DNA of 64,000 bases from the NCBI RefSeq assembly GCF_014647375.1, contig NZ_BMPB01000015.1, positions 1 to 64,000 on the forward strand, in the 5' to 3' direction. The position numbers and the translations under genes were made by a program. Origin of the DNA: Parabacteroides faecis (GTDB lineage: Bacteria > Bacteroidota > Bacteroidia > Bacteroidales > Tannerellaceae). Under the pieces are notes generated by a model. It was not told the origin of the DNA. It did not search any database and was given only the letters and a program-made list of their open reading frames with translations. Each line of letters begins with the position of its first letter. The stretch's first letter is position 1. Shown here one piece after another: positions 1-64,000 of this stretch.

Positions 1-25
1 TTAGTAAGCGAGAGCTGAAAGGTAG

Positions 26-60
26 AAGGAGTTCATTCGAAAGAGTGGACTCCTTTTTTG
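26..60 (+). terminator. Rho-independent terminator of an upstream gene
   Basis: A 10-bp stem with one G-U pair (arms 26-35 and 46-55) is followed by a T run. It probably ends a plus-strand gene that lies mostly outside the window. A frame with a TGA at 16-18 may be the tail of that gene, but too little is present to identify it. Confidence 0.75.
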
Positions 61-95
61 TTTTATTCTTCCCGATAATATTAACCTTCTTCTGA

Positions 96-126
96 TTGCA
101 CGAATCAAATAAGATATTTATCTTCG
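96..126 (+). promoter_or_regulatory. Possible Bacteroides-type promoter for the sulfatase
   Basis: TTG at 96-98 is followed after 20 bases by TATCTTCG at 119-126. This is one mismatch from the Bacteroides -7 consensus TAnnTTTG, at the usual spacing. It lies about 35 bases before the sulfatase ATG. Confidence 0.35.
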
Positions 127-159
127 CTATCTGAATCAGTATTCATAGAAAAACATATA

Positions 160-1719
160 ATGAAAAGAAGAGCCTTTCTTAAATCGTCACTATTAGCAGG
201 TGCAGGAGTCGGATTTAATCATTCCGCTCAATCTGCTGCTTCTTCCTTAAATGAACAAAACAAAGAACAAAAGGAAATGAAAAAGAAACCCCATGTCATT
301 TTTATTATGACCGACCAGCATCGTGGAGATGCATTGGGGTGTATGGGGAATAAAGCTGTGATTTCTCCTAATCTGGATAAATTGGCAGCAGAAGGAACTT
401 TGTTTGTAAACGGTTATTCATCAGCTCCCAGTAGTACGCCCGGACGTGCCGGTCTGTTGACTGGTTTGTCTCCCTGGCATCATGGTATGTTAGGCTATGG
501 CAGAATGGCGGAACAGTATAAATATGAAATGCCTCAGATGTTGCGTAATCTGGGTTATTTTACATTTGGCGTTGGAAAGATGCATTGGTTCCCACAGAAG
601 GCTCTTCATGGTTTCCATGCCACTTTAATCGACGAAAGCGGTAGAGTTGAATCAAAAGACTTTATCAGCGATTATCGCGAATGGTTCCAGTTGAATGCTC
701 CGGGGAAGAATCCGGACTTGACAGGCATTGGTTGGAATGATCACGGCGCCGGTATTTATAAACTGGAAGAACATTTGCATCCGACTACCTGGACCGGACA
801 GACAGCCTGTGAACTTATCCGTAATTATGATAATGATAAGCCTTTATTCCTGAAAGTATCTTTTGCTCGCCCTCATAGTCCTTATGACCCACCGAAGCGT
901 TATTTGGATATGTATAAGAATACAGAAATACCCAAACCGTTTATAGGTGACTGGTGTGGCCGGTATGCAGAACGTCTCGATCCGGAGAAGGTTGCATCCG
1001 ATGCTCCTTTTGGTAATTTTGGAGACGAATATGCCGTTAATTCAAGAAGGCATTATTATGCAAATATTACTTTCATCGACGATCAGATAGGACAGATTAT
1101 CGCTGCATTGAAAGAGAAAGGTATGTATGATGATGCTGTAATTTGCTTTACAGCTGATCATGGAGACATGCTGGGGGATCATTATCATTGGAGAAAAACT
1201 TATCCGTATGAAGGTTCGGCTCATATTCCGTATATTGTAAAATGGCCATCGTATGTTGATAAAATTGTTCCGGCTGGAACGAAGATCGAGCAACCCGTTG
1301 AACTTCGTGATTTCCTGCCTACCTTTATTGATCTGGCAGGCGGTGCAGTTCCTCCCGATATGGACGGAAGCTCGTTGCTGAAGCTGGTACAGGGGCGTGG
1401 AAATGAATGGCGTAAATATATCGACATGGAACATGCCACCTGTTACAGTGCAGATAATTATTGGTGTGCTTTGACGGATGGTAAACTGAAATATGTATGG
1501 AATCTCCATAATGGAAAAGAACAGTTGTTCGACCTGGCAAAAGATCCGGGTGAACTGGTTGATTGTTCTTCAAAACCCAAGTATGGTAAACAACTGAAAG
1601 AACTCCGTGAAGAGATGGTTAAACATCTTTCCGAACGAGGAGAAGCTTTTGTGAAAGATGGTAAATTGATGACATTGGAAAAGACAATGCTGTATAGTCC
1701 GAATTTCCCTCAAAAATAA
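160..1719 (+). CDS. Serine-type sulfatase (arylsulfatase family, exported)
   Basis: Predicted sulfate-ester hydrolase of the alkaline-phosphatase-like superfamily, 519 residues. The N-terminus carries a twin-arginine-like signal (RRAFLK, then a small hydrophobic stretch), pointing to export. The metal-binding start TDQHRGD is near residue 51, and the maturation motif S-T-P-G-R is at residues 92-96, with Ser92 the expected formylglycine precursor. A second metal motif, ADHGD, is near 332-336. A Ser rather than Cys at the motif means activation would need an anaerobic sulfatase-maturing radical SAM enzyme, which is not encoded here. The esterase-like gene follows after 33 bases, so the pair probably removes sulfate and acyl groups from a host or dietary glycan. 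The exact substrate cannot be read from the sequence. Confidence 0.93.
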   Translation: MKRRAFLKSSLLAGAGVGFNHSAQSAASSLNEQNKEQKEMKKKPHVIFIMTDQHRGDALGCMGNKAVISPNLDKLAAEGTLFVNGYSSAPSSTPGRAGLLTGLSPWHHGMLGYGRMAEQYKYEMPQMLRNLGYFTFGVGKMHWFPQKALHGFHATLIDESGRVESKDFISDYREWFQLNAPGKNPDLTGIGWNDHGAGIYKLEEHLHPTTWTGQTACELIRNYDNDKPLFLKVSFARPHSPYDPPKRYLDMYKNTEIPKPFIGDWCGRYAERLDPEKVASDAPFGNFGDEYAVNSRRHYYANITFIDDQIGQIIAALKEKGMYDDAVICFTADHGDMLGDHYHWRKTYPYEGSAHIPYIVKWPSYVDKIVPAGTKIEQPVELRDFLPTFIDLAGGAVPPDMDGSSLLKLVQGRGNEWRKYIDMEHATCYSADNYWCALTDGKLKYVWNLHNGKEQLFDLAKDPGELVDCSSKPKYGKQLKELREEMVKHLSERGEAFVKDGKLMTLEKTMLYSPNFPQK

Positions 1720-1752
1720 TGGTTCTTATAAATTCTTTAAACAGTGTAGTGT

Positions 1753-2634
1753 ATGATCAGAAAATGTATGCTCCTGCTTGTTGGGGCAAGTTGTTTAATA
1801 GGTTCAGCTATGGCACAAGATAACCCGATCCTGTTGTTCCCGAAGGGGGCACCGGGTGAGACAACCAAGCTGATAGAAAAGGCTGATACCGACGGAGGTA
1901 AAACCGGTGGTGAAACAGTCTTGCGGGTTACCAATGTGAGTGAACCGACGATTACGGTTTATCCGGCTCCCGATGAAGTGGCAACGGGCGCGGCAATGGT
2001 TGTGTGCCCTGGTGGCGGCTACAATATTCTGGCTTACGACCTGGAAGGAGATGAAGTTTGTGAATGGTTGAATAATCTGGGGATAACAGCTGTACTGGTC
2101 AAATATCGTGTTCCTCGCCGGGAAGGCCGTGAGAAACATGAAGCACCATTGCAGGATCTGCAGCGTGCAATCGGTTATGTCAGAGCGCATGCAGAAGAGA
2201 TGAATGTCGATCCGCAACGTATCGGTGTAATGGGATTTTCAGCAGGGGGGCATCTTTCTGCTATGGTTAGCAATAGCTTTGATAAGCGGACCTATCCGGC
2301 AGTCGATGCAGCAGATAAGGTTAGCTGTCGTCCGGACTTCTGTCTGTTGGTCTATCCGGCTTATCTGGACGGTGAAAACTTCGGGTTAGCACCGGAGATT
2401 AAAGTGACATCGGCTACACCACCGACTATGTTGATTCAGACGGAAGATGATAAATCTTATATTAACAGTAGCCTTTTCTATTATTATGCCTTGAAAGAGG
2501 CAGGTGTTCCTGTCTGGATGCACTTGTATAGCAAAGGCGGACATGGTTACGGTTTGAGGGACACGGGGGCGGCTGTCAATGAATGGCCTGACAGGGCTGA
2601 AGACTGGTTCCGTGAAATAGGGGTAATAGAATAA
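1753..2634 (+). CDS. Exported alpha/beta hydrolase, carbohydrate-esterase-like
   Basis: A 293-residue alpha/beta-hydrolase fold protein with a cleavable signal peptide (cleavage likely after AMA near residue 21). The oxyanion-hole region GGGY is near 87-90. The nucleophile elbow G-F-S-A-G is at 161-165 (Ser163), the acid is Asp232 or Asp233, and the likely catalytic His is H264 in GGHGYG. The arrangement resembles acetyl-xylan-esterase and lipase-like enzymes common in polysaccharide loci. It sits directly downstream of the sulfatase and is probably co-transcribed. Deacylation of a glycan is inferred; a peptidase or general esterase role is possible. Confidence 0.85.
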   Translation: MIRKCMLLLVGASCLIGSAMAQDNPILLFPKGAPGETTKLIEKADTDGGKTGGETVLRVTNVSEPTITVYPAPDEVATGAAMVVCPGGGYNILAYDLEGDEVCEWLNNLGITAVLVKYRVPRREGREKHEAPLQDLQRAIGYVRAHAEEMNVDPQRIGVMGFSAGGHLSAMVSNSFDKRTYPAVDAADKVSCRPDFCLLVYPAYLDGENFGLAPEIKVTSATPPTMLIQTEDDKSYINSSLFYYYALKEAGVPVWMHLYSKGGHGYGLRDTGAAVNEWPDRAEDWFREIGVIE

Positions 2635-2672
2635 AAAAACTAAATAGAGTACAGAGATATGGAGATTCTTCG

Positions 2673-2680
2673 TATCTTTG
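2673..2680 (+). promoter_or_regulatory. -7 box of the ssrA promoter
   Basis: TATCTTTG matches the Bacteroides -7 consensus TAnnTTTG exactly. It ends 14 bases before the mature tmRNA 5' end. No clear -33 TTTG is visible. Confidence 0.6.
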
Positions 2681-2694
2681 TACTCACAAATCAT

Positions 2695-3092
2695 GGGGCT
2701 GACCGGTTTAGACAGCGGGCAGAAGTGGTTTGTAAGCATGTAGTGCGTGGTTGGCTTGCACTTAAATCTCAGACAACGAACAATTAACTGGCGAAAACAA
2801 TTACGCTCTCGCTGCTTAATCGAAGTATAGTAGATTCAAGCTTAATCCCTGCAAAAGTTGTGGGGACGTGACATCACCCGGATGCTGTTGCTCCGAAGCG
2901 TTCCGATCAGGTGGTGCAGCAATATCGGAGATAGTCTGAAATGAGCCTCGGGTTTCGGACGAAAATTTAGAGGATAAGGATTAAGTGGGTGGCTTCGGTC
3001 TTGCTTGATCCCGACAATCGAAGGCGAAGATAAACATGTAGAAAGCAGATTAGTTCCTCGTTTGGACGAGAGTTCGAATCTCTCCAGCTCCA
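2695..3092 (+). ncRNA. ssrA: Transfer-messenger RNA (tmRNA)
   Basis: tmRNA rescues stalled ribosomes and tags their products for proteolysis. The 5' GGGGCTG pairs with the 3' CAGCTCC to form the acceptor stem, with A3092 as discriminator. CCA is not encoded and must be added afterwards. The T-arm GTTCGAATC lies near the 3' end. The tag frame at 2790-2819 encodes GENNYALAA then TAA, starting at a GGC resume codon. The -7 box is 14 bases upstream and a strong hairpin follows. The whole one-piece molecule is present and looks intact. Confidence 0.97.
2790..2819 (+). other. tmRNA tag-peptide reading frame (GENNYALAA)
   Basis: Ten codons including TAA inside ssrA. The hydrophobic C-terminal end ALAA is the usual degron for ClpXP-type proteases. 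Confidence 0.93.
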
Positions 3093-3093
3093 C

Positions 3094-3133
3094 AAAAAAA
3101 GGCTAATAATCATTGATTATTAGCCTTTTTTTG
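3094..3133. terminator. Bidirectional terminator between ssrA and the M23 peptidase
   Basis: A 12-bp perfect stem (3101-3112 with 3114-3125) is flanked by an A run on the left and a T run on the right. It can therefore end transcription of ssrA and of the convergent peptidase gene. Confidence 0.9.
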
Positions 3134-3150
3134 TTTCTTGATTGACTGAA

Positions 3151-3999
3151 TTATAAGTTTATTTTCTTGTTTTTATCAGAAACCGGAATGCCTACATAAG
3201 AATATTGGTATTCACCGGCACGCTGGTGCGGTAATATATCGACCGCTTTAACAGCGATGTTTCTTCCGGTCTTGGTTGCAACCAGGCAAGTGGTATGTAA
3301 TTTACGTTTTTCCAGATCGAAAACTTTATTGGGATCGAAATGTTGTCCGTTGATACGTACTTCAAAATGTAGATGTTCTGTAGTCGCTCTTCCGGTCCGG
3401 CCTGTTAATCCCACCGGATCACCTGCTTTTACACGTTCACCTACTTTTACAAGATTCTTGGAATTGTGGCTGTAAACAGTTTCCAATCCGTTATAATGAC
3501 GGATGACAACTACATTACCATAAGCAGCATAAGGTTTTGCCATACGGACAATGCCGTCAAATGCTGCAACTATCGTATCGTTAGCGCATGTTTTCAGATC
3601 AACACCCGAATGATGTCTTCTGCGTCCGGCGTAAGGAGATATGACTTTTGCTCCGGGTAAAGGGAAAGCATAATCTTCTTCAGTGATAAGAGCCAGATCA
3701 ATAACCAGTGAGTTATCATTGGCAAGTAACTTGGGATCGGGGACTGCTATATCTGCTTTTTCGCGGAGAGAGAAATCTTCTGTAATATCTTTGCGTGCAT
3801 ATTCTGTTTTTCCTAATTCCGGTGCAGGAGGAAGAAATATATAATCGACTTTGGGAAGTGGAACTTCGCTTGCCGGAGGAGCGATTGCAACTTCCTGAGC
3901 AGTTACTGGTAGTGGTGATTGCACTGATAGTACCGATGAACAGGTGCTTAGTGTTATGAGTGTAATAAATGATAATATGTAACTATAGATCTTAGGCAT
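3151..3999 (-). CDS. M23-family metallopeptidase lipoprotein (LytM-type)
   Basis: Predicted zinc endopeptidase or amidase acting on peptidoglycan cross-links, 282 residues. A hydrophobic N-terminus ends in LSTC (Cys20), so it is probably a lipoprotein. A proline-rich spacer leads to the M23 domain (about residues 111-225). All zinc/catalytic positions are visible: H130-x3-D134, H178 in YSHN, and H209-x-H211. This differs from many M23-like scaffold proteins that have lost catalytic residues. CAAAAATA at 4024-4031 reads as a -7 box on the minus strand. It is monocistronic between ssrA and the uxu operon. Confidence 0.9.
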   Translation of the reverse strand: MPKIYSYILSFITLITLSTCSSVLSVQSPLPVTAQEVAIAPPASEVPLPKVDYIFLPPAPELGKTEYARKDITEDFSLREKADIAVPDPKLLANDNSLVIDLALITEEDYAFPLPGAKVISPYAGRRRHHSGVDLKTCANDTIVAAFDGIVRMAKPYAAYGNVVVIRHYNGLETVYSHNSKNLVKVGERVKAGDPVGLTGRTGRATTEHLHFEVRINGQHFDPNKVFDLEKRKLHTTCLVATKTGRNIAVKAVDILPHQRAGEYQYSYVGIPVSDKNKKINL

Positions 4000-4140
4000 T
4001 ATGAAAATAATTTTTTAGCTGGACAAAAATAGAAAAAACAATCCAGTCTAAAGTTCTAATCAGGAATACTTTATAGTTCTTTTTCATTTATTTATGCTTT
4101 TCAATGGTCGGGGTAGTGGAATTGACAAGTGATAAAACAG

Positions 4141-4174
4141 AAAAAGGCGCCAATCGGAATTGGACACCTTTTTC
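4141..4174 (-). terminator. Terminator of the uxu operon
   Basis: An imperfect hairpin has A/T runs at both ends (AAAAAGG ... CCTTTTT). It lies 37 bases downstream of the mannonate dehydratase stop codon on the minus strand. Confidence 0.6.
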
Positions 4175-4210
4175 TATATAAATCAATAAGAAATGAAATA
4201 TTTATCTCTG

Positions 4211-5386
4211 TTATTTCTTAAAAAGAGATTTAGCTATACCCATCTCCAAGCCGCGAAGTTCAGCTAAACCTCGCAGACGGCCGATGCAGGAATAACCGGG
4301 ATTTGTTTTCTTTTTCAGGTCGTCGATCATCTGGTGGCCATGATCCGGACGCATAGCGATCGAACAACCGCGTTTTTGTTGCAATTCAAGCAGCGCTTTC
4401 ATTACGCCATACATATCTACATCGCCTTCCAGGTGATTTGCTTCGTAGAAGTTTCCTTCAGCATCACGTTGTGTACTGCGGAAGTGGACGAAATCGATAC
4501 GGTCGCCATAGCGTTCCATGATACCAGCCAGATCGTTGTCGCTGCGGACACCGAATGAACCGGTACATAGGCACAAGCCATTGCTTTTGTTAGGTACTGC
4601 TTCTATCAGTTTTTTGAAATCATCTTCCGTACTCAGGATACGCGGTAAACCGAGAATAGAGTAGGGAGGATCATCCGGATGGATAACCAGTTTGACACCG
4701 GCTTCGTCGGCTACCGGAGCGATTTCTTTCAGGAAATAGATAAGGTTGGCACGCAGTTTTTCTGCATCGATATCTTTATAGCGGTCTAATGCTTCCTGGA
4801 ATTGTTCGACAGTGAAACTTTCTTCAGATCCGGGCAGACCGGCAATCATATTGCGGGTAAGCAACAGGCGATCGTCTTCCGTCATTATATCGAAGCGGGC
4901 TTTTGCTTTCGCTTTTTCTTCTGCCGAATAGTCGTTTTCAGCTCCCGGACGTTTCAGGATGAAAAGGTCGAATGCTATGAAAGCGGCACGTTCGAAACGA
5001 AGTGCTTTGGATCCGTCCGGCATTGTATAAGCCAGGTCGGTACGTGTCCAGTCGAGTACAGGCATAAAGTTGTATGTAACAACATTGATTCCACATTTAC
5101 CCAGGTTACGTAGGCTTTCTTTGTAATTATCGATATATTTTTGAAAATCTCCGGTTTGTGTTTTAATATGTTCATGTACAGGGACACTCTCTACAACAGA
5201 CCATCTTAGACCGACTTCTTCGATCATTTCTTTCCGTTTCATGATCTCTTCCACTGTCCATACTTCCCCGTTGGGGATGTGATGCAGGGCATTTACGATA
5301 CCGGTAGCTCCGGCCTGTTTGATATCCCAGAGGCTGACGGGATCATTCGGCCCGTACCAACGCCACGTTTGTTCGCATAAATACAT
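4211..5386 (-). CDS. uxuA: Mannonate dehydratase
   Basis: Dehydrates D-mannonate to 2-keto-3-deoxy-D-gluconate in hexuronate catabolism, in the cytoplasm. The 391 residues match the usual family length (about 390-400). Recognised family features are the [20 protein letters not shown] start, the HHIPNGE segment and the HPDDPP segment near the metal site, plus a C-terminal MRPDHGH. It is second in a two-gene operon, 23 bases after the SDR gene, which would supply mannonate from fructuronate. Expression is probably controlled by the adjacent LacI-type repressor. Confidence 0.95.
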
Positions 5387-5409
5387 AAGTGTATCGTGTT
5401 TATGAATTA

Positions 5410-6222
5410 TTAGATAGAGAATGCATCGAAACCGCCATCCACAATAGCAATTGTTCCGGTTACGAATTTAGATGCGTCACTGATTAAATACTGGATCGTA
5501 CCGAACAATTCATCCGGTGTACCCAGACGTCTGAACGGTGTATGGGCGATAACTGATTTAGCACGTTCCGTATAAGAACCGTCCGGGTTGGTCATCAGTG
5601 TTCTGTTTTGTTCCGTCAGGAAAAATCCCGGAGCGATCGCATTTACACGCAAACCTTCACCGAATTTAATAGCCAATTCACCAGCCATGTATTTGGTCAG
5701 GTTAGAGATAGCAGCTTTGGCAGCACCATATCCGACAACACGTGTCAGCGGGCGGAGAGCCGATTCGGAAGAGAAGTTCACGATGGCACCTTCTTTTTGT
5801 TGTGCCATTACTTCGGCGAATACCATTGTCGGAAGTACGGTTCCAAACAGGTTCAGGTCTACCACTTTCTTAAAAGCATCGATCTGCAGGTCGAATATAT
5901 TGCTGTCCGGACCGATGGTCGCACCTGCCATATTACCACCTGCTGCATTCAGCAATGCGTCGATCCGGCCATATTTGACAAGGATATCTTTTTTATTCTG
6001 TTCAAGTGTTTCTTTGTTCAAAACATCAGTCAGGAAGAAACAGGCTTCACCACCTTTTGCTTTAATATCGGCAACGATCTTTTCACCGGCTTCTACGGCA
6101 CGGTCAAGGATTACGACTTTAGCACCTTCTTCAGCCAGATGGCCTGCGATTCCGCTACCCAAGATACCGGCTCCACCGGTAATAATGACAACTCTGTCTT
6201 TAATACAAAATAAATTAGCCAT
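5410..6222 (-). CDS. SDR-family oxidoreductase, probable D-mannonate oxidoreductase (fructuronate reductase)
   Basis: A 270-residue short-chain dehydrogenase. The cofactor motif [11 protein letters not shown] is near residue 15, NAAGG near 90-95, the catalytic Ser region NFSSES near 148, and Y-G-A-A-K near 165. It is unrelated in fold to the long-chain E. coli UxuB, but Bacteroidetes often pair an SDR enzyme with uxuA. Its position as first gene before uxuA supports reduction of D-fructuronate to D-mannonate. The exact substrate is inferred from context. Confidence 0.85.
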
Positions 6223-6267
6223 TTTATATATGATTTTTATTGTGATATTTTCATTTTATCGCCAATA

Positions 6268-6320
6268 TGTGCGCGAGCACACATTGAATGCAAATGTATA
6301 GTATTTATTTGTCAAACAAA
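6268..6320 (-). promoter_or_regulatory. Promoter and LacI-type operator of the uxu operon
   Basis: On the minus strand a TTTG (complement of 6317-6320) is followed after 18 bases by TACATTTG (complement of 6291-6298), a good Bacteroides promoter. Just downstream, at 6268-6281, lies TGTGCGCGAGCACA. This is an inverted repeat with 5-bp arms and a central CG, typical of LacI/GalR operators, and the symmetry extends into A/T flanks. The operator would cover the transcription start, so repressor binding should block the SDR-uxuA operon. Confidence 0.7.
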
Positions 6321-6354
6321 AAAAATATCGAAGAAAAATAATTAATTTATGCCT

Positions 6355-7416
6355 TTAAATATAGTTGTTGTAATACTTAATGTTCTCTTTAATAAGTATA
6401 TCAATGGGCATGTAGTTGATTTGTTCGACTTTTTCCTTCAACACCAGATGGCGGAACAATGCACGGACGCAATTGAATCCTTGTACTTCCGGACGCTGTG
6501 CGATCAGGTGAGTGATATATCCGTCGTTCAGATGATTCAGGTTCGAGTCGATCACATCGTAACCGATCAGTTTAAAATGTCTGTCGATATCCTGGTTCCG
6601 GAAATAGTCTCCCAGTACATGTGCCCTGGAATTAAAGATAATACCGGCCTTGATCTCTTCGTGTGTTGCGAAGAAAGAGTCGAGTATCTCTTTATTTTCC
6701 TCCGATTCGTCGGCATGGATATGTACCGGATATATTTTCCCCAGGAAATCATGACCGTACAGATAGTCACGGAAACCTTCTTCGCGTTTCATCACCTGTG
6801 TCGAATGCATGTCTCCTTTACGGATAAAGCGGAAAATGGCAATGTTATCTTCCGGTTGTATCTGTTCGAAAAGCAGTCGTCCGGCAATGTATCCGGAATC
6901 ATAGGAATTGGTTCCGTAATAAGCGATGCAGTTTGTGTTTTCGATAAAGGCATCGATCAGTACGTAGGGTATCTCCAGCTTATCGAGTTGCTGAGTGAGC
7001 TGGATGACACTCTCTTTGAAAAGAGTGGCTATGATCACTCCCTGACAATCGGCCTCTTCGATTTTCGGTATCAGATTGTCGAAACTGCTTTTATCATACT
7101 GGTTGAAGAACATTCGGTCGACCTCGATATTGTAACTGAATAGTTCCTGCTCTGCTTTGTTGATCCCTTCGGACAGTTTGGCCCAGTATTCGCCTTGTGC
7201 AAAAGAAGGTATCAGTGTTATGAACTTATACTTCTTTTTAAGTGCCAGCGAACGGGCTATCAGATTCGGATGATAGTCTATCTCTTTTAAAACTTTTTCA
7301 ACCTTCTTCTGTGCTTCTTCCGATACTTTTCCGCGGTTATGTAATATGCGGTCGACAGTTCCGGTGGATACACCGGATAATTCTGCAATGTCTTTAATTC
7401 TGTAAGTCTTCCCCAT
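6355..7416 (-). CDS. LacI-family transcriptional regulator
   Basis: A 353-residue regulator. The N-terminal LacI helix-turn-helix (IKDIAELSGVSTGTVDRILH, residues about 7-26) is followed by the hinge (YHPNLIARSLALKK). A periplasmic-binding-protein-like sugar-sensing domain of about 290 residues follows. It lies immediately upstream of and co-oriented with the uxu genes, separated by the promoter/operator region. It is the likely repressor of the uxu operon, probably induced by a hexuronate-pathway intermediate. The ligand is inferred. Confidence 0.92.
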   Translation of the reverse strand: MGKTYRIKDIAELSGVSTGTVDRILHNRGKVSEEAQKKVEKVLKEIDYHPNLIARSLALKKKYKFITLIPSFAQGEYWAKLSEGINKAEQELFSYNIEVDRMFFNQYDKSSFDNLIPKIEEADCQGVIIATLFKESVIQLTQQLDKLEIPYVLIDAFIENTNCIAYYGTNSYDSGYIAGRLLFEQIQPEDNIAIFRFIRKGDMHSTQVMKREEGFRDYLYGHDFLGKIYPVHIHADESEENKEILDSFFATHEEIKAGIIFNSRAHVLGDYFRNQDIDRHFKLIGYDVIDSNLNHLNDGYITHLIAQRPEVQGFNCVRALFRHLVLKEKVEQINYMPIDILIKENIKYYNNYI

Positions 7417-7441
7417 AGGGCAATTTTGTTATCATAAGTAA

Positions 7442-7466
7442 CCCGTAGACTTTAGAAATCTACGGG
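7442..7466 (-). terminator. Hairpin between the membrane protein and the LacI regulator
   Basis: An 8-bp perfect stem CCCGTAGA/TCTACGGG with a 9-base loop lies 20 bases after the membrane-protein stop. It has no strong T run on the minus strand, so termination may be weak and allow readthrough into the regulator. Confidence 0.45.
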
Positions 7467-7485
7467 CTGTTTAGTGTTATTCAAT

Positions 7486-8118
7486 TTATAATTCTTCAAT
7501 AATTTGCAAAGGTGCATTAAGTTTACGGAAAACATAGCCATACATTACATAGATAAGAGGCATTGCTACAAAAATTCCTATCCCCAGCACGATAAGTCCC
7601 AGTATAAAAATACCGATCATTGCCAGCATAAGTAAAAACAACGGCATTTCTTGTCCGCGGGTTATTTCCCAGCTGCGTTTCAACGATTCGATGATCCCGG
7701 CATCTTCTTCAACAATGAAAGCTGTAAAGAACTGTAACCGTATGGCCAGGTATATACCCGGGATAACGAACAGGCAGATACCGAACAGGACGATGATCCC
7801 CATAAAAATATTAGCCACGAAATAAGTGATGATTTTACGGGCTTGCTGGCCGTAGGCCGAAAACTGCGGCTCTTCTCCATCCAGAGTCTGGAATATGTTT
7901 TTCATGTATCCCAGAGCAAAGATACATGAGATAATACAACTAATCAGATTGATAACGATTGTACCCACTATGGATTTCTGCATAGGCATAGCAAATGCAC
8001 TTAGAGTGAAAGAAATTATGGTCATACCGATCAATAATCCGGACAAAACCCATATCTGAGCTTTGGTCCGTTGCCATGAAGTGCTACATACTTCCGAAAT
8101 TGAAAACTTTGGTCCCAT
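7486..8118 (-). CDS. Multi-pass inner-membrane protein of unknown function
   Basis: A 210-residue protein with about five or six hydrophobic helices and a short polar loop (SLKRSWEITRGQ, near residue 150). This loop layout recalls small membrane proteins of the DUF975/GPDPase-membrane-domain type. I do not recognise a catalytic motif. It precedes the LacI regulator but there is a hairpin between them, so shared function with the uxu operon is uncertain. Confidence 0.7.
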   Translation of the reverse strand: MGPKFSISEVCSTSWQRTKAQIWVLSGLLIGMTIISFTLSAFAMPMQKSIVGTIVINLISCIISCIFALGYMKNIFQTLDGEEPQFSAYGQQARKIITYFVANIFMGIIVLFGICLFVIPGIYLAIRLQFFTAFIVEEDAGIIESLKRSWEITRGQEMPLFLLMLAMIGIFILGLIVLGIGIFVAMPLIYVMYGYVFRKLNAPLQIIEEL

Positions 8119-8442
8119 CAGCTTATTGATTAATTAAGTTTATAGATAGCTGTAAATTTAAACTAAATTATTGAATAAGCAAACCTCGTTTTAAGAATAT
8201 ATGCAAATTTGGACTAATTTACTTTCGATCCGTCAAAATATTGGCTATCTGTTTGATCTCTACATATAAATAAAGCTATTTTTTAGTATAAAAGAATGTA
8301 TAAACGGGAAAAGTACAATAAAAAGATTTTACATTTGTACGTTTTTTAGGATATGAGTCCCCTGTTGTCGAGCCTGATAATACAAGCCTTCAAATAAAAA
8401 GTATGAAACTATTAATAGGCAGAAATATATTAAATTATAATT
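8119..8442. other. Divergent intergenic region before the efflux operon
   Basis: An AT-rich 324-base spacer between two divergent genes. TACATTTG at 8330-8337 matches the -7 consensus for the plus-strand efflux operon and leaves a leader of about 100 bases. No -33 box, operator palindrome or ORF stands out. Confidence 0.45.
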
Positions 8443-9654
8443 ATGAATAAACAAATGTTGAGAACTACTATTACCCAATTAAGGCAAATTGCGTTATTTG
8501 CAGTGGGAGTGTTTTTATTAACCGCCTGTGGAAACAGCCAGGGGGGTATGAAGTTAGGCGACAGTGAATATGCTGTAATGACCGTTAATTCTTCTTCTTC
8601 CGACCAGTCAACCTCTTACCCCGCGACCATCAGAGGTACGCAGGATATCGAAGTTCGTCCACAGGTATCAGGGTTTATTGTTAAGTTATGTGTTGATGAA
8701 GGGGCAACTGTGCGTAAAGGACAGGCCTTGTTTGAAATCGATCCGACACAGTATAAAGCCGCCTACAATCAGGCGAAAGCTGCGGTAGAGATGGCACAGG
8801 CAAATGTCAGTACGTTGGAGTTGACCGAGAAGAATAAGAAAGAGTTGTATAATAAGTCCATTATCAGCTCTTTTGAGTATCAGACCGCTGTCAACCAGCT
8901 TGCTTCGGCCAGAGCCACTTTGGCACAATCGGAAGCATCTAAGGTGAGCGCAAAACAAAATCTGGATTTTTGTACGGTAACCAGCCCATCCAACGGTGTT
9001 GTCGGAACTTTCCCGTATCGTATCGGAAGTTTGGTCAGTCCGTCTATCTCCAGTCCGATGACGACAGTTTCGGAGATCGGAGAGGTATATGTTTATTTCT
9101 CCATGACGGAAAAAGAATTGTTGCAGCTGACGAAGGCTGGCGGTACTTTGAAGGAACAATTGGATAAGATGCCGGCCGTTCAGTTACAATTGGCAGATGG
9201 TACTATGCTGGATGAAAAAGGAAAGATCGATGCTGTCAGCGGTGTGATCGACCAGTCTACCGGTTCGGTAAGTATGCGTGCCGTATTCCCCAATGACAAG
9301 AATATCCTGCGAAGCGGTGGTACGGGAAATGTTGTATTCCCTTATACAATGAATGACATCATTATGATCCCGCAGTCTGCTACGGTTGAAATCCAGGACA
9401 AGAAATTTGTATATGTGCTACAATCGGATAATACGATCAAGAATACGGAAATTCAGGTATCTCCTTTGAGCGACGGACAGGTTTACCTGGTGACCGGAGG
9501 ATTGAAGGCTGGCGACAAGATCGTTGTCGAAGGTGTCCAAAGTTTGCATGACGGTCAGGAAATTAAGCCAATCACTAAAAGCGAACAGGCTGAAAAATTT
9601 CAGCAGGCGATGAAAGACCAGAGCGAAGGAAATTTAAAAACAGCTTTTAATTAA
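8443..9654 (+). CDS. RND efflux periplasmic adaptor (AcrA/MexA-like lipoprotein)
   Basis: Membrane-fusion protein linking an inner-membrane RND pump to an outer-membrane channel, 403 residues. The signal ends at LLTAC (lipobox), so it is lipid-anchored in the periplasm. The biotinyl-lipoyl half-motif EVRPQVSGFIVKLCVDEGA is near residues 65-85 and the alpha-hairpin at about 100-170. The second lipoyl half (TVTSPSNGVVG) is near 180, followed by the beta-barrel and membrane-proximal domains. It is the first gene of a three-part efflux operon. Confidence 0.95.
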   Translation: MNKQMLRTTITQLRQIALFAVGVFLLTACGNSQGGMKLGDSEYAVMTVNSSSSDQSTSYPATIRGTQDIEVRPQVSGFIVKLCVDEGATVRKGQALFEIDPTQYKAAYNQAKAAVEMAQANVSTLELTEKNKKELYNKSIISSFEYQTAVNQLASARATLAQSEASKVSAKQNLDFCTVTSPSNGVVGTFPYRIGSLVSPSISSPMTTVSEIGEVYVYFSMTEKELLQLTKAGGTLKEQLDKMPAVQLQLADGTMLDEKGKIDAVSGVIDQSTGSVSMRAVFPNDKNILRSGGTGNVVFPYTMNDIIMIPQSATVEIQDKKFVYVLQSDNTIKNTEIQVSPLSDGQVYLVTGGLKAGDKIVVEGVQSLHDGQEIKPITKSEQAEKFQQAMKDQSEGNLKTAFN

Positions 9655-9714
9655 TTAAAGGTATAGAAAGAACCGGGTTCCCGTCCGATTCTTCCGTATA
9701 TAAAAAAGTAAAAT

Positions 9715-12700
9715 ATGAAATTAGATAGATTTATTAACCGTCCGGTGCTTTCAACGGTGATCTCCATCTTGATTGTCATCCTGGGTATATTAGGTTTGCT
9801 CACACTGCCTGTTACCCAATATCCGGACATTGCCCCCCCTACCGTTTCGGTACGGGCCACTTATACAGGTGCCAATGCGCAGACTGTATTGAATAGTGTG
9901 ATCGCACCTTTGGAAGACCAGATAAACGGGGTTGAGAACATGATGTATATGACATCCAATGCCTCGAACAATGGTTCTGCCGATATTTCCATATATTTTA
10001 AACAAGGAACAGACCCCGATATGGCGGCTGTCAATGTGCAGAACCGTGTATCTATGGCTCAGGGTCTGTTGCCCGCTGAAGTAACAAAGGTCGGTGTGAC
10101 GACCCAGAAACGTCAGAACTCCATGTTGATCGTTTTTGCCGTTTACGATGCAGAAGACCGTTACGATCAGAAGTTCCTTGAAAACTACGCAAAGATCAAC
10201 CTGATCCCGGAAGTACAACGTGTTCCTGGTGTGGGTGATGCTAACGTGTTGGGTACCGACTACTCTATGCGTATCTGGTTGAAACCGGATGTGATGGCAC
10301 AATACAAACTTGTACCTAACGATGTTTCCAACGTATTGGCAGAACAGAACGTGGAAGCAGCTCCGGGTTCTTTCGGCGAACAGGGAAATCAGACGTTCCA
10401 GTACACTATCCGTTATAAAGGACGTTTGCAGACGGCTGATGAGTTTGAGAATATTGTTGTAAAAGCTCTTGCCGATGGCGAGGTGCTCCGCCTGAAAGAT
10501 ATTGCCGACATTGAACTGGGACGTTTGACCTATAACTTTGTCAACAAAGTAAACGGACATAGCGCTGTTACCTGTATTGTTTACCAGATGCCTGGAACGA
10601 ATGCTACGGAGACTATCAATGAAATTCAGGAACTGTTGGTGAAATCGGAAAAGACGATGCCGCCGGGAATGAAGGTGGAAGTTTCCATGAATGCCAACGA
10701 CTTCCTGTATGCCTCTATCCATGAAGTGTTGAAGACCTTACTCGAAGCATTTATTCTGGTGTTTATCGTTGTTTATATCTTCCTGCAGGATTTGCGTTCG
10801 ACCTTGATTCCGGCTATTGCTATTCCGGTGGCCCTGATCGGTACCTTCTTCCTGTTGTCGTTGATCGGGTTTAGTGTAAACTTGCTGACACTTTGTGCGA
10901 TGGTGCTTGCCATTGCGATTGTGGTCGATGATGCGATTATCGTCGTCGAGGGGGTCCATGCCAAGTTGGACCAGGGTTATAAATCGGCGAAGCAGGCATC
11001 TATCGATGCGATGAGTGAACTTGGCGGTGCTATCGTTTCAATTACACTGGTGATGATGTCCGTGTTTATCCCTGTTAGTTTCATGGGAGGTACGGCCGGT
11101 ATATTCTACCGTCAGTTCGGTGTGACGATGGCTATTGCAATCGGTTTGTCAGCTTTGAATGCATTGACGCTGAGTCCGGCACTATGTTCTATCTTCCTGA
11201 AACCTCACGATGAACATGGCGAAAAGAAATCTACTTTTATATCCCGTTTCCATACCTCTTTCAATGTGGCATACGATTCGTTGCTGAAAGGTTATAAGAA
11301 GCGTGTCTTGTTTTTCATCCAGAAGAAATGGCTGGCATTTGGTACGGTAGCTGCTTCTATTGCATTGCTGATTTTCTTCATGCAGGTAACGCCGACCGGT
11401 ATGGTACCGAATGAAGATACGGGTACGATCATGGGAGCTGTGACATTGCCTCCGGGTACTTCTCAGGAACGTACGCAGGAAATCATGCAACGTGTCGATA
11501 GCCTGATCGCTTCCGATCCTGCAATTAAATCGCGTACGGCAATTACCGGTTTCAGTTTTATCGGTGGCCAGGGACCGTCTTACGGTTCTTTCATCATCAA
11601 ATTGAAGGACTGGGAAGAACGTTCGATGACACAAAGTTCGGATGTGGTTTATGCCAGTTTGTTTATGCGTGCCCAGAAAGTAATAAAAGATGCACAGGTT
11701 TTGTTCTTTACTCCGCCTATGATCCCGGGTTATTCGGCATCCAGCGATATCGAGTTGAACATGCAGGATAAGACAGGTGGTAGCCTGGATAGATTCTTCT
11801 CTGTTTCCAAAGAATATATGGCTGCATTGACGAATCGTCCGGAAATCAAATCGGCCCAGTCGACTTTCAATCCGAACTTCCCGCAGTATATGATCGATAT
11901 CGATGCGGCAGCTTGTAAGAAAGTTGGTATCAGTCCGAGCGATATTCTTTTGACTCTGCAAGGATATTATGGTGGTTTGTATGCCTCCAATTTCAACCGT
12001 TTCGGTAAGATGTACCGTGTAATGGTGCAGGCTGATCCTTCTATGAGAGCCAATATGGAGTCTTTGAAGAACATTAAGGTAAGGAACGGTGACGAAATGG
12101 CTCCGATCTCCCAATTCATTACGATCGAGAAAGTATATGGACCGGATATTATCAGCCGTTTCAATATGTACACCTCTTTGAAAGTGATGGTTGCCCCAGC
12201 CGAAGGTTTTACCAGCGGTCAGGCGTTGAAAGCAATCGAAGAAGTCGCAAGTACGTCACTTCCTACTGGTTTCGGTTATGAATTAGGAGGTATGGCCCGT
12301 GAAGAAGCGGAGACAAGCGGAAGCACAACCGGTCTGATCTTTATCCTTTGTTTCGTTTTCGTCTACCTGTTGTTGAGTGCACAGTATGAAAGTTACATTC
12401 TTCCGTTGGCGGTAATGCTTTCAATACCGTTTGGTTTGATGGGTAGCTTCCTGTTTGTACAAGGTTGGGCTGCTTTAGGTAGCATTCCGGCATTGAAGAT
12501 GATTCTGGGAACGATGTCGAACAACATTTATATGCAGATCGCATTGATCATGTTGATGGGTCTGTTGGCAAAGAACGCTATTTTGATCGTAGAGTTTGCT
12601 CTCGAACGTCGCCGTATGGGTATGAGTATTACCTGGGCTGCGGTATTAGGTGCTGCCGCTCGTCTGCGTCCGATCCTGATGACCTCTCTGGCAATGGTAG

Positions 12701-12930
12701 TCGGTTTGTTGCCTATGATGTTCGCTTTTGGTGTAGGTGCACACGGTAACCGTACTTTGGGTACTGCTGCTATCGGCGGTATGTTTGTCGGTATGGTCTT
12801 CCAGCTCCTCATCGTTCCGGCACTGTTCGTGGTCTTCCAGTACTTGCAGGAAAGACTGAAACCGATCGAATGGGAAGATCTGGACAACAGTGATCTGAAT
12901 ACGGAAATAGAACAGTACGCTAAAAAATAA
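9715..12930 (+). CDS. RND multidrug efflux pump (AcrB/HAE1 family)
   Basis: Proton-driven inner-membrane transporter, 1071 residues, the usual length for the family. It has the classic N-terminus MKLDRFINRPVLSTVISI, two large periplasmic loops and twelve predicted membrane helices in two halves. Proton-relay acids are visible in TM4 (IVVDDAIIVVEG, near residue 407) and the matching TM10 lysine in GLLAKNAILIVE. It follows the adaptor after 60 bases and precedes the outer-membrane factor by 11. Likely exports lipophilic drugs or bile salts; the substrate is not deducible. Confidence 0.97.
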   Translation: MKLDRFINRPVLSTVISILIVILGILGLLTLPVTQYPDIAPPTVSVRATYTGANAQTVLNSVIAPLEDQINGVENMMYMTSNASNNGSADISIYFKQGTDPDMAAVNVQNRVSMAQGLLPAEVTKVGVTTQKRQNSMLIVFAVYDAEDRYDQKFLENYAKINLIPEVQRVPGVGDANVLGTDYSMRIWLKPDVMAQYKLVPNDVSNVLAEQNVEAAPGSFGEQGNQTFQYTIRYKGRLQTADEFENIVVKALADGEVLRLKDIADIELGRLTYNFVNKVNGHSAVTCIVYQMPGTNATETINEIQELLVKSEKTMPPGMKVEVSMNANDFLYASIHEVLKTLLEAFILVFIVVYIFLQDLRSTLIPAIAIPVALIGTFFLLSLIGFSVNLLTLCAMVLAIAIVVDDAIIVVEGVHAKLDQGYKSAKQASIDAMSELGGAIVSITLVMMSVFIPVSFMGGTAGIFYRQFGVTMAIAIGLSALNALTLSPALCSIFLKPHDEHGEKKSTFISRFHTSFNVAYDSLLKGYKKRVLFFIQKKWLAFGTVAASIALLIFFMQVTPTGMVPNEDTGTIMGAVTLPPGTSQERTQEIMQRVDSLIASDPAIKSRTAITGFSFIGGQGPSYGSFIIKLKDWEERSMTQSSDVVYASLFMRAQKVIKDAQVLFFTPPMIPGYSASSDIELNMQDKTGGSLDRFFSVSKEYMAALTNRPEIKSAQSTFNPNFPQYMIDIDAAACKKVGISPSDILLTLQGYYGGLYASNFNRFGKMYRVMVQADPSMRANMESLKNIKVRNGDEMAPISQFITIEKVYGPDIISRFNMYTSLKVMVAPAEGFTSGQALKAIEEVASTSLPTGFGYELGGMAREEAETSGSTTGLIFILCFVFVYLLLSAQYESYILPLAVMLSIPFGLMGSFLFVQGWAALGSIPALKMILGTMSNNIYMQIALIMLMGLLAKNAILIVEFALERRRMGMSITWAAVLGAAARLRPILMTSLAMVVGLLPMMFAFGVGAHGNRTLGTAAIGGMFVGMVFQLLIVPALFVVFQYLQERLKPIEWEDLDNSDLNTEIEQYAKK

Positions 12931-12941
12931 GTGAGAAGACA

Positions 12942-14327
12942 ATGAAGAAAAATCAAGTTATATATATGATGTGTGCAACCGCTCTGCTGAGCAGTTGCCA
13001 CATTTACAAAGCATACGACCGTCCTGATACGATAGAGACCGCCGGTATTTACCGTGATCCGGTATCAGTAACGGACACCCTGGCTGCCGATACGACCAAT
13101 ATGGGAAATATACCCTGGACGGATATTTTCCGTGATCCGAAACTGCAGTCTTTGATTGAAGAAGGATTGGCAAACAATGTGGATATGCAGGCTGCAATTC
13201 TCCGTGTGGAAGAGTCGAAAGCGTTGCTGACAGCCGCCCGTTTATCTTTCCTGCCGTCTCTGAATCTGGCTCCGCAAGGTTCGACCACGACGATCGGAAG
13301 TTCCAGTTTTGCCAAAGCATATACCTTACCGGCAGCAGCAAGCTGGGAAGTCGATCTGTTCGGTAAGCTGCTGAATGCAAGCCGCGACCAGAAAACGATC
13401 TATCTGCAAAGCCAGTATTCACAGCAGGCAGTACGTTCACAGCTTATCAGCGGTATCGCCAATACCTATTTTACTTTGCTGATGCTCGATCGCCAGGTAG
13501 AGATTACAACAGAAACGGTCGATATCTATAAAGAAAATGTACGCGCGATGGAAGCTATGAAGGAGGCAGGTATGACCACCGAAGCAGCCGTTGTACAGAT
13601 GAAAGCCGTATACCATCAGGTTTCTTCTTCACTGATCAACCTGAAACGTCAGGTTCGTGAAGTAGAAAACTCATTGTCGGTACTGTTGGCGAAAGCCCCC
13701 CAGCAGATCGAACGTGGCAGATTGGAAGATCAATATATTCCGGAAGAACTGATGGCAGGTGTACCTTTGCAATTGCTGGAAAACCGTCCGGACGTGAAGA
13801 TCGCAGAAATGTCGCTTGCAAGCGCTTATTATACAACGAACAAAGCACGTGCTGCTTTCTATCCGGGGTTGAATATTACGGCTACTGCCGGTTGGACGAA
13901 TGGTTCAGGTATTACAGTTTCCAATCCGGGACAATTCATGTTCCAGGCATTGGCATCTCTTGCACAGCCAATCTTCAACAACGGCAAGCTGATGGCTAAC
14001 CTGAAAGTGTCGAAAGCGGAAGAGAAGATCGCTCAGATGAATTATCAGCAGGCTATCCTCCAGGCCGGAAAAGAGGTGAGCGACGCATTGCATCTGTACG
14101 ATGCAACCAATAAAATGCTGGTTCAGGATAAAGAACAGATCGCACAACTGGAAAAAGCTGTAGAATATACGAAAGCGTTGTTCCAGTCGGCTGAGTCCAC
14201 TTATCTGGAGATTCTGTCGGCCCAGCAGAGCCTTTTGAGTGCACAATTGACAGAAGTATCCGACAACGTTCAGCGTATGCAGGCTGTTATCAACCTGTAT
14301 AGTGCTGTAGGTGGAGGAAGAGAGTAA
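12942..14327 (+). CDS. Outer-membrane efflux lipoprotein (TolC/OprM-like, NodT type)
   Basis: Outer-membrane channel of the tripartite pump, 461 residues. The signal peptide ends with LLSSC (lipobox). The two repeated outer-membrane-efflux domains are recognisable from motifs such as PWTDIFRDPKLQSLIEEGL (near 59) and ENRPDVKIAEMSL (near 282). Long coiled-coil helices cover most of the sequence. Third gene of the efflux operon; lpxA-like follows after 23 bases. Confidence 0.95.
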   Translation: MKKNQVIYMMCATALLSSCHIYKAYDRPDTIETAGIYRDPVSVTDTLAADTTNMGNIPWTDIFRDPKLQSLIEEGLANNVDMQAAILRVEESKALLTAARLSFLPSLNLAPQGSTTTIGSSSFAKAYTLPAAASWEVDLFGKLLNASRDQKTIYLQSQYSQQAVRSQLISGIANTYFTLLMLDRQVEITTETVDIYKENVRAMEAMKEAGMTTEAAVVQMKAVYHQVSSSLINLKRQVREVENSLSVLLAKAPQQIERGRLEDQYIPEELMAGVPLQLLENRPDVKIAEMSLASAYYTTNKARAAFYPGLNITATAGWTNGSGITVSNPGQFMFQALASLAQPIFNNGKLMANLKVSKAEEKIAQMNYQQAILQAGKEVSDALHLYDATNKMLVQDKEQIAQLEKAVEYTKALFQSAESTYLEILSAQQSLLSAQLTEVSDNVQRMQAVINLYSAVGGGRE

Positions 14328-14350
14328 TAACCATTAAAACTTAGATTATT

Positions 14351-15121
14351 ATGATTAGTCCGTTAGCTTATGTAGATGCCGGTGCAAAACTGGGAGCGAA
14401 CGTTACTGTTCATCCGTTTGCATACATCGATAAGAATGTCGAGATCGGCGATAATTGCGAGATCATGCCTCATGCCAGTATCATGAGTGGTGCACGTCTG
14501 GGGAAAGGCAACCGTGTATTCAACGGGGCTGTTATTGCGGCAGAACCTCAGGATTTCAAATATAAAGGCGACAGTACGCTGGTTGTTATCGGTGACGATA
14601 ATGTGATTCGTGAGAACGTAGTGATCAACCGTGCTACGACTCCGGAAGGGCAGACCTTTATCGGTAATGGTAATTTCCTACATGAAGGGGTGCATATTTC
14701 ACACGATACACATATCGGAAACCATTGCGTATTGGGTTACGGTAGCAAGGTTTCCGGTAATTGTTTCTTTGAAGATTATTCGATCTTCGGCGGAAACGTC
14801 TTGGCAAGCCAGGGTAGCCGTGTCGGTACCTGGTCGATGACACAGACCGGTTGCCGTTTCCGTAAAGACGTTCCTCCTTATATTGTGGCTGCTCTGGAAC
14901 CGACTACTTATTATGGCGTTAATTCTTTCATCCTGTCACACCAGGGGGTAAGCGATAAGGTTATTAAACATATCAGCCATGCCTACCGCATCATTTATCA
15001 GGGTAACACCAGCCTTTTTGATGCCTTGCTGATGATCAAGGACCAGGTGCCGATGAGTGATGAAATACAGCATATCATTGATTTTATCAATGATTCCAAA
15101 CTGGGGATTATCGGAAGATAA
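14351..15121 (+). CDS. LpxA-like acyl-ACP:UDP-sugar O-acyltransferase
   Basis: Left-handed beta-helix acyltransferase of 256 residues with hexapeptide repeats over the first 170 residues and a C-terminal helical domain (SHAYRIIYQGN). In E. coli, LpxA starts lipid A synthesis by acylating UDP-GlcNAc. The residue equivalent to catalytic His125 is present (H118 in HISHD), as is the His122 equivalent (H115). By my alignment the other conserved histidines are replaced: His144 by Asn137 and His160 by Ser153. It lies in the efflux operon, not beside lpxD/lpxC-fabZ. It may be a second, divergent LpxA with altered acceptor, or the housekeeping copy. Confidence 0.8.
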   Translation: MISPLAYVDAGAKLGANVTVHPFAYIDKNVEIGDNCEIMPHASIMSGARLGKGNRVFNGAVIAAEPQDFKYKGDSTLVVIGDDNVIRENVVINRATTPEGQTFIGNGNFLHEGVHISHDTHIGNHCVLGYGSKVSGNCFFEDYSIFGGNVLASQGSRVGTWSMTQTGCRFRKDVPPYIVAALEPTTYYGVNSFILSHQGVSDKVIKHISHAYRIIYQGNTSLFDALLMIKDQVPMSDEIQHIIDFINDSKLGIIGR

Positions 15122-15142
15122 CAAGCTTGTATATAAAAGGGG

Positions 15143-15178
15143 ACGAGGATATCTGCATAGGTATCCTCGTTTTTTTTG
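15143..15178 (+). terminator. Terminator of the efflux-lpxA operon
   Basis: A 9-bp perfect stem (15143-15151 with 15162-15170) is followed by a long T run, just after the acyltransferase stop codon. Confidence 0.93.
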
Positions 15179-15246
15179 TCTTTACCCGGGCCATTAACCG
15201 ATGAACTATCGGTTGTCTTACTAAAAACTAATTTTTATTATATGAT

Positions 15247-15395
15247 AAACTATTTCCCGGTATATTACAAACTATTTATATGCTGTAGTACTAATGTCTG
15301 ATATGTTGTACACCTTATATGTGATATCCTGTACTACTTATATGCGATAAGGTGTACAAGGTATGTATAGTTTGTTATATACCAGGAAATAGTTT
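15247..15395. repeat. Nested inverted-repeat element with internal direct repeats
   Basis: Outer arms of 28 bases (15247-15274 and 15368-15395) match at 26 positions as inverted repeats. Inside, a perfect 13-bp inverted repeat (TTGTACACCTTAT at 15306-15318 with 15347-15359) encloses a further GTAGTAC/GTACTAC pair (15285-15291 and 15331-15337). The word TTATATG recurs roughly every 20-23 bases and each copy leads into a GTAC-containing core. A separate 7-bp inverted repeat sits at 15196-15214. This could be a fold-back element or a clustered protein-binding site. No ORF is present in 15122-15566. Confidence 0.8.
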
Positions 15396-15566
15396 CCCGT
15401 TTGTCTGAAGATACTTTCCTGTAATGTGAGTAATACTTGTTATGTAACTTCTGAATGGCATATTTATATGAATATGTATGGAGAGCTTGAAAATAAAAGT
15501 CTATCTTTAGGAGGATGATTAAGAAAATGAAGTATAACTGTACAATCTGATATAAAAAGTAAATCC

Positions 15567-15968
15567 ATGAGTATAAGGTATAAATTTACTCCTATTTATG
15601 ACAATCTGAATAAGGAAGGGGAGAAAGTAAAAGGGTATTATCCGCAAGTTGTCAGTCGCGGAACAATTCATAAAGATAAGTTATTCGACCATATTTCGCA
15701 TGGTTCGGCACCGCTTCGGGCGGAGTTATCCCGTTCGTGGATGCTGATAGAAGATTCCATAATCGAGCTATTGGAAGAGGGCTTTGACGTTTGTCTGAAT
15801 GATTTCGGGACTTTCTCTGTTTCAGCCGAAAGTCGCTTTGTAGAAAAGAAGAACGAGATACGTGCCGAGTCGATCACTGTAAAAGGGCTTAACTTTCGTA
15901 CTTCCAAAGCGATCAACAGAAAACTGAAGAAGGCAAAGTTTGAACGCGATCCGGAAAATGGATATTGA
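15567..15968 (+). CDS. HU-like DNA-binding protein (HU-HIG type)
   Basis: A 133-residue basic protein related to HU/IHF but with an N-terminal extension (YKFTPIYDNLNKEGEKVKGYYP), as in the Bacteroidetes HU-HIG group. The HU-like core includes LSRSWMLIEDSIIELLEEG and the strand LNDFGTFSVSAES. The C-terminal tail is lysine/arginine-rich. The canonical 90-residue HU is encoded separately at 47127-47399. It lies 170 bases downstream of the nested inverted repeat, which is a plausible binding target, though that link is inference. Confidence 0.82.
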   Translation: MSIRYKFTPIYDNLNKEGEKVKGYYPQVVSRGTIHKDKLFDHISHGSAPLRAELSRSWMLIEDSIIELLEEGFDVCLNDFGTFSVSAESRFVEKKNEIRAESITVKGLNFRTSKAINRKLKKAKFERDPENGY

Positions 15969-16004
15969 ATAGGATGCAAGAAGATTCGTTTCTTTGTAAG
16001 GTAT

Positions 16005-16373
16005 TCAAATATCGTTGTTCTTTTTATATATCAATAATAGTAAGGTAACAAAGAACAGGAAAATATTCATTACTAATGATCGTAATATGATTGTATTACT
16101 TTCGTTGCTTTCTGTATATATATCCCTAAAGTAGTTAATTGCTGTACTGGATACAAAAGAAAGAAGCAACCAGATGATATATTCAAGATAGAGTATTTTG
16201 TTTTTTCTTTTGCACCGTGTATAAATGATAATGAAAAAGAACCAATATGAAGTACTTTCAATTGCATAGAAGAATTGAGCTTCAAACCCAAAGAATAAGT
16301 TTTTAGCGAAACTTAGAATTAATATTCCAATAAAGAATATTGTTGTAGGTAATATATATCTATTCATAGACAT
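16005..16373 (-). CDS. Small four-helix membrane protein, unknown
   Basis: A 122-residue hydrophobic protein with four predicted membrane helices and a KKNN tail. Not recognised. A second start Met is at residue 3. It is the last gene of the AT-rich minus-strand cluster and resembles the other small membrane protein of the cluster (19677-20048) in length and layout rather than in obvious sequence. Small four-helix proteins next to peptide-like genes sometimes confer immunity, but nothing in this sequence proves that. Confidence 0.65.
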   Translation of the reverse strand: MSMNRYILPTTIFFIGILILSFAKNLFFGFEAQFFYAIESTSYWFFFIIIYTRCKRKNKILYLEYIIWLLLSFVSSTAINYFRDIYTESNESNTIILRSLVMNIFLFFVTLLLLIYKKNNDI

Positions 16374-16453
16374 TTGTTTTTGCTTTTTGATACTCTATAA
16401 AACTCTCTAATATATATAAATTGATTGAGTATAAGAAAATATAGAAAAGAATA

Positions 16454-17920
16454 TTACCATATTATGATGTTATTATCGTATGTAAAGATTCTTCCTTTTA
16501 ACCTGAAATTTCTTTTATCTAATATTGTATATATAGTATTTGATGGAACTTGATGTGCATTGAATCCTGTATTTTTATTTTCTGAAATAGGAATTGAACT
16601 CCAATGGCTAATGTTCCAGTAAGCCAATTCATAATTATCAATATTGTCTATAATGTGAATTTTTGATAGATATTGGGTGAGATTAATATCTACCTTACTC
16701 TCATTGTTTATTTTATATTTTCTGATATTACCGAGAAAGTCTACCGAAAGAGGACTGTCAATTGCTTTTATTCCATTGTAATTTGTTTTAGTGATTGGTA
16801 AATATATAATAGATCGTCCCATATTATGAAAAAGGTATAACTGTTTTTCAAATAGACTTCCTTTAGAGATTTCTTTCCATTTATTATTATTGTATACTGC
16901 CAAATAGACCTCTTCGGGTATAGATTTTATTGAAATTCTGATATCTGTTGTTGGTATATAATTGTTTGTTACATCTATATAATTGTTATTGTCGAATTGT
17001 TCAGTATTACTTGATTCTGTTATTGAATATATTTGTCTAAATATTTTAGGTGGATGGGCGGCTAGCCAATTTCCTGTTTGTAGCATTACAGGGTTGCAGC
17101 ATTCATCGAAATAGACAACTTCTGTATGGCCATTATCTGTACTTCCCCATAATGGGATATAGTCCTTAGTTGATGCTATACCCATAGATCGTAATGCTAA
17201 TACTATAATATCGGCTATAATGGAACAATTACCTTTTTGGTAATAGAGAATTTCTTTATAATCTAATGAGGGTTTAAGATTTAAAGCATCACAGGAGTAA
17301 GATATTTGCTTATTTATATCTTTAATGATTAATTGGGAGATGTTTTTTATTGTTTTCTCATTTTTCATACTATCAATCATTGGTTTATATCGTTTTATAA
17401 AGAATGATCTCCAGTCTACTAGATTTTCTTTATTTATTCTATATGGAAGGATATATTCATAAAATATACTTTTTGTATATCCCTTAGACCATGGGAAGTT
17501 TTCCCATGCATAAAATGCGTAGTCACAATTTTCTATTAAATATTGAGCATTAATGTGTTCCATATCATTTATGGAATCTATCTCTAAATGAAAGTTTAAA
17601 GAGTCTAATATAGATTGATAATTATTCTTATCTATATGTGTATCAAATAAACAGAAATTATTCTTTCTGTTTAATGTATCTTTGACTATTAATTTGTAAG
17701 AATATTTATTCTTCATATTCTTGATTAGAAATAGTACAGCATTGTATTTTTTGTTGTCGTTTTTATAGTGCTTTAAAACTTTCTTTAGCTCTTTATTGTT
17801 TCTGCTATAAGATAGTATACTGTAATTGTTGTTTAATGTATTAATTGTACAAATTGATATTGTTATAGATAATAATACTATAAGTGTTTTTTTATTTGTT
17901 GTATATTGAAATGATTTCAT
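16454..17920 (-). CDS. Transglutaminase-like cysteine-protease-fold protein
   Basis: A 488-residue protein with an N-terminal signal/anchor helix (residues about 11-30). The transglutaminase-like core shows GNCSIIADIIVLALRSMGI with Cys232 and NGHTEVVYFD with His265; Asp272 or a nearby residue could complete a triad. Upstream is the YEYILPYR...DWR segment seen in Bacteroidetes members of the family. A beta-rich C-terminal half follows. It is probably anchored in the envelope with an outward-facing catalytic domain. Its start overlaps the end of the ligase-like gene by 29 bases, so the two were translationally linked. The substrate is unknown; cross-linking or proteolysis of an envelope protein is possible. 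Confidence 0.82.
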   Translation of the reverse strand: MKSFQYTTNKKTLIVLLSITISICTINTLNNNYSILSYSRNNKELKKVLKHYKNDNKKYNAVLFLIKNMKNKYSYKLIVKDTLNRKNNFCLFDTHIDKNNYQSILDSLNFHLEIDSINDMEHINAQYLIENCDYAFYAWENFPWSKGYTKSIFYEYILPYRINKENLVDWRSFFIKRYKPMIDSMKNEKTIKNISQLIIKDINKQISYSCDALNLKPSLDYKEILYYQKGNCSIIADIIVLALRSMGIASTKDYIPLWGSTDNGHTEVVYFDECCNPVMLQTGNWLAAHPPKIFRQIYSITESSNTEQFDNNNYIDVTNNYIPTTDIRISIKSIPEEVYLAVYNNNKWKEISKGSLFEKQLYLFHNMGRSIIYLPITKTNYNGIKAIDSPLSVDFLGNIRKYKINNESKVDINLTQYLSKIHIIDNIDNYELAYWNISHWSSIPISENKNTGFNAHQVPSNTIYTILDKRNFRLKGRIFTYDNNIIIW

Positions 17921-19610
17921 TTGCTTCTTCTTTTATTTTTAGTGTTGTGTAAGATGGTATTTTGATCTTAAAATCTTTGATTAACTTGGCGGTTTTTATC
18001 ATTTCATTTTTTTTATTGTATTCTTTGTATAATAGCATTAACTGATATAAAGGAAATATTCTGTTTGGAACCATTTTAAATGCATGTATATAGCAGTTTT
18101 GAGCATTGTTGAAATTATTAGTGTTTTTATAGTTGTTTCCTTTTAGTATCCAAATGAACGAAGTGTTCATATGTTTTAATACTTTTTCGAAATAAATATT
18201 ACTTTCCTCATTTTTATTACAGTTAGATAATATAACCGCGTAATCATATAGAAATAGAGTGTCATATTTTAATTTATCTTCAATCGAATTGTAAATTAAA
18301 AGTTTTTCTTTATCAGGTATTGAAGTCTTTTTTGATTCTTGCCAAATAGTGTAAGCATAATTCCTGTTAATTGTCGTGTTTATAATTTCAAAGTAGCAAA
18401 TCGCTAATGATATAATTATTAATTTATGATGTGTTCTGTTGAATGAAAGCAAAAATCTCTTATCAAAAGATGCTAATATACCTGTAAAGGTTGTTATTGT
18501 TAATAATGTTTCAACCCTTCTGAGTGGATAACTAAATAGTGAAAGAAGAAAAATAGATAGTATTGTATATTTTACAGGAGAGACGATGAATTTATTTTTT
18601 TCATTTTTAATCGTAAATAAGTATATTGTGAAAACGAAGGTTAATATTATACCAATTATTCCATATTCTGCTCCTATTTGTAGTATTTCATTGAATCCAT
18701 ATTTTGTGTTGTCAGCAAATTTTATGTATTTACTGTCAGGGTTCTTTTTAAAGTAGGTCATTTGATATTCCGGATATATAGAATAAAATGTATTATAACC
18801 AAAACCAGATATAGGTCTGTTGAATATCATATTTGTAGTTATTTTGTATATAAGAATTCGGCCATCTACCGAATCTTTTCTATGGTTAATTAGATTATAT
18901 AATGAGAATATGCTAAGTAAGATTATTATTGGAGCAAAAATAATAGATTGTTTGAGGTTTATTTTTTTGATATATTCTATAAATGAATTACTATTGTTGC
19001 AGTAAATTAGTATACTGCATGTTAATACTGATAGAATACCATTTCTTGAATCTGTTAGGAATATAGTAAGAATGATTGGAAGTAATAGTATTCCAAATAT
19101 TATTTTATGTATAGTATTACTGTTTAGAAGTAAATAAAATCCGATAGGATAGGTTATAGCTAAATATATACCTGTTATACCTGAGTTTCCCATTATACCG
19201 ATTAAAGGCATTGTATAATTATTGACAATTGACATGACAGCATGAATGGTGCTTATCGATATGATTAGTCGTAAAATGTTAATATTCCATTTTGTTTTTG
19301 ATATTGAGTAAAATAAGATAAGATAGGAAATTATTGTATAAGTGTCTTTTTCCCAATTGTTTATATGTGAAGTGATATAAACAATTCCTATGATAATATA
19401 GATGTCGTATATCTGTATATGTATTTTGTTTTTGGATAATAAATGGGGTAATATGAGAATTGCACAGGTACTAAAAACTAATATTTCTTTTATGTATATG
19501 TAATTTGTTCTATTTGATATTAAAGGAAATAAAAATAGTAAGCTTGCTAATGTTAGATTAGTAAAGATCTCAGTATTCTATTTTTGTTGAAAATTGAATC
19601 TCTTTCTCAT
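17892..19610 (-). pseudogene. O-antigen ligase/polymerase-like protein with C-terminal TPRs, interrupted by an amber codon
   Basis: From the ATG at 19610 the frame reads ten codons (MRKRFNFQQK), then TAG at 19578-19580. It then stays open for 561 more codons to 17892. The segment after the stop (19577-19236) has no ATG but encodes plausible hydrophobic helices, so it is part of the gene. From the internal ATG at 19235 a 447-residue product remains. It has several helices, the Wzy/WaaL-type loop (SRNGILS; RPISGFGYNTF; GFNEILQIGAEYGIIG) and two or three TPR-like repeats near the C-terminus. Intact, it would be about 572 residues. It is either truncated by about 125 residues, dead, started from a non-ATG codon, or affected by a sequencing error. 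The TPR end suggests contacts with a partner, perhaps the neighbouring transglutaminase-like protein. Confidence 0.72.
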
Positions 19611-19628
19611 TGAAAATAATATAATCTT

Positions 19629-19668
19629 AGAATTAGCCTATTCAACTAAGATGTAATAGGCTAATTCT
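19629..19668 (-). terminator. Strong hairpin between the small membrane gene and the ligase-like gene
   Basis: A perfect 14-bp stem (19629-19642 with 19655-19668) and a 12-base loop lie 9 bases after one stop codon and 19 bases before the ATG of the broken ligase gene. The T run is weak (AAGATTATATTATTTT follows), so it may be an attenuator or a stabilising 3' hairpin rather than a full terminator. Confidence 0.6.
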
Positions 19669-19676
19669 GATAATAA

Positions 19677-20048
19677 CTACTTTTTTATTTTATATTTCAC
19701 AATACCTACTACAATTAATATGATTGTAAAAGTTAAGAATATTGCTTCTATATTGGATAATATATAGTTTTTATTTAGATTATTCACTATGTTTGATTTA
19801 TAAAATATCAATGACTGTATAATATAGAATATAAATGAAAAGGAATAAAATTCTTTATATATAATCTGTTTTTTTTGTATGTATCTAGAAGTACAAATGA
19901 AAAAAAATAGACAAGGCCATGATAACATAAGACTCCTATAAATGAGATTTGTTAAATCTTTACTACCTCCTTCTATTATTAAATTGGATAGAAAGAAGAA
20001 TGCATATATAAGAATGGCAAATAAAATCCATTTTAAAATATATTTCAT
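19677..20048 (-). CDS. Small four-helix membrane protein, unknown
   Basis: A 123-residue protein with four predicted membrane helices and a lysine-rich tail (KYKIKK). No motif recognised. It starts 10 bases after the stop of the glycine-zipper lipoprotein, so the two are almost certainly co-transcribed. That spacing fits a toxin/immunity or substrate/partner pair, but this is only suggestive. Confidence 0.65.
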   Translation of the reverse strand: MKYILKWILFAILIYAFFFLSNLIIEGGSKDLTNLIYRSLMLSWPCLFFFICTSRYIQKKQIIYKEFYSFSFIFYIIQSLIFYKSNIVNNLNKNYILSNIEAIFLTFTIILIVVGIVKYKIKK

Positions 20049-20058
20049 TTTGTTCTAT

Positions 20059-20835
20059 TTAAAATATTTTGTGTGCAGCTTCTGTTCCAGAAGCTATACA
20101 TCCTCCGCCAATAGCACCGGGACCAGCTCCTATACCACCTATACTAGCTCCTCCAAGAGCGCCTAAGGCAGCACCAATAGCATCTTCTTTTGCAATATCC
20201 CATACACCATCCCAAAAGCCTTCTTCCGGATCTCCGCTTTTAGTTGTTATAGTTTTTTGTTGAGATTTATTTATCCCTAAAATATTTACTCTCCATTTTT
20301 CTAAATTTTCATTCCAGTATATTGCAGAATAGCGTGCAACAGAACAACCACAGAGAATAGGAAAACATTCATTTTCTCCAAGATTATTATTTTGTAGTAT
20401 TTCGTTTTCAAGTTCTATGATGTTGTTTGTAACAGTTTTTATATCAGCCTCTTTTGGTACTGTTAAAATGTCAATTAAACGAATAAGATAGTCTTTTTGA
20501 AGATTAGATATTGGAACATCAGAGAAATTGAGAGAATCAGGAAAAGTATCGTTATATGCAGATTTTGTAATCTGTTTATTGAGTAGTTCTTTCTTTTTCA
20601 TAAAGGAAATAGTCGTTTTTTTGATATACTGGATATCAAAAAATTTTGTTCCTGATTTCGTTTTGGGTAGTTTGATTATTTCATTTAAAATATAATCCAT
20701 ACCTTCATTGTGGAGTTGTCCTATATAATCCTGAGGATTGTTAGAAACTTTACTTTCTTGGTCAAATATTGATTGGCAAGAGAATAAAATGGCTGTAATT
20801 AGCAGCGAAGTAAGTAGGTAATAACTTTTTTTCAT
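20059..20835 (-). CDS. Lipoprotein with glycine-zipper C-terminal tail
   Basis: A 258-residue predicted lipoprotein: hydrophobic signal ending in LFSC (Cys20), then a mostly helical, lysine/asparagine-rich middle. A small cysteine cluster (CFPILCGC) is near residues 154-161. The last about 40 residues are glycine- and alanine-rich with regular spacing (IGAALGALGGASIGGIGAG), preceded by an aromatic stretch (GFWDGVWDIA). This tail resembles class II bacteriocins and glycine-zipper membrane domains. I do not recognise the full-length family. It is first in its operon and divergent from the sensor kinase gene across 125 bases, so the two-component system is a likely regulator. Confidence 0.75.
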   Translation of the reverse strand: MKKSYYLLTSLLITAILFSCQSIFDQESKVSNNPQDYIGQLHNEGMDYILNEIIKLPKTKSGTKFFDIQYIKKTTISFMKKKELLNKQITKSAYNDTFPDSLNFSDVPISNLQKDYLIRLIDILTVPKEADIKTVTNNIIELENEILQNNNLGENECFPILCGCSVARYSAIYWNENLEKWRVNILGINKSQQKTITTKSGDPEEGFWDGVWDIAKEDAIGAALGALGGASIGGIGAGPGAIGGGCIASGTEAAHKIF

Positions 20836-20960
20836 ATTATTAAATTTTAATGTGTGACAAAATTACTGGTGATGGCTATAATGTATTCTAACTATTATCT
20901 CATAATTGAATAATCATTGATATTTATTTTAGTTATATTTGCATTCATATCAAGATATCT
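20836..20960. promoter_or_regulatory. Divergent promoter region between the lipoprotein and the two-component system
   Basis: Toward the minus strand, the complement of 20858-20865 reads TAATTTTG, a -7 box 23-30 bases before the lipoprotein ATG. Toward the plus strand, TATATTTG at 20934-20941 is a -7 box about 20 bases before the kinase ATG. No convincing -33 boxes or response-regulator direct repeats were found. Confidence 0.5.
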
Positions 20961-22118
20961 ATGAAAGGTGCAACCTTTGTTCTTCTTTTAGGGTTCCTGT
21001 CAATTATTTTGAATCAGGGAATCTGGATTCATAATATGAAGAAGACATATTATGAAGATTATTCTCTTTTGTTTAATAACTTGCTGAATATTAGTATTCA
21101 ACGAGATGATCAGGATTCTTTGTCTGTTAATTTGGAGAAAGTGGATATAAGTTTGAAAAAACATTTGGAAGAAGCTAACCTTATGCTCCCTTATAAATTA
21201 GAGTTGTGTAAAAATGAACGGATAATTAATACGGTTGGGAATTATGTGGAAAAAGCAGATGATTATATTTATCTGTCTCCACGGATAGCAATTTCAGATT
21301 CTTTATTTTTATGCTGTTCTGCCATTATTCCTTCTTCGTTTATCATAGGAAAAATGAAGAGAATTAATGATATATCATGTTGGGCAATGATATTTAGTAT
21401 TGCATGTTTGATTTATTTGCTGCTAAATATCATGAAAAAGGAAAAGAAGTTGAAATCAAATGCTTTAGCAATATATGGAACTATACATGATTTGAAATCA
21501 CCTTTAAGTTTGACTTATTTACTTATTTCAAGATTTGCCGGAAAGGAAAGTGATCATGTAAAGAAACAATCTTTTCTGGCATGTAAAGCACAATTATATA
21601 CGTTGAGTAATGCTATAGAGACACTATTGTCTGTTTTGAAAATGACTGACCAACACGTCTCTATAAAAAAGGAACCTGTCGATTTGCGTGGGTTGATAGA
21701 TTCTATTATTGAAAATTTATCAGTACTTTACTTTAATAAGCATTTTACACTATTGATAGAAGATAAAATGGAAACAGATTGGATTGAAGCAGATCTTTTT
21801 TATCTGAGGAATAGTCTTACAAACTTGTTAGATAATTCATTAAAGTATTCTGATGAAAATGTAAAGATAGAAATTCTTCTTGAAAAGAGGTTGGATACTT
21901 TTTCTATTGCTATAAAAGATACAGGTTGGGGAATTTCCGGAAAGCTTCGGAAAAAACTTTTTGCACAATGTTGTAGAGGTGATCGACATGACCAGCCAAA
22001 GGGACATGGACTCGGATTGATGTATACAGCCCGGGTTGTAAAGAATATGGGGGGAGATCTTACTTTCCAAAGTGTAGAAGGAGAAGGTAGTACATTTATT
22101 ATAACATTACCATGTTGA
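20961..22118 (+). CDS. Membrane sensor histidine kinase
   Basis: A 385-residue kinase with two membrane helices (about 5-24 and 138-157) framing a roughly 110-residue extracytoplasmic sensor. The dimerisation/phosphoacceptor box is TIHDLKSPLSL with His176, followed by the N box (LTNLLDNSLKYS), a G1 box (DTGWGIS) and a G2 box (KGHGLGL). All catalytic elements are present. It overlaps the response-regulator gene by 7 bases, so they form one operon. The sensed signal is unknown. The divergent lipoprotein suggests an envelope or peptide signal. Confidence 0.93.
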   Translation: MKGATFVLLLGFLSIILNQGIWIHNMKKTYYEDYSLLFNNLLNISIQRDDQDSLSVNLEKVDISLKKHLEEANLMLPYKLELCKNERIINTVGNYVEKADDYIYLSPRIAISDSLFLCCSAIIPSSFIIGKMKRINDISCWAMIFSIACLIYLLLNIMKKEKKLKSNALAIYGTIHDLKSPLSLTYLLISRFAGKESDHVKKQSFLACKAQLYTLSNAIETLLSVLKMTDQHVSIKKEPVDLRGLIDSIIENLSVLYFNKHFTLLIEDKMETDWIEADLFYLRNSLTNLLDNSLKYSDENVKIEILLEKRLDTFSIAIKDTGWGISGKLRKKLFAQCCRGDRHDQPKGHGLGLMYTARVVKNMGGDLTFQSVEGEGSTFIITLPC

Positions 22119-22816
22119 ATTCAGATAAAATAATAAAAGTGATTGTTTTTGACGATGATATTTTGTTGGGAAATATGATCGTATCTATTTTGAAAGAAGA
22201 GAAAATGGAGGCTGTTTACCAATCCTCTTTATATGGGGCAAAGGAAGCTGTCCTCTCTTTTGAGCCGGATATAATTGTGTTAGATGTCGAGATGGGGGAG
22301 GATAGTGGGATTGACTTTGCCTCCGAGATGCAATCCAGGGGGATTACAACTCCTATATTATTTGTGTCTTCACATGTTAGAGGATATGAGGTTGCCCAAG
22401 GCATACAAGCCGGAGGGAAAGTGTATATTAAAAAGCCTTTTGATATGGAAGAACTTATTGTCTATATTCGGCAATATGCTTGTTCTTCTTCTGGGCATTC
22501 TCATTTGATCAATTTTGGCAGATTACAATTAAATAAAGAAACTCGTGACCTATTTTTGGAAAATAGATTAATAAAGAAGCTTAGCAAGATTGAATACCAG
22601 ATATTATTATTGTTGATAGAAAAACAGGGTGAAGTAGTTCCTCGCAGCCGTTTTTTTAAGGAGATTTGGGATGATTGTGATATTTATGATGCTAGCTTGA
22701 ATAATTTTATATCCAAATTGAGAGCCTTTTTACTTTTAGATGATAGTCTGACTATAAGAACATTACCAGATATAGGATATATGCTTTTTATCGATGAACG
22801 GAACGGGAACAATTGA
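22112..22816 (+). CDS. OmpR-family response regulator
   Basis: A 234-residue regulator. The receiver domain (about 8-120) has an acidic pocket FDDD near 13-16, the phosphoacceptor Asp58 in VLDVEM, and the conserved Lys in KKPF. A winged-helix DNA-binding domain follows (about 135-228; LSKIEYQILLLLIEKQGEVV...SLNNFISKLR). Partner of the preceding kinase; likely targets are the divergent lipoprotein promoter and its own promoter. Confidence 0.93.
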   Translation: MLNSDKIIKVIVFDDDILLGNMIVSILKEEKMEAVYQSSLYGAKEAVLSFEPDIIVLDVEMGEDSGIDFASEMQSRGITTPILFVSSHVRGYEVAQGIQAGGKVYIKKPFDMEELIVYIRQYACSSSGHSHLINFGRLQLNKETRDLFLENRLIKKLSKIEYQILLLLIEKQGEVVPRSRFFKEIWDDCDIYDASLNNFISKLRAFLLLDDSLTIRTLPDIGYMLFIDERNGNN

Positions 22817-22835
22817 AATACTTCCCGTTCCGTTT
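22797..22835 (+). terminator. Terminator overlapping the response-regulator stop codon
   Basis: A 13-bp inverted repeat AACGGAACGGGAA ... TTCCCGTTCCGTT begins inside the last codons of the gene and ends with a short T run. Confidence 0.8.
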
Positions 22836-22881
22836 GTAATTTGATGTCTGCCTGAAATCTATATCAGATTACATGGTTTGA

Positions 22882-23191
22882 CTAAAGCAAGTCATATAAC
22901 GATTGCAAGTAATTACGTACTTCTTTGAAGCGTTTTTTGCGAACGTAGGATAAATATAATGCAATGGATACCGTAATCAGTACCACAATTAATGTGAACA
23001 AAATGATTGTTCCGTGTAGGATATAATTCCGTATGATAAAGACTCCTACGATAAAGAGAGTTAGTCCGATGCTGATGTAGGTATCATATTTCTTTTGGTA
23101 AGCGATGCTTTTATCGATGTAGATTTACCTTGTGGATGATACCCTGGTAGTCGGACAGTATCCTGAGGAAATCTTCATGCGACTGTTTCAT
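22882..23191 (-). pseudogene. Deletion scar: ECF sigma factor start joined to the end of a membrane protein
   Basis: From the ATG at 23191 the minus strand encodes MKQSHEDFLRILSDYQGIIH and six more codons, then TAA at 23113-23111. This is the typical beginning of a Bacteroidetes ECF sigma factor. In another frame, from about 23124 to the TAG at 22884-22882, it encodes IDKSIAYQKKYDTYISIG followed by two membrane helices and a basic tail ending in LYDLL. This looks like the C-terminal part of the small membrane protein often encoded beside such sigma factors. The rest of both genes is missing, so a deletion of several hundred bases probably fused them. Neither fragment should be functional. Confidence 0.7.
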
Positions 23192-23278
23192 ACTGAATGT
23201 TTTTTATTGAACTGTACTATATAGTCGTTGAAGCAGGTAATTTCTTACAAGATATGGAGAATTTAATTTTATACTGGG

Positions 23279-23764
23279 TCATTCAAGTATTAGTTCATAA
23301 TCGGCAACGTCCAGCCATCGGTTGAATTTCCGTCCAACCTCATGAAAGTGGGATACCTGTTTGAAGTCCAGTCTCTCATGGAGTTTCACACTCGGCTCGT
23401 TGGGGATAGTGATACAGGCGATCAGTGCATGGTAGGAACGTTTGCGGCAGTCTTCGATCAGTTGTTCCATTAATATTCTTCCGTATCCTTTCCTGAGATG
23501 GTCCGGATGCAGGTAAATGGTCGTTTCTGCGGTGCTGCTGTAGGCTTTCTTCGTTTTCCATTCATGGGCGTAACAATAGCCTGCTATTTTACCTTCTTCC
23601 ACGCAGACCCAGGCAGGACAGTTCCCGATAATAGGCAGCAGGCGTTCGCGCATCTCTGTTTCAGACGGGACTTTTGTGTCGAAAGTCACAACGGTATTAT
23701 TTACGTAGTGGGCATAGATGCAGGTTATCTCACTCACATCGTTCAATGTCATCGGGCGTATCAT
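23279..23764 (-). CDS. GNAT-family N-acetyltransferase (phosphinothricin acetyltransferase-like)
   Basis: A 161-residue cytoplasmic acetyltransferase. The acetyl-CoA-binding motif is LRKGYGRILM (about 90-99). The N-terminal IRPMTLNDVSEITCIYAHYV and the C-terminal LDFKQVSHFHEVGRKF segments are typical of the Pat/Bar/MnaT group. These acetylate amino-acid-like amines such as methionine sulfone or phosphinothricin. The natural substrate here is unknown. Single gene. Confidence 0.9.
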   Translation of the reverse strand: MIRPMTLNDVSEITCIYAHYVNNTVVTFDTKVPSETEMRERLLPIIGNCPAWVCVEEGKIAGYCYAHEWKTKKAYSSTAETTIYLHPDHLRKGYGRILMEQLIEDCRKRSYHALIACITIPNEPSVKLHERLDFKQVSHFHEVGRKFNRWLDVADYELILE

Positions 23765-23789
23765 GATTCTTTTTTGTGTAAAGTTAATG

Positions 23790-23830
23790 ATAAAAATAAA
23801 AAGAGGATAACTCCGTGGAGCTATCCTCTT
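23790..23830 (-). terminator. Terminator of mdh
   Basis: A near-perfect hairpin (AAGAGGATA at 23801-23809 with TATCCTCTT at 23822-23830, plus an inner CTCC/GGAG). On the minus strand it is followed by TTTTTATTTTTA. It lies 30 bases after the malate dehydrogenase stop. Confidence 0.9.
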
Positions 23831-23860
23831 AAGATATAATCAATCGAGTTTGTTTACTGA

Positions 23861-24802
23861 TTATAAAGCACCTACTTCTTTCAATGCTTCGTTTGTTTTC
23901 TTAACAGCTGCAGCGCTCTTAGCGAACAATTCTTTTTCTTCAGCTGTCAGTTCCAGTTCAACGATCTTTTCGATACCGTTCTTGCCAAGGATTACAGGAA
24001 CACCGATGCAAAGATCTGATTCGCCGTATTCTCCTTCCAGATAAACTGAACAAGGAACCATCTTACCCTGGTTGTGGATGATAGATTCAACTACATAAGC
24101 TCCTGCTGCACCCGGTGCATACCATGCAGAAGTACCCAGCAGTTTAGTCAGTGTAGCACCACCTACCATAGTAGAAGCAACCACTTCCTGCAGTTTGTCA
24201 GCACTTAACAATTTGCTAACAGGGATACCTTTGTAAGTAGCCAGACGAGCCAACGGAATCATTGTTGTATCACCGTGACCACCGATTACCATACCTTCTA
24301 CTTCGTTAGCGTTGCATCCCAAAGCCTGAGACAAGAAATATTTGAAGCGTGAGCTATCCAATGCACCACCCATACCGATGATACGGTTTTTCGGCAGACC
24401 CAGAGATTTCAATGACAGGTAAGTCATTGTATCCATCGGGTTAGAGATAACTACGATAATTGCATTCGGAGAATATTTCAGGATGTTCTGAGCTACACTT
24501 TTAACGATACCAGCGTTAACACCGATCAACTCTTCACGAGTCATACCCGGTTTACGGGGAATACCTGAAGTGATAACTACAACATCAGAATTTGCAGTTT
24601 GAGCATAGTCGTTAGTGCAACCTACAACTGTTGTATCGAAACCCAGCAGCTGAGCTGTCTGCATCATATCCATTGCTTTACCTTCGGAAACACCTTCCTT
24701 AACATCAAGCATTACAACTTCGTCTGCCACTTCATTGAAGGCAAGAACATTTGCGCAAGTAGCACCTACATTACCGGCGCCAACAACTGTTACTTTAGAC
24801 AT
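23861..24802 (-). CDS. mdh: Malate dehydrogenase
   Basis: NAD-dependent interconversion of malate and oxaloacetate, 313 residues. LDH-like type: Rossmann motif VGAGNVGATCA near residue 7, substrate-binding Arg in IPRKPGMTRE, the second substrate Arg in SSRFKYFLS, and the catalytic His in GGHGDTTM. The Arg-rich RKPGMTR loop favours malate over lactate. In gut Bacteroidales this step lies on the fumarate-reductase route to succinate and propionate. Monocistronic with its own promoter and terminator. Confidence 0.97.
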   Translation of the reverse strand: MSKVTVVGAGNVGATCANVLAFNEVADEVVMLDVKEGVSEGKAMDMMQTAQLLGFDTTVVGCTNDYAQTANSDVVVITSGIPRKPGMTREELIGVNAGIVKSVAQNILKYSPNAIIVVISNPMDTMTYLSLKSLGLPKNRIIGMGGALDSSRFKYFLSQALGCNANEVEGMVIGGHGDTTMIPLARLATYKGIPVSKLLSADKLQEVVASTMVGGATLTKLLGTSAWYAPGAAGAYVVESIIHNQGKMVPCSVYLEGEYGESDLCIGVPVILGKNGIEKIVELELTAEEKELFAKSAAAVKKTNEALKEVGAL

Positions 24803-24858
24803 AATAATAAGTTTTATATGTTATTACTTATAAAAATACTTCCTGTTTTTATCGAGGA

Positions 24859-24866
24859 CAAAGGTA
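24859..24866 (-). promoter_or_regulatory. -7 box of the mdh promoter
   Basis: CAAAGGTA on the plus strand reads TACCTTTG on the minus strand, an exact TAnnTTTG match, 57 bases upstream of the ATG. Confidence 0.6.
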
Positions 24867-25043
24867 CAATGTATTGCTGAATAAAGAAATATTTCCGTAA
24901 ATAATTTAATTCTCCGGATTATTAATTATCGCTAAATAGGGGGAGAACGGATTTCTTAAAAAACATTACCGGTAGCATGAACAATCGCTATTGATCAGTA
25001 GTTTTATTAAAAAGGGGTTTACTAATCTTAAATCTGTGTGCAT

Positions 25044-27821
25044 ATGGTTAAGTTATTTCATTCTTGTTTAATGATATATCCTGTCATCTTATTATTTGTT
25101 TCCGGACTGGATGGGCAGGCACAGGTAGCACCGTTATTGCCGGATACATTCAGAACGGTCGTTCCTGATACTGTGAGACTGGATGATGAGATCGCTGTCG
25201 GATATGCTACCGGCAGGCAGCAGACCATTTCCGGTTCTGTCGATAAAGTTTCCGAGAAACGTATGAACAAGGGATATGTATCCAGTTCGCTGAATGCCTT
25301 GAGCGGGCAGGCGGCGGGTGTCAGTATTTCTACCGGGGCGAACAGGGCGGCAGCGTTGAGTTCTGTCCGGGTTCGGGGAACAACCTCCCTGACAGGGGGA
25401 AACGATCCGTTGGTTATTATCGACGGTGTTTCTTCCGATCTGAATACGCTTAGTTCTATCTATCCGGCGGATATCGAAAGCTTTACCATCCTGAAAGATG
25501 CTTCCGAGACGGCTCAATACGGTTCTCGTGGTGCTTCGGGGGTTATCGAAGTCGCTACGAAGAAAGGAAAAGGCGGTGCGTTCAGTATCAGTTACGATGG
25601 CAGTTTCGGGATCGAGGCGGTCTACAAGAATATGAAGATGTTGTCAGGAGGTGACTTCCGGGCAGTGGCGGCAGACCGTAATATCGAAATACTGGATCTG
25701 GGCTTCAATACGAATTTTCCGGAAGAAATAACCCGGACCGGGATTGTGCAGAACCACCATATCGCTTTGGGGGGAGGTTCTGAAACGTCTAATTATCGTG
25801 CTTCCCTCGGGGTTATGGACCGGGATGGGGTAGTACGAACCAATGATTTGCAGAATTTTACAGTCAAGCTGGATATTGCCCAGCGTGCGTTCAACGACCG
25901 GTTGAAGATTGATCTGGGTGTTTTCGGTTCCCTTCAAAAGAATCGTTATCTGAACGATATCCAGAAGACTTTTTATTCGGCTGCGGCTTTCAACCCGACA
26001 TTCCCGAATCACAGGGATGAACAGACCGGAGCATGGAATGGGGTAACCAATGCCAGCCAGATCACCAATCCGCTTGCCTGGCTGGAAGTAAAAGATGACG
26101 ACTCCAATGCTCACTTTAATACGCATCTCAAGTTTACACTGAAGCTGAGCAAGCAATTGAAGTTTTCCGCCTTCGGTTCTTATACATATAATATAATAGA
26201 TAACTCCCAATATCTGCCGACAACGGTATGGGCACACGGACAAGCCTATAAAGGGGAGAGGAAGATGGAAGACCTGTTGGGGAATCTGATGCTGAGTTAT
26301 TCCAACGATTGGGGTGAGCATCATCTGGATGCGCTGGGTTTGGCAGAGGCACAGAAGAATATATTGACCGGATTTTATACAACGGTCACCAATTTTTCTA
26401 CGGATAAGTTTGGGTATAATAATTTGCAGGCCGGTGCCGTACGGCTTTGGGAAGGAACGAACTCTTATTATGAAGATCCCCGTTTGAGTTCTTTTCTGGG
26501 GCGTGTGAATTATGTGTATGCCGGAAAATATGTCGCAACGGTCAATGCCCGTGCGGATGCTTCTTCGAAAGTCGGTAAGAATAATAAATGGGGGTTCTTT
26601 CCTTCGGTTTCGGCCGCCTGGGTGATAACGGAAGAGGATTTTATGAAACAGTTCACTTTCCTGAACAATCTGAAATTACGTGCCGGTTATGGTTTGTCCG
26701 GTAATCAGGATGCAATAGACAGCTATAATTCCCTGCAGTTGGTTAAGCCTAATGGCGTTGTATCGGTGGGAGGAAGCCCGACGGTAACGATGGGTGTGAT
26801 ACGGAATGCCAATCCCGATCTGAAGTGGGAGGTGAAACGTACCGTGAATGCCGGTATAGATGTCGGTTTTTTCCGTAACCGCTTGTTGATGACGATCGAT
26901 TATTATAATTCGAAAACCAGCGATATGCTTTATCTTTATGATGTGAGTGTTCCTCCTTTTGCTTATAATAAGTTGTTGGCAAACCTGGGTTCTATGCGGA
27001 ATAGCGGTGTAGAGTTGGGTTTCGGGGTTACTCCGTTGCAGACGAAAGATATGGAGCTGAGTGTCAATGTGAATGTGACGTTCCAGCAGAATAAACTATT
27101 ATCGCTGAGTGGTATGTACAACGGTGAATATATGTCGGCTCCCGAATATACCAGTATTTCGGACCTGAACGGCGCCGGTTTTCATGGTGGATATAACCAC
27201 ATTGTTTACCAGGTGGTCGGACAACCGTTAGGTGTCTTTTATCTTCCTCATTGTACCGGGTTGACGCAGCGTGAAGACGGGAGTTACCAGTATGAGATTG
27301 CTGACCTGAATGGTAACGGCGTGAACCTGGAAGATGGCGAAGACCGTTACATCGCTGGACAGGCAACACCAAAGACAATGCTGGGATCGAATATCAGTTT
27401 CCGTTACAAACAGTTTGATATCTCTTTACAGATAAACGGAGCATTCGGCCATAAGATATATAACGGAACTTCTCTTACTTATATGAATATGGGGAGTTTC
27501 CCTGATTACAATGTAATGCAAGGGGCTCCTGAACGAAATATCAAGGACCAGACAGCTACAGATTACTGGCTGGAGAAAGGGGATTATATCAATTTCGATT
27601 ACCTGACTGTCGGTTGGAATGTGCCTTTGGGTAAATGGAGAAAATATGTACAGAATCTGCGTTTGTCCTGTTCTGTCAACAACCTGGCGACGATCACCGG
27701 TTATTCCGGTTTGACGCCGATGATCAATAGTTATATTGTAAATAATACGCTGGGAATAGACGATAAACGGAACTATCCGGTTTACCGCTCTTATACGGTC
27801 GGTTTGAGTTTTCAATTTTAA
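25044..27821 (+). CDS. SusC-like TonB-dependent outer-membrane transporter
   Basis: Energised importer of oligosaccharides or other ligands. Starting at ATG 25044 (a GTG six bases earlier is also in frame), it is 925 residues. A signal peptide precedes a short linker, then the SusC plug (RVRGTTSLTGGNDPLVIIDGV; ESFTILKDASETAQYGSRGASGVIEV) and a long beta-barrel ending in a terminal Phe (GLSFQF). The usual carboxypeptidase-D-like domain before the plug is absent. SusD follows after 6 bases. No sigma/anti-sigma pair, hybrid sensor or glycanase is adjacent, so substrate and regulation are unclear. Confidence 0.93.
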   Translation: MVKLFHSCLMIYPVILLFVSGLDGQAQVAPLLPDTFRTVVPDTVRLDDEIAVGYATGRQQTISGSVDKVSEKRMNKGYVSSSLNALSGQAAGVSISTGANRAAALSSVRVRGTTSLTGGNDPLVIIDGVSSDLNTLSSIYPADIESFTILKDASETAQYGSRGASGVIEVATKKGKGGAFSISYDGSFGIEAVYKNMKMLSGGDFRAVAADRNIEILDLGFNTNFPEEITRTGIVQNHHIALGGGSETSNYRASLGVMDRDGVVRTNDLQNFTVKLDIAQRAFNDRLKIDLGVFGSLQKNRYLNDIQKTFYSAAAFNPTFPNHRDEQTGAWNGVTNASQITNPLAWLEVKDDDSNAHFNTHLKFTLKLSKQLKFSAFGSYTYNIIDNSQYLPTTVWAHGQAYKGERKMEDLLGNLMLSYSNDWGEHHLDALGLAEAQKNILTGFYTTVTNFSTDKFGYNNLQAGAVRLWEGTNSYYEDPRLSSFLGRVNYVYAGKYVATVNARADASSKVGKNNKWGFFPSVSAAWVITEEDFMKQFTFLNNLKLRAGYGLSGNQDAIDSYNSLQLVKPNGVVSVGGSPTVTMGVIRNANPDLKWEVKRTVNAGIDVGFFRNRLLMTIDYYNSKTSDMLYLYDVSVPPFAYNKLLANLGSMRNSGVELGFGVTPLQTKDMELSVNVNVTFQQNKLLSLSGMYNGEYMSAPEYTSISDLNGAGFHGGYNHIVYQVVGQPLGVFYLPHCTGLTQREDGSYQYEIADLNGNGVNLEDGEDRYIAGQATPKTMLGSNISFRYKQFDISLQINGAFGHKIYNGTSLTYMNMGSFPDYNVMQGAPERNIKDQTATDYWLEKGDYINFDYLTVGWNVPLGKWRKYVQNLRLSCSVNNLATITGYSGLTPMINSYIVNNTLGIDDKRNYPVYRSYTVGLSFQF

Positions 27822-27827
27822 TAGTTT

Positions 27828-29459
27828 ATGGCGATGAAGAAGTTTGTTTTGCTTTTCTGTATATTATATAGCTTTGCTTTCCTTTCCTGCAGTAAGTTTC
27901 TGGAAGAGAATCCGAAAGATCAGATATCGGAAGAAGATGCGTATGATAGTGCGACTGCTGTTTATCTGAATACGGTTGCTACGCTTTATAATTATGTGGG
28001 AGGCTATAGCGATAGTCAGGGATTACAGGGAACATACCGGGGAATATACGATCTGAATACATTTACTACCGATGAGGCTATTCTGCCTACACGTGGCGGT
28101 GACTGGTATGACGGTGGTTTCTGGCAAGGTCTTTTCCTGCATAAATGGGGGGTGAGCAGCGATGCTATACGGGCCACGTGGGAGTATTTGTATAAGGTGA
28201 TAGTATTGAGTAATAAGTCACTGGAACGTCTGGACGAATTTTATAAACAGACCGGAAATAAATATATTCCGCCTTATATGGCTGAGGTACGGGCTTTCCG
28301 GGCGATGTATTATTATTATCTGGTGGATATGTTCGGACGTGTTCCTCTTGTGCTGTCATCTTCTACACCGATGAAAGAGGTCAAACAGAGTACGCGTCAG
28401 GAGGTTTTTGAATTTGTTGTGAAAGAATTGCAGGAGACAACTCCCTTATTGAGTCCGGAACGTAGCAACCAGTTCGGTGACTATTATGGTCGTATGACTC
28501 GTCCGGTAGCTTATTTCCTGTTAGCTAAATTAGCCTTAAATGCTGAGGTTTATACGAATAATAACTGGACCAGCGGTAGTCGTCCGGACGGCAGGAACCT
28601 GTTTTTTGAGGTGGGCGGGCAGCGTTTGAATGCCTGGCAGACGGTAATGGCTTATTGTGATTCCATTACCGCATCGGGTTATCGGCTTACGCCTACTTAT
28701 GAAGAGAATTTTTCAGTATTCAATGAAACATCGGTGGAAAATATCTTTACTGTTCCGATGGATAAGAACTTTTATACGAATCAGATGCAATACCTGTTTC
28801 GTTCCCGTCACTATAATCATGCGAAAGCATATGGGTTATCCGGAGAAAACGGCTCTTCTGCCACTCAGGAAGTACTCCGGACTTTTGGTTATGATACGGA
28901 AGAGGTCGATGCCCGTTTCAGTAAATGTTATTTTGCCGGTGTCGTACTCGATCTGAATGGAGATACTGTCCGGCTCGATACCGGAGAGGTGCTGGAGTAT
29001 CTGCCCTGGCTGGTGGATGTGGATATTACCGGCAAACCGTATGAAAAAGTGGCCGGTGCCCGTATGAAGAAATATGCGATAGATAAAACGGCGACTAAAG
29101 ACGGAAAATTGTCGGATAATGATATTGTGTTGTTCCGTTATGCAGATGTCCTCTTGATGAAGAGTGAGGCCAAGGTTAGGAACGGAGAGAACGGGGATGC
29201 GGAACTGAATCAGGTACGTTCCCGTGTCGGTATGGCTGACAGGCAGGCCACATTAGAGAATCTCCTGGCGGAACGGCAAATGGAATTTGCCTGGGAAGGG
29301 TGGAGGAGACAGGATCTGGTTCGCTTCGGACTGTTTACACGTGCCTATAGCAGCCGTCCGCAGTTGCCGGATGAAAGCAGCGGTTATACGACCGTTTTCC
29401 CGATTCCGGAGAATATTTTATTATTGAATGGCAATCTGACACAGAATCCCGGATATTAG
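27828..29459 (+). CDS. SusD-like surface lipoprotein
   Basis: Ligand-capturing partner of the preceding SusC, 543 residues. The lipobox LSC is near residue 20 and is followed by a SusD N-terminus (KFLEENPKDQISEEDAYDSATAV). Family features include the TPR-like helical part (VRAFRAMYYYYLVDMFGRVPLV) and the C-terminal RxxELAFEG-like segment (LLAERQMEFAWEGWRRQDLVRFG) ending in NPGY. It ends with TAG. The pair forms a compact two-gene locus ended by a terminator. Confidence 0.94.
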   Translation: MAMKKFVLLFCILYSFAFLSCSKFLEENPKDQISEEDAYDSATAVYLNTVATLYNYVGGYSDSQGLQGTYRGIYDLNTFTTDEAILPTRGGDWYDGGFWQGLFLHKWGVSSDAIRATWEYLYKVIVLSNKSLERLDEFYKQTGNKYIPPYMAEVRAFRAMYYYYLVDMFGRVPLVLSSSTPMKEVKQSTRQEVFEFVVKELQETTPLLSPERSNQFGDYYGRMTRPVAYFLLAKLALNAEVYTNNNWTSGSRPDGRNLFFEVGGQRLNAWQTVMAYCDSITASGYRLTPTYEENFSVFNETSVENIFTVPMDKNFYTNQMQYLFRSRHYNHAKAYGLSGENGSSATQEVLRTFGYDTEEVDARFSKCYFAGVVLDLNGDTVRLDTGEVLEYLPWLVDVDITGKPYEKVAGARMKKYAIDKTATKDGKLSDNDIVLFRYADVLLMKSEAKVRNGENGDAELNQVRSRVGMADRQATLENLLAERQMEFAWEGWRRQDLVRFGLFTRAYSSRPQLPDESSGYTTVFPIPENILLLNGNLTQNPGY

Positions 29460-29469
29460 CAATCGAATA

Positions 29470-29507
29470 AAAAAAGGATGCCTCCCAGGGAGAGCATCCT
29501 TTTTTTA
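29470..29507. terminator. Terminator between SusD and glgP
   Basis: A hairpin of AGGATGC...GCATCCT with an inner TCCC/GGGA, flanked by A and T runs. It can serve both convergent genes. Confidence 0.88.
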
Positions 29508-29529
29508 CTTAGTTTATATGGAATTCTTT

Positions 29530-32100
29530 TTATAACTGAATCCAGCGAACATATGCGAAGTCCATGCGGTGAGGCAATTCTTTGTTTACAGGGTAAACAC
29601 GGAAGCCCATCTTATGAACACCAGCTTCGCTTGAAGTCGTTTTCAGTTCGAAGAACAGTTTAGAACCTTCTTCTTTCTTCAATTCGAACGGTTTAGTGTA
29701 AAGTAATTCGAGTTGATGGTTTTCAGAATTTTCTTTGGTAACAACCACTTCGGCTCCTAACATTCCCTGAAGATCTTTACGGTCGATCACAAGGTTGAAA
29801 GAGTATTCTTTACCAACAACCGGTCCGTCGATAGCCAGGTCTTTGCTACAGGTGAATGATTCAACCTGGAAGCTATCCCAATGTTCTGCCACTTCTTCTT
29901 TCCAGGCTGCGATCTCTTTTGCTTCTGCAAAGTTTCCTTCACGTAAATGAGCGGAACGAGTAGCCAGCTTGTTATAGAAACGATTGATATAATCGTCCAA
30001 CATACGTTTCATTGTATAGTCGGGAGCGATCTGTGACATGGAATTTTTGATATACTGGATCCATTCAGGAGAATATCCCTTGCTGTTCTTAGCATAATAA
30101 GTCGGGATAAGTTCTGTTTCCAGGATATGGTAGATTGTTGCAGCGTCCAATTGATCTTGGTACTGTTGGTTTTCATAAGTACGCTTGTCGGTCAATGCCC
30201 AACCAGCACCTTCTTTATAACCTTCGTACCACCATCCGTCGAGTACGGAGAAGTTCAGTACACCATTCATTTCAGCTTTTTCACCAGATGTACCGGAAGC
30301 TTCCAGCGGACGTGTCGGAGTGTTCAACCAAACATCGACACCGGCAATCAGGTGACGAGCCAGGCGCATGTCGTAGTTTTCGAGGAAGATGATCTTACCC
30401 AGGAATTCCGGACGGCGTGAGATTTCAACGATGTGTTTGATCAATCCCTGTCCACCACCGTCAGCCGGGTGAGCTTTTCCTGTAAATACAAACTGGATCG
30501 GATATTTTTCATTGTTTACGATCTTAGCCAGACGGTCGAGGTCGGTAAACAGCAGGTGAGCACGTTTGTAAGTTGCGAAACGGCGTCCGAAACCGATCAA
30601 CAGTGCGTTCGGGTTGATCTTTTCAAGTACGGAAACAACCTTTGAAGGATCGCCCTGGTTTTTCAACCAGTTCTGTTTGTACTGAACTTTGATATATTCG
30701 ATCAGCTTTTTCTTTAATGTCTTACGGAGATCCCAGATATCATCGTCGTTGACATTCTGGATAGCTTCCCAGTATTTTTTGTTCGACTGGTCGGTGAAGA
30801 ATTTCTTGTCGAAATGTTCGTAGAAGAAACGTTTCCATTCCGTAGAAGCCCATGTCGGCATGTGTACACCATTGGTAACCCAGCTAACGTGAAGTTCATC
30901 AGGGAAATAACCTTTCCATACCGGAGCGAACATCTTCTGTGATACTTTACCGTGCAACCAGCTTACACCGTTTGCTTCCTGGCAAGTGTTCAAAGCAAAT
31001 ACGCTCATGGAGAACTTTTCGTTGGAACCCGGATTTTCGCGTCCCATATCGATAAATTCCTGCCAGCTGATACCCAGCTTACCTGGGAATTCACCCATAT
31101 AACGACCGAACAGGCCTTCGTCGAAATAGTCGTGTCCGGCAGGAACCGGCGTATGTACTGTATAAAGAGCAGAAGCACGCACAACCTCCAACGCTTGGTT
31201 GAAAGTAAGTCCGTCGTTCTGAATATAGTCAACTAAACGTTGAGCATTGATCAATGCAGCATGACCTTCATTGCAATGGTAGATCTGCTTTTTGATACCC
31301 AATTTATTCAACATCAGGATACCACCGATACCTAACAGATATTCCTGTTTCATACGGTTTTCCCAGTCGCCACCATATAGCTGGTGAGTGATCGAGCGGT
31401 CCCATTCGCTATTCTGAGGAATATCTGTATCCATCAGATACAAAGGCACACGGCCTACGCTTACTTTCCAGATGTGAGCATATACGGTTCTGCCGGGGTA
31501 AGGAACTTCCAAAACCATCGGTTCACCGTTAGACTGTGTAACCTGAGAAAGAGGTAATGAATTGAAATTCTGTGGTTCGTAGTTCGCAATCTGCTGTCCG
31601 TCCATAGACAGGGATTGTGTGAAATATCCGTAGCGATACAGGAATCCGACAGCTGTCAGGTCGATATTACTGTCACTGGCTTCTTTCAGATAATCACCAG
31701 CCAGTACGCCCAGACCACCGGAGTAGATTTTCAGTACGTTGGTAAGTCCGTATTCCATACTGAAATAAGCAACAGAAGGTTTCGTTGCATCAGGTTTAGT
31801 ATCTACATATTCCCTGAAGCCAGCGTAAACTTCCTGTATTTCGGCCATCAATACTTTGTCAGCCTGGATTTCTTCAATGCGTTTGTAAGATAAGCTTTGG
31901 AGCAAAAGTACCGGGTTACCTTCTGTAGATACCCAAAGGTCTTTGTCGATTTTTCCAAATAATTTAGCTCCTTCATGATTCCATACCCACCACAGGTTTG
32001 TCGCCATTTCGTGTAAGGGTTGCAATACTTCAGGAAGCATCGAATGTGAATAAACGTCCTTCCAGATCGGACTGTTTGCGTTATTCGCTTTGATTTTCAT
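29530..32100 (-). CDS. glgP: Alpha-glucan (glycogen) phosphorylase
   Basis: GT35 enzyme releasing glucose-1-phosphate from alpha-1,4-glucan, 856 residues. It is of the bacterial/archaeal GlgP subtype rather than the E. coli MalP/GlgP type. Recognised features are the start [20 protein letters not shown], the glucan-site region NEGHAAL, and the PLP-binding region [19 protein letters not shown] with its lysine. It lies 88 bases downstream of the glycogen synthase gene on the same strand, giving a storage/mobilisation pair. Confidence 0.94.
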
Positions 32101-32188
32101 TATTGTGAGATTTAAAATGATTCAACTTAAAATAAGATGTAAAAAACTGTGGCAAAGATAGGATTATCTCGCTAATTATGAGCCAAAT

Positions 32189-33847
32189 TTAACCATTTCT
32201 TTTGGCCGCAGCTGCTAGTGCATCGCTGAAAGCCTTTTGGTAAAATACGATAAATTTGCTCCATTCAGCCTGCTTTGCCAGTTTGAAACAGCGTTTGCGT
32301 ATTTCTTCAACTTCCTTTTCATCTTTCTTGACGAGCGAGAGAATTGAAGTCGTGATAGCGTCGGCAACATCGAAATAATTGAAGTCTGTCCGTTCGATAA
32401 CGGCAACTCCTTCACTGATGTTTTTGCCGGATACACTTTTTTCCGCCCATAAGCCGAATCCGGCCAGGTTGGTAGTTACTGTCGGTATGCCAAAAGCAAC
32501 ACTTTCCAGTGGTGTGTATCCCCAGGGTTCGTAGTAAGACGGATATACGGTAACATCCATACCGATCAGCAGATCGTAATAGGGTTTATTGAAGATACCG
32601 TCGCGTCCGTCCAGATAGCAGGGTACAAATATGATTTTGAGCTTCTCGGAAGCCTGGTTTGTAAATCCTGCATGTGAGATATAATTTAATACCTTGTCCT
32701 GATCCATCAGGTTCAGCCAGTGGGTAATAAAAGGCATTTGCATGGGAGAGGTCGTCGGAATATTCTTTTCAATGACCTCTTTCAGATCGGCACGTGCATC
32801 ACGGACCCAGGCAGGGACCATCAGGAATGCAACGACTTCGCGCTGTAATTCTCCTGAGTTGCGCACGCGGTTCATGGCCTCGATGAAAACATCGATCCCT
32901 TTGTTGCGGTATTCGTAACGTCCGCTGGTCGATACCAGTAATGCATCCGGAGAGATGGAACATCCCAGGAGTTTTTCAGCTACATTGATCAATGTCTTGC
33001 GGGCTTCTGCACGTTTCTTTGTATATTCTTTTCCTTCGGGAACAAAATTCGGTTCGAAGCCGTTCGGAGTAACAATATCCGGTGCTTTATCCAGTAATTG
33101 TTTACACTCCCTGGCTGTGATATCACTGACCGTCGTGAAGCAGTCGACATGGTGTGCAGCCTGTTTCTCGAGCGAGTGTTTGGCTTCCATGTTCAGTTCT
33201 TTTGCCATCTGGTCGCCGTTGTATCCGTCCATATAGGCATATAAAGCCTTGTTATTACCGGCAATGGAACGCCCGATGGAAGTAGCATGTGTAGTGAACA
33301 GCGTAGCTATGGCAGGAAGTTGCTTTTGAATGTAAAGTGCTCCCATACCCAGCATCCATTCATTGAATAGAGCTGTTACTTTTTTGTCGGAGAGATTATA
33401 GAAGTTGTAAAAACTTTCTATCACTTTTCCTACGGCATAGGCAAAAATACAGGATTCGTCATAGTCACCGTAAGCGTGCATCGAATCTACCCGGAAATTT
33501 TCCCACATGGAGTAGAAAAAAGCGTCTCTCTCACTGAAGAAAGGCTTGAAGTCGACCAAAACGACCGGAGGTGTACCTGGCACGTTCCAGCGTCCGACTT
33601 TCATTTTTAGCTTATCAGTGGTTCTCGCATGTTTTTTCCAATCAGCAAACAGAGTATCATCTTCGATAAAGTCCGGAGCATTTGCGGGGCCCCACACATC
33701 AGGTCCGATAAAAATAACTTTATCATTGAACATCTGTTGCAGAGTATGCGCTTTTGTAGACAGCACTGTGTAAATTCCTCCCACTTTATTACAGACTTCC
33801 CAACTGCTTTCAAAGAGATATTCTGGCGTTGTTGTCTTTGTATCCAT
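32189..33847 (-). CDS. Glycogen synthase, GT3 (eukaryote-like) type
   Basis: Elongates alpha-1,4-glucan from an activated glucose donor, 552 residues. The beginning FESSWEVCNKVGGIYTVLST and the catalytic E-x7-E segment YYEPWGYTPLESVAFGIPTV match the GT3 family (yeast/animal GSY) found in Bacteroidetes, not the GT5 GlgA of E. coli. TTHATSIGRSIAG and NGFEPNFVPEG are further family segments. It is first in the pair with glgP, divergent from the conserved small gene at 33974. Confidence 0.92.
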   Translation of the reverse strand: MDTKTTTPEYLFESSWEVCNKVGGIYTVLSTKAHTLQQMFNDKVIFIGPDVWGPANAPDFIEDDTLFADWKKHARTTDKLKMKVGRWNVPGTPPVVLVDFKPFFSERDAFFYSMWENFRVDSMHAYGDYDESCIFAYAVGKVIESFYNFYNLSDKKVTALFNEWMLGMGALYIQKQLPAIATLFTTHATSIGRSIAGNNKALYAYMDGYNGDQMAKELNMEAKHSLEKQAAHHVDCFTTVSDITARECKQLLDKAPDIVTPNGFEPNFVPEGKEYTKKRAEARKTLINVAEKLLGCSISPDALLVSTSGRYEYRNKGIDVFIEAMNRVRNSGELQREVVAFLMVPAWVRDARADLKEVIEKNIPTTSPMQMPFITHWLNLMDQDKVLNYISHAGFTNQASEKLKIIFVPCYLDGRDGIFNKPYYDLLIGMDVTVYPSYYEPWGYTPLESVAFGIPTVTTNLAGFGLWAEKSVSGKNISEGVAVIERTDFNYFDVADAITTSILSLVKKDEKEVEEIRKRCFKLAKQAEWSKFIVFYQKAFSDALAAAAKRNG

Positions 33848-33973
33848 AAACGATTTTGTTTATAATCAGAGAATTTGAAGCTGCAAAGATACATTATTTT
33901 TATCTTTTTTCCCGCGGTATGAGTTATTTAATAAAGGATTTTGTAGATTTGTAGATAATTTAATTTGAAAATT

Positions 33974-34264
33974 ATGGCTAAGAGAAGAATTTTAAAGAAA
34001 GAAATCGGCTATGTAGCAGGTGAACTATTTTCTGAAGTATTGGTTTGTAGGCTATTTATTCCTGGTGTAGAGGAGGAAAAAGCTGATGTTCTGTTGACTA
34101 GAATATTGGATATGCAGGATGAGTTTATCCGCCGTGCCGGTAGCCCGGATGGCAAAGACAACAAAACGCTGGTGAAAGAGTATTATCGTAAGTTGCGTGT
34201 GGATTTGCAGACGGAAGTAAATGCTATTGCAAACGAAATAGGAGAGCTAAGCAAAGAAAAGTAA
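33974..34264 (+). CDS. Conserved small helical protein, unknown
   Basis: A 96-residue protein starting at ATG 33974 (an upstream TTG at 33965 is less likely). It is highly charged and predicted helical, with no signal peptide or membrane segment. I do not recognise a function. Its stop lies 3 bases before the acyltransferase-like start, so the three genes 33974-35605 form an operon. Confidence 0.75.
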   Translation: MAKRRILKKEIGYVAGELFSEVLVCRLFIPGVEEEKADVLLTRILDMQDEFIRRAGSPDGKDNKTLVKEYYRKLRVDLQTEVNAIANEIGELSKEK

Positions 34265-34267
34265 ATA

Positions 34268-34813
34268 ATGAAGAAAGCTATTAGTAAGGCACTTCTTCGC
34301 ATGGCCGGATGGAAAGTGGGTCCAATGTGCGAAGATGTGCCTAAATGTGTGATATGCGTTGCCCCGCATACCAGCAATTGGGATTTTATTGTCGGAAAGT
34401 TACTTTATACGGCATTAGGGCGTAACGCCAGTTTCCTGATCAAAAAGGACTGGTTTTTTTTCCCCTTTAATTTATTCTTTTCGTGGTTGGGTGGTGTACC
34501 GGTCGACCGGCAGAAACATACTTCTGTGACCGACCAGATGGTTGAGGTATTCAATAAACGTAAGATATTTCAACTGGCTATAACACCGGAAGGCACACGG
34601 AAAAGGGCAGAAGAGTGGAAAAAAGGTTTTTATTATATAGCACAGAAAGCACAGGTTCCTATCATGATCGCTTATTTCGATTATGCAAAGAAGGAAGCTG
34701 GTATCAAAGGATTGTTCTATCCGACTGGTGACGCAGAAAAGGATATTCATACAATCCGCGAATATTACAGAGATGTGACAGCTTGTCACCCGGAAAATTT
34801 CGTACAAGTTTAA
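34268..34813 (+). CDS. PlsC-like lysophospholipid acyltransferase family protein
   Basis: A 181-residue acyltransferase. The catalytic HX4D motif is H34-TSNW-D39, and the acceptor-phosphate motif PEGTR is at 107-111. Hydrophobic residues at 52-74 suggest membrane association. It is shorter than typical PlsC (about 240) and belongs to a compact group of bacterial 1-acyl-glycerol-phosphate-like acyltransferases. The acceptor could be lysophosphatidate or another lipid. Middle gene of a three-gene operon. Confidence 0.85.
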   Translation: MKKAISKALLRMAGWKVGPMCEDVPKCVICVAPHTSNWDFIVGKLLYTALGRNASFLIKKDWFFFPFNLFFSWLGGVPVDRQKHTSVTDQMVEVFNKRKIFQLAITPEGTRKRAEEWKKGFYYIAQKAQVPIMIAYFDYAKKEAGIKGLFYPTGDAEKDIHTIREYYRDVTACHPENFVQV

Positions 34814-34822
34814 TTTACTATT

Positions 34823-35605
34823 ATGGCAGACAGTTTACGTATCAGTATGATCCAGTCCCATATCATTTGGGAAGACAGGGATGAGAATCTTGGTTATTAC
34901 GGAGAATTACTCCGGCGTGTGAGTGGAAAAACGGATATTGCCGTGTTACCGGAAACATTTACGACCGGTTTTTCCATGGAGGTGGAAAGGTTGGCTGATA
35001 CGATGGACGGGCCAACTGTTCCGGCTATAAAAGGCTGGGCTAGTAAATATAACCTTGCTGTTGTGGGTAGCTTTATTGTGAAAGACAATGGAAGCTACTT
35101 CAACCGTGCCTTTTTTATCACTCCCGAAGGGGACGAGTATTATTATGACAAACGTCATTTATTCCGTATGGCTGCTGAAGATAAGCATTTTACTGCCGGG
35201 GATAAGCGTACGATCATTAGCTATAAAGACTGGAATATCTGCTTACAGGTATGTTATGATCTTCGCTTTCCTGTCTGGAGCCGTAACCGGAATAATGAAT
35301 ATGACTTACTAATATATGTAGCCAACTGGCCGGAGGCACGTAAGAAGGTATGGAAGGCATTACTTCCTGCCCGTGCTATTGAGAATATGGCTTATGTTTG
35401 TGGGGTTAACCGGGTGGGGATCGATGGAAAAGGGTTTACTTACCGTGGCGACTCAATGACTTTTTCTCCGAAAGGAAAGAAGTTGGCGGATGCCGGTAAA
35501 CGGGAAGAGATAACCCGTACCTGTACCTTGAACAAGGGAGACCTGGAGGAACTGCGTGCAAAGTTCCCGGCGTGGAAAGATGCCGATACTTTCTCGATAG
35601 GATAA
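34823..35605 (+). CDS. Nitrilase-superfamily amidohydrolase (omega-amidase/YafV-like)
   Basis: A 260-residue carbon-nitrogen hydrolase with the Glu-Lys-Cys triad visible: Glu44 (LPETFTTGF), Lys110 (YYDKRHLF) and Cys144 (LQVCYDLRFP). The overall sequence is closest to YafV/omega-amidases, which hydrolyse 2-oxoglutaramate or 2-oxosuccinamate as metabolite repair. No signal peptide, so cytoplasmic. Last gene of the operon, 9 bases after the acyltransferase. Confidence 0.88.
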   Translation: MADSLRISMIQSHIIWEDRDENLGYYGELLRRVSGKTDIAVLPETFTTGFSMEVERLADTMDGPTVPAIKGWASKYNLAVVGSFIVKDNGSYFNRAFFITPEGDEYYYDKRHLFRMAAEDKHFTAGDKRTIISYKDWNICLQVCYDLRFPVWSRNRNNEYDLLIYVANWPEARKKVWKALLPARAIENMAYVCGVNRVGIDGKGFTYRGDSMTFSPKGKKLADAGKREEITRTCTLNKGDLEELRAKFPAWKDADTFSIG

Positions 35606-35628
35606 TGATTGTTTTTTCTGAATCAAAT

Positions 35629-37923
35629 TTATAAAGGCAGGGCTATTGTAAAGCAACTGCCTTTTCCTTTTTCAGACTGAAGCCTTATTTCTCCTCCGAA
35701 ACGTTTGATGATGACCTGGCAGATTGCCAGTCCCAATCCTGTCCCCTGGGCAAATTCATCCAGTTTATTAAAGCGTTCGAATACGGCTTGTTGTTTTTCT
35801 TTAGGTATTCCTATCCCCGTATCTTTTACGTAAATATCAACTGTTTCTTCCGTGATATCGTATGTGTAACCAATTCTGATGTAACCCTCGTGTGTGAACT
35901 TGGATGCATTGTTGATAAAGTTTGTAATGACCTGCGTCAATCGGAGGGCATCTGTTTCTATCACAATCGGTTTTTCCGGAATATCTATTTGTAACTTAAC
36001 CTCCGCCGGCATCAGTACCTGGTGAGTATGATAGATATTTTTCATCAGATCGGTTAAATTGCAGGACTTGAACGAAAAGTCCATTTTACCCGATTCGATA
36101 CGTGACAGATCCAGAATATCATTGATCAATTTCAGCAGTAACTCAGAATTGGAATTGATCAGCCCTAGAAACTCTTTCCGTTCTTCCGTAGACAGTTCAA
36201 CCTCTTCCTCCTCTGCTATTATGTTGGAAAAACCGACGATTGCATTTAAAGGTGTACGTATCTCATGGCTCATATTCGCCAGGAAAGCAGATTTCATCTT
36301 ATCCGATTCTTCCGCTTTCTGCCGGGCATTGATCAGTTCCTGCTCTGCTTCTTTACTCTGTTGTATGTTCAGGCAAAGTCCGTTGAAGATATCCTCTTCC
36401 AGATTGTATGTATAGCGGAATTCCCACCATTGATAACCCTTCCCGTCAAAGTTACAGCGTATCTGTGAAATGTTCTTTTGTATTTTTCCTTGCCGTGCGT
36501 TTATAACGTCGTTATTAAAATTTTCCAGATTGGCAGGATGGACACAAGCTTTGAATTCGTCTGTGGGAAGCATTTTTTCTTCTATTCCGGCATCTATATA
36601 GAATTCTTTATCGAAAGAGAACATGTTGTCTCTGAACTGAAAAGCATATACTTTGCCTCCGGTAAGTGCCAAGGATAAAAAGCGTTCTCCTTTCTTCAGA
36701 TTTTCCTGAGCGATCTGTTTATTCCTGTTTTCCCGTAAATAGAGATATATCAGATAGGATATGATAAGAATAATGGCAATACCTGTCAGGATACCTATAA
36801 TTATGATCTGTAGCTTATATCGTTCGTAAAAAGGCATTTTTATGATATGAAAGGAACCTGGAATACTGCTTTTGGATATATTCCAGCGTTCTATTTCAGT
36901 CCAGTCTAACAGGTATTCTTTGGGACTGGGGATAATGGGGATATCTTCTACCTTTTTACCTTGTAGAATTTCTGTTGCCAGATTTACGGATTGGCATATT
37001 TGTGTTTCAGGAGATGTTAAATAGCCACCGAGGATCCCTTCTTTCAGACCGAAGCCTTCATTGACAACAGACAGTGTGGGACCATTAGCGAATAGGCCCA
37101 GTCGTTTGGATGCAAAATCTCTTTTGCTTTGTACAAACACGGTATAGCGGGCTAGCCCTGAAAGTGACCATAACAAACCGCTGGAAGTGGATTCGCGGGC
37201 ATCAATTAATCTGAATTTGGTTTTCGCTGGCTTTTTGAGTATCCGGCTTTTATCTTTTATTGTTGTGATACTATCCAATGTAAATGAATAGGCTCCATCT
37301 CTGTCAATGGTAAAGAGTTTTTCGTTTACTCTTTCTATACCCGCATTTTTCGCATCATCTAAAAAAACTTTTGTCGTTTTCCTTCCGAGAAATGTATTGT
37401 CTGTCCATATATTGAAGTACATAGGACCGAATATTGTTTCCCCTAGCTGAACGGTTTTCATATACTCAGGTTTATCCCAAAAGCCTGTTATATTGGGGTA
37501 CTGTTTTAATAATTCCCAGTTGGGGAAATTGACGCCGTCGAAAACGACGGGGATCTCTCTGATGAGATGATGTTTGCAAGCCATTATCGAATATGCCGCT
37601 TGATCATCATAAACCAGGATAAGTTCGGGATTCCAGATAGAGACCGTATCGAGAAATTCATACATTCTGACTTTTTCTTCTGCATCCAGATAAGAATCAC
37701 AATCCAGGTAGAATGTTTTCAGGTTAGCATCTATGTTATGTTTCTTAAATTCCTGATGTATTTTTTCTTTTCTTCCTTCATAGCCTGTGTATTCGGGCTC
37801 AAAAGATTCAATTACCAAAATTCTGTGTTTTTCTTTCTGGCGATCTTTGCTACATGATGTGGTAATTATTAGTAATAATATCCACGTGATTTTAATAATA
37901 TGTTGAAAAAAAGGTTGCTGCAT
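35629..37923 (-). CDS. Sensor histidine kinase with ABC-substrate-binding-like periplasmic domain
   Basis: About 764 residues from ATG 37923 (a TTG at 37944 is also in frame). The N-terminus has a lipobox-like IITTSC and then a roughly 300-residue region resembling ABC substrate-binding proteins (FEPEYTGYEGRKEKIHQEF; WNPELILVYDDQAAYS; IPVVFDGVNFPN). A membrane helix follows near 365-390, then a PAS-like region, HisKA (MSHEIRTPLNAIVGFS, His near 553) and HATPase (NFINNASKFTHEG; DTGIGIP; GTGLGLAI). There is no receiver domain and no adjacent regulator gene, so its partner is elsewhere. Confidence 0.88.
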   Translation of the reverse strand: MQQPFFQHIIKITWILLLIITTSCSKDRQKEKHRILVIESFEPEYTGYEGRKEKIHQEFKKHNIDANLKTFYLDCDSYLDAEEKVRMYEFLDTVSIWNPELILVYDDQAAYSIMACKHHLIREIPVVFDGVNFPNWELLKQYPNITGFWDKPEYMKTVQLGETIFGPMYFNIWTDNTFLGRKTTKVFLDDAKNAGIERVNEKLFTIDRDGAYSFTLDSITTIKDKSRILKKPAKTKFRLIDARESTSSGLLWSLSGLARYTVFVQSKRDFASKRLGLFANGPTLSVVNEGFGLKEGILGGYLTSPETQICQSVNLATEILQGKKVEDIPIIPSPKEYLLDWTEIERWNISKSSIPGSFHIIKMPFYERYKLQIIIIGILTGIAIILIISYLIYLYLRENRNKQIAQENLKKGERFLSLALTGGKVYAFQFRDNMFSFDKEFYIDAGIEEKMLPTDEFKACVHPANLENFNNDVINARQGKIQKNISQIRCNFDGKGYQWWEFRYTYNLEEDIFNGLCLNIQQSKEAEQELINARQKAEESDKMKSAFLANMSHEIRTPLNAIVGFSNIIAEEEEVELSTEERKEFLGLINSNSELLLKLINDILDLSRIESGKMDFSFKSCNLTDLMKNIYHTHQVLMPAEVKLQIDIPEKPIVIETDALRLTQVITNFINNASKFTHEGYIRIGYTYDITEETVDIYVKDTGIGIPKEKQQAVFERFNKLDEFAQGTGLGLAICQVIIKRFGGEIRLQSEKGKGSCFTIALPL

Positions 37924-38010
37924 ACATTTGCTTGATAGCTGCAAATATATGAAAGACTATTTGAATCTCAATGGTTCTTTGTTTATTTATTTAGGAAGCA
38001 GGCAGAATAA

Positions 38011-38050
38011 AAAAAGCGACTGCCGGATTTGCATCCGACAATCGCTTTCA
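38011..38050 (-). terminator. Terminator of dnaK
   Basis: A 14-bp stem with two G-U pairs (38015-38028 with 38033-38046) and a 4-base loop. On the minus strand it is followed by a T run. Confidence 0.9.
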
Positions 38051-38074
38051 TCTTATGTGGAAAATGTAATTTAA

Positions 38075-39991
38075 TTATTTAACTTCCTCGAAGTCAACAT
38101 CTGTAACACCGCCGTCTTTGTTTCCGCCGGCATTGTTATTTGCCTGCTGCTGTCCGAAGTCAGGACCCGGCTGTGCACCACCCTGAGCGTTCTGAGCATT
38201 ATACATTTCCTGGCTTGCAGCCTGGAATACGGTGTTCAGTTCTGTCATAGCGGCATCGATACCGGCAATATCCTGAGCTTTGTGAGCCTCTTTCAGCTTG
38301 TTCAATGCAGCTTCGATCGGAGCTTTCTTGTCTGCCGGAAGTTTGTCACCCAGGTCTTTCAGCTGTTTTTCAGTCTGGAAGATCATACTGTCAGCCTGGT
38401 TCAGCTTGTCGATACGTTCTTTTTCTTTCTTATCAGCTTCAGCGTTGGCTGCAGCTTCATCTTTCATCCGTTTTACTTCGTCATCGCTCAAACCACTGGA
38501 TGCTTCGATACGGATACTCTGTACTTTACCGGTTCCTTTATCTTTTGCAGATACATTCAGGATACCGTTGGCATCGATATCGAATGTTACTTCGATCTGA
38601 GGTACGCCACGCTGTGCAGCAGGGATTCCATCCAGGTGGAAACGGCCGATAGACTTATTATCTTTTGCCAAAGAGCGTTCACCCTGCAGGATGTGGATTT
38701 CTACAGACGGCTGGTTGTCGACAGCTGTTGTAAATGTTTCCGATTTCTTAGTCGGGATAGTTGTGTTGGCTTCGATCAACTTGGTCATTACACCACCCAT
38801 TGTTTCGATACCCAGAGACAGCGGAGTCACATCCAGCAACAGTACGTCTTTTACTTCACCGGTCAATACACCACCCTGAATGGCAGCACCTACGGCTACT
38901 ACTTCATCCGGGTTAACACCTTTGGACGGAGCTTTACCGAAGAATTTTTCAACGATAGCCTGTACAGCCGGGATACGTGTAGAACCACCTACCAGGATTA
39001 CTTCGTCAATATCGGAAGTACTCAAACCGGCATCTTTCAATGACTGACGGCACGGTTCGATACAAGCCTGGATCAGACTGTCTGCCAGTTGTTCGAATTT
39101 AGCACGTGTCAATGTTTTTACCAAGTGCTTTGGAATACCGTTAACCGGCATGATATATGGCAGATTGATCTCTGTGCTTGTTGTGCTTGACAGTTCGATC
39201 TTCGCTTTTTCAGCAGCTTCTTTCAAACGTTGTAAAGCCATCGGGTCTTTACGCAGGTCGACACCTTCTTCACGCAGGAATTCTTCTGCCAACCAGTCGA
39301 TAATCACATGGTCGAAGTCATCACCACCCAGGTGTGTATCACCGTTTGTTGATTTTACTTCGAATACACCGTCGCCCAGTTCAAGGATTGAAATATCGAA
39401 TGTACCACCACCAAGGTCGAATACAGCGATCTTCATATCTTTGCTGGTCTTGTCAAGGCCGTAAGCCAAAGAAGCGGCAGTCGGTTCGTTTACGATACGG
39501 CGAACATTCAAACCTGCAATTTCACCTGCTTCTTTTGTTGCCTGACGCTGAGCATCGCTAAAGTAAGCCGGAACAGTGATAACGGCATCTGTTACTTCCT
39601 GACCTAAATAATCTTCAGCAGTTTTCTTCATTTTCTGAAGAACCATAGCTGAAATTTCCTGCGGGGTGTACAGACGGCCTTCGATATCCACACGCGGAGT
39701 GTTGTTATCGCCACGTACAACTTTATAAGGTACGCGATTGATTTCTTTCTGAACCTGGTCGTATGTTTCACCCATGAAACGTTTGATAGAGAATATAGTC
39801 TTTTCCGGATTGGTGATAGCCTGACGTTTTGCGGGATCACCAACTTTACGTTCGCCGCCTTCAACGAATGCAACGATTGAAGGAGTTGTTCTTTTACCTT
39901 CGCTGTTTGCAATAACAACCGGTTCGTTACCTTCCAGTACGGCAACACATGAGTTGGTTGTTCCTAAGTCGATTCCAATAATTTTTCCCAT
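38075..39991 (-). CDS. dnaK: Molecular chaperone DnaK (Hsp70)
   Basis: ATP-dependent folding chaperone, 638 residues, the standard length. Hsp70 signatures are all present: [13 protein letters not shown] at the N-terminus, [16 protein letters not shown] near 195, and [14 protein letters not shown] near 335. A substrate-binding domain and helical lid follow, and the glycine/glutamine-rich tail ends in TDVDFEEVK. It stands alone here; grpE and dnaJ are not adjacent, as in related genomes. Confidence 0.98.
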
Positions 39992-40138
39992 AATTCGATA
40001 ATATTTTAATTGTTATTATTTTTCGTCTTTGCTTTTTCTCTTGTCGAGTTGCACCAATTAGTATACAAAACGTATGCCAAAGTAACAATGAACAGTTCTG
40101 AATTGTTTTTGCTGTCAGAAATAATGACAATACGGCAG

Positions 40139-40166
40139 TTGTTAAAACGATATATTTTTATCTTTG
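40139..40166 (+). promoter_or_regulatory. Bacteroides-type promoter of the oxidoreductase gene
   Basis: TTG at 40139-40141, a 17-base spacer, then TATCTTTG at 40159-40166 matching TAnnTTTG. It lies 70 bases before the ATG. Confidence 0.55.
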
Positions 40167-40236
40167 TGCCATAGGAGGAATTATGTCCTAATTTATATGT
40201 AAAGAAGAGACTATTATCAATTAAATCATTTATAAA

Positions 40237-41631
40237 ATGAAAAACTATCTAGTTTTTACCATGGCTACACTTTTATTAGGAACTTCCTGTTCCTCTAAAA
40301 AAGAGCAGGCTGAAAGTTTTACCGGTGCTCCGGGAGAGGTAAAGCTTATAACGCTCGATCCCGGTCATTTTCATGCGGCATTGGTACAGAAGGTGTCTTA
40401 TCCGCAGGTTTCTAAAGATGTTTTTGTGTACGCCCCCACCGGCTTCGATGTGAATGAACATCTAAAGCGTATCGAAGGATTTAATTCGCGTGCAGAGAAT
40501 CCGACAGCGTGGAATGAGGTTGTTTATACAGGGCCGGATTATCTGGAGAAAATGCTATCCGAAAAGAAGGGGAATGTGATGGTCCAGGCCGGAAATAATG
40601 GCAAAAAGACCGAATATATAAAGAAAACCCTGGAAGCCGGTATCCATGTTCTTTCTGACAAGCCGATGGCGATCAACAGTCAGAATTTCCAACTGCTGGA
40701 AGAGTGTTTTGATATTGCAAAGCAGAAGAATATTCTGTTGTATGACATTATGACTGAAAGGAATGAGATCACAACGATGTTGCAGCGTGAACTTTCAACA
40801 ATCCCCGCGATATATGGCGAACAGTTGAAAGGTTCTCCTGAGGAACCGGCTATTGTGAAAGAAAGTGTACATCATTTATTTAAACTGGTAGATAACAAAC
40901 CGCTGACCCGTCCGGTGTGGTATTTTGATGTAACTCAGCAGGGGGAAGGTATCGTGGATGTGACGACCCATCTGGTGGATCTCGTTCAGTGGGAAGCTTT
41001 TCCGGAACAAATTATCGATTATAAAAAAGATATAGAATTGGTCGATGCGAACCGTTGGACGACTTCGATTAGTCCGGAAGAGTTTAAGCAGGTGACGGGC
41101 ACAGATGCTTATCCCGATTTCCTGAAAAAAGATGTCGTAAACGATACGCTGAAAGTGTATTGTAATGGTGATATCGTCTATAAGATCAAAGGGGTGACAG
41201 CCAAAGTTTCCGTTATCTGGAATTATACCTTTCCGGAAGGTGGCGGCGATACGCATTTTTCTGTTATGAAAGGAAGTAAAGCCGACCTGGTGATCCGTCA
41301 GGGACAGGAGCAGGGGTATAAACCGGAATTATTTGTAGAGGCTGTTAAGGGGATTGACCTGGCTGCTTATGAAAAGGATTTGGCAGGTGCCATGTCTACC
41401 GTTGCTGATAAATATCCGGGAGTTGCTTTAAATAAGATTTCAGATAATGTATGGCAGGTTCAGATTCCGGCAAAATACAGAGTAGGGCATGAAGCTCATT
41501 TCGGACAGGTAATGGAAAATTATCTGCAATATTTGCAGGACGGGAAGTTACCGAACTGGGAAGTGCCGAATATGATCGCCAAATATTATGTGACAACGCA
41601 TGCGTTGGAGGTGGCGAAGACAAAGAAGTAA
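40237..41631 (+). CDS. Lipoprotein oxidoreductase of the Gfo/Idh/MocA family
   Basis: A 464-residue protein with a lipoprotein signal (LLLGTSC, Cys18), an N-terminal Rossmann-like half (MVQAGNNGKKTEYIKKTLEAG; VLSDKPMAI in place of the usual EKP motif) and a C-terminal putative oxidoreductase domain. Related enzymes use NAD(H) to oxidise or epimerise sugars. An extracytoplasmic lipoprotein form is common in Bacteroidetes but its chemistry is unclear. A duplicate of its last codons lies 1.3 kb downstream at 42919-42969. Confidence 0.85.
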   Translation: MKNYLVFTMATLLLGTSCSSKKEQAESFTGAPGEVKLITLDPGHFHAALVQKVSYPQVSKDVFVYAPTGFDVNEHLKRIEGFNSRAENPTAWNEVVYTGPDYLEKMLSEKKGNVMVQAGNNGKKTEYIKKTLEAGIHVLSDKPMAINSQNFQLLEECFDIAKQKNILLYDIMTERNEITTMLQRELSTIPAIYGEQLKGSPEEPAIVKESVHHLFKLVDNKPLTRPVWYFDVTQQGEGIVDVTTHLVDLVQWEAFPEQIIDYKKDIELVDANRWTTSISPEEFKQVTGTDAYPDFLKKDVVNDTLKVYCNGDIVYKIKGVTAKVSVIWNYTFPEGGGDTHFSVMKGSKADLVIRQGQEQGYKPELFVEAVKGIDLAAYEKDLAGAMSTVADKYPGVALNKISDNVWQVQIPAKYRVGHEAHFGQVMENYLQYLQDGKLPNWEVPNMIAKYYVTTHALEVAKTKK

Positions 41632-41682
41632 GGAAAGGCTGGCTATTAGGGAACGTAGAATGTTTGAAATCATCTGCGTTCC

Positions 41683-42819
41683 TTAATATTCTGTAGCCAA
41701 CCAATCGGCAAAAAAATAGTCGTATACCCGATAAACGCCATCTGTTTGCGTGATAAGGTCTTTCTCTATCAGTCCTTTGACTGCCGCTTGTACGGAACTG
41801 GCAGAAGGCAAATTGTATTTTTTGATAAAGGCAGAAGATGTTATCCCTTGTGCTTCCCGCTCTTTGGCTATGGCCTGCAGTACCTGTTTTTGCTTGGTTG
41901 CCAGGTTTGCTAATATTTCCCGGTAAAGGCTGTCTTGTGTTTGGATAACATTTTTTCGTGCTGTTTCGATCTTATCTGTTTTACACCATTCCCCATGAGC
42001 GGTCAGAGCAAATAATTCGTTCATCATCATTTGAACGAACCAGGTATAACCGGCAAACATCGAATAAACTTTCTCAGTAACTGTTCTTTCAATATGTTTC
42101 CCACGTTCCTCAAACATACGATTTGCAAATTTGATATAAGTTTCTTGTGGGATAGCTTTCAATCCCATACCTATGGAACTTTGATAGAAGGGTTTTGAGG
42201 GTGAATTGAACATATTATTCATAAGATGTCGTTTACTACCGGCAAAAATAAACATAGTATGGCTGCATTGCTGAATTTTCGTACGTAGCAGAGCCTCGAC
42301 ATTTTTCTCTTCGTAACCGGCTATTTGCTGAAATTCGTCTATCGCCACAATACAAGGTCTGTCTGCTGATTCTAAATAGTTGAAAATCTCGTCCAGTGTG
42401 ATTTGTGGCGTCTGAATATCTCCCAATCCGATATCGAAGCCGGGTTCTCCCGTCAATGCATCCAGTTTAAATCCAACACGTAATGAACTTATTATTTGAA
42501 AGAACTTTTCGCTCCAGGACGTTTTCAAAGGTTTTAGCTCATCATAAATAGATTTCCCCAATAAATAGACAAATTCAGCTAGTGAGGTCGTTGCATAGAT
42601 ATCAATAAAAAAAGTATAATAACTTTCCTTGATTTGTTTCTGACGGAAACAGTGATTTATCAGCCCTGTTTTTCCTAGACGACGAGGAGAAATCAGAGCG
42701 ACATTGCGGCCATTCTCAATCTGTTTAATCAAAAAGTCCGTTTCTTGTTCACGATCACAGAAATACTTGTCAGAAATATACCTTCCTACGACAAAAGGAT
42801 TCGTCACTGCTATATCCAT
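41683..42819 (-). CDS. AAA+ ATPase of the archaeal ATPase_2 type, accessory
   Basis: A 378-residue ATP-binding protein. Walker A is SPRRLGKTG with Lys50, and Walker B is CIVAIDEFQQ near residue 146. A sensor-like segment (TMFIFAGSKRHLM) and a C-terminal winged-helix-like domain (SAFIKKYNLPSASSVQAAVKGLIEKDLI) follow. The family (PF01637-like) is widespread in Bacteroidetes accessory regions and its role is poorly known. It lies between the oxidoreductase gene and a copy of that gene's 3' end, suggesting it arrived by insertion or rearrangement. A hairpin at about 41647-41682 (GGAACG/CGTTCC) separates the convergent genes. Confidence 0.85.
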   Translation of the reverse strand: MDIAVTNPFVVGRYISDKYFCDREQETDFLIKQIENGRNVALISPRRLGKTGLINHCFRQKQIKESYYTFFIDIYATTSLAEFVYLLGKSIYDELKPLKTSWSEKFFQIISSLRVGFKLDALTGEPGFDIGLGDIQTPQITLDEIFNYLESADRPCIVAIDEFQQIAGYEEKNVEALLRTKIQQCSHTMFIFAGSKRHLMNNMFNSPSKPFYQSSIGMGLKAIPQETYIKFANRMFEERGKHIERTVTEKVYSMFAGYTWFVQMMMNELFALTAHGEWCKTDKIETARKNVIQTQDSLYREILANLATKQKQVLQAIAKEREAQGITSSAFIKKYNLPSASSVQAAVKGLIEKDLITQTDGVYRVYDYFFADWLATEY

Positions 42820-42918
42820 ATTTTCTTTTTATTGCAAATGTAATTATTATGTTTATAATAAAAGTGCGTTCTTGGAATATTTTAGGTGTGTAGCTGTCTT
42901 AAATAATAAAAGATGATG

Positions 42919-42969
42919 TATTATGTGACAACGCATGCGTTGGAGATGGCGAAAGCGAAGAGTAAGTAA
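42919..42969 (+). pseudogene. Remnant copy of the oxidoreductase 3' end
   Basis: Bases 42919-42945 are identical to 41584-41610 over 27 bases, and the following codons are diverged but alignable. The remnant encodes YYVTTHALEMAKAKSK then TAA, against YYVTTHALEVAKTKK then TAA in the intact gene. It is probably the tail of a lost paralogue. Confidence 0.8.
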
Positions 42970-42980
42970 AGAAGGGAAAA

Positions 42981-43018
42981 TAATTTATCAGGAGTACAGA
43001 GTTACTCCTGATAAATTA
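42981..43018. repeat. Perfect 16-bp hairpin
   Basis: Arms 42981-42996 and 43003-43018 are perfectly complementary, with a 6-base loop. It lies between the oxidoreductase remnant and the end of the broken LRR gene. It may act as a terminator for either, although no T run follows. Confidence 0.7.
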
Positions 43019-43066
43019 TGAGATTTAAAATAGATTAAGAGCTTTTGCTTTCCGGAAAGATTGCTA

Positions 43067-44262
43067 TCAAATCTTTACTTTAAAAACTTTGGTTCCAATT
43101 TGTACCAAATAAATTTGATTTGTGGACAAGCGAATTTTACAGTCACTAGTCTCTGTTTTTTGGGAATAGACCTGAATGCCAAAAAGATTATAGACCTTTA
43201 TCTGTTCGCCGGGTGTTATATTATTAATTAATAGACCATCGGAAAGGGCTGATATTTGTATATTGAATTTATCTTCAATTATTTCATTAGATGTAGCCAA
43301 CTGATCCTTCATTATGATTTCCAGTTTAGAGTCTCGATTAATATTCAAATAAAGCAACTTATTTTCTGTCAGTTGTGAAGTTATATCTTTACCATTTAAA
43401 AAGATAGATTCAATCTGCCAATTAGCAAAATAAGTATTCTCCTCGGCTATATGAAAAACAACTGTTTCATTTTTTTCCACTTCTATAAAATAATCATTTC
43501 CCGGATCAATATATGACACAATAGCTCCACCTATCCCTTCATAGTCAGGATAAAGCTGCTAGGCAAAAGTTCCTCCGACCAAATTAACTTGTAAAGAATA
43601 AGTCGGTTCTACATATTCTTCACGGATATTATCGAAATTGAGCCAGCCATCAGAAAAGGCATACTTCTTCTTACACCCTTCCGGTACATAAAGAATACAA
43701 GTTTCATAAAGTCCTTCAAAAGATTCCTGTTTGCAATCAGGAGGGATAGCTCCCATACAATGTATTTCCTGTAAATTCCCACATAATAAAAATGATTGTG
43801 TACCTACAGATTGTACACGCCAACCTAATGTAACAGATGTTAATGAAGAACATACTCTAAAAGAGTTTCTTATTTTTTTAACAGAAAAAGGAAGATCTAT
43901 ATTCGTAAGGTTTGAGCAATCATAAAAAGCGTACCATCCTGTATCTATTAAATATTTAGGAAGTTTTATCTCCTTCAAATTTGAACATCCCTCAAATGCC
44001 CTTTCCGAAATAATGGATGTTGCAGTATTTTCAATGTCTATCACTTCCAAATTATATTGTATAAGCATTGTTTTCAATACAGAAAAATCTTCTTTAATTA
44101 AAGAGTTACCATAAATAATTATTTTTTCTGTCTTTTCAATCTCACTATCTGTCAGTAAGTCCAACAAGGTTCCGCTCTCTCGAAGTTCTATATGGGTGGT
44201 AACTTGAGCTTTTATATTCAAACACAAACATAATCCCAATAAAACAAATAAAATTTTTTCAT
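43067..44262 (-). pseudogene. Broken secreted leucine-rich-repeat (BspA-like) protein with C-terminal sorting-type domain
   Basis: One gene split by two lesions. Upstream of ATG 44262 is a good AAGGAGAG ribosome site, but the A run after ATG has six As. Seven would give MKKILFVLLGLCLCLNIKAQ, a clean signal peptide; with six the frame is lost. Downstream the frame encodes BspA/LRR_5-type repeats (RAFEGCSNLKEIKLPKYL; GWYAFYDCSNLTNIDLP), then stops at TAG 43561-43559. The same frame continues without another stop for 163 codons to 43067. That part includes a C-terminal domain (IKVYNLFGIQVYSQ ... YLVQIGTKVFKVKI) resembling type IX secretion sorting tails. The second part from GTG 43519 would be a 150-residue fragment. 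Recent inactivation, phase variation at the A run, or sequence error are all possible. Confidence 0.75.
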
Positions 44263-44340
44263 TCTTTTCTCTCCTTATCCTCCCTGTCCCCTTCGGTCGG
44301 TTCGTTAAAAAAAGAAGCATGGGAACCATCGTCTATCACT

Positions 44341-44506
44341 GTTCTGAGGCTCTCGACTGCCCACCACACAATAATAAGACAATGATCCCACGCTTTATGT
44401 AGGTATATAGTTCACCTGTCACTAGGTAAGTTTATATACACGAACACAAGCGTAGGAGACATTTGCTTATTATCTTGTGTGGTTGAAATTGTCGAGATTT
44501 CAGAAC
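44341..44506. repeat. Fold-back element with nested stems
   Basis: The outer arms 44341-44378 and 44466-44506 form an imperfect inverted repeat: GTTCTGA, TCTCGAC, ACCACACAA and ATAATAAG match in order. The inner pair 44404-44417 and 44424-44438 (TATATAGTTCACCT against AGGTAAGTTTATATA) forms a second stem around a 6-base loop. No ORF is present. It lies about 80 bases upstream of the broken LRR gene and could be a miniature transposable element or a structured leader RNA. Confidence 0.6.
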
Positions 44507-44696
44507 AAGATAATATCGAAACGCTTCTACGTTATTTTCTAATACTCTACAAATGTCGTATTTTTAAAGGATAAACAAAAACTTCTGCCTGTTTTTTTAT
44601 TACCGTTCTGAATAAATCGGTTAATTATAGAAACGATTTTTGTTCATAATTAGCTGAAAAATTTCTTATTAATTTTCATCTTATTTTTGGGTATTT

Positions 44697-45230
44697 AACT
44701 ATCATACTGTCATTTTTGTAGTTTGTTGTTTGTGTATCAGTCGTATAACTTATGATAGTATCTCTTTTTAACTATCATATGACTATCATTCAACTATCAC
44801 AATCTTGTTCAAAAAGACTCAGATGCTTGATTTTATATAAAGTAAGGTGTTTGTATTCAGTAAGTTACTGACTTGTATTGCTTGACACCCGGGTCTTAAC
44901 AGAACCGAGACCCGGGTGTGAGCATCGTCGAGACCGGGGTGTAAAAAGGGGGTAAATGGGCATCTCAAACACAATAAGCAGGCATTTTCAATAAAAAAGA
45001 TAGCTGGTTCCTTGAAATAAGATAGGGGGTAAGTTGAATGACTACAAAGTATATAATGACATATATGAGTAAGGATCGACACATTTGAGACTGAAAAGTG
45101 ACGATGCTATGTTAAAAATATGGTTAAATGCTGGTGTTATGATAGATGAATGATAGTTTAAAATCGGAACTATCATTGATTATGATATTGATTTGTATTG
45201 ATTTATGTCTTGGTCTGATAGTATGATAGT
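44697..45230. repeat. Iteron-like field of ATGATAGT/ACTATCAT repeats
   Basis: ACTATCAT occurs at 44698-44705, 44771-44778, 44782-44789 and 45169-45176, with ACTATCA at 44793-44799. The reverse form ATGATAGT occurs at 44752-44759, 45150-45157 and 45223-45230. ATGATAG is at 45139-45145 and TGATAGT at 45216-45222. Copies at 44771/44782/44793 and at 45139/45150 are exactly 11 bases apart, one helical turn. The two clusters flank a GC-rich palindrome. No credible gene lies in 44330-45332. Confidence 0.75.
44885..44942. repeat. GC-rich palindrome plus a third copy
   Basis: ACACCCGGGTCT (44885-44896) and AGACCCGGGTGT (44908-44919) form a perfect 12-bp stem with an 11-base loop. A third copy, AGACCGGGGTGT, follows at 44931-44942 in the same orientation as the second, 23 bases on. 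The block stands out from its AT-rich surroundings. Confidence 0.75.
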
Positions 45231-45295
45231 TGATTTCATATAAACCTTTCCCGGAAAAATGATTGAAAGAGAAGTTTACCTGTTAAATAACATAA

Positions 45296-45325
45296 AAAAG
45301 CCCCGAAGCGATAAACTCCGGGGCC
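45296..45325 (-). terminator. Terminator of RNase G
   Basis: The GCCCCG/CGGGGC stem (45300-45305 with 45319-45324) is followed on the minus strand by a TTTTTTA run. It lies just after the RNase G stop. Confidence 0.85.
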
Positions 45326-45332
45326 TCTATCC

Positions 45333-46904
45333 TTACTTCATTTCCTTTTCTTCCATCATGTCGAGTTCATTCTTGTCGGAATCGATAAATTTATATTCCA
45401 GAAAACCCAGACTTTGATTAGGAATGACTTTCATACTCATAGAGTATTTCAGTTTCCATTTCATACTAAGGGGGTAAAGCCCCTTGTTTACGAACGCTGC
45501 AACGTAGGGATGTACGTGCAGGGCGAATTTCTTCACATTGTGTTTGTTTACCAGACAGTCGATCTTTCCTTCCAGATTGTCGGTGAATAAGATCGAAGGT
45601 TTGATTGTTCCTGTGCCAAAACAGGTAGGACATGATTCTGTCGTATCCACATCCATTGCCGGGCGTACCCTCTGACGGGTAATCTGCATCAGGCCAAACT
45701 TGCTTAGAGGCAGGATGTTGTGTTTGGCCCGGTCGTTTGCCATTGCTTTGCTCATGTGTTCGAACAGCTTTTGCCGGTTGGCGGCTTCTGCCATATCGAT
45801 GAAATCGACTACAATAATACCGCCCATATCACGAAGACGAAGCTGGCGTGCGATTTCGTCGGCGGCAGCAGTATTTACATCGATAGCTGTTTTTTCCTGG
45901 GCATCGCTTCCTTTGGAACGGTTGCCGCTGTTCACATCTATTACGTGCATGGCCTCGGTATGCTCGATGATCAGGTAAGCTCCACTTTTATACGTAACCG
46001 TCCGTCCAAACAACGATTTAACTTGCTTGGTGATACCGAAATTGTCGAAGATCGGTAGTTCGCCGGTATATCGCTGTACAATCTCTTCCCTCCCGGGAGC
46101 GATCAGGCTGACATAATCGCGTATGTTATGGTAAACATCCGCATCGTTTACGTAAATATTCTGGAAAGAAGGGTTGAAAATATCACGGAGCAAGGCCACA
46201 GTACGTGCCGTTTCTTCATATACGATCGACGGTACTTTTAATTTAGGGACCTTGACGATGTTTTCTTCCCATCGTTTCACTAATGTCTTTAATTCATGGT
46301 CGAGTTCAGCCACGCGTTTTCCTTCGGAGGAAGTACGTACGATCACGCTGAAGTTTTTCGGCTTGATGCTCTGGATTAACTGCCGCAAACGGGCGCGTTC
46401 CTCGCTCGACTTGATTTTTGTGGAGACAGAGACCTTGTCGGCAAATGGTATCAGAACGATGTATCTTCCGGCAAAAGACAGCTCGGAAGTCAATCGCGGA
46501 CCCTTTGTTGAGATCGGCTCTTTGGCAATCTGTACCAACACCTCCTGTCCGACTTTAAGCACATTGCTGATGCTTCCGTCCTTTTCTATTTCAGGAAGTA
46601 TCTGCATTTTAGAAATGGCGGGCATTTTTTTCTGGTCGCCAAGTGCTTGTTTGAGGAACTTTTGTTGGGTGTTGAAGTTCGGACCTAAGTCCAGGTAGTG
46701 AAGAAATGCGTCCTTTTTATACCCTACATCAATGAAAGCAGCGTTCAGACCCGGCATCAGTTTTTTAACTTTGCCAAGATAGATATCGCCTACGGCAAAC
46801 GAGACATTGCGGGCCTCCTTCTGGAGTTCCACAAGGTTCTTGTCTTCCAATACGGCAATAGATACCTCTTTGGGTTGTACATCAACTACTAATTCACTTA
46901 TCAC
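45333..46904 (-). CDS. rng: Ribonuclease E/G family endoribonuclease (RNase G)
   Basis: Single-strand-specific endoribonuclease for rRNA maturation and mRNA decay, 523 residues. It has an S1-like domain near 38-130 (VGDIYLGKVKKLMPGLNAAFIDVGY), the metal-binding acids in VIDVNSG and IIVVDFIDM, and the zinc-link CPTCFGTG. It lacks the long C-terminal scaffold of RNase E. The start is GTG at 46904, chosen because ISELVVDVQPKEVSIA begins right there, as in relatives. It lies downstream of the HU and small ribosome-associated genes. Confidence 0.95.
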   Translation of the reverse strand: MISELVVDVQPKEVSIAVLEDKNLVELQKEARNVSFAVGDIYLGKVKKLMPGLNAAFIDVGYKKDAFLHYLDLGPNFNTQQKFLKQALGDQKKMPAISKMQILPEIEKDGSISNVLKVGQEVLVQIAKEPISTKGPRLTSELSFAGRYIVLIPFADKVSVSTKIKSSEERARLRQLIQSIKPKNFSVIVRTSSEGKRVAELDHELKTLVKRWEENIVKVPKLKVPSIVYEETARTVALLRDIFNPSFQNIYVNDADVYHNIRDYVSLIAPGREEIVQRYTGELPIFDNFGITKQVKSLFGRTVTYKSGAYLIIEHTEAMHVIDVNSGNRSKGSDAQEKTAIDVNTAAADEIARQLRLRDMGGIIVVDFIDMAEAANRQKLFEHMSKAMANDRAKHNILPLSKFGLMQITRQRVRPAMDVDTTESCPTCFGTGTIKPSILFTDNLEGKIDCLVNKHNVKKFALHVHPYVAAFVNKGLYPLSMKWKLKYSMSMKVIPNQSLGFLEYKFIDSDKNELDMMEEKEMK

Positions 46905-47001
46905 TAAAAAAGGGTTTTTTTATTCAGACCTTTCTAAATACGCAAAGAACAAACTTAAAAGGTCACTTATTAAGTTTGTTCTTTAGAGTTTCTTGATAGA
47001 C

Positions 47002-47091
47002 TTATTTCTTTTTATGTCTATTCTTTTTCAGTCTCTTTTTGCGCTTGTGCGTAGACATTTTATGTCTTTTTCTTTTTTTTCCGCTAGGCAT
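47002..47091 (-). CDS. Tiny basic ribosome-associated protein (AURKAIP1/COX24 domain type)
   Basis: A 29-residue, extremely Lys/Arg/His-rich protein beginning MPSGKKRKRHKMSTHKRKK and ending RHKKK, before TAA. The sequence matches the small conserved Bacteroidetes protein with the AURKAIP1/COX24 domain, related to mitochondrial small-subunit protein mS38 and actinobacterial bS22. It probably binds 16S rRNA. It sits between HU and RNase G, its usual neighbourhood. It is easily missed because of its length. Confidence 0.88.
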   Translation of the reverse strand: MPSGKKRKRHKMSTHKRKKRLKKNRHKKK

Positions 47092-47126
47092 CGTTTCTAA
47101 ATTTTAAATTAAACTATAATTACTAA

Positions 47127-47399
47127 TTACTTAACTTCGTTCAGGAAAGTTTTAGCCGGTTTGAATGAAGGGATATTATGCTCCGGAATGATGATCGTAG
47201 TATTCTTTGAAATATTACGAGCAGTTTTCTGAGCTCTCTTCTTAATAACGAAACTTCCGAATCCTCTCAGGTAAACGTTTTCACCCTGAGATAATGAACT
47301 TTTCACGATGTCCATGAAAGATTCTACGCTACTCAATACCGTCTGCTTATCGATACCGGTACTTTTTGAAATCTCGCTAACAATATCTGCTTTAGTCAT
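47127..47399 (-). CDS. HU-family DNA-binding protein
   Basis: A 90-residue nucleoid protein. MTKADIVSEISKSTGIDKQTVLSSVESFM is followed by the arm GSFVIKKRAQKTARNISKNTTIIIPEHNIPSFKPAKTF with the DNA-intercalating proline region (IIPEHNIP). Standard HU/IHF length. CAAATATA at 47446-47453 reads as a -7 box (TATATTTG) on the minus strand, 47 bases upstream. Divergent from mutY. Confidence 0.95.
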   Translation of the reverse strand: MTKADIVSEISKSTGIDKQTVLSSVESFMDIVKSSLSQGENVYLRGFGSFVIKKRAQKTARNISKNTTIIIPEHNIPSFKPAKTFLNEVK

Positions 47400-47597
47400 G
47401 TCTATAAATTAATTAATGATTTGGACCTATTAATTTTTTGGAATGCAAATATATAGCTTTTTATTTAAGTGGAAAAAGAATTGCCTGCCATTTTTTAATA
47501 AAAAAGATTCCTTACAATTCATTATATCTGTGTATGTTTGCATTAATCAACGAGTTGAGAGTTTGAAAACGTACAAAAAGAGGACACGATATAGTAA

Positions 47598-48674
47598 ATG
47601 GAAAACGAATTGGAAGTCAGTCATATTTTACAGACCTGGTATAAAACAAATAAGAGGATGCTGCCCTGGAGGGAATCGTCCGATCCGTATATTATCTGGA
47701 TATCAGAAATTATTCTTCAACAGACCCGTGTTGTTCAGGGGATGGATTATTTTCTCCGCTTCACCGGGCGTTTCCCTGATGTCGCTTCTCTGGCTTCGGC
47801 AGAAGAGGATGAGGTATTGAAATACTGGCAGGGATTGGGGTATTACAGCCGGGCACGGAATCTGCATGCTGCCGCTAAAGAGATCATGGAAAAGTTCGGT
47901 GGCGTTTTTCCGGAGAAGCATAAAGATATATTGTCCTTGAAAGGTATTGGCGACTATACGGCAGCGGCGATCGTCTCTTTTGTATGGAATAAACCTTATC
48001 CGGTCGTAGACGGGAATGTGTTTCGTGTATTGGCACGTTTGTTTGCGATGGATGTGCCTATCGACACTACACAGGGGAAGAAACAGTTTACAGAACTGGC
48101 AGGGATCGTTATGGATCCCAAACAGGCGGGACAGCATAACCAGGCAATCATGGAGTTCGGTGCATTGCAATGTGTTCCGCAGAATCCGGACTGCGAAGTC
48201 TGCCCGTTGAAAGAACGGTGTATGGCGTATGCTTCCGGCACTGTACAGGATTTACCTGTCAAGCAGAATAAGACAAAGACGCGTGCCCGTTATTTTCATT
48301 ACTTATACATTATATATAGAGGACAAACCTGGCTTTCCCGCCGGGGTAAAAAAGATATCTGGGAAGGATTATACGAGTTCCCTCTGATCGAGACGGAAAA
48401 ACCGATGGATTTTGCCGGATTGCAGGAAACGGAGGCATTCCGGAAATTGTTTACCGGGGCCGGCAGATTAAATATATCTTCCGACATGGCAGAAGTAAAA
48501 CATGTCCTTTCCCATCAGGTCCTGTACACTACTTTTTACCGGGTAGAGATTGAAAAAATACCGGAGGCACTGAATTCGTATCTGGCTGTTCCGTATGAAG
48601 ATATAGAACGTTATGCCGTTCCCCGGCTGATACATATTTATTTAGAGAAATTAAACGGAAATTTGTCTGAATGA
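47598..48674 (+). CDS. mutY: A/G-specific adenine glycosylase
   Basis: Removes adenine mispaired with 8-oxoguanine, 358 residues. Catalytic Glu37 (SEIILQQTRV) and Asp138 (VVDGNV) are in the same positions as in E. coli. The helix-hairpin-helix is LKGIGDYTAAAI. The iron-sulfur cysteines are C192, C199, C202 and C208, and a C-terminal NUDIX-like 8-oxoG-recognition domain covers about 225-350. A TATGTTTG -7 box is at 47533-47540. Confidence 0.97.
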   Translation: MENELEVSHILQTWYKTNKRMLPWRESSDPYIIWISEIILQQTRVVQGMDYFLRFTGRFPDVASLASAEEDEVLKYWQGLGYYSRARNLHAAAKEIMEKFGGVFPEKHKDILSLKGIGDYTAAAIVSFVWNKPYPVVDGNVFRVLARLFAMDVPIDTTQGKKQFTELAGIVMDPKQAGQHNQAIMEFGALQCVPQNPDCEVCPLKERCMAYASGTVQDLPVKQNKTKTRARYFHYLYIIYRGQTWLSRRGKKDIWEGLYEFPLIETEKPMDFAGLQETEAFRKLFTGAGRLNISSDMAEVKHVLSHQVLYTTFYRVEIEKIPEALNSYLAVPYEDIERYAVPRLIHIYLEKLNGNLSE

Positions 48675-48717
48675 TCGAATTTATGTTTCTTTGTAAGATA
48701 TTAAAAGAATTACTACT

Positions 48718-49194
48718 ATGTCATTGAATAAAGTCATATTGATCGGTAACGTGGGTAAAGATCCCGACGTTCGTTATTTCGACAGCGGTACGGCTGTTGC
48801 AAACTTCCCTTTAGCAACATCTGAAAGAGGTTATACACTGGCTAATGGTACGGTTGTTCCGGAAAGAACGGAATGGCACAATATCGTTGTCCGCCGCGAC
48901 CAGGTTGCTTTTGTAGAAAAATGGGTGAAGAAAGGTTCAGGTGTTTATGTGGAAGGTAAGATCCGTACCCGCAGTTATGACGACCAGAGTGGCGTGAAGC
49001 GTTATGTTACCGAAATTCATGCGGACCGTATTGAATTTTATAATACGGGTACACGGCCAGCCGATGGTACGACAACGAATGCCGGAACCGGTTTCCAGCA
49101 GGGAGGACAGGCACAACAGACGACTTCTTATCAGCAGCCGGCGCAACCGGATATTTCATCAGAATCAAACAGTGCGGATGATCTTCCGTTCTGA
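48718..49194 (+). CDS. ssb: Single-stranded DNA-binding protein
   Basis: A 158-residue SSB. The OB-fold (about 1-110; MSLNKVILIGNVGKDPDVRY, EWHNIVV) is followed by a Gln/Gly/Thr-rich disordered linker and the acidic tip ADDLPF that recruits replication and repair proteins. It follows mutY by 43 bases and precedes gldE. Confidence 0.97.
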   Translation: MSLNKVILIGNVGKDPDVRYFDSGTAVANFPLATSERGYTLANGTVVPERTEWHNIVVRRDQVAFVEKWVKKGSGVYVEGKIRTRSYDDQSGVKRYVTEIHADRIEFYNTGTRPADGTTTNAGTGFQQGGQAQQTTSYQQPAQPDISSESNSADDLPF

Positions 49195-49219
49195 TATTGT
49201 TTAACTAATACGGTTCCCC

Positions 49220-50557
49220 TTGGACTCAGACTATTATTTATCGGGCTTATTTGACCAGGTAACTATGCAGGCACTTACAGCAGGTCCTGTTATAGCATTA
49301 AGCCTTGCTTGTTTACTGCTGTTAGTGTCCGGTTTCGTATCGGCTTCAGAAGTGGCATTTTTTTCTCTTACCCCGGGTGATATCAATGACATCCGGGAGG
49401 AGAATTCGCCTTCAGATCCGCTTATCCGGAAATTACTGGACCGCTCCGAATATTTACTGGCGGCTATTTTGATTGCCAATAACTTTGTGAACGTAGCCGT
49501 GGTCATGCTTTGTACTTACGGCATCAATTCTTTGATCAATTTCTCGGTTGTCCCGGTTTTGGGTTTTGTTCTTGAAACGATCGTGCTGACCTTTTTACTT
49601 TTACTTTTTGGCGAGATCATGCCTAAGATCTATGCACAAAAAAATTCACTTCGCTTTGTCCGTCGTTCGGCTTCCGTGTTGAACATGGTGGAACGTATCT
49701 GTCACCCGCTTTCGACCGTGCTGGTAAATTCTACATCTATTATCAACAAGGCGTTGGTAAAGAAGAAATATGACTTGTCGGTCGACGAGTTATCCAAAGC
49801 GTTGGAGTTGACATCTAAAGAGATTCCGGAAGAGAAAGAGATGTTGGCCGAGATCATCAAATTTTATAATAAAACAGCCGATGAGATCATGACACCGCGA
49901 CTGGATATGGAGGATCTGGAGATAAAGACCAGCTTTCGTAATGTCATAGATTTTATTATCAAATCAGGTTACTCACGAATTCCGGTGTATGCTGATTCGG
50001 AAGATAATATTAAAGGTATCCTTTATATAAAAGACTTGCTTCCTTATATTGACAAACCGGATACATTCCGTTGGCAGAGCCTGATCCGTCCGGCTTACTT
50101 TGTTCCTGAAACCAAAAAGATTGACGACCTGCTGGAAGAATTCCGTACGAATAAGATCCATATGGCAATCGTTGTGGATGAGTTTGGCGGTACGTCCGGT
50201 ATTGTGACGATGGAAGATATTCTGGAGGAAATTGTCGGAGAAATATCGGATGAATACGATGATGATGAAAAGCAGTTTGTCCGTTTGGCGGATGGAAGCC
50301 TGATCTTCGAAGCTAAGATATTATTAACCGATTTCTTCCGTGTGATCAATGTCGATCCGACGGAATTTGGAAAACTGACCGAAGATGTAGAAACATTAGC
50401 CGGACTTTTACTGGAAATAAAGGGTGACTTTCCACGTCGCAGGGAGATCCTGGATTATGGAAAGTATCGTTTCCAGGTGCTGGAAATGGACAACAGAAGA
50501 ATCCTGAAAGTAAAATTTAACTGTATTACGGATACAGTGAAAAAAGGGGAGGACTGA
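49220..50557 (+). CDS. gldE: GldE, CNNM/HlyC-type membrane protein of the gliding-motility gene set
   Basis: A 445-residue protein with a CNNM membrane domain of three or four helices (about 12-170), two CBS domains (about 205-325, MTPRLDMEDLEI ... GTSGIVTMEDILEEIVGEI) and a C-terminal CorC/HlyC domain. Related to metal-ion exporters. GldE is named for gliding in flavobacteria but is kept in non-gliding Bacteroidales. The start is TTG at 49220, giving DSDYYLSGLF; ATG 49265 (MQALTAG) is an alternative. Its stop overlaps the GldD start. Confidence 0.93.
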   Translation: MDSDYYLSGLFDQVTMQALTAGPVIALSLACLLLLVSGFVSASEVAFFSLTPGDINDIREENSPSDPLIRKLLDRSEYLLAAILIANNFVNVAVVMLCTYGINSLINFSVVPVLGFVLETIVLTFLLLLFGEIMPKIYAQKNSLRFVRRSASVLNMVERICHPLSTVLVNSTSIINKALVKKKYDLSVDELSKALELTSKEIPEEKEMLAEIIKFYNKTADEIMTPRLDMEDLEIKTSFRNVIDFIIKSGYSRIPVYADSEDNIKGILYIKDLLPYIDKPDTFRWQSLIRPAYFVPETKKIDDLLEEFRTNKIHMAIVVDEFGGTSGIVTMEDILEEIVGEISDEYDDDEKQFVRLADGSLIFEAKILLTDFFRVINVDPTEFGKLTEDVETLAGLLLEIKGDFPRRREILDYGKYRFQVLEMDNRRILKVKFNCITDTVKKGED

Positions 50558-51132
50558 TGAAGCGAGTACTGTCCGTTGCGCTTTTCCTATATCTCCTGAT
50601 TGGTTCGTCTTGTACGGATTATACGCCGAAACCACGTGGTTATTTTCGTATCGAACCACCCGCGGCGCGTTATCAGGTTTTGTCGTTGGACAGTTTGCCT
50701 TATTCTTTTAATGTATCCCAACTGGCTACTGTCGAGTTGCCGGAAGCCGGAAGTCCGGAAGGATGGATTAATTTATCTTATCCATCTCTGGGAGTAAAGA
50801 TTTATTGCAGTTATTTGCCGGTAACACCGGCTACTTTACCGGTCGCCGCGAGTGAATCCCGTTCGCTGGTTTCCCGTCAGATAAAAACGGCGAATGAGGT
50901 AAAGGTGCAGGAATATAGTAATTCGGAAGAACGGGTTTATGGCTCTCTGTTTCTGTTGGGTGGAGAAGCTGCTTCTCCTGTTCAGTTCATGCTGACCGAC
51001 AGTATTTCAAATTTCTTTCGTGGTGCTTTGTATTATGATTGCGTGCCGAATGCCGATTCGCTGGCTCCCGTAACAGATTATCTGCGGAAAGATATTATAG
51101 AGTTGATACAATCTTTTAGCTGGAAAAAATAA
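50557..51132 (+). CDS. gldD: GldD gliding-motility-type lipoprotein
   Basis: A 191-residue lipoprotein with lipobox IGSSC (Cys19), followed by the GldD hallmark YTPKPRGYFRIEPP. The role in non-gliding species is unknown; the gldE-gldD pair is conserved across the phylum. It overlaps gldE and the next gene by single-base TGATG/TAATG-type junctions, so translation is coupled. Confidence 0.93.
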   Translation: MKRVLSVALFLYLLIGSSCTDYTPKPRGYFRIEPPAARYQVLSLDSLPYSFNVSQLATVELPEAGSPEGWINLSYPSLGVKIYCSYLPVTPATLPVAASESRSLVSRQIKTANEVKVQEYSNSEERVYGSLFLLGGEAASPVQFMLTDSISNFFRGALYYDCVPNADSLAPVTDYLRKDIIELIQSFSWKK

Positions 51133-51752
51133 TGCCTCTCCTGTTTAAACATACAGAACCGTTACTGGGTGTGTGGAAGATCGAAGAAAGTTCGGATGAA
51201 TTGCTCGCTATGCTGGGATTACAATCTGAATACCTCCCTTTTCTGCAAGGGATAAAAACGGAAAAACGTCGTCAGGAATGGCTGGCGTCGCGTGTTCTTC
51301 TAAAAGAGTTGGTAGGAGAGGAGTTGCTGATCGCTTATCATGACGATGGTGCTCCTTACTTATCCGGTTCGTCTCTTTCCCTGAGTATTTCCCATACAAA
51401 CGGTTATGCGGCAGTGCTGTTGCAGGATCAGGAGACTGCCGGTATAGACATTGAATATCATTCCAATCGTGTGTTGAAGATCTGTAGCCGTTTTATGTCT
51501 CCAGAAGAAGGTGCATCAATCGGCTCCGAATATGAAGTAGAACATCTTCTTGTTTATTGGTGTGCCAAGGAAGCTTTATTCAAAATGATCCGGCAACAAG
51601 ATATTGACTTTATCGAACATTTGCATATTGAACCTTTTCAATTTTCTGTTTCAGGAAAACTGAATGTGCATGAAACCAAAACATTAGAGCAAAGGTCTTA
51701 TGTTTTAAAGTATGAAGTCTTACCAGACTTTGTATTGGTTTATAGTGTCTGA
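51132..51752 (+). CDS. 4'-phosphopantetheinyl transferase
   Basis: Transfers phosphopantetheine from CoA to carrier proteins, 206 residues (Sfp-like, pseudo-dimeric). Motifs: metal-binding AGIDIEYHSNRV (near 105-117) and WCAKEALFKM (near 143-152), with the N-terminal lobe REEW-like (RRQEWLASRVLLKEL). Last gene of the mutY-to-PPTase block. Its 3' end overlaps the convergent hybrid sensor gene by 13 bases. Confidence 0.92.
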   Translation: MPLLFKHTEPLLGVWKIEESSDELLAMLGLQSEYLPFLQGIKTEKRRQEWLASRVLLKELVGEELLIAYHDDGAPYLSGSSLSLSISHTNGYAAVLLQDQETAGIDIEYHSNRVLKICSRFMSPEEGASIGSEYEVEHLLVYWCAKEALFKMIRQQDIDFIEHLHIEPFQFSVSGKLNVHETKTLEQRSYVLKYEVLPDFVLVYSV

Positions 51753-54700
51753 CTCCTTTTAGGAGATTGACTTTTTTCCATGTATTCACTGGGAGTCATA
51801 TTGAATTCCTTTTTGAAATTAACACTGAAATAACGAGCGTCTTTGAATCCGACTTGATAAGCAATTTCGGATATATTCCCTTTTTTCTGTCGTAATAGTT
51901 CCGTCGCTGTTTTTAGGCGTATATTCCGGATAAATTCATTGGGAGAAAGGTTGGTCAGTGCCTTCAGCTTACGATATAGCATTGAGTTGGAAACCTGCAT
52001 TTCTTCCAAGAGTTGTTTTACGTCAAACTCCGGATCCTCTATGTGCTTTTTTACTATTTCAATTGCGTTTACCAAGAACTTCTCTTCATAAGAAGATACG
52101 GAAAGATTGATTTCTTGTGTGAGAGGGCTGGAACGGAATTTTTCGACAGTTCTTTTGCGGTTAGAAAGGATCGTTTCTATTTGCGCCTCTAAAAGAGTAT
52201 AGTTGAAAGGCTTTGTTATGTAACTGTCTGCACCGCATTTCAGACCCACCAGATGGTCGGAACCATCGATTTTTGCAGTTAGTAAGATAATGGGGATATG
52301 GCTGATGTTAATATTCTCTTTTATTCTTTTACACAGTTCGAAACCATCCATCTTAGGCATCATAACATCACTGATAATCAAATCCGGATTGATTTGTGTT
52401 GCGATCTCCAATCCTTCTTGTCCGTTTGAAGCAACGACTGTATGGTATCTGCAGGAAAGGAGGTGTTGAAGGGAGGTTTGTAGTTCGGTGTCATCTTCAA
52501 TCAGCAACAAAGAATACTTGTCCGTTGTATTATTTATATTTATTATCGATGGGTCTTTTTCTTCGATAAGGGTTTGTATAGAAATAATTTCATCTTGTTT
52601 TTCATCCTCAATTTGTTCTTCACGGAACGCTTTTCTACTAATTGGGATATGGATTGTAAATTCAGTCCATCCATCGGGTTCGCTGTCGACCATGATGGTG
52701 CCGTTATGTAGCTCTACCAAGCTTTTGGTCAGAGCTAATCCGATGCCATTCCCTTTTCCGGATTGTCTGAAGTTTTTCTCATAGAAACGGTTGAAAATCA
52801 GAGGTAATTCTTCTTTTTCGATCCCTTTACCCGAATTCCTGACTTTAATGATTAGCAGTTTATGCTGGTATTCATTTTCTGGCTCTTCAGCTGTCAATGC
52901 TACAACTATTTTACCACGACCATCTGTGTGGCTGAATTTTATTGCATTGGATAGTAAGTTATATAGAATCTTGTCGATTTTATCTTTATCGAACCAGGCT
53001 GCAATATGTTCGGGGGCACAATGTACATCTAGAGTGATATTCTTATTTTTTACCAGTAAAGAAAAGTTTTCATGACATATTTCGTGAATGAAGGCAGCTA
53101 TATCTCCATAAGTGATTTTTAGTTTTAATTTGTTATTTTCTGCTTTTTGGAATTCCAGTATCTCTTCAATTAGTTTGTTTAACCTGAATACATTGGACTC
53201 AGCTGCTTTAATGGTTTGATTATCGATATGAAACCTCCGTTTCAGTTCTTCGAAAGAACAGCTGATGATGGATAAAGGGGTAAGGAATTCATGTGATATG
53301 TTTGTGAAGAATCTGAATTTGGATTGATTCAATTCTTCTGATTTAATACGTTCTATCTGTTCGATTTTAATAGCTTCCTGTAACCGGAAACGATATAACT
53401 GGAAGCGATACAAAAGATAGGCTATACTTGCGATTAACAAAAAGTAGAAAAAATAAGCATAGCCTGTTTTATAGATCGGAGGAAGGACATTGATATAAAA
53501 TAGTTCATCATGTGAACTTTCAATCCCACTGCTGTTGATACATTTTACATGGAATTTATATGAACCGGCAGAAAGATTCGTATAGTAAGCTGTTCGTTGT
53601 GAAGCGTCTGTATATATCCAGTTTTTGTCGAATCCATCTAATTTAAATTTGTATCTCTTCTTTTCGGGATGAATGTAGGACAAAGCGGCAAATTCGATAC
53701 CTATATTGTTGTCTGCAGGCGTTAATGTGACTTGTTTGGTATAAAGGGGATGAAAGTCTCCTGACAGTTGTTTTTGTTTTTTGGCTGGTAATTCATCGAA
53801 TGACTTATGGAATATCTTGAAATCTGTCACGACTGTCTTTACATCGGTCGAATCAGGATCCAGTTTGTCGGGATGAAAAATATAGAATCCTTTAGGTGTT
53901 CCATAGTATATTTCACCTCTTCCGGTGTTCAGCATGGCATTCATCATACAATTATTATCCATTAAACCGTCCATATCGGTTAGAATGGTTGATTGGTAAG
54001 TTGTATTATCGTATAAAACTAATCCTTGATTAGTTCCGAGAATAAGTTTACCGTTCACTTCTGTTATATTGTAAATAATATTACCTTGTATATCTTCCAT
54101 ATCAGGAGCTGGTTCAAACCAGTTTTTTTCCCGGTTATATTTTTGGAGCCCGCATTCTTTGGTTCCAACCCATAAGTTTTGATGGGAATCTTCGAAAATA
54201 CATAGTATTTCATTGGCATTGATCAGTTTATTATTATTGTTGTATATTTCGAAAGATAGTTTGCGAATATCGAATCCGGGACGTAAACGATAAATACCAT
54301 CGAAATAGGTGCCGAGCCAGATTGCTCCGGTATGATCCTGACAGATTGATTGTATCCGGTTGTATGTTCTGTACGATAATGTATCGTCGTTTGCTGTAAT
54401 TATATTTAATCCTTCGTCGGATCCGATCCATATATTGTGATCTTTATCCATTACAATGGAGTTTATAGTCGTTCCGATCGGAGTTTGCCCCAGTTTATGA
54501 AAATAGTAACGGGAAGATATGATTTCATTTTTCTCAACTTGGCATATAATCAGTCCTCCGAATTGTGTCCCGAACCATAATTCATTTTTATACGGATGTT
54601 TGAATATAAATTGCAAGTTTCCGGGCCATTCCCGGAATATGTTATTATAGTTCTGTTTCTTTTTGTAAGAAATGAGTTCTTGTTTATTTTTGTCGTAAAA

Positions 54701-55840
54701 AGCAAAACAGATCTTGTCTGCTCCAAGTAAAAGTTCATTTTGATTCCATTCATAAAATGAATTGACTTTTAGTGATTGATGGGAACTGGTTGTCATGTTT
54801 AACGGATAATTTGTAAACGGATTTTTTTCCGAAGAAGCGACATAAACTCCAGAGTTCTGGGTCGCAATCCATATATTGTGTTCTTTATCCGTATATAAGT
54901 AGTTGATCTCATTATTTAAAATCTGGGTATATAGAGGATTTTTTTGTTTATTTGAGACCTGTAGAGAATTGTCTGATGTGATTGAGTATAATCCTTGGCT
55001 GGTTCCGGCTATAATTTCTCCATTGTTCAGCTGTTGCAGGCTGCGAAAAATACATTCGTATGTCGATTCTTTTTGTATATGTGTATAGACAGGATAATAA
55101 CTGTCATTTTTGTTTTCTATTTTGACAATGCCGTCTCCCCATAAACAGACCCATAGATTTTTATCTTTATCCTGAAATAAATAATTGGCACGGTTTAATG
55201 GTGCAAGTGACGGATAATGGATGAATTTTTCCGTTTGAGTATTCAGTCTACATATTCCATAGCCATAAGTGGCGACCCATATATCTCCGGATTCATCTTC
55301 CAGCAATGCTTTTATTGCATTTCCACAGATGGAAGTGTTGTCATTGGGGCGATTTTTGTAAGTCGTGAAATTTCGTGAATCTCTGTTGTAGCGAAGTAGT
55401 CCGACTTGAGTGCCGATCCACAGGGTGCTGTCGCTAGAGAGAAGAAAAGAGTGAATATATGAATTTTGAAGACTATCGTTACTTATCGTTTCGATTTTGT
55501 TTGTTGATTTGTCCAGAATATTTATACCTTGTTCTGTTCCTATCCAGATACGATGGTCTATATCTTCAATTATAGCATTTACGATATTGCTTTGCAATAG
55601 CTTCGGGTGCTGATTGGAGGATTTGTATATTTTCAGGGAATATCCGTTGTAAGAACATAGTCCGTTGTTGGTTGCAAACCATATATATCCTTCACTATCC
55701 TGGAGTATTTGGTTAACTTGCTTACCGGGAAGTTTGTCCTGATTATTAATAGGACGTATCTTGTAGTTGCTCCATTCTGTTTCTGCATGATTATATAATG
55801 AAAATACAGATAAGAGCAATAGTAAAATTATTCTTTTCAT
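51740..55840 (-). CDS. Hybrid two-component system regulator (HTCS) of a polysaccharide locus
   Basis: A 1366-residue all-in-one sensor and transcription factor. In order: signal peptide; two seven-bladed propellers built from Reg_prop repeats (IWIGTEQGIN, LWVCLWGDG, IWLGTYFDGIY) to about residue 680; a Y_Y_Y domain (about 700-775); and a membrane helix near 790-812. Then come HisKA (NISHEFLTPLSI, His near 850), HATPase, a receiver (SDVMMPKMDG, Asp near 1156) and a C-terminal AraC-type HTH (about 1265-1355; ISEIAYQVGFKDARYFSVNFKKE). It should bind a breakdown product of the target glycan in the periplasm and switch on the co-oriented SusCD genes at 56.0-64.0 kb. Confidence 0.96.
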   Translation of the reverse strand: MKRIILLLLLSVFSLYNHAETEWSNYKIRPINNQDKLPGKQVNQILQDSEGYIWFATNNGLCSYNGYSLKIYKSSNQHPKLLQSNIVNAIIEDIDHRIWIGTEQGINILDKSTNKIETISNDSLQNSYIHSFLLSSDSTLWIGTQVGLLRYNRDSRNFTTYKNRPNDNTSICGNAIKALLEDESGDIWVATYGYGICRLNTQTEKFIHYPSLAPLNRANYLFQDKDKNLWVCLWGDGIVKIENKNDSYYPVYTHIQKESTYECIFRSLQQLNNGEIIAGTSQGLYSITSDNSLQVSNKQKNPLYTQILNNEINYLYTDKEHNIWIATQNSGVYVASSEKNPFTNYPLNMTTSSHQSLKVNSFYEWNQNELLLGADKICFAFYDKNKQELISYKKKQNYNNIFREWPGNLQFIFKHPYKNELWFGTQFGGLIICQVEKNEIISSRYYFHKLGQTPIGTTINSIVMDKDHNIWIGSDEGLNIITANDDTLSYRTYNRIQSICQDHTGAIWLGTYFDGIYRLRPGFDIRKLSFEIYNNNNKLINANEILCIFEDSHQNLWVGTKECGLQKYNREKNWFEPAPDMEDIQGNIIYNITEVNGKLILGTNQGLVLYDNTTYQSTILTDMDGLMDNNCMMNAMLNTGRGEIYYGTPKGFYIFHPDKLDPDSTDVKTVVTDFKIFHKSFDELPAKKQKQLSGDFHPLYTKQVTLTPADNNIGIEFAALSYIHPEKKRYKFKLDGFDKNWIYTDASQRTAYYTNLSAGSYKFHVKCINSSGIESSHDELFYINVLPPIYKTGYAYFFYFLLIASIAYLLYRFQLYRFRLQEAIKIEQIERIKSEELNQSKFRFFTNISHEFLTPLSIISCSFEELKRRFHIDNQTIKAAESNVFRLNKLIEEILEFQKAENNKLKLKITYGDIAAFIHEICHENFSLLVKNKNITLDVHCAPEHIAAWFDKDKIDKILYNLLSNAIKFSHTDGRGKIVVALTAEEPENEYQHKLLIIKVRNSGKGIEKEELPLIFNRFYEKNFRQSGKGNGIGLALTKSLVELHNGTIMVDSEPDGWTEFTIHIPISRKAFREEQIEDEKQDEIISIQTLIEEKDPSIININNTTDKYSLLLIEDDTELQTSLQHLLSCRYHTVVASNGQEGLEIATQINPDLIISDVMMPKMDGFELCKRIKENINISHIPIILLTAKIDGSDHLVGLKCGADSYITKPFNYTLLEAQIETILSNRKRTVEKFRSSPLTQEINLSVSSYEEKFLVNAIEIVKKHIEDPEFDVKQLLEEMQVSNSMLYRKLKALTNLSPNEFIRNIRLKTATELLRQKKGNISEIAYQVGFKDARYFSVNFKKEFNMTPSEYMEKSQSPKRSQTL

Positions 55841-55886
55841 TATAAGTAGTATTTTTCAAAATTGTATGACAAATATATAAAATAAG

Positions 55887-55928
55887 GTAACCTGAAAATC
55901 CTGAATTTCTTCATTTGTTTCAGGTTAC
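55887..55928 (-). terminator. Hairpin between the beta-helix gene and the HTCS gene
   Basis: A perfect 11-bp stem GTAACCTGAAA/TTTCAGGTTAC (55887-55897 with 55918-55928) lies 80 bases after the beta-helix stop and just upstream of the HTCS gene. It may terminate the PUL transcript or attenuate the sensor gene. Confidence 0.55.
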
Positions 55929-56008
55929 GAAAAAGCATTCTAAATCTAAGGTATATAAATCTTTGTAAAATAGTTTTTTACATGAAGATCACAATATATG
56001 TAAAAATG

Positions 56009-57622
56009 TTACTTTTTAAAAAATGAATCGATGGCTTCGTTGTCGACTGTCGTTATTCTTCCGGCAGAGATGTTGGCCGTACGGAGGAACGGTTTTAATG
56101 ACTCAAAGCCTGAAAGATCGTTCTTGATCATATTACTGTAAGTCTCATTTTCGAACTTTGCAGTTTTATCTTCCGGGATATTCTGGATATCTCCCAAATA
56201 ATAATTGTTTTCGAATTGATTATTCGTGGATGTACCTAAATGGAAAGTACTGATTTCGCTGACATAGAATAAATTATCCCGTACTATCGTACTGTCTGCA
56301 TCGCCGTAAGAAGGAGTGATGCAGATCAGGCTGCGCTGTACTTCTGGTGCTTTCTTTTTGTTGACGTGAATGATATTATTGTAAATCATCGTTTTTTTTG
56401 CCGGACCAGCTATATGGATAGTGGGGGAGAAGTAGCCCGATTTTGTTAATCTGGTCCGATTACCGTCGTTGATACTTATATTTCCCCGGATGATTGTATT
56501 ATTTGTCCCTACATTTTCCGGCATAGTGGACTCTCCCGTGTCACAGACCAATAGGAAACCTCCTTCATTGTCATGACTGTAATTATATTGTATAACTGTG
56601 TTGTTACAATTGTTATCAGAATCATACCCTTGTGCATCTCCCGGAGCTTTGTGATCGGAAACTTCATTATATTGAATGAGAGTATTATCGCAACTCCATG
56701 GCCAGATACCAGCAGCATATTCTCCTTCCGGTAGCATATCTGTACAATTTCTCATTATGTTATATTCTATTAGCGCTCCGTCACATCCTATAGGAACGAT
56801 ACCATCGCCGGGAACTTCTTCAATAAGGTTGTTTTTGACTACAACATTTCGGTTCGGATACCAGAAATCGCGTGTTGAGTATCCCCACCAGATCATGGCA
56901 TTGCGTTCGCAACGGCGAATCGTACAATCTTCTATGGTCAAACCGTCGAATGTACTGGGGATTTTTCCTTCATTTACGATATAGATACCAGATCCACCAC
57001 CTTCTTTTTTCATCAGACTTCCGTTTACGTCATGGATGTAAAGTCCTTTCAGCAGGATGGAATGTGCTGTTCCGTAGTTATCCAGATGAACTTTAATACC
57101 TGTTCTGTTCGGTAGGCGTTCTTTTCCGGTATTAATGATTTCTAGATTTTGAATAGTTATATATGAAGAGTTATATACGTATACGGCATAGGCAGAGTTA
57201 TCATATCCGACTATGCACGGATTATTCCCTCTATCCCCATAAGCATCGATGATGATCTGCTGTTCAGGAGTACCTGTTCCTTTTATGTGAAGTTCTCCGG
57301 TAAATATTTCTCCTTTCTTTAAGAGAACTTTATCTCCGGCTTTTAAATTAAGTGATTGAATTTTATTGAGACTTTTCCAGGCTTCTTCCGGTGAAGTCCC
57401 TTGATTGTTATCATTTCCTGCGGTAGCATCTAAATAATAGGTATGAGAACAGGATGTAAAATAGCCGGTTGAAGGGGAACATGCACAGAAAAGAATAACG
57501 AGAAGAAATGTCAATGATTTAGTCTTTTTCCATTGCATAAACAACTTATTATTAAATCGGGCAAATGTTATCCCTTTCATAGGAATAGTTTGAATAGAGA
57601 ATATGGATGTTACCAGTTTCAT
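56009..57622 (-). CDS. Secreted right-handed beta-helix protein, probable polysaccharide lyase or hydrolase
   Basis: A 537-residue frame. The lipoprotein signal MQWKKTKSLTFLLVILFCAC suggests the true start is ATG 57538 (509 residues) rather than 57622. YYLDATAGNDNNQGTSPEEA and DKVLLKKGEIFTGELHI are the usual N-cap of parallel beta-helix glycan enzymes. Repeated coils rich in Asn and Tyr follow (YNEVSDHK, QYNYSHDNEGG). I cannot identify the CAZy family or catalytic residues. Its place after SusC/SusD in the locus fits a surface enzyme acting on a uronate- or pectin-like glycan. Confidence 0.8.
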   Translation of the reverse strand: MKLVTSIFSIQTIPMKGITFARFNNKLFMQWKKTKSLTFLLVILFCACSPSTGYFTSCSHTYYLDATAGNDNNQGTSPEEAWKSLNKIQSLNLKAGDKVLLKKGEIFTGELHIKGTGTPEQQIIIDAYGDRGNNPCIVGYDNSAYAVYVYNSSYITIQNLEIINTGKERLPNRTGIKVHLDNYGTAHSILLKGLYIHDVNGSLMKKEGGGSGIYIVNEGKIPSTFDGLTIEDCTIRRCERNAMIWWGYSTRDFWYPNRNVVVKNNLIEEVPGDGIVPIGCDGALIEYNIMRNCTDMLPEGEYAAGIWPWSCDNTLIQYNEVSDHKAPGDAQGYDSDNNCNNTVIQYNYSHDNEGGFLLVCDTGESTMPENVGTNNTIIRGNISINDGNRTRLTKSGYFSPTIHIAGPAKKTMIYNNIIHVNKKKAPEVQRSLICITPSYGDADSTIVRDNLFYVSEISTFHLGTSTNNQFENNYYLGDIQNIPEDKTAKFENETYSNMIKNDLSGFESLKPFLRTANISAGRITTVDNEAIDSFFKK

Positions 57623-57699
57623 TCGTTTTATTATTGAGTAAATTAGTGAAAGATAATCAGGAGAACTCTGTTTTATTAAAAATTCTCCTGGTTATATAG

Positions 57700-59388
57700 T
57701 TACCATCCCGGATTTTGACCTAATCCCGGATTTATATAAATTTCAGACTGGGGAATCGGATATAGATACATACAATCTTTAAAGATTCTTTTTTCAACAA
57801 GTACTTTTTGGTAATTGAAAGAACCATCTTCATTTTTAGTAATATCTACTCCATAAATGTCGGTTGTTTGATCGGCTATTTTCCATCGTCGGATATCCCA
57901 GAAACGGTGATCTTCGAATGACAACTCCACCCTACGCTCGTTTCTTAGTTTCGCTTTGAATTCTTCGGTAGTTAAATTGTCCGGATATCCCGGCATGTCT
58001 ACATGGGTTCGTTCCCGTATAATTTTAACAGCTTCATTTGCTGATATCGGATAACCTTCTTTGTAGTGAGGATCTCCGTAAGCTTCCATCATTGCTTCAG
58101 CAAAGTTTAATAATACTTCGCTATACCGCATGATATTCCATACATGTCGCTTGCTGGTGACAAATTCACTTTTTAAACTGGTACTGCCGTCTACATATTT
58201 TCTTAAATAGTAACCTGTTACTGTTGCATTTTTCTGGGGTTTTCCGCTTCTACCCCCATACCAACATTCTACTTGTTGATCATAGACCCACCAGGCTCCG
58301 TTCTGTGCAACCAACTCATACATTCGGGGATCTCTCCCTTCGTAAGGGTTTTGAGGATCGTAGTTTGGATCGGCATGTTCGTATCCGGCGTTAGGAATAA
58401 CAGGTAATCCACTCTCTTGCATTTCATACGCTTCCACCAGATTTTCGGTTGGACAATGTCCGGTGCTTCCGCCTCCTTCTATTCCAATTGGAAAGTTAAC
58501 ACGTTCAAACCAATTGTCTTCTCTTTGCATAACGCCGAAAATCAGTTCATTATTATTTGTGTAGTTGTTATTCCAAAGACTCCATAAGTCGGGAAGCGGC
58601 ATATAGCCGAAATCCCAGGCATTATCAATAACGTCTGCTGCAGCTTTGGCTGCCGATTTCCATTTCTCAATATCATTGTTCGGATTGAATAATGGACTGG
58701 CTGCATAGAGTAGTGCCCTTGATTTTAAGGCCATGGCCGCTCCTCTTGTAGCACGTCCGGTCTCGCTTTTGATCAACTCTTTATAACTGATGGGTAGGTG
58801 AGGTGCTATGGCATCACATTCATCAGCAATAAACTGAATGATGGTCTCAAATGGAGTGCGTTTCTGCAGATTAGCCTCTTCTTCTGTTAGAAGTGTTGTG
58901 ATAAGAGGTATGTCTCCGTAACGTTTGGCTAACTCAAAATAGAAATAGGCACGTAGGAAGCGAGCTTCGTACGGATAGTATTTGAATTGAGCCATGATAT
59001 CATTATAATCTTCATTGTGCTTCAGATCTTCGAATTCCTGACCTTCCGTTTCTTTTAGAAACATATTTACAGCACGGATTCCTTTGAAATAGTCCCATTT
59101 GTCATCAAGTGTGTTGATCGCACTCCATGCTCCGTTGTTGAAACTATGTACAGGTGAAAGATTATCAACGAAAATAGCTTCATCGCATGCAGCTGACCGC
59201 ATGGCATCATCACCTATTGTACCGAATGCAGCCGGAACATAGGAGTAAATATTGGTCAGAAAGTTACTGGTATATTTGAAACTGGAAAAAACAGCTTCTT
59301 TTTCCAGAAAATCGGATTCGTCGTGGTCCAGATAGTTACATGAACTTATACTGAAAGCGAGTAAACATATAAATAATTTAGTTTTCAT
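57700..59388 (-). CDS. SusD-like surface lipoprotein
   Basis: A 562-residue RagB/SusD protein with lipobox ISSC (Cys17), N-terminal NYLDHDESDFLEKEAVFSSF and the TPR-like core (EARFLRAYFYFELAKRYGDIPLI). The C-terminal segment RNERRVELSFEDHRFWDIRRWK is the family signature, and it ends in LGQNPGW. It follows SusC after 25 bases and captures oligosaccharides at the cell surface. Confidence 0.95.
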   Translation of the reverse strand: MKTKLFICLLAFSISSCNYLDHDESDFLEKEAVFSSFKYTSNFLTNIYSYVPAAFGTIGDDAMRSAACDEAIFVDNLSPVHSFNNGAWSAINTLDDKWDYFKGIRAVNMFLKETEGQEFEDLKHNEDYNDIMAQFKYYPYEARFLRAYFYFELAKRYGDIPLITTLLTEEEANLQKRTPFETIIQFIADECDAIAPHLPISYKELIKSETGRATRGAAMALKSRALLYAASPLFNPNNDIEKWKSAAKAAADVIDNAWDFGYMPLPDLWSLWNNNYTNNNELIFGVMQREDNWFERVNFPIGIEGGGSTGHCPTENLVEAYEMQESGLPVIPNAGYEHADPNYDPQNPYEGRDPRMYELVAQNGAWWVYDQQVECWYGGRSGKPQKNATVTGYYLRKYVDGSTSLKSEFVTSKRHVWNIMRYSEVLLNFAEAMMEAYGDPHYKEGYPISANEAVKIIRERTHVDMPGYPDNLTTEEFKAKLRNERRVELSFEDHRFWDIRRWKIADQTTDIYGVDITKNEDGSFNYQKVLVEKRIFKDCMYLYPIPQSEIYINPGLGQNPGW

Positions 59389-59413
59389 TCTTTTGTTGTT
59401 TATGAGTTTGATA

Positions 59414-62182
59414 TTAGAATGTCAGGTCGAAACCAAAATGAACGGACCGTTGTGCCGGATAAGATTTCCATATAACTTCGGGATCTGTCTCTTTTACATT
59501 ATCCAGAGAGAATAAGTCCATACCTTTAACAAACAGTCTGAATTCCTGTAAGCGGAATCGCTCGATAACATTTTCCGGTAATTTGTAATAAGCTTCAGCC
59601 GAACGTAGTTTCAGGAAAGAAATGTTCTTCATGAATACAGAGTTACTCCGGTAGTTATTGGCACTTTCCGTGGTAGTCAGACGTGGATAAATGGCATCTG
59701 AATTATCAGCACCAGGTCTCCAGCAATTTTCTAGATAATGTGTAGAAATCGTTTGATTGTTCATCAAAGGATAGTAAAGGCTACTAAGGTCCCGCTGTAC
59801 AGTATAGTGGCCTGCTCCTTGGAATTGAGCATTGATACCGAAACCTTTATATTCTAGATCGAATCCGGCTGAATAGAAAATTTCCGGACATTGCGTATTA
59901 TATCCCATAGGAATAACATCCAGTTCGTCGATTCGTTTATCTCCATTTTGATCTTTGTATTTTAGATCCCCTGGGTATACAGTTGAAAATGTCTGTGTCG
60001 GACTATTATTGATATCTGCCTGATCTTTAAAGAATCCGATCACTTCCAACCCGTAAAATTGATTTATCCGTCCTCCCGTTGATTTAAGGTAATTATACGG
60101 TTTAAAAGCTTCATTCATCTCAATAATCTTATTCCTTGAAAAAGTAAACTGACCGTTTATATTAAAAGCAAAATTACCAATATGTTTTCCTATGTTCATT
60201 CCGATTTCAACACCGTAATTATTTACTATTCCGTTGGGAGAATTTGATGCCGTTGCACCAAAAAAGCCGGAAGTAACGTTTCCGTTCGGAACCATAATGT
60301 CGTATCTGTGATCAAAATAAGCCTCCAGATTGAAATCTATTAAATTCAATAAGCGCATATCAATACCGAGATTCGCTTTGCTACTTTTCTCGAAAGTCGC
60401 ATTTAAACTAGGTAACTGACCTTCTGCTATACCGCCGTTACTTATGAAGTCATCGCCAAAGATGAATCCTCCGCCACCTCCAAAAGGGTACTTATCCATA
60501 TTTTTCCAAACATCATCGTTTCCGGTTAAACCATAGGATAAACGCAGTTTCAGTAAATCCAACCAAGTGGCTTCTTTTAAGAATGCTTCTCTGTTAAGTA
60601 GCCAGGCCGCAGATACTGCAGGAAAGAATCCCCAGCGGCTATTTTTAGGTAAACGGCTGGTTCCGGATACAGCCATGTTTAGATCAAAGTAGTATTTGTT
60701 CATTAAGCCATAATGAGCATTCGCTACGATGTCCTGGTGCATATACGTGTTATGTTGTCCCAGATAAACGTTTTTATCTTGTTTGTAACGGATCGATGCA
60801 AACAGATTGCTTGAAGAAAATGATTTCTGATAATTCAATGCGAACTGAATATTGGAATGGCGGTTTTGATCATTTAGCCAACTGTTGAATCCTAATTGTT
60901 TTTCTTCTTTTCCATATTGTGTATTAATAGTATCTGTTGGAATCCCTTCACTATTAAGATGAGCAATATTCGATTCATACAAGTATTGTTTGGCACGTGT
61001 GTCCCATGTTTCCGAATAGGCATCGAAACCAATACGAAATTCAGCGCTGACTCCGGGCAACCAGGAATCCAGATCCTGAGTCAACGTCATGTCTGCCAAT
61101 AATGTGCGGGCATGCGAGGTACTGTAGCCCGTTGAAGAACTTTCTGCAACGGGATTTTTGGCGTACATATCCGAGCCCCCCCATATACCATTATGCGTTT
61201 TAACAGGAAAGGCATTTGCCGGAAGGGTGTATAGTGTACTCATAAGAGCATCATCAGAAATTCCTCCGGGTTCGTATTTCTCTTTTATTTTACCAGATAG
61301 ATTTACTTTTACGTGAGTAGAAGATGTGATATCTATATCGAGATTCGTTCGTACATTCAATATCGAATTTCCGAATTGAGTAGAGTAGGAATCTTGATTG
61401 GTGTTTTTAAGTAATCCTTTATCTGATATAAAGTTGAGCAATGAATAATAACGAATACGATCAGAACCTCCGTTAGCCGTAAAATTGACCTGGTCACGTT
61501 GTCCATGATCTCGCAGGGTTTCTTTTATCCAATCTACGTTAGGAAAAAGCGTTGGGTATTTTCCACTCCGGTAGGCATCAGTTTCTTGTTGTGTATAACG
61601 TTGAGCCAACCCTTCGTTTGTCAGTCCTTCGTTAACAGCCTCTGCGTAGGTTGCTGCATCGACCATTTTAGGAAGACGCATTGGTGTTGTGATGCTATGT
61701 TGATAAGATACGTGAATATTGGCTTTCCCCTTTTTCCCTCGTTTCGTTTTTACCAGCATAACCCCATTGGCTCCTCTGACTCCGTAAGGTGCTAATGCTG
61801 CTGCATCTTTTAAAATAGTAACGTCTTCTATTTCTTCAAGGACCAATGAGTTGATGTCGCGTTCCAAACCGTCAACAAGCACTAATATGGAGTTGTTGAC
61901 CAGAGAACCGATTCCGCGAATATTCATACTTGGATAGCCTTCTCCGTCACCATATCCACCATTTTGCCGGATAAAAAGACCGTTCAGTTTTCCAAAAAGA
62001 GCATTTGCCGGGTTAATGTTGGAACGTTTCATTAGTTCTTTGCTATTGACAGAAGAAGCTGCAATCGTTGTTTCATCGACCTGTTCATCTGCCTGTCCTG
62101 TCACTTTTTCACTCTGTGCCCAAACAGATGGAGTGGCACACAGAAAAGATAGTGATATGATTGGAATTAATTTATTTCTCAT
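59414..62182 (-). CDS. SusC-like TonB-dependent outer-membrane transporter
   Basis: About 922 residues from ATG 62182 (TTG 62194 is in frame but less likely). After a signal peptide (PSVWAQ) comes a short linker directly followed by the plug (SMNIRGIGSLVNNSILVLVD; IEDVTILKDAAALAPYGVRG) and the barrel ending in VHFGFDLTF. The carboxypeptidase-regulatory-like N-terminal domain is missing, as in the other SusC of this window. It lies between two SusD genes and pairs with the downstream one. Confidence 0.94.
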   Translation of the reverse strand: MRNKLIPIISLSFLCATPSVWAQSEKVTGQADEQVDETTIAASSVNSKELMKRSNINPANALFGKLNGLFIRQNGGYGDGEGYPSMNIRGIGSLVNNSILVLVDGLERDINSLVLEEIEDVTILKDAAALAPYGVRGANGVMLVKTKRGKKGKANIHVSYQHSITTPMRLPKMVDAATYAEAVNEGLTNEGLAQRYTQQETDAYRSGKYPTLFPNVDWIKETLRDHGQRDQVNFTANGGSDRIRYYSLLNFISDKGLLKNTNQDSYSTQFGNSILNVRTNLDIDITSSTHVKVNLSGKIKEKYEPGGISDDALMSTLYTLPANAFPVKTHNGIWGGSDMYAKNPVAESSSTGYSTSHARTLLADMTLTQDLDSWLPGVSAEFRIGFDAYSETWDTRAKQYLYESNIAHLNSEGIPTDTINTQYGKEEKQLGFNSWLNDQNRHSNIQFALNYQKSFSSSNLFASIRYKQDKNVYLGQHNTYMHQDIVANAHYGLMNKYYFDLNMAVSGTSRLPKNSRWGFFPAVSAAWLLNREAFLKEATWLDLLKLRLSYGLTGNDDVWKNMDKYPFGGGGGFIFGDDFISNGGIAEGQLPSLNATFEKSSKANLGIDMRLLNLIDFNLEAYFDHRYDIMVPNGNVTSGFFGATASNSPNGIVNNYGVEIGMNIGKHIGNFAFNINGQFTFSRNKIIEMNEAFKPYNYLKSTGGRINQFYGLEVIGFFKDQADINNSPTQTFSTVYPGDLKYKDQNGDKRIDELDVIPMGYNTQCPEIFYSAGFDLEYKGFGINAQFQGAGHYTVQRDLSSLYYPLMNNQTISTHYLENCWRPGADNSDAIYPRLTTTESANNYRSNSVFMKNISFLKLRSAEAYYKLPENVIERFRLQEFRLFVKGMDLFSLDNVKETDPEVIWKSYPAQRSVHFGFDLTF

Positions 62183-62218
62183 GTTATTTCTCAAATTTAG
62201 TATTCGTAATAAAGGTTA

Positions 62219-64000
62219 TCACCATCCCGGATTCTGAATCAACCCATATGCTTTATTGATTTCATTACTGGGAAATGCACTCAGATACCATTTGGGTGAG
62301 AACTTGCCGGGATTTGCCCACTGTCTGAGTTCTCCGTTTTCTGCCGGTTTAAATAATTTGTATTCATAACTGAATTCTCCCGTTTCCGAATTTTTAGTAA
62401 TAACTACACGATGGGGAGTTTTCTGAAATATATCAATTCGTTTGTATCGTATCATATCGAACCAACGTACTTCTTCATAAGCAAATTCACAAGCACGTTC
62501 TGTCAATATGGCTTCAAGGAATTCCTCTTTGTTAAGTCCTTTCTTTAGATGACCGATACCTACCCGGTTGCGTAATTTGTTGATACATTCGTATGCCAGA
62601 TTCATGTCGCCGTTTGTTTGGCAAAGAGCTTCTGCGTACCCTAAATATAATTCGGGTAAGCGGAGATAAGGCCATTGTACGACTTTTCCGGAGATTTCGG
62701 CGGGCCATTCGAATAATGGACCACCTCCACCGTCGAGAATGAATTTACGAGGACGATAACCAGACATAAAAGCTCCGTAAGAACCCTCAAATTCCTGATA
62801 GTGTTTTCCTCCGACATAGATTTCTGCTATACCTCCGTAATATTTGTCACCGTTTACGACCACCGTTTCGTATAAACGTGGGTCCCGTTGGTTGTAAGGA
62901 TATTTAGGATCATATAATGGACTTTCTGTGATCGGTAATCCATCAATCATAGGGAACATATCGACAAGTTCTTGAGTACCGCATGCGGTTCCTGCATCAC
63001 CGGCCGTTTCATAATGACTCCATCCCCATGTCCAATAGTCCGGTACAGTGTATCCATAGTGAGTTGCTATGACTGATTCTCCCGTTCCGCGATCCAGATA
63101 ACCGGAACGGAATGCTTGCCTGGGATCAGATTTGTAGACTAAGTCATATTGTCCGTTTTTATTGAGTTCGTCGAAAAATGCTTTATGGGCGGTCAGAGCT
63201 TGATCCCAAAGTTCAGATTTGTAACTACCGAACCATACTAAGTGATTGCTGGCAGCTTCTCCTTCCATGTAAGGACTGGAGCTGTTAAATAGCGGACTTG
63301 CTGCAAAAAGCAATATACGAGCTTTTAATCCCATGGCGGAAGCTTTTGTTAAGCGTCCTTCCCATTCCCGATTTTCACTGGCGGACATAGCCCATGGTAA
63401 CACAGTAGCTGCTTCATCTAATAATTTTATAATGAAATTTAATGTCTCTTGTGCTGTTCCTCTCTCTCTATGCATATCTTCGTTTGCAGTGTAAGCATGA
63501 TCAATGATAGGAACACCGCCATAATGCCGGAATATATCGCAGTAGTGCATGGCAATAATAACCTTTGCTTCTCCTTTCAAACGTACTTTTTCGCTTTCTT
63601 CCATGTCTGGTACCCTATCCACATTTTCAATGAATAGCCATGCTCTGCGAATACCCGACCAGCACGGTCTTTGATAATAGCTGTATTTTGAAGAGTAACC
63701 GTTATTTTCATAATCGGCGGAATAGGTTCCATTGTAATGGATCGCAGCTCCTGATACACCGTCTGTCCATACATTGGAATAGACCAAATCAGTTAAACAA
63801 TCCAACGGATCGGATCCCATTAGCTGGTTTCCTTGATTCCCCAAATTTAATCCGTAATGTAATGTGGCATACGCACTCCATAATGCAGTACGGGCATATT
63901 GGGCATTTGAATAAATGACGTCGATGTCCACATCGTTGGAGGGAGCTTTTTCCAAAAAATCATCGCCGAATTTCAGATCCTGACAAGAGCTGAGTGTGCA
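62219..64000 (-). CDS. SusD-like surface lipoprotein, 5' end cut by the window
   Basis: The frame is open to the last base. Upstream of the TTG at 63955 the bases encode CTLSSCQDLKFGDDFLEKAP, so the lipobox (LSSC) and the typical SusD N-terminus lie at the window edge and only the signal start is missing. The visible 593 codons carry SusD motifs (LKGEAKVIIAMHYCDIFRHYGGVPII; LTERACEFAYEEVRWFDMIRYKR) and end in LIQNPGW. It probably pairs with a SusC beyond the window, making this a locus with two SusCD pairs in tandem. Confidence 0.93.
   Translation of the reverse strand, partial: CTLSSCQDLKFGDDFLEKAPSNDVDIDVIYSNAQYARTALWSAYATLHYGLNLGNQGNQLMGSDPLDCLTDLVYSNVWTDGVSGAAIHYNGTYSADYENNGYSSKYSYYQRPCWSGIRRAWLFIENVDRVPDMEESEKVRLKGEAKVIIAMHYCDIFRHYGGVPIIDHAYTANEDMHRERGTAQETLNFIIKLLDEAATVLPWAMSASENREWEGRLTKASAMGLKARILLFAASPLFNSSSPYMEGEAASNHLVWFGSYKSELWDQALTAHKAFFDELNKNGQYDLVYKSDPRQAFRSGYLDRGTGESVIATHYGYTVPDYWTWGWSHYETAGDAGTACGTQELVDMFPMIDGLPITESPLYDPKYPYNQRDPRLYETVVVNGDKYYGGIAEIYVGGKHYQEFEGSYGAFMSGYRPRKFILDGGGGPLFEWPAEISGKVVQWPYLRLPELYLGYAEALCQTNGDMNLAYECINKLRNRVGIGHLKKGLNKEEFLEAILTERACEFAYEEVRWFDMIRYKRIDIFQKTPHRVVITKNSETGEFSYEYKLFKPAENGELRQWANPGKFSPKWYLSAFPSNEINKAYGLIQNPGW

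Follow-up and report, generated by a model that had tools for sequence, protein, structure and literature searches.

An AT-rich island of Parabacteroides faecis with a glycine-zipper lipoprotein and a Wzy_C/transglutaminase pair: a possible surface-anchored antagonism locus

What might an AT-rich island do that sets a two-component system opposite a lipoprotein, two small membrane proteins, an O-antigen ligase family protein and a transglutaminase-fold protein? We studied this question for Parabacteroides faecis (assembly GCF_014647375.1, contig NZ_BMPB01000015.1, positions 1 to 64,000; this whole stretch of 64,000 nucleotides is called the window below). Our answer, held tentatively and with slightly less than even confidence, is an inducible surface-anchored antagonism locus of two modules, for which we infer toxicity, immunity, maturation by the second module (module B) and regulation. 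It starts from what we observed: the gene content and protein families, the lateral character of the island, the recurrence of each module and the cassette arrays in relatives.

The island, its site and its genes

The island (15990-22830) has a GC content of 0.282 compared to 0.418 for the remaining window, which confirms the abrupt shift in composition reported in the earlier note. Outside the island the 1-kb windows showed a mean GC of 0.418 (sd 0.040) and a minimum of 0.317. The site was short or otherwise filled in seven of the eight relatives compared, and for the seven relatives holding both flanks there was no blastn match across 15177..23793, with the exception of an acetyltransferase gene (23279-23764) that was matched in one relative. 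The island was probably acquired laterally, as previously suggested, because its site is variable, it is AT-rich and the lipoprotein family occurs in only 2 of 124 Bacteroidaceae genomes, its own genome counted. No close copies of the island proteins were found in the relatives searched, and no second occurrence of the complete gene set was found in the relatives and loci compared.

We rejected an origin from a phage or plasmid on the following basis: five island proteins had no PHROG match below E 0.025, the single PADLOC match (E 0.024) was dismissed as chance, the window contains no tRNA, and of its 41 direct-repeat families the 20 shown were imperfect, with no obvious attachment site. The single tmRNA of the window lies at 2695-3093. 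No dedicated secretion system was recognised in the island. Pfam revealed no ABC exporter or type I system in the island proteins and ten neighbouring ORFs (7486-32100, ORFs of at least 60 aa, a few neighbours lying outside the scan). The genes at 8443-14327 encode an RND-type pump (ACR_tran), most of which is present in the seven relatives.

All genes named in the earlier note are present. The + strand carries a membrane sensor histidine kinase of 385 aa (20961..22118; HATPase_c 9.4e-20) and an OmpR/PhoB-type response regulator of 234 aa (22112..22816; Response_reg 1.5e-18, Trans_reg_C 3.1e-12), all three domains above the Pfam cut-off. Seven more of the 124 genomes weakly matched the sensor half of the kinase (E 4e-7 to 0.01). 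As described before, the pair is divergent from the lipoprotein gene on the - strand; judging by the ORF layout, the 125 bp between them (20836..20960) form the control region, in which promoter-like matches were no commoner than in shuffles. A kinase/regulator pair is also divergent from a family lipoprotein at one other locus (L129). The genes on the - strand had been called tightly spaced. This applies to the lipoprotein and the first small membrane gene (gap of 10 bp), to the Wzy and transglutaminase genes (29-bp overlap) and to the transglutaminase and second small membrane genes (80 bp). It does not apply between the first small membrane gene and the Wzy frame, where a long hairpin was predicted by folding at approximately 19627..19671 (−23.4 kcal/mol over a 91-nt stretch, z −4.18), with no Rfam match and no terminator call.

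The lipoprotein and its membrane partner

The lipoprotein (20059..20835, - strand, 258 aa) has a lipobox with Cys20, an HNxGL motif (H42, N43), a YW motif (W174), D218 and a glycine-zipper tail at about residues 206-258. The HNxGL motif, a core ending in YW and the zipper tail are the traits of its family, and Cys20 is invariant in a 14-row family alignment. In the AlphaFold2 structure (pLDDT 80.5, pTM 0.77) the C-terminal helices 207-232 and 237-257 are modelled as a helical hairpin. The glycine zipper, already named in the earlier note, held up against shuffles of the same tail: we counted 13 small-xxx-small-xxx-small patterns compared to 6.3 (p 0.005) and 7 GxxxG motifs compared to 3.7 (p 0.03), and thus the zipper exceeds mere composition. 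A single-sequence Pfam scan at E up to 1 matched no glycine-zipper family and returned only DUF6861 (E 0.31), and a scan of genome contigs with the lipoprotein alone found nothing. Judged by its sequence, the lipoprotein belongs to an unnamed and patchy Bacteroidota family. In L115, the nearest relative we found, the tail ranks among the better conserved regions.

Directly behind the lipoprotein lies the proposed immunity protein (19677..20048, - strand, 123 aa); a second small protein of 122 aa closes the run (16005..16373, - strand). Four hydrophobic, predicted membrane-spanning segments were found in each, in agreement with the four helices noted earlier. We rejected the idea that the two are paralogues (E 0.061 over 20 residues, no detectable kinship). 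The 123-aa protein had no Pfam family above the cut-off, and a search of 1060 small ORFs from the compared loci returned nothing but copies of itself; seven partners with two spans in relatives were 9-17% identical to it, with no confident alignment.

In order to evaluate the association between lipoprotein and partner we compared family members with control genes taken from the same loci (ORFs of 100 aa or more). The next gene on the same strand encoded a small multi-span membrane protein for 18 of 44 members and for 22 of 294 controls (Fisher p 5.8e-8). The members derive from 69 HMM hits, which fell to 47 once entries sharing the same 60 residues at either end were merged and to 44 once at least 400 bp downstream was required; the more distant ones have E values as high as 1e-3. 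Counted among the 18 positives are the window itself, five cassettes of the arrays and one ORF that is incomplete at the edge of its contig (L125). With window and arrays left out and duplicate controls removed, the rates were 12 of 38 and 18 of 273 (p 3.6e-5). By the rule used, 26 of the 44 members have no small membrane gene, among them L185, which was scored negative despite an overlapping four-span gene behind its lipoprotein.

Two related metagenome-assembled genomes carry the family as tandem cassettes with a near-identical core, differing zipper tails and differing membrane partners. Across ten pairs from five cassettes the cores ranged from 72/75 to 46/46 identical amino acids (97-100% in the DNA). 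The tails of unlike cassettes shared 18-24 identities per 52-65 aligned residues, and the small membrane protein encoded behind the tail differed from one to the next, although a relationship is possible between two of these proteins, those with 155 and 171 aa (39/136). One tail (57/58) is common to both genomes together with its partner (93/93). The array proteins have no lipobox in their sequenced parts, and the cassettes lie partly on the ends of metagenome contigs. A scan of genome contigs with an array protein returned only the same two genomes. By its gene order this is the layout of polymorphic toxin/immunity systems, seen in one lineage that is not the window's own branch.

The Wzy_C/transglutaminase pair

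The Wzy frame (17892..19577, - strand, open for 561 aa) encodes a membrane protein of the O-antigen ligase family. Wzy_C scored above its gathering threshold (5.7e-13, 49.3 bits, cut-off 31.7) and the C-terminal TPR_8 just below (3.2e-5, 24.2 bits, cut-off 25.7). The likely original start is an ATG at 19610, followed by nine codons and an in-frame TAG (19578..19610). The ATG-started ORF (17892-19235, 447 aa) begins only after residue 114 of the open frame. As the TAG is codon 11, this part of the island may be broken and module B may be inactive. The transglutaminase-fold protein (16454..17920, - strand, 488 aa) keeps Cys232 and His265; Transglut_core was just below the cut-off (22.7 bits, cut-off 23), and fold and Cys-His place it in the transglutaminase-like superfamily. 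By eye, the third catalytic residue (an acid) has no clear counterpart after His265. The protein also lacks the CBM62-like C-terminal region found in many relatives.

From its distribution, this is a separate and common Bacteroidaceae pair that is distinct from the lipoprotein module. A transglutaminase gene lay within 8 kb of the Wzy gene in 42 of 70 cases, a raw count among the matches listed (70 Wzy and 100 transglutaminase positions, weaker ones left out). Relatives of the transglutaminase at E up to 1e-5, the longer distant kind included, were found in 115 of the 124 Bacteroidaceae genomes. The earlier note had made co-occurrence of the full gene set the test of its proposal, and here it did not hold: across 31 lipoprotein-family loci (3.4-20 kb, window included) a transglutaminase gene was present in two, the window and L116, where it is in two open pieces, and a Wzy gene in the window only. 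Comparable settings occur with other proteins. At the locus L133 (genome G071) a different lipoprotein, with a hydrophobic stretch that resembles a zipper, is found together with a membrane protein of 91 aa and Wzy, and the transglutaminase gene lies on the opposite strand; at L136 (genome G084) a hydrophobic tail rich in Cys and Gly is accompanied by a membrane protein of 86 aa, Wzy and transglutaminase, and L007, likewise from G084, has a comparable gene order.

The same two families adjoin each other in the NVEALA clusters of Bacteroidaceae (PF14055). Peptides with the motif N[VTAI]EAL in ORFs below 130 aa, a motif rather than the Pfam model, were found in 19 of 38 transglutaminase loci and were absent from the other 19, many of the 38 lying on short contigs. 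The island differs from these clusters: of the 8 NVEALA matches in its own genome (E up to 0.1) none falls on the contig of the window, and among the island genes we recognised neither a signal peptidase nor a beta-propeller type. In the literature searched we found neither a paper fitting the Wzy/transglutaminase pair nor the name NVEALA.

The Wzy domain raises the possibility, in our view an unlikely one, that the island modifies envelope glycoproteins or the surface without killing, with Wzy_C acting like a protein O-oligosaccharyltransferase on the lipoprotein and with the transglutaminase and four-span proteins as accessories. Its solved relatives at E up to 0.01 are only WaaL (7tpg) and an oligosaccharyltransferase (9rmk); it shares with WaaL and PglL the sequence family (PF04932) and two arginines (R178 and R240) that are invariant in 15 aligned members; and an excerpt of PMC3643930 places 21 of 31 PglL candidates at a pilin gene that is their target or close to one. 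However, the Arg, Arg, His triad of O-antigen ligases and O-OTases (R215, R288 and H338 in E. coli WaaL; same excerpt) is incomplete, with Phe295 at the His position of WaaL and PglL, and an excerpt of PMC12800693 describes a His-to-Ala change as the inactive control for PglS. The position was tallied in 50 of 75 Wzy hits after duplicate removal: 36 F, 4 H, 2 Y, 1 M, 1 Q (probably an unrelated protein) and 6 unreadable, including a shorter copy of the window's Wzy, so that F accounts for 36 of 44 readable members. This branch further differs from WaaL and PglL in carrying TPRs and in often lying beside a transglutaminase gene. Surface modification would also leave the small-membrane-gene partner and the cassette arrays unexplained. 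The absent histidine poses a clear biochemical question, namely what, if anything, the Wzy branch transfers.

A possible contact-dependent antagonism locus

For the preferred reading as an antagonism locus we compared the island with known systems. Class II bacteriocins combine a zipper-type hydrophobic segment and a small membrane partner with a double-glycine leader and a C39 exporter. The island resembles them in its zipper-type hydrophobic tail and small membrane partner; it differs in that a lipoprotein signal (Cys20) replaces the double-glycine leader and in that the island has no C39 exporter. The compact Cdz locus of Caulobacter encodes glycine-zipper surface proteins together with a small transmembrane protein that confers immunity (PMC5380434, in excerpt). 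The island likewise places a zipper-tail protein and a small membrane partner in a compact locus, with surface display being predicted, whereas Cdz toxins have 84-86 aa and type I export from the same locus (same excerpt); the island's lipoprotein has 258 aa, and we recognised no type I exporter near it. Myxobacterial SitA/SitI, as far as the excerpt of PMC5562445 goes, comprise a lipobox-anchored toxin with a variable C-terminus and an adjacent immunity gene, near mobile elements. The lipobox anchor and the adjoining putative immunity gene are shared, whereas SitA tails are mostly nuclease-like and delivered by outer-membrane exchange (same excerpt), and the island's tail is a predicted zipper hairpin.

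In the proposed mechanism, module A would consist of the lipoprotein and the adjoining four-span protein. On contact, the lipid-anchored toxin would insert its glycine-zipper hairpin into the membranes of neighbouring cells; the producer would be protected by the four-span protein acting as inner-membrane immunity. Module B would consist of the Wzy_C/TPR and transglutaminase-fold proteins, perhaps with the second four-span protein, and might cut, link or decorate exported small proteins in the periplasm ahead of display; elsewhere in Bacteroidaceae it often accompanies NVEALA peptides, and here the lipoprotein could be the client. The divergent two-component system would switch expression of the island. 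Of the antagonistic or envelope-modifying system suggested before, the bacteriocin-like lipoprotein/membrane-protein pair is thus retained as a plausible reading of the partner counts and arrays, and the single conserved gene set is given up. If true, the island would represent a Bacteroidota contact weapon built from a lipid anchor and a zipper tail; no description of such a weapon was found in the titles and abstract openings searched, which cover the literature partially. More broadly, and here we are doubtful, Bacteroidota might possess a new class of lipid-anchored zipper polymorphic toxins with swappable tails and matching membrane immunity, and the His-less Wzy with transglutaminase might form a maturation machinery of general use for small, exported proteins of antagonistic function, NVEALA peptides among them. 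This would provide a testable role for the widespread nameless Wzy/transglutaminase pair and for NVEALA peptides.

The lipobox, the C-terminal zipper hairpin and the divergent two-component system would also suit a stress-response outer-membrane lipoprotein like SlyB, a glycine-zipper member of the PhoP regulon; the hairpin would then lie in the outer membrane of the producer itself, controlled by the two-component system. We consider this improbable: the Pfam scan described above matched no glycine-zipper family, the family's spread is patchy, and cassette arrays are not expected for a housekeeping stress protein. We likewise give little credence to a decaying, non-functional island of AT-rich remnants, which the early stop in the Wzy frame and the lack of close protein copies in the relatives searched would favour, given that the other frames are intact across the island, the transglutaminase keeps Cys and His, and past the stop the Wzy frame continues uninterrupted over 561 codons, which would make the stop recent, an assembly error or bypassed via another start.

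Composition and setting of the island

The AT-rich island (about 15990–22830) has a GC content of 0.282 compared to 0.418 for the remainder of the window, which comes from a genome of 6.66 Mb. Its minus strand encodes the lipoprotein (258 aa, 20059–20835), followed by two 4-TM proteins, the first of 123 aa and the second of 122 aa, between which lie a Wzy_C/TPR membrane protein and a transglutaminase-fold protein (TGase, 488 aa); genes for a sensor kinase and a regulator of the OmpR type are divergent from the lipoprotein gene. The window unites two recurrent modules, the lipoprotein/4-TM pair and the Wzy/TGase enzyme pair, with a two-component system, and the same complete set was found nowhere else among the genomes searched. 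We infer toxicity, immunity, maturation and regulation as roles of the island proteins. The closest resemblance of the lipoprotein/4-TM pair is to a contact toxin and its immunity protein, and that of the enzyme pair is to a maturation module. The lipoprotein/4-TM pair would work like the toxin systems Cdz (PMC5380434) or SitA (PMC5562445).

The flanks were compared by blastn against eight genomes of the same genus. Both flanks were present in seven of them, and for the eighth (L213) the right flank alone was visible in the stretch compared. Four stretches (L214–L217) showed 0.5–1.3 kb from the acyltransferase side to malate dehydrogenase, both identified via Pfam. In three others (L210–L212) the flanks were separated by 11.8–14.3 kb with a gene content other than that of the window; in L210, scanned as an example, the intervening genes include an ECF sigma factor, a TonB-dependent receptor and a SusD protein. 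The window carries about 8.7 kb at this site. As spacing and filling differ among the relatives, the site is variable. At the island no integrase was recognised, and among the 20 direct-repeat families listed, out of 41, none stood out as an attachment site. An HU-HIG DNA-binding protein gene (15567–15968) with a host-like GC content of 0.418 borders the island on the left and had no blastn match in the relatives compared. The window also holds a tmRNA gene (2695–3093, tag GENNYALAA).

The lipoprotein family and its membrane partners

Searched as a single sequence, the lipoprotein had matches in 13 of the 393 genomes of the order at E ≤ 3e-4, own genome counted, and in 51 at E ≤ 0.1, many of these doubtful. 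Profile A1, made from the matches of this search, detected the family in 2/124 genomes of the family set (1e-4) and 23/385 of the class set (1e-6), own genome counted in both. In the genus set the one positive genome among 39 was that of the window. M1, C20, H42, N43, W174 and D218 are invariant across 14 aligned members, and G39, H42, N43, W174 and D218 are conserved in at least 90% of a wider set of 31. Pfam and NCBIfam returned nothing above family cut-off for the window lipoprotein or the few relatives scanned. The AlphaFold2 model is helical with a C-terminal helical hairpin (pLDDT 80.5, pTM 0.77), and no convincing relative was found among solved structures.

A gene counted as a small membrane partner if it came next in the same orientation, no more than 300 bp away, and its product was shorter than 260 aa with two or more hydrophobic spans. 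Such a partner followed 18 of 44 family members compared to 22 of 294 control genes. Leaving out the window, the arrays and duplicate controls, the counts were 12/38 and 18/273 (p 3.6e-5).

In two metagenome-assembled genomes of uncultured Bacteroidia, G942 and G1099, the family forms cassettes (contigs CALLNY010000086 and CALLMJ010000121/137). Across the ten pairs among five cassettes the cores show protein identities of 72/75 to 46/46 and 97–100% at the DNA level; the tails of unlike cassettes match at only 18–24 positions across 52–65 aligned residues. Differences extend to the small membrane proteins behind them, with the exception that one tail (57/58) is common to both genomes with its membrane partner (93/93); a distant relationship is possible for two other partners (39/136). 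Toxin tips that can be exchanged, each with its cognate immunity protein, have this layout; here it comes from a single lineage, with some copies at contig ends and no lipobox in the parts examined.

Elsewhere, L170:1459-3116 (G901) carries a tandem pair of paralogous zipper lipoproteins, separated by 137 bp that contain no small membrane gene. Two family members without signal peptide share L181:1105-9828 (G929) with lanthipeptide dehydratase (LanB) and cyclase (LanC) genes, and a peptidase-C39 bacteriocin-type ABC exporter in L120:4084-7826 (G795) is followed, ~0.7 kb downstream, by a zipper lipoprotein.

The enzyme pair and its neighbours

The Wzy frame has an ATG at 19610, followed by nine more codons, a TAG and then 561 open codons, with a hairpin immediately upstream; this is either a recent disruption, a start elsewhere or an assembly error. 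Among 124 Bacteroidaceae genomes, TGase relatives occurred in 115 (E ≤ 1e-5), a count that takes in more distantly related, longer proteins of about 900 aa, and Wzy/TPR relatives in 45 (1e-20). A listed TGase lay within 8 kb of 42 of the 70 listed Wzy positions.

Four further Wzy copies were located in the window's own genome, one in L008, two in L009 and one in L007. L008 and L009 also carry NVEALA peptides and signal peptidase I genes; L007 is without an NVEALA peptide, and a different lipoprotein and a 98-aa membrane protein accompany the pair. NVEALA-like peptides were present in 19 of 38 TGase-bearing stretches examined. The beta-propeller-type label for lipoproteins there comes from reading by eye and one weak NHL-type match, and another such lipoprotein had no Pfam match. 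In L133 and L136 the pair is accompanied by different lipoproteins with hydrophobic small-residue stretches and by small membrane proteins. The enzyme pair therefore travels with varied small exported proteins. Across 31 lipoprotein-family loci TGase was found in two and Wzy in one, and thus the window lipoprotein is one of the pair's neighbours and no fixed partner.

A protein with two predicted membrane spans and a winged-helix-regulator-like C-terminus often faces the NVEALA clusters among L040–L059, for example L041:12995-14050, where Trans_reg_C scored slightly below cut-off, and L042:762-1814, which had no match to it. In L074:7799-13777 (G197) a His-keeping Wzy gene adjoins several short exported peptides with nearly identical leaders and differing tails, possibly another cassette-type peptide family.
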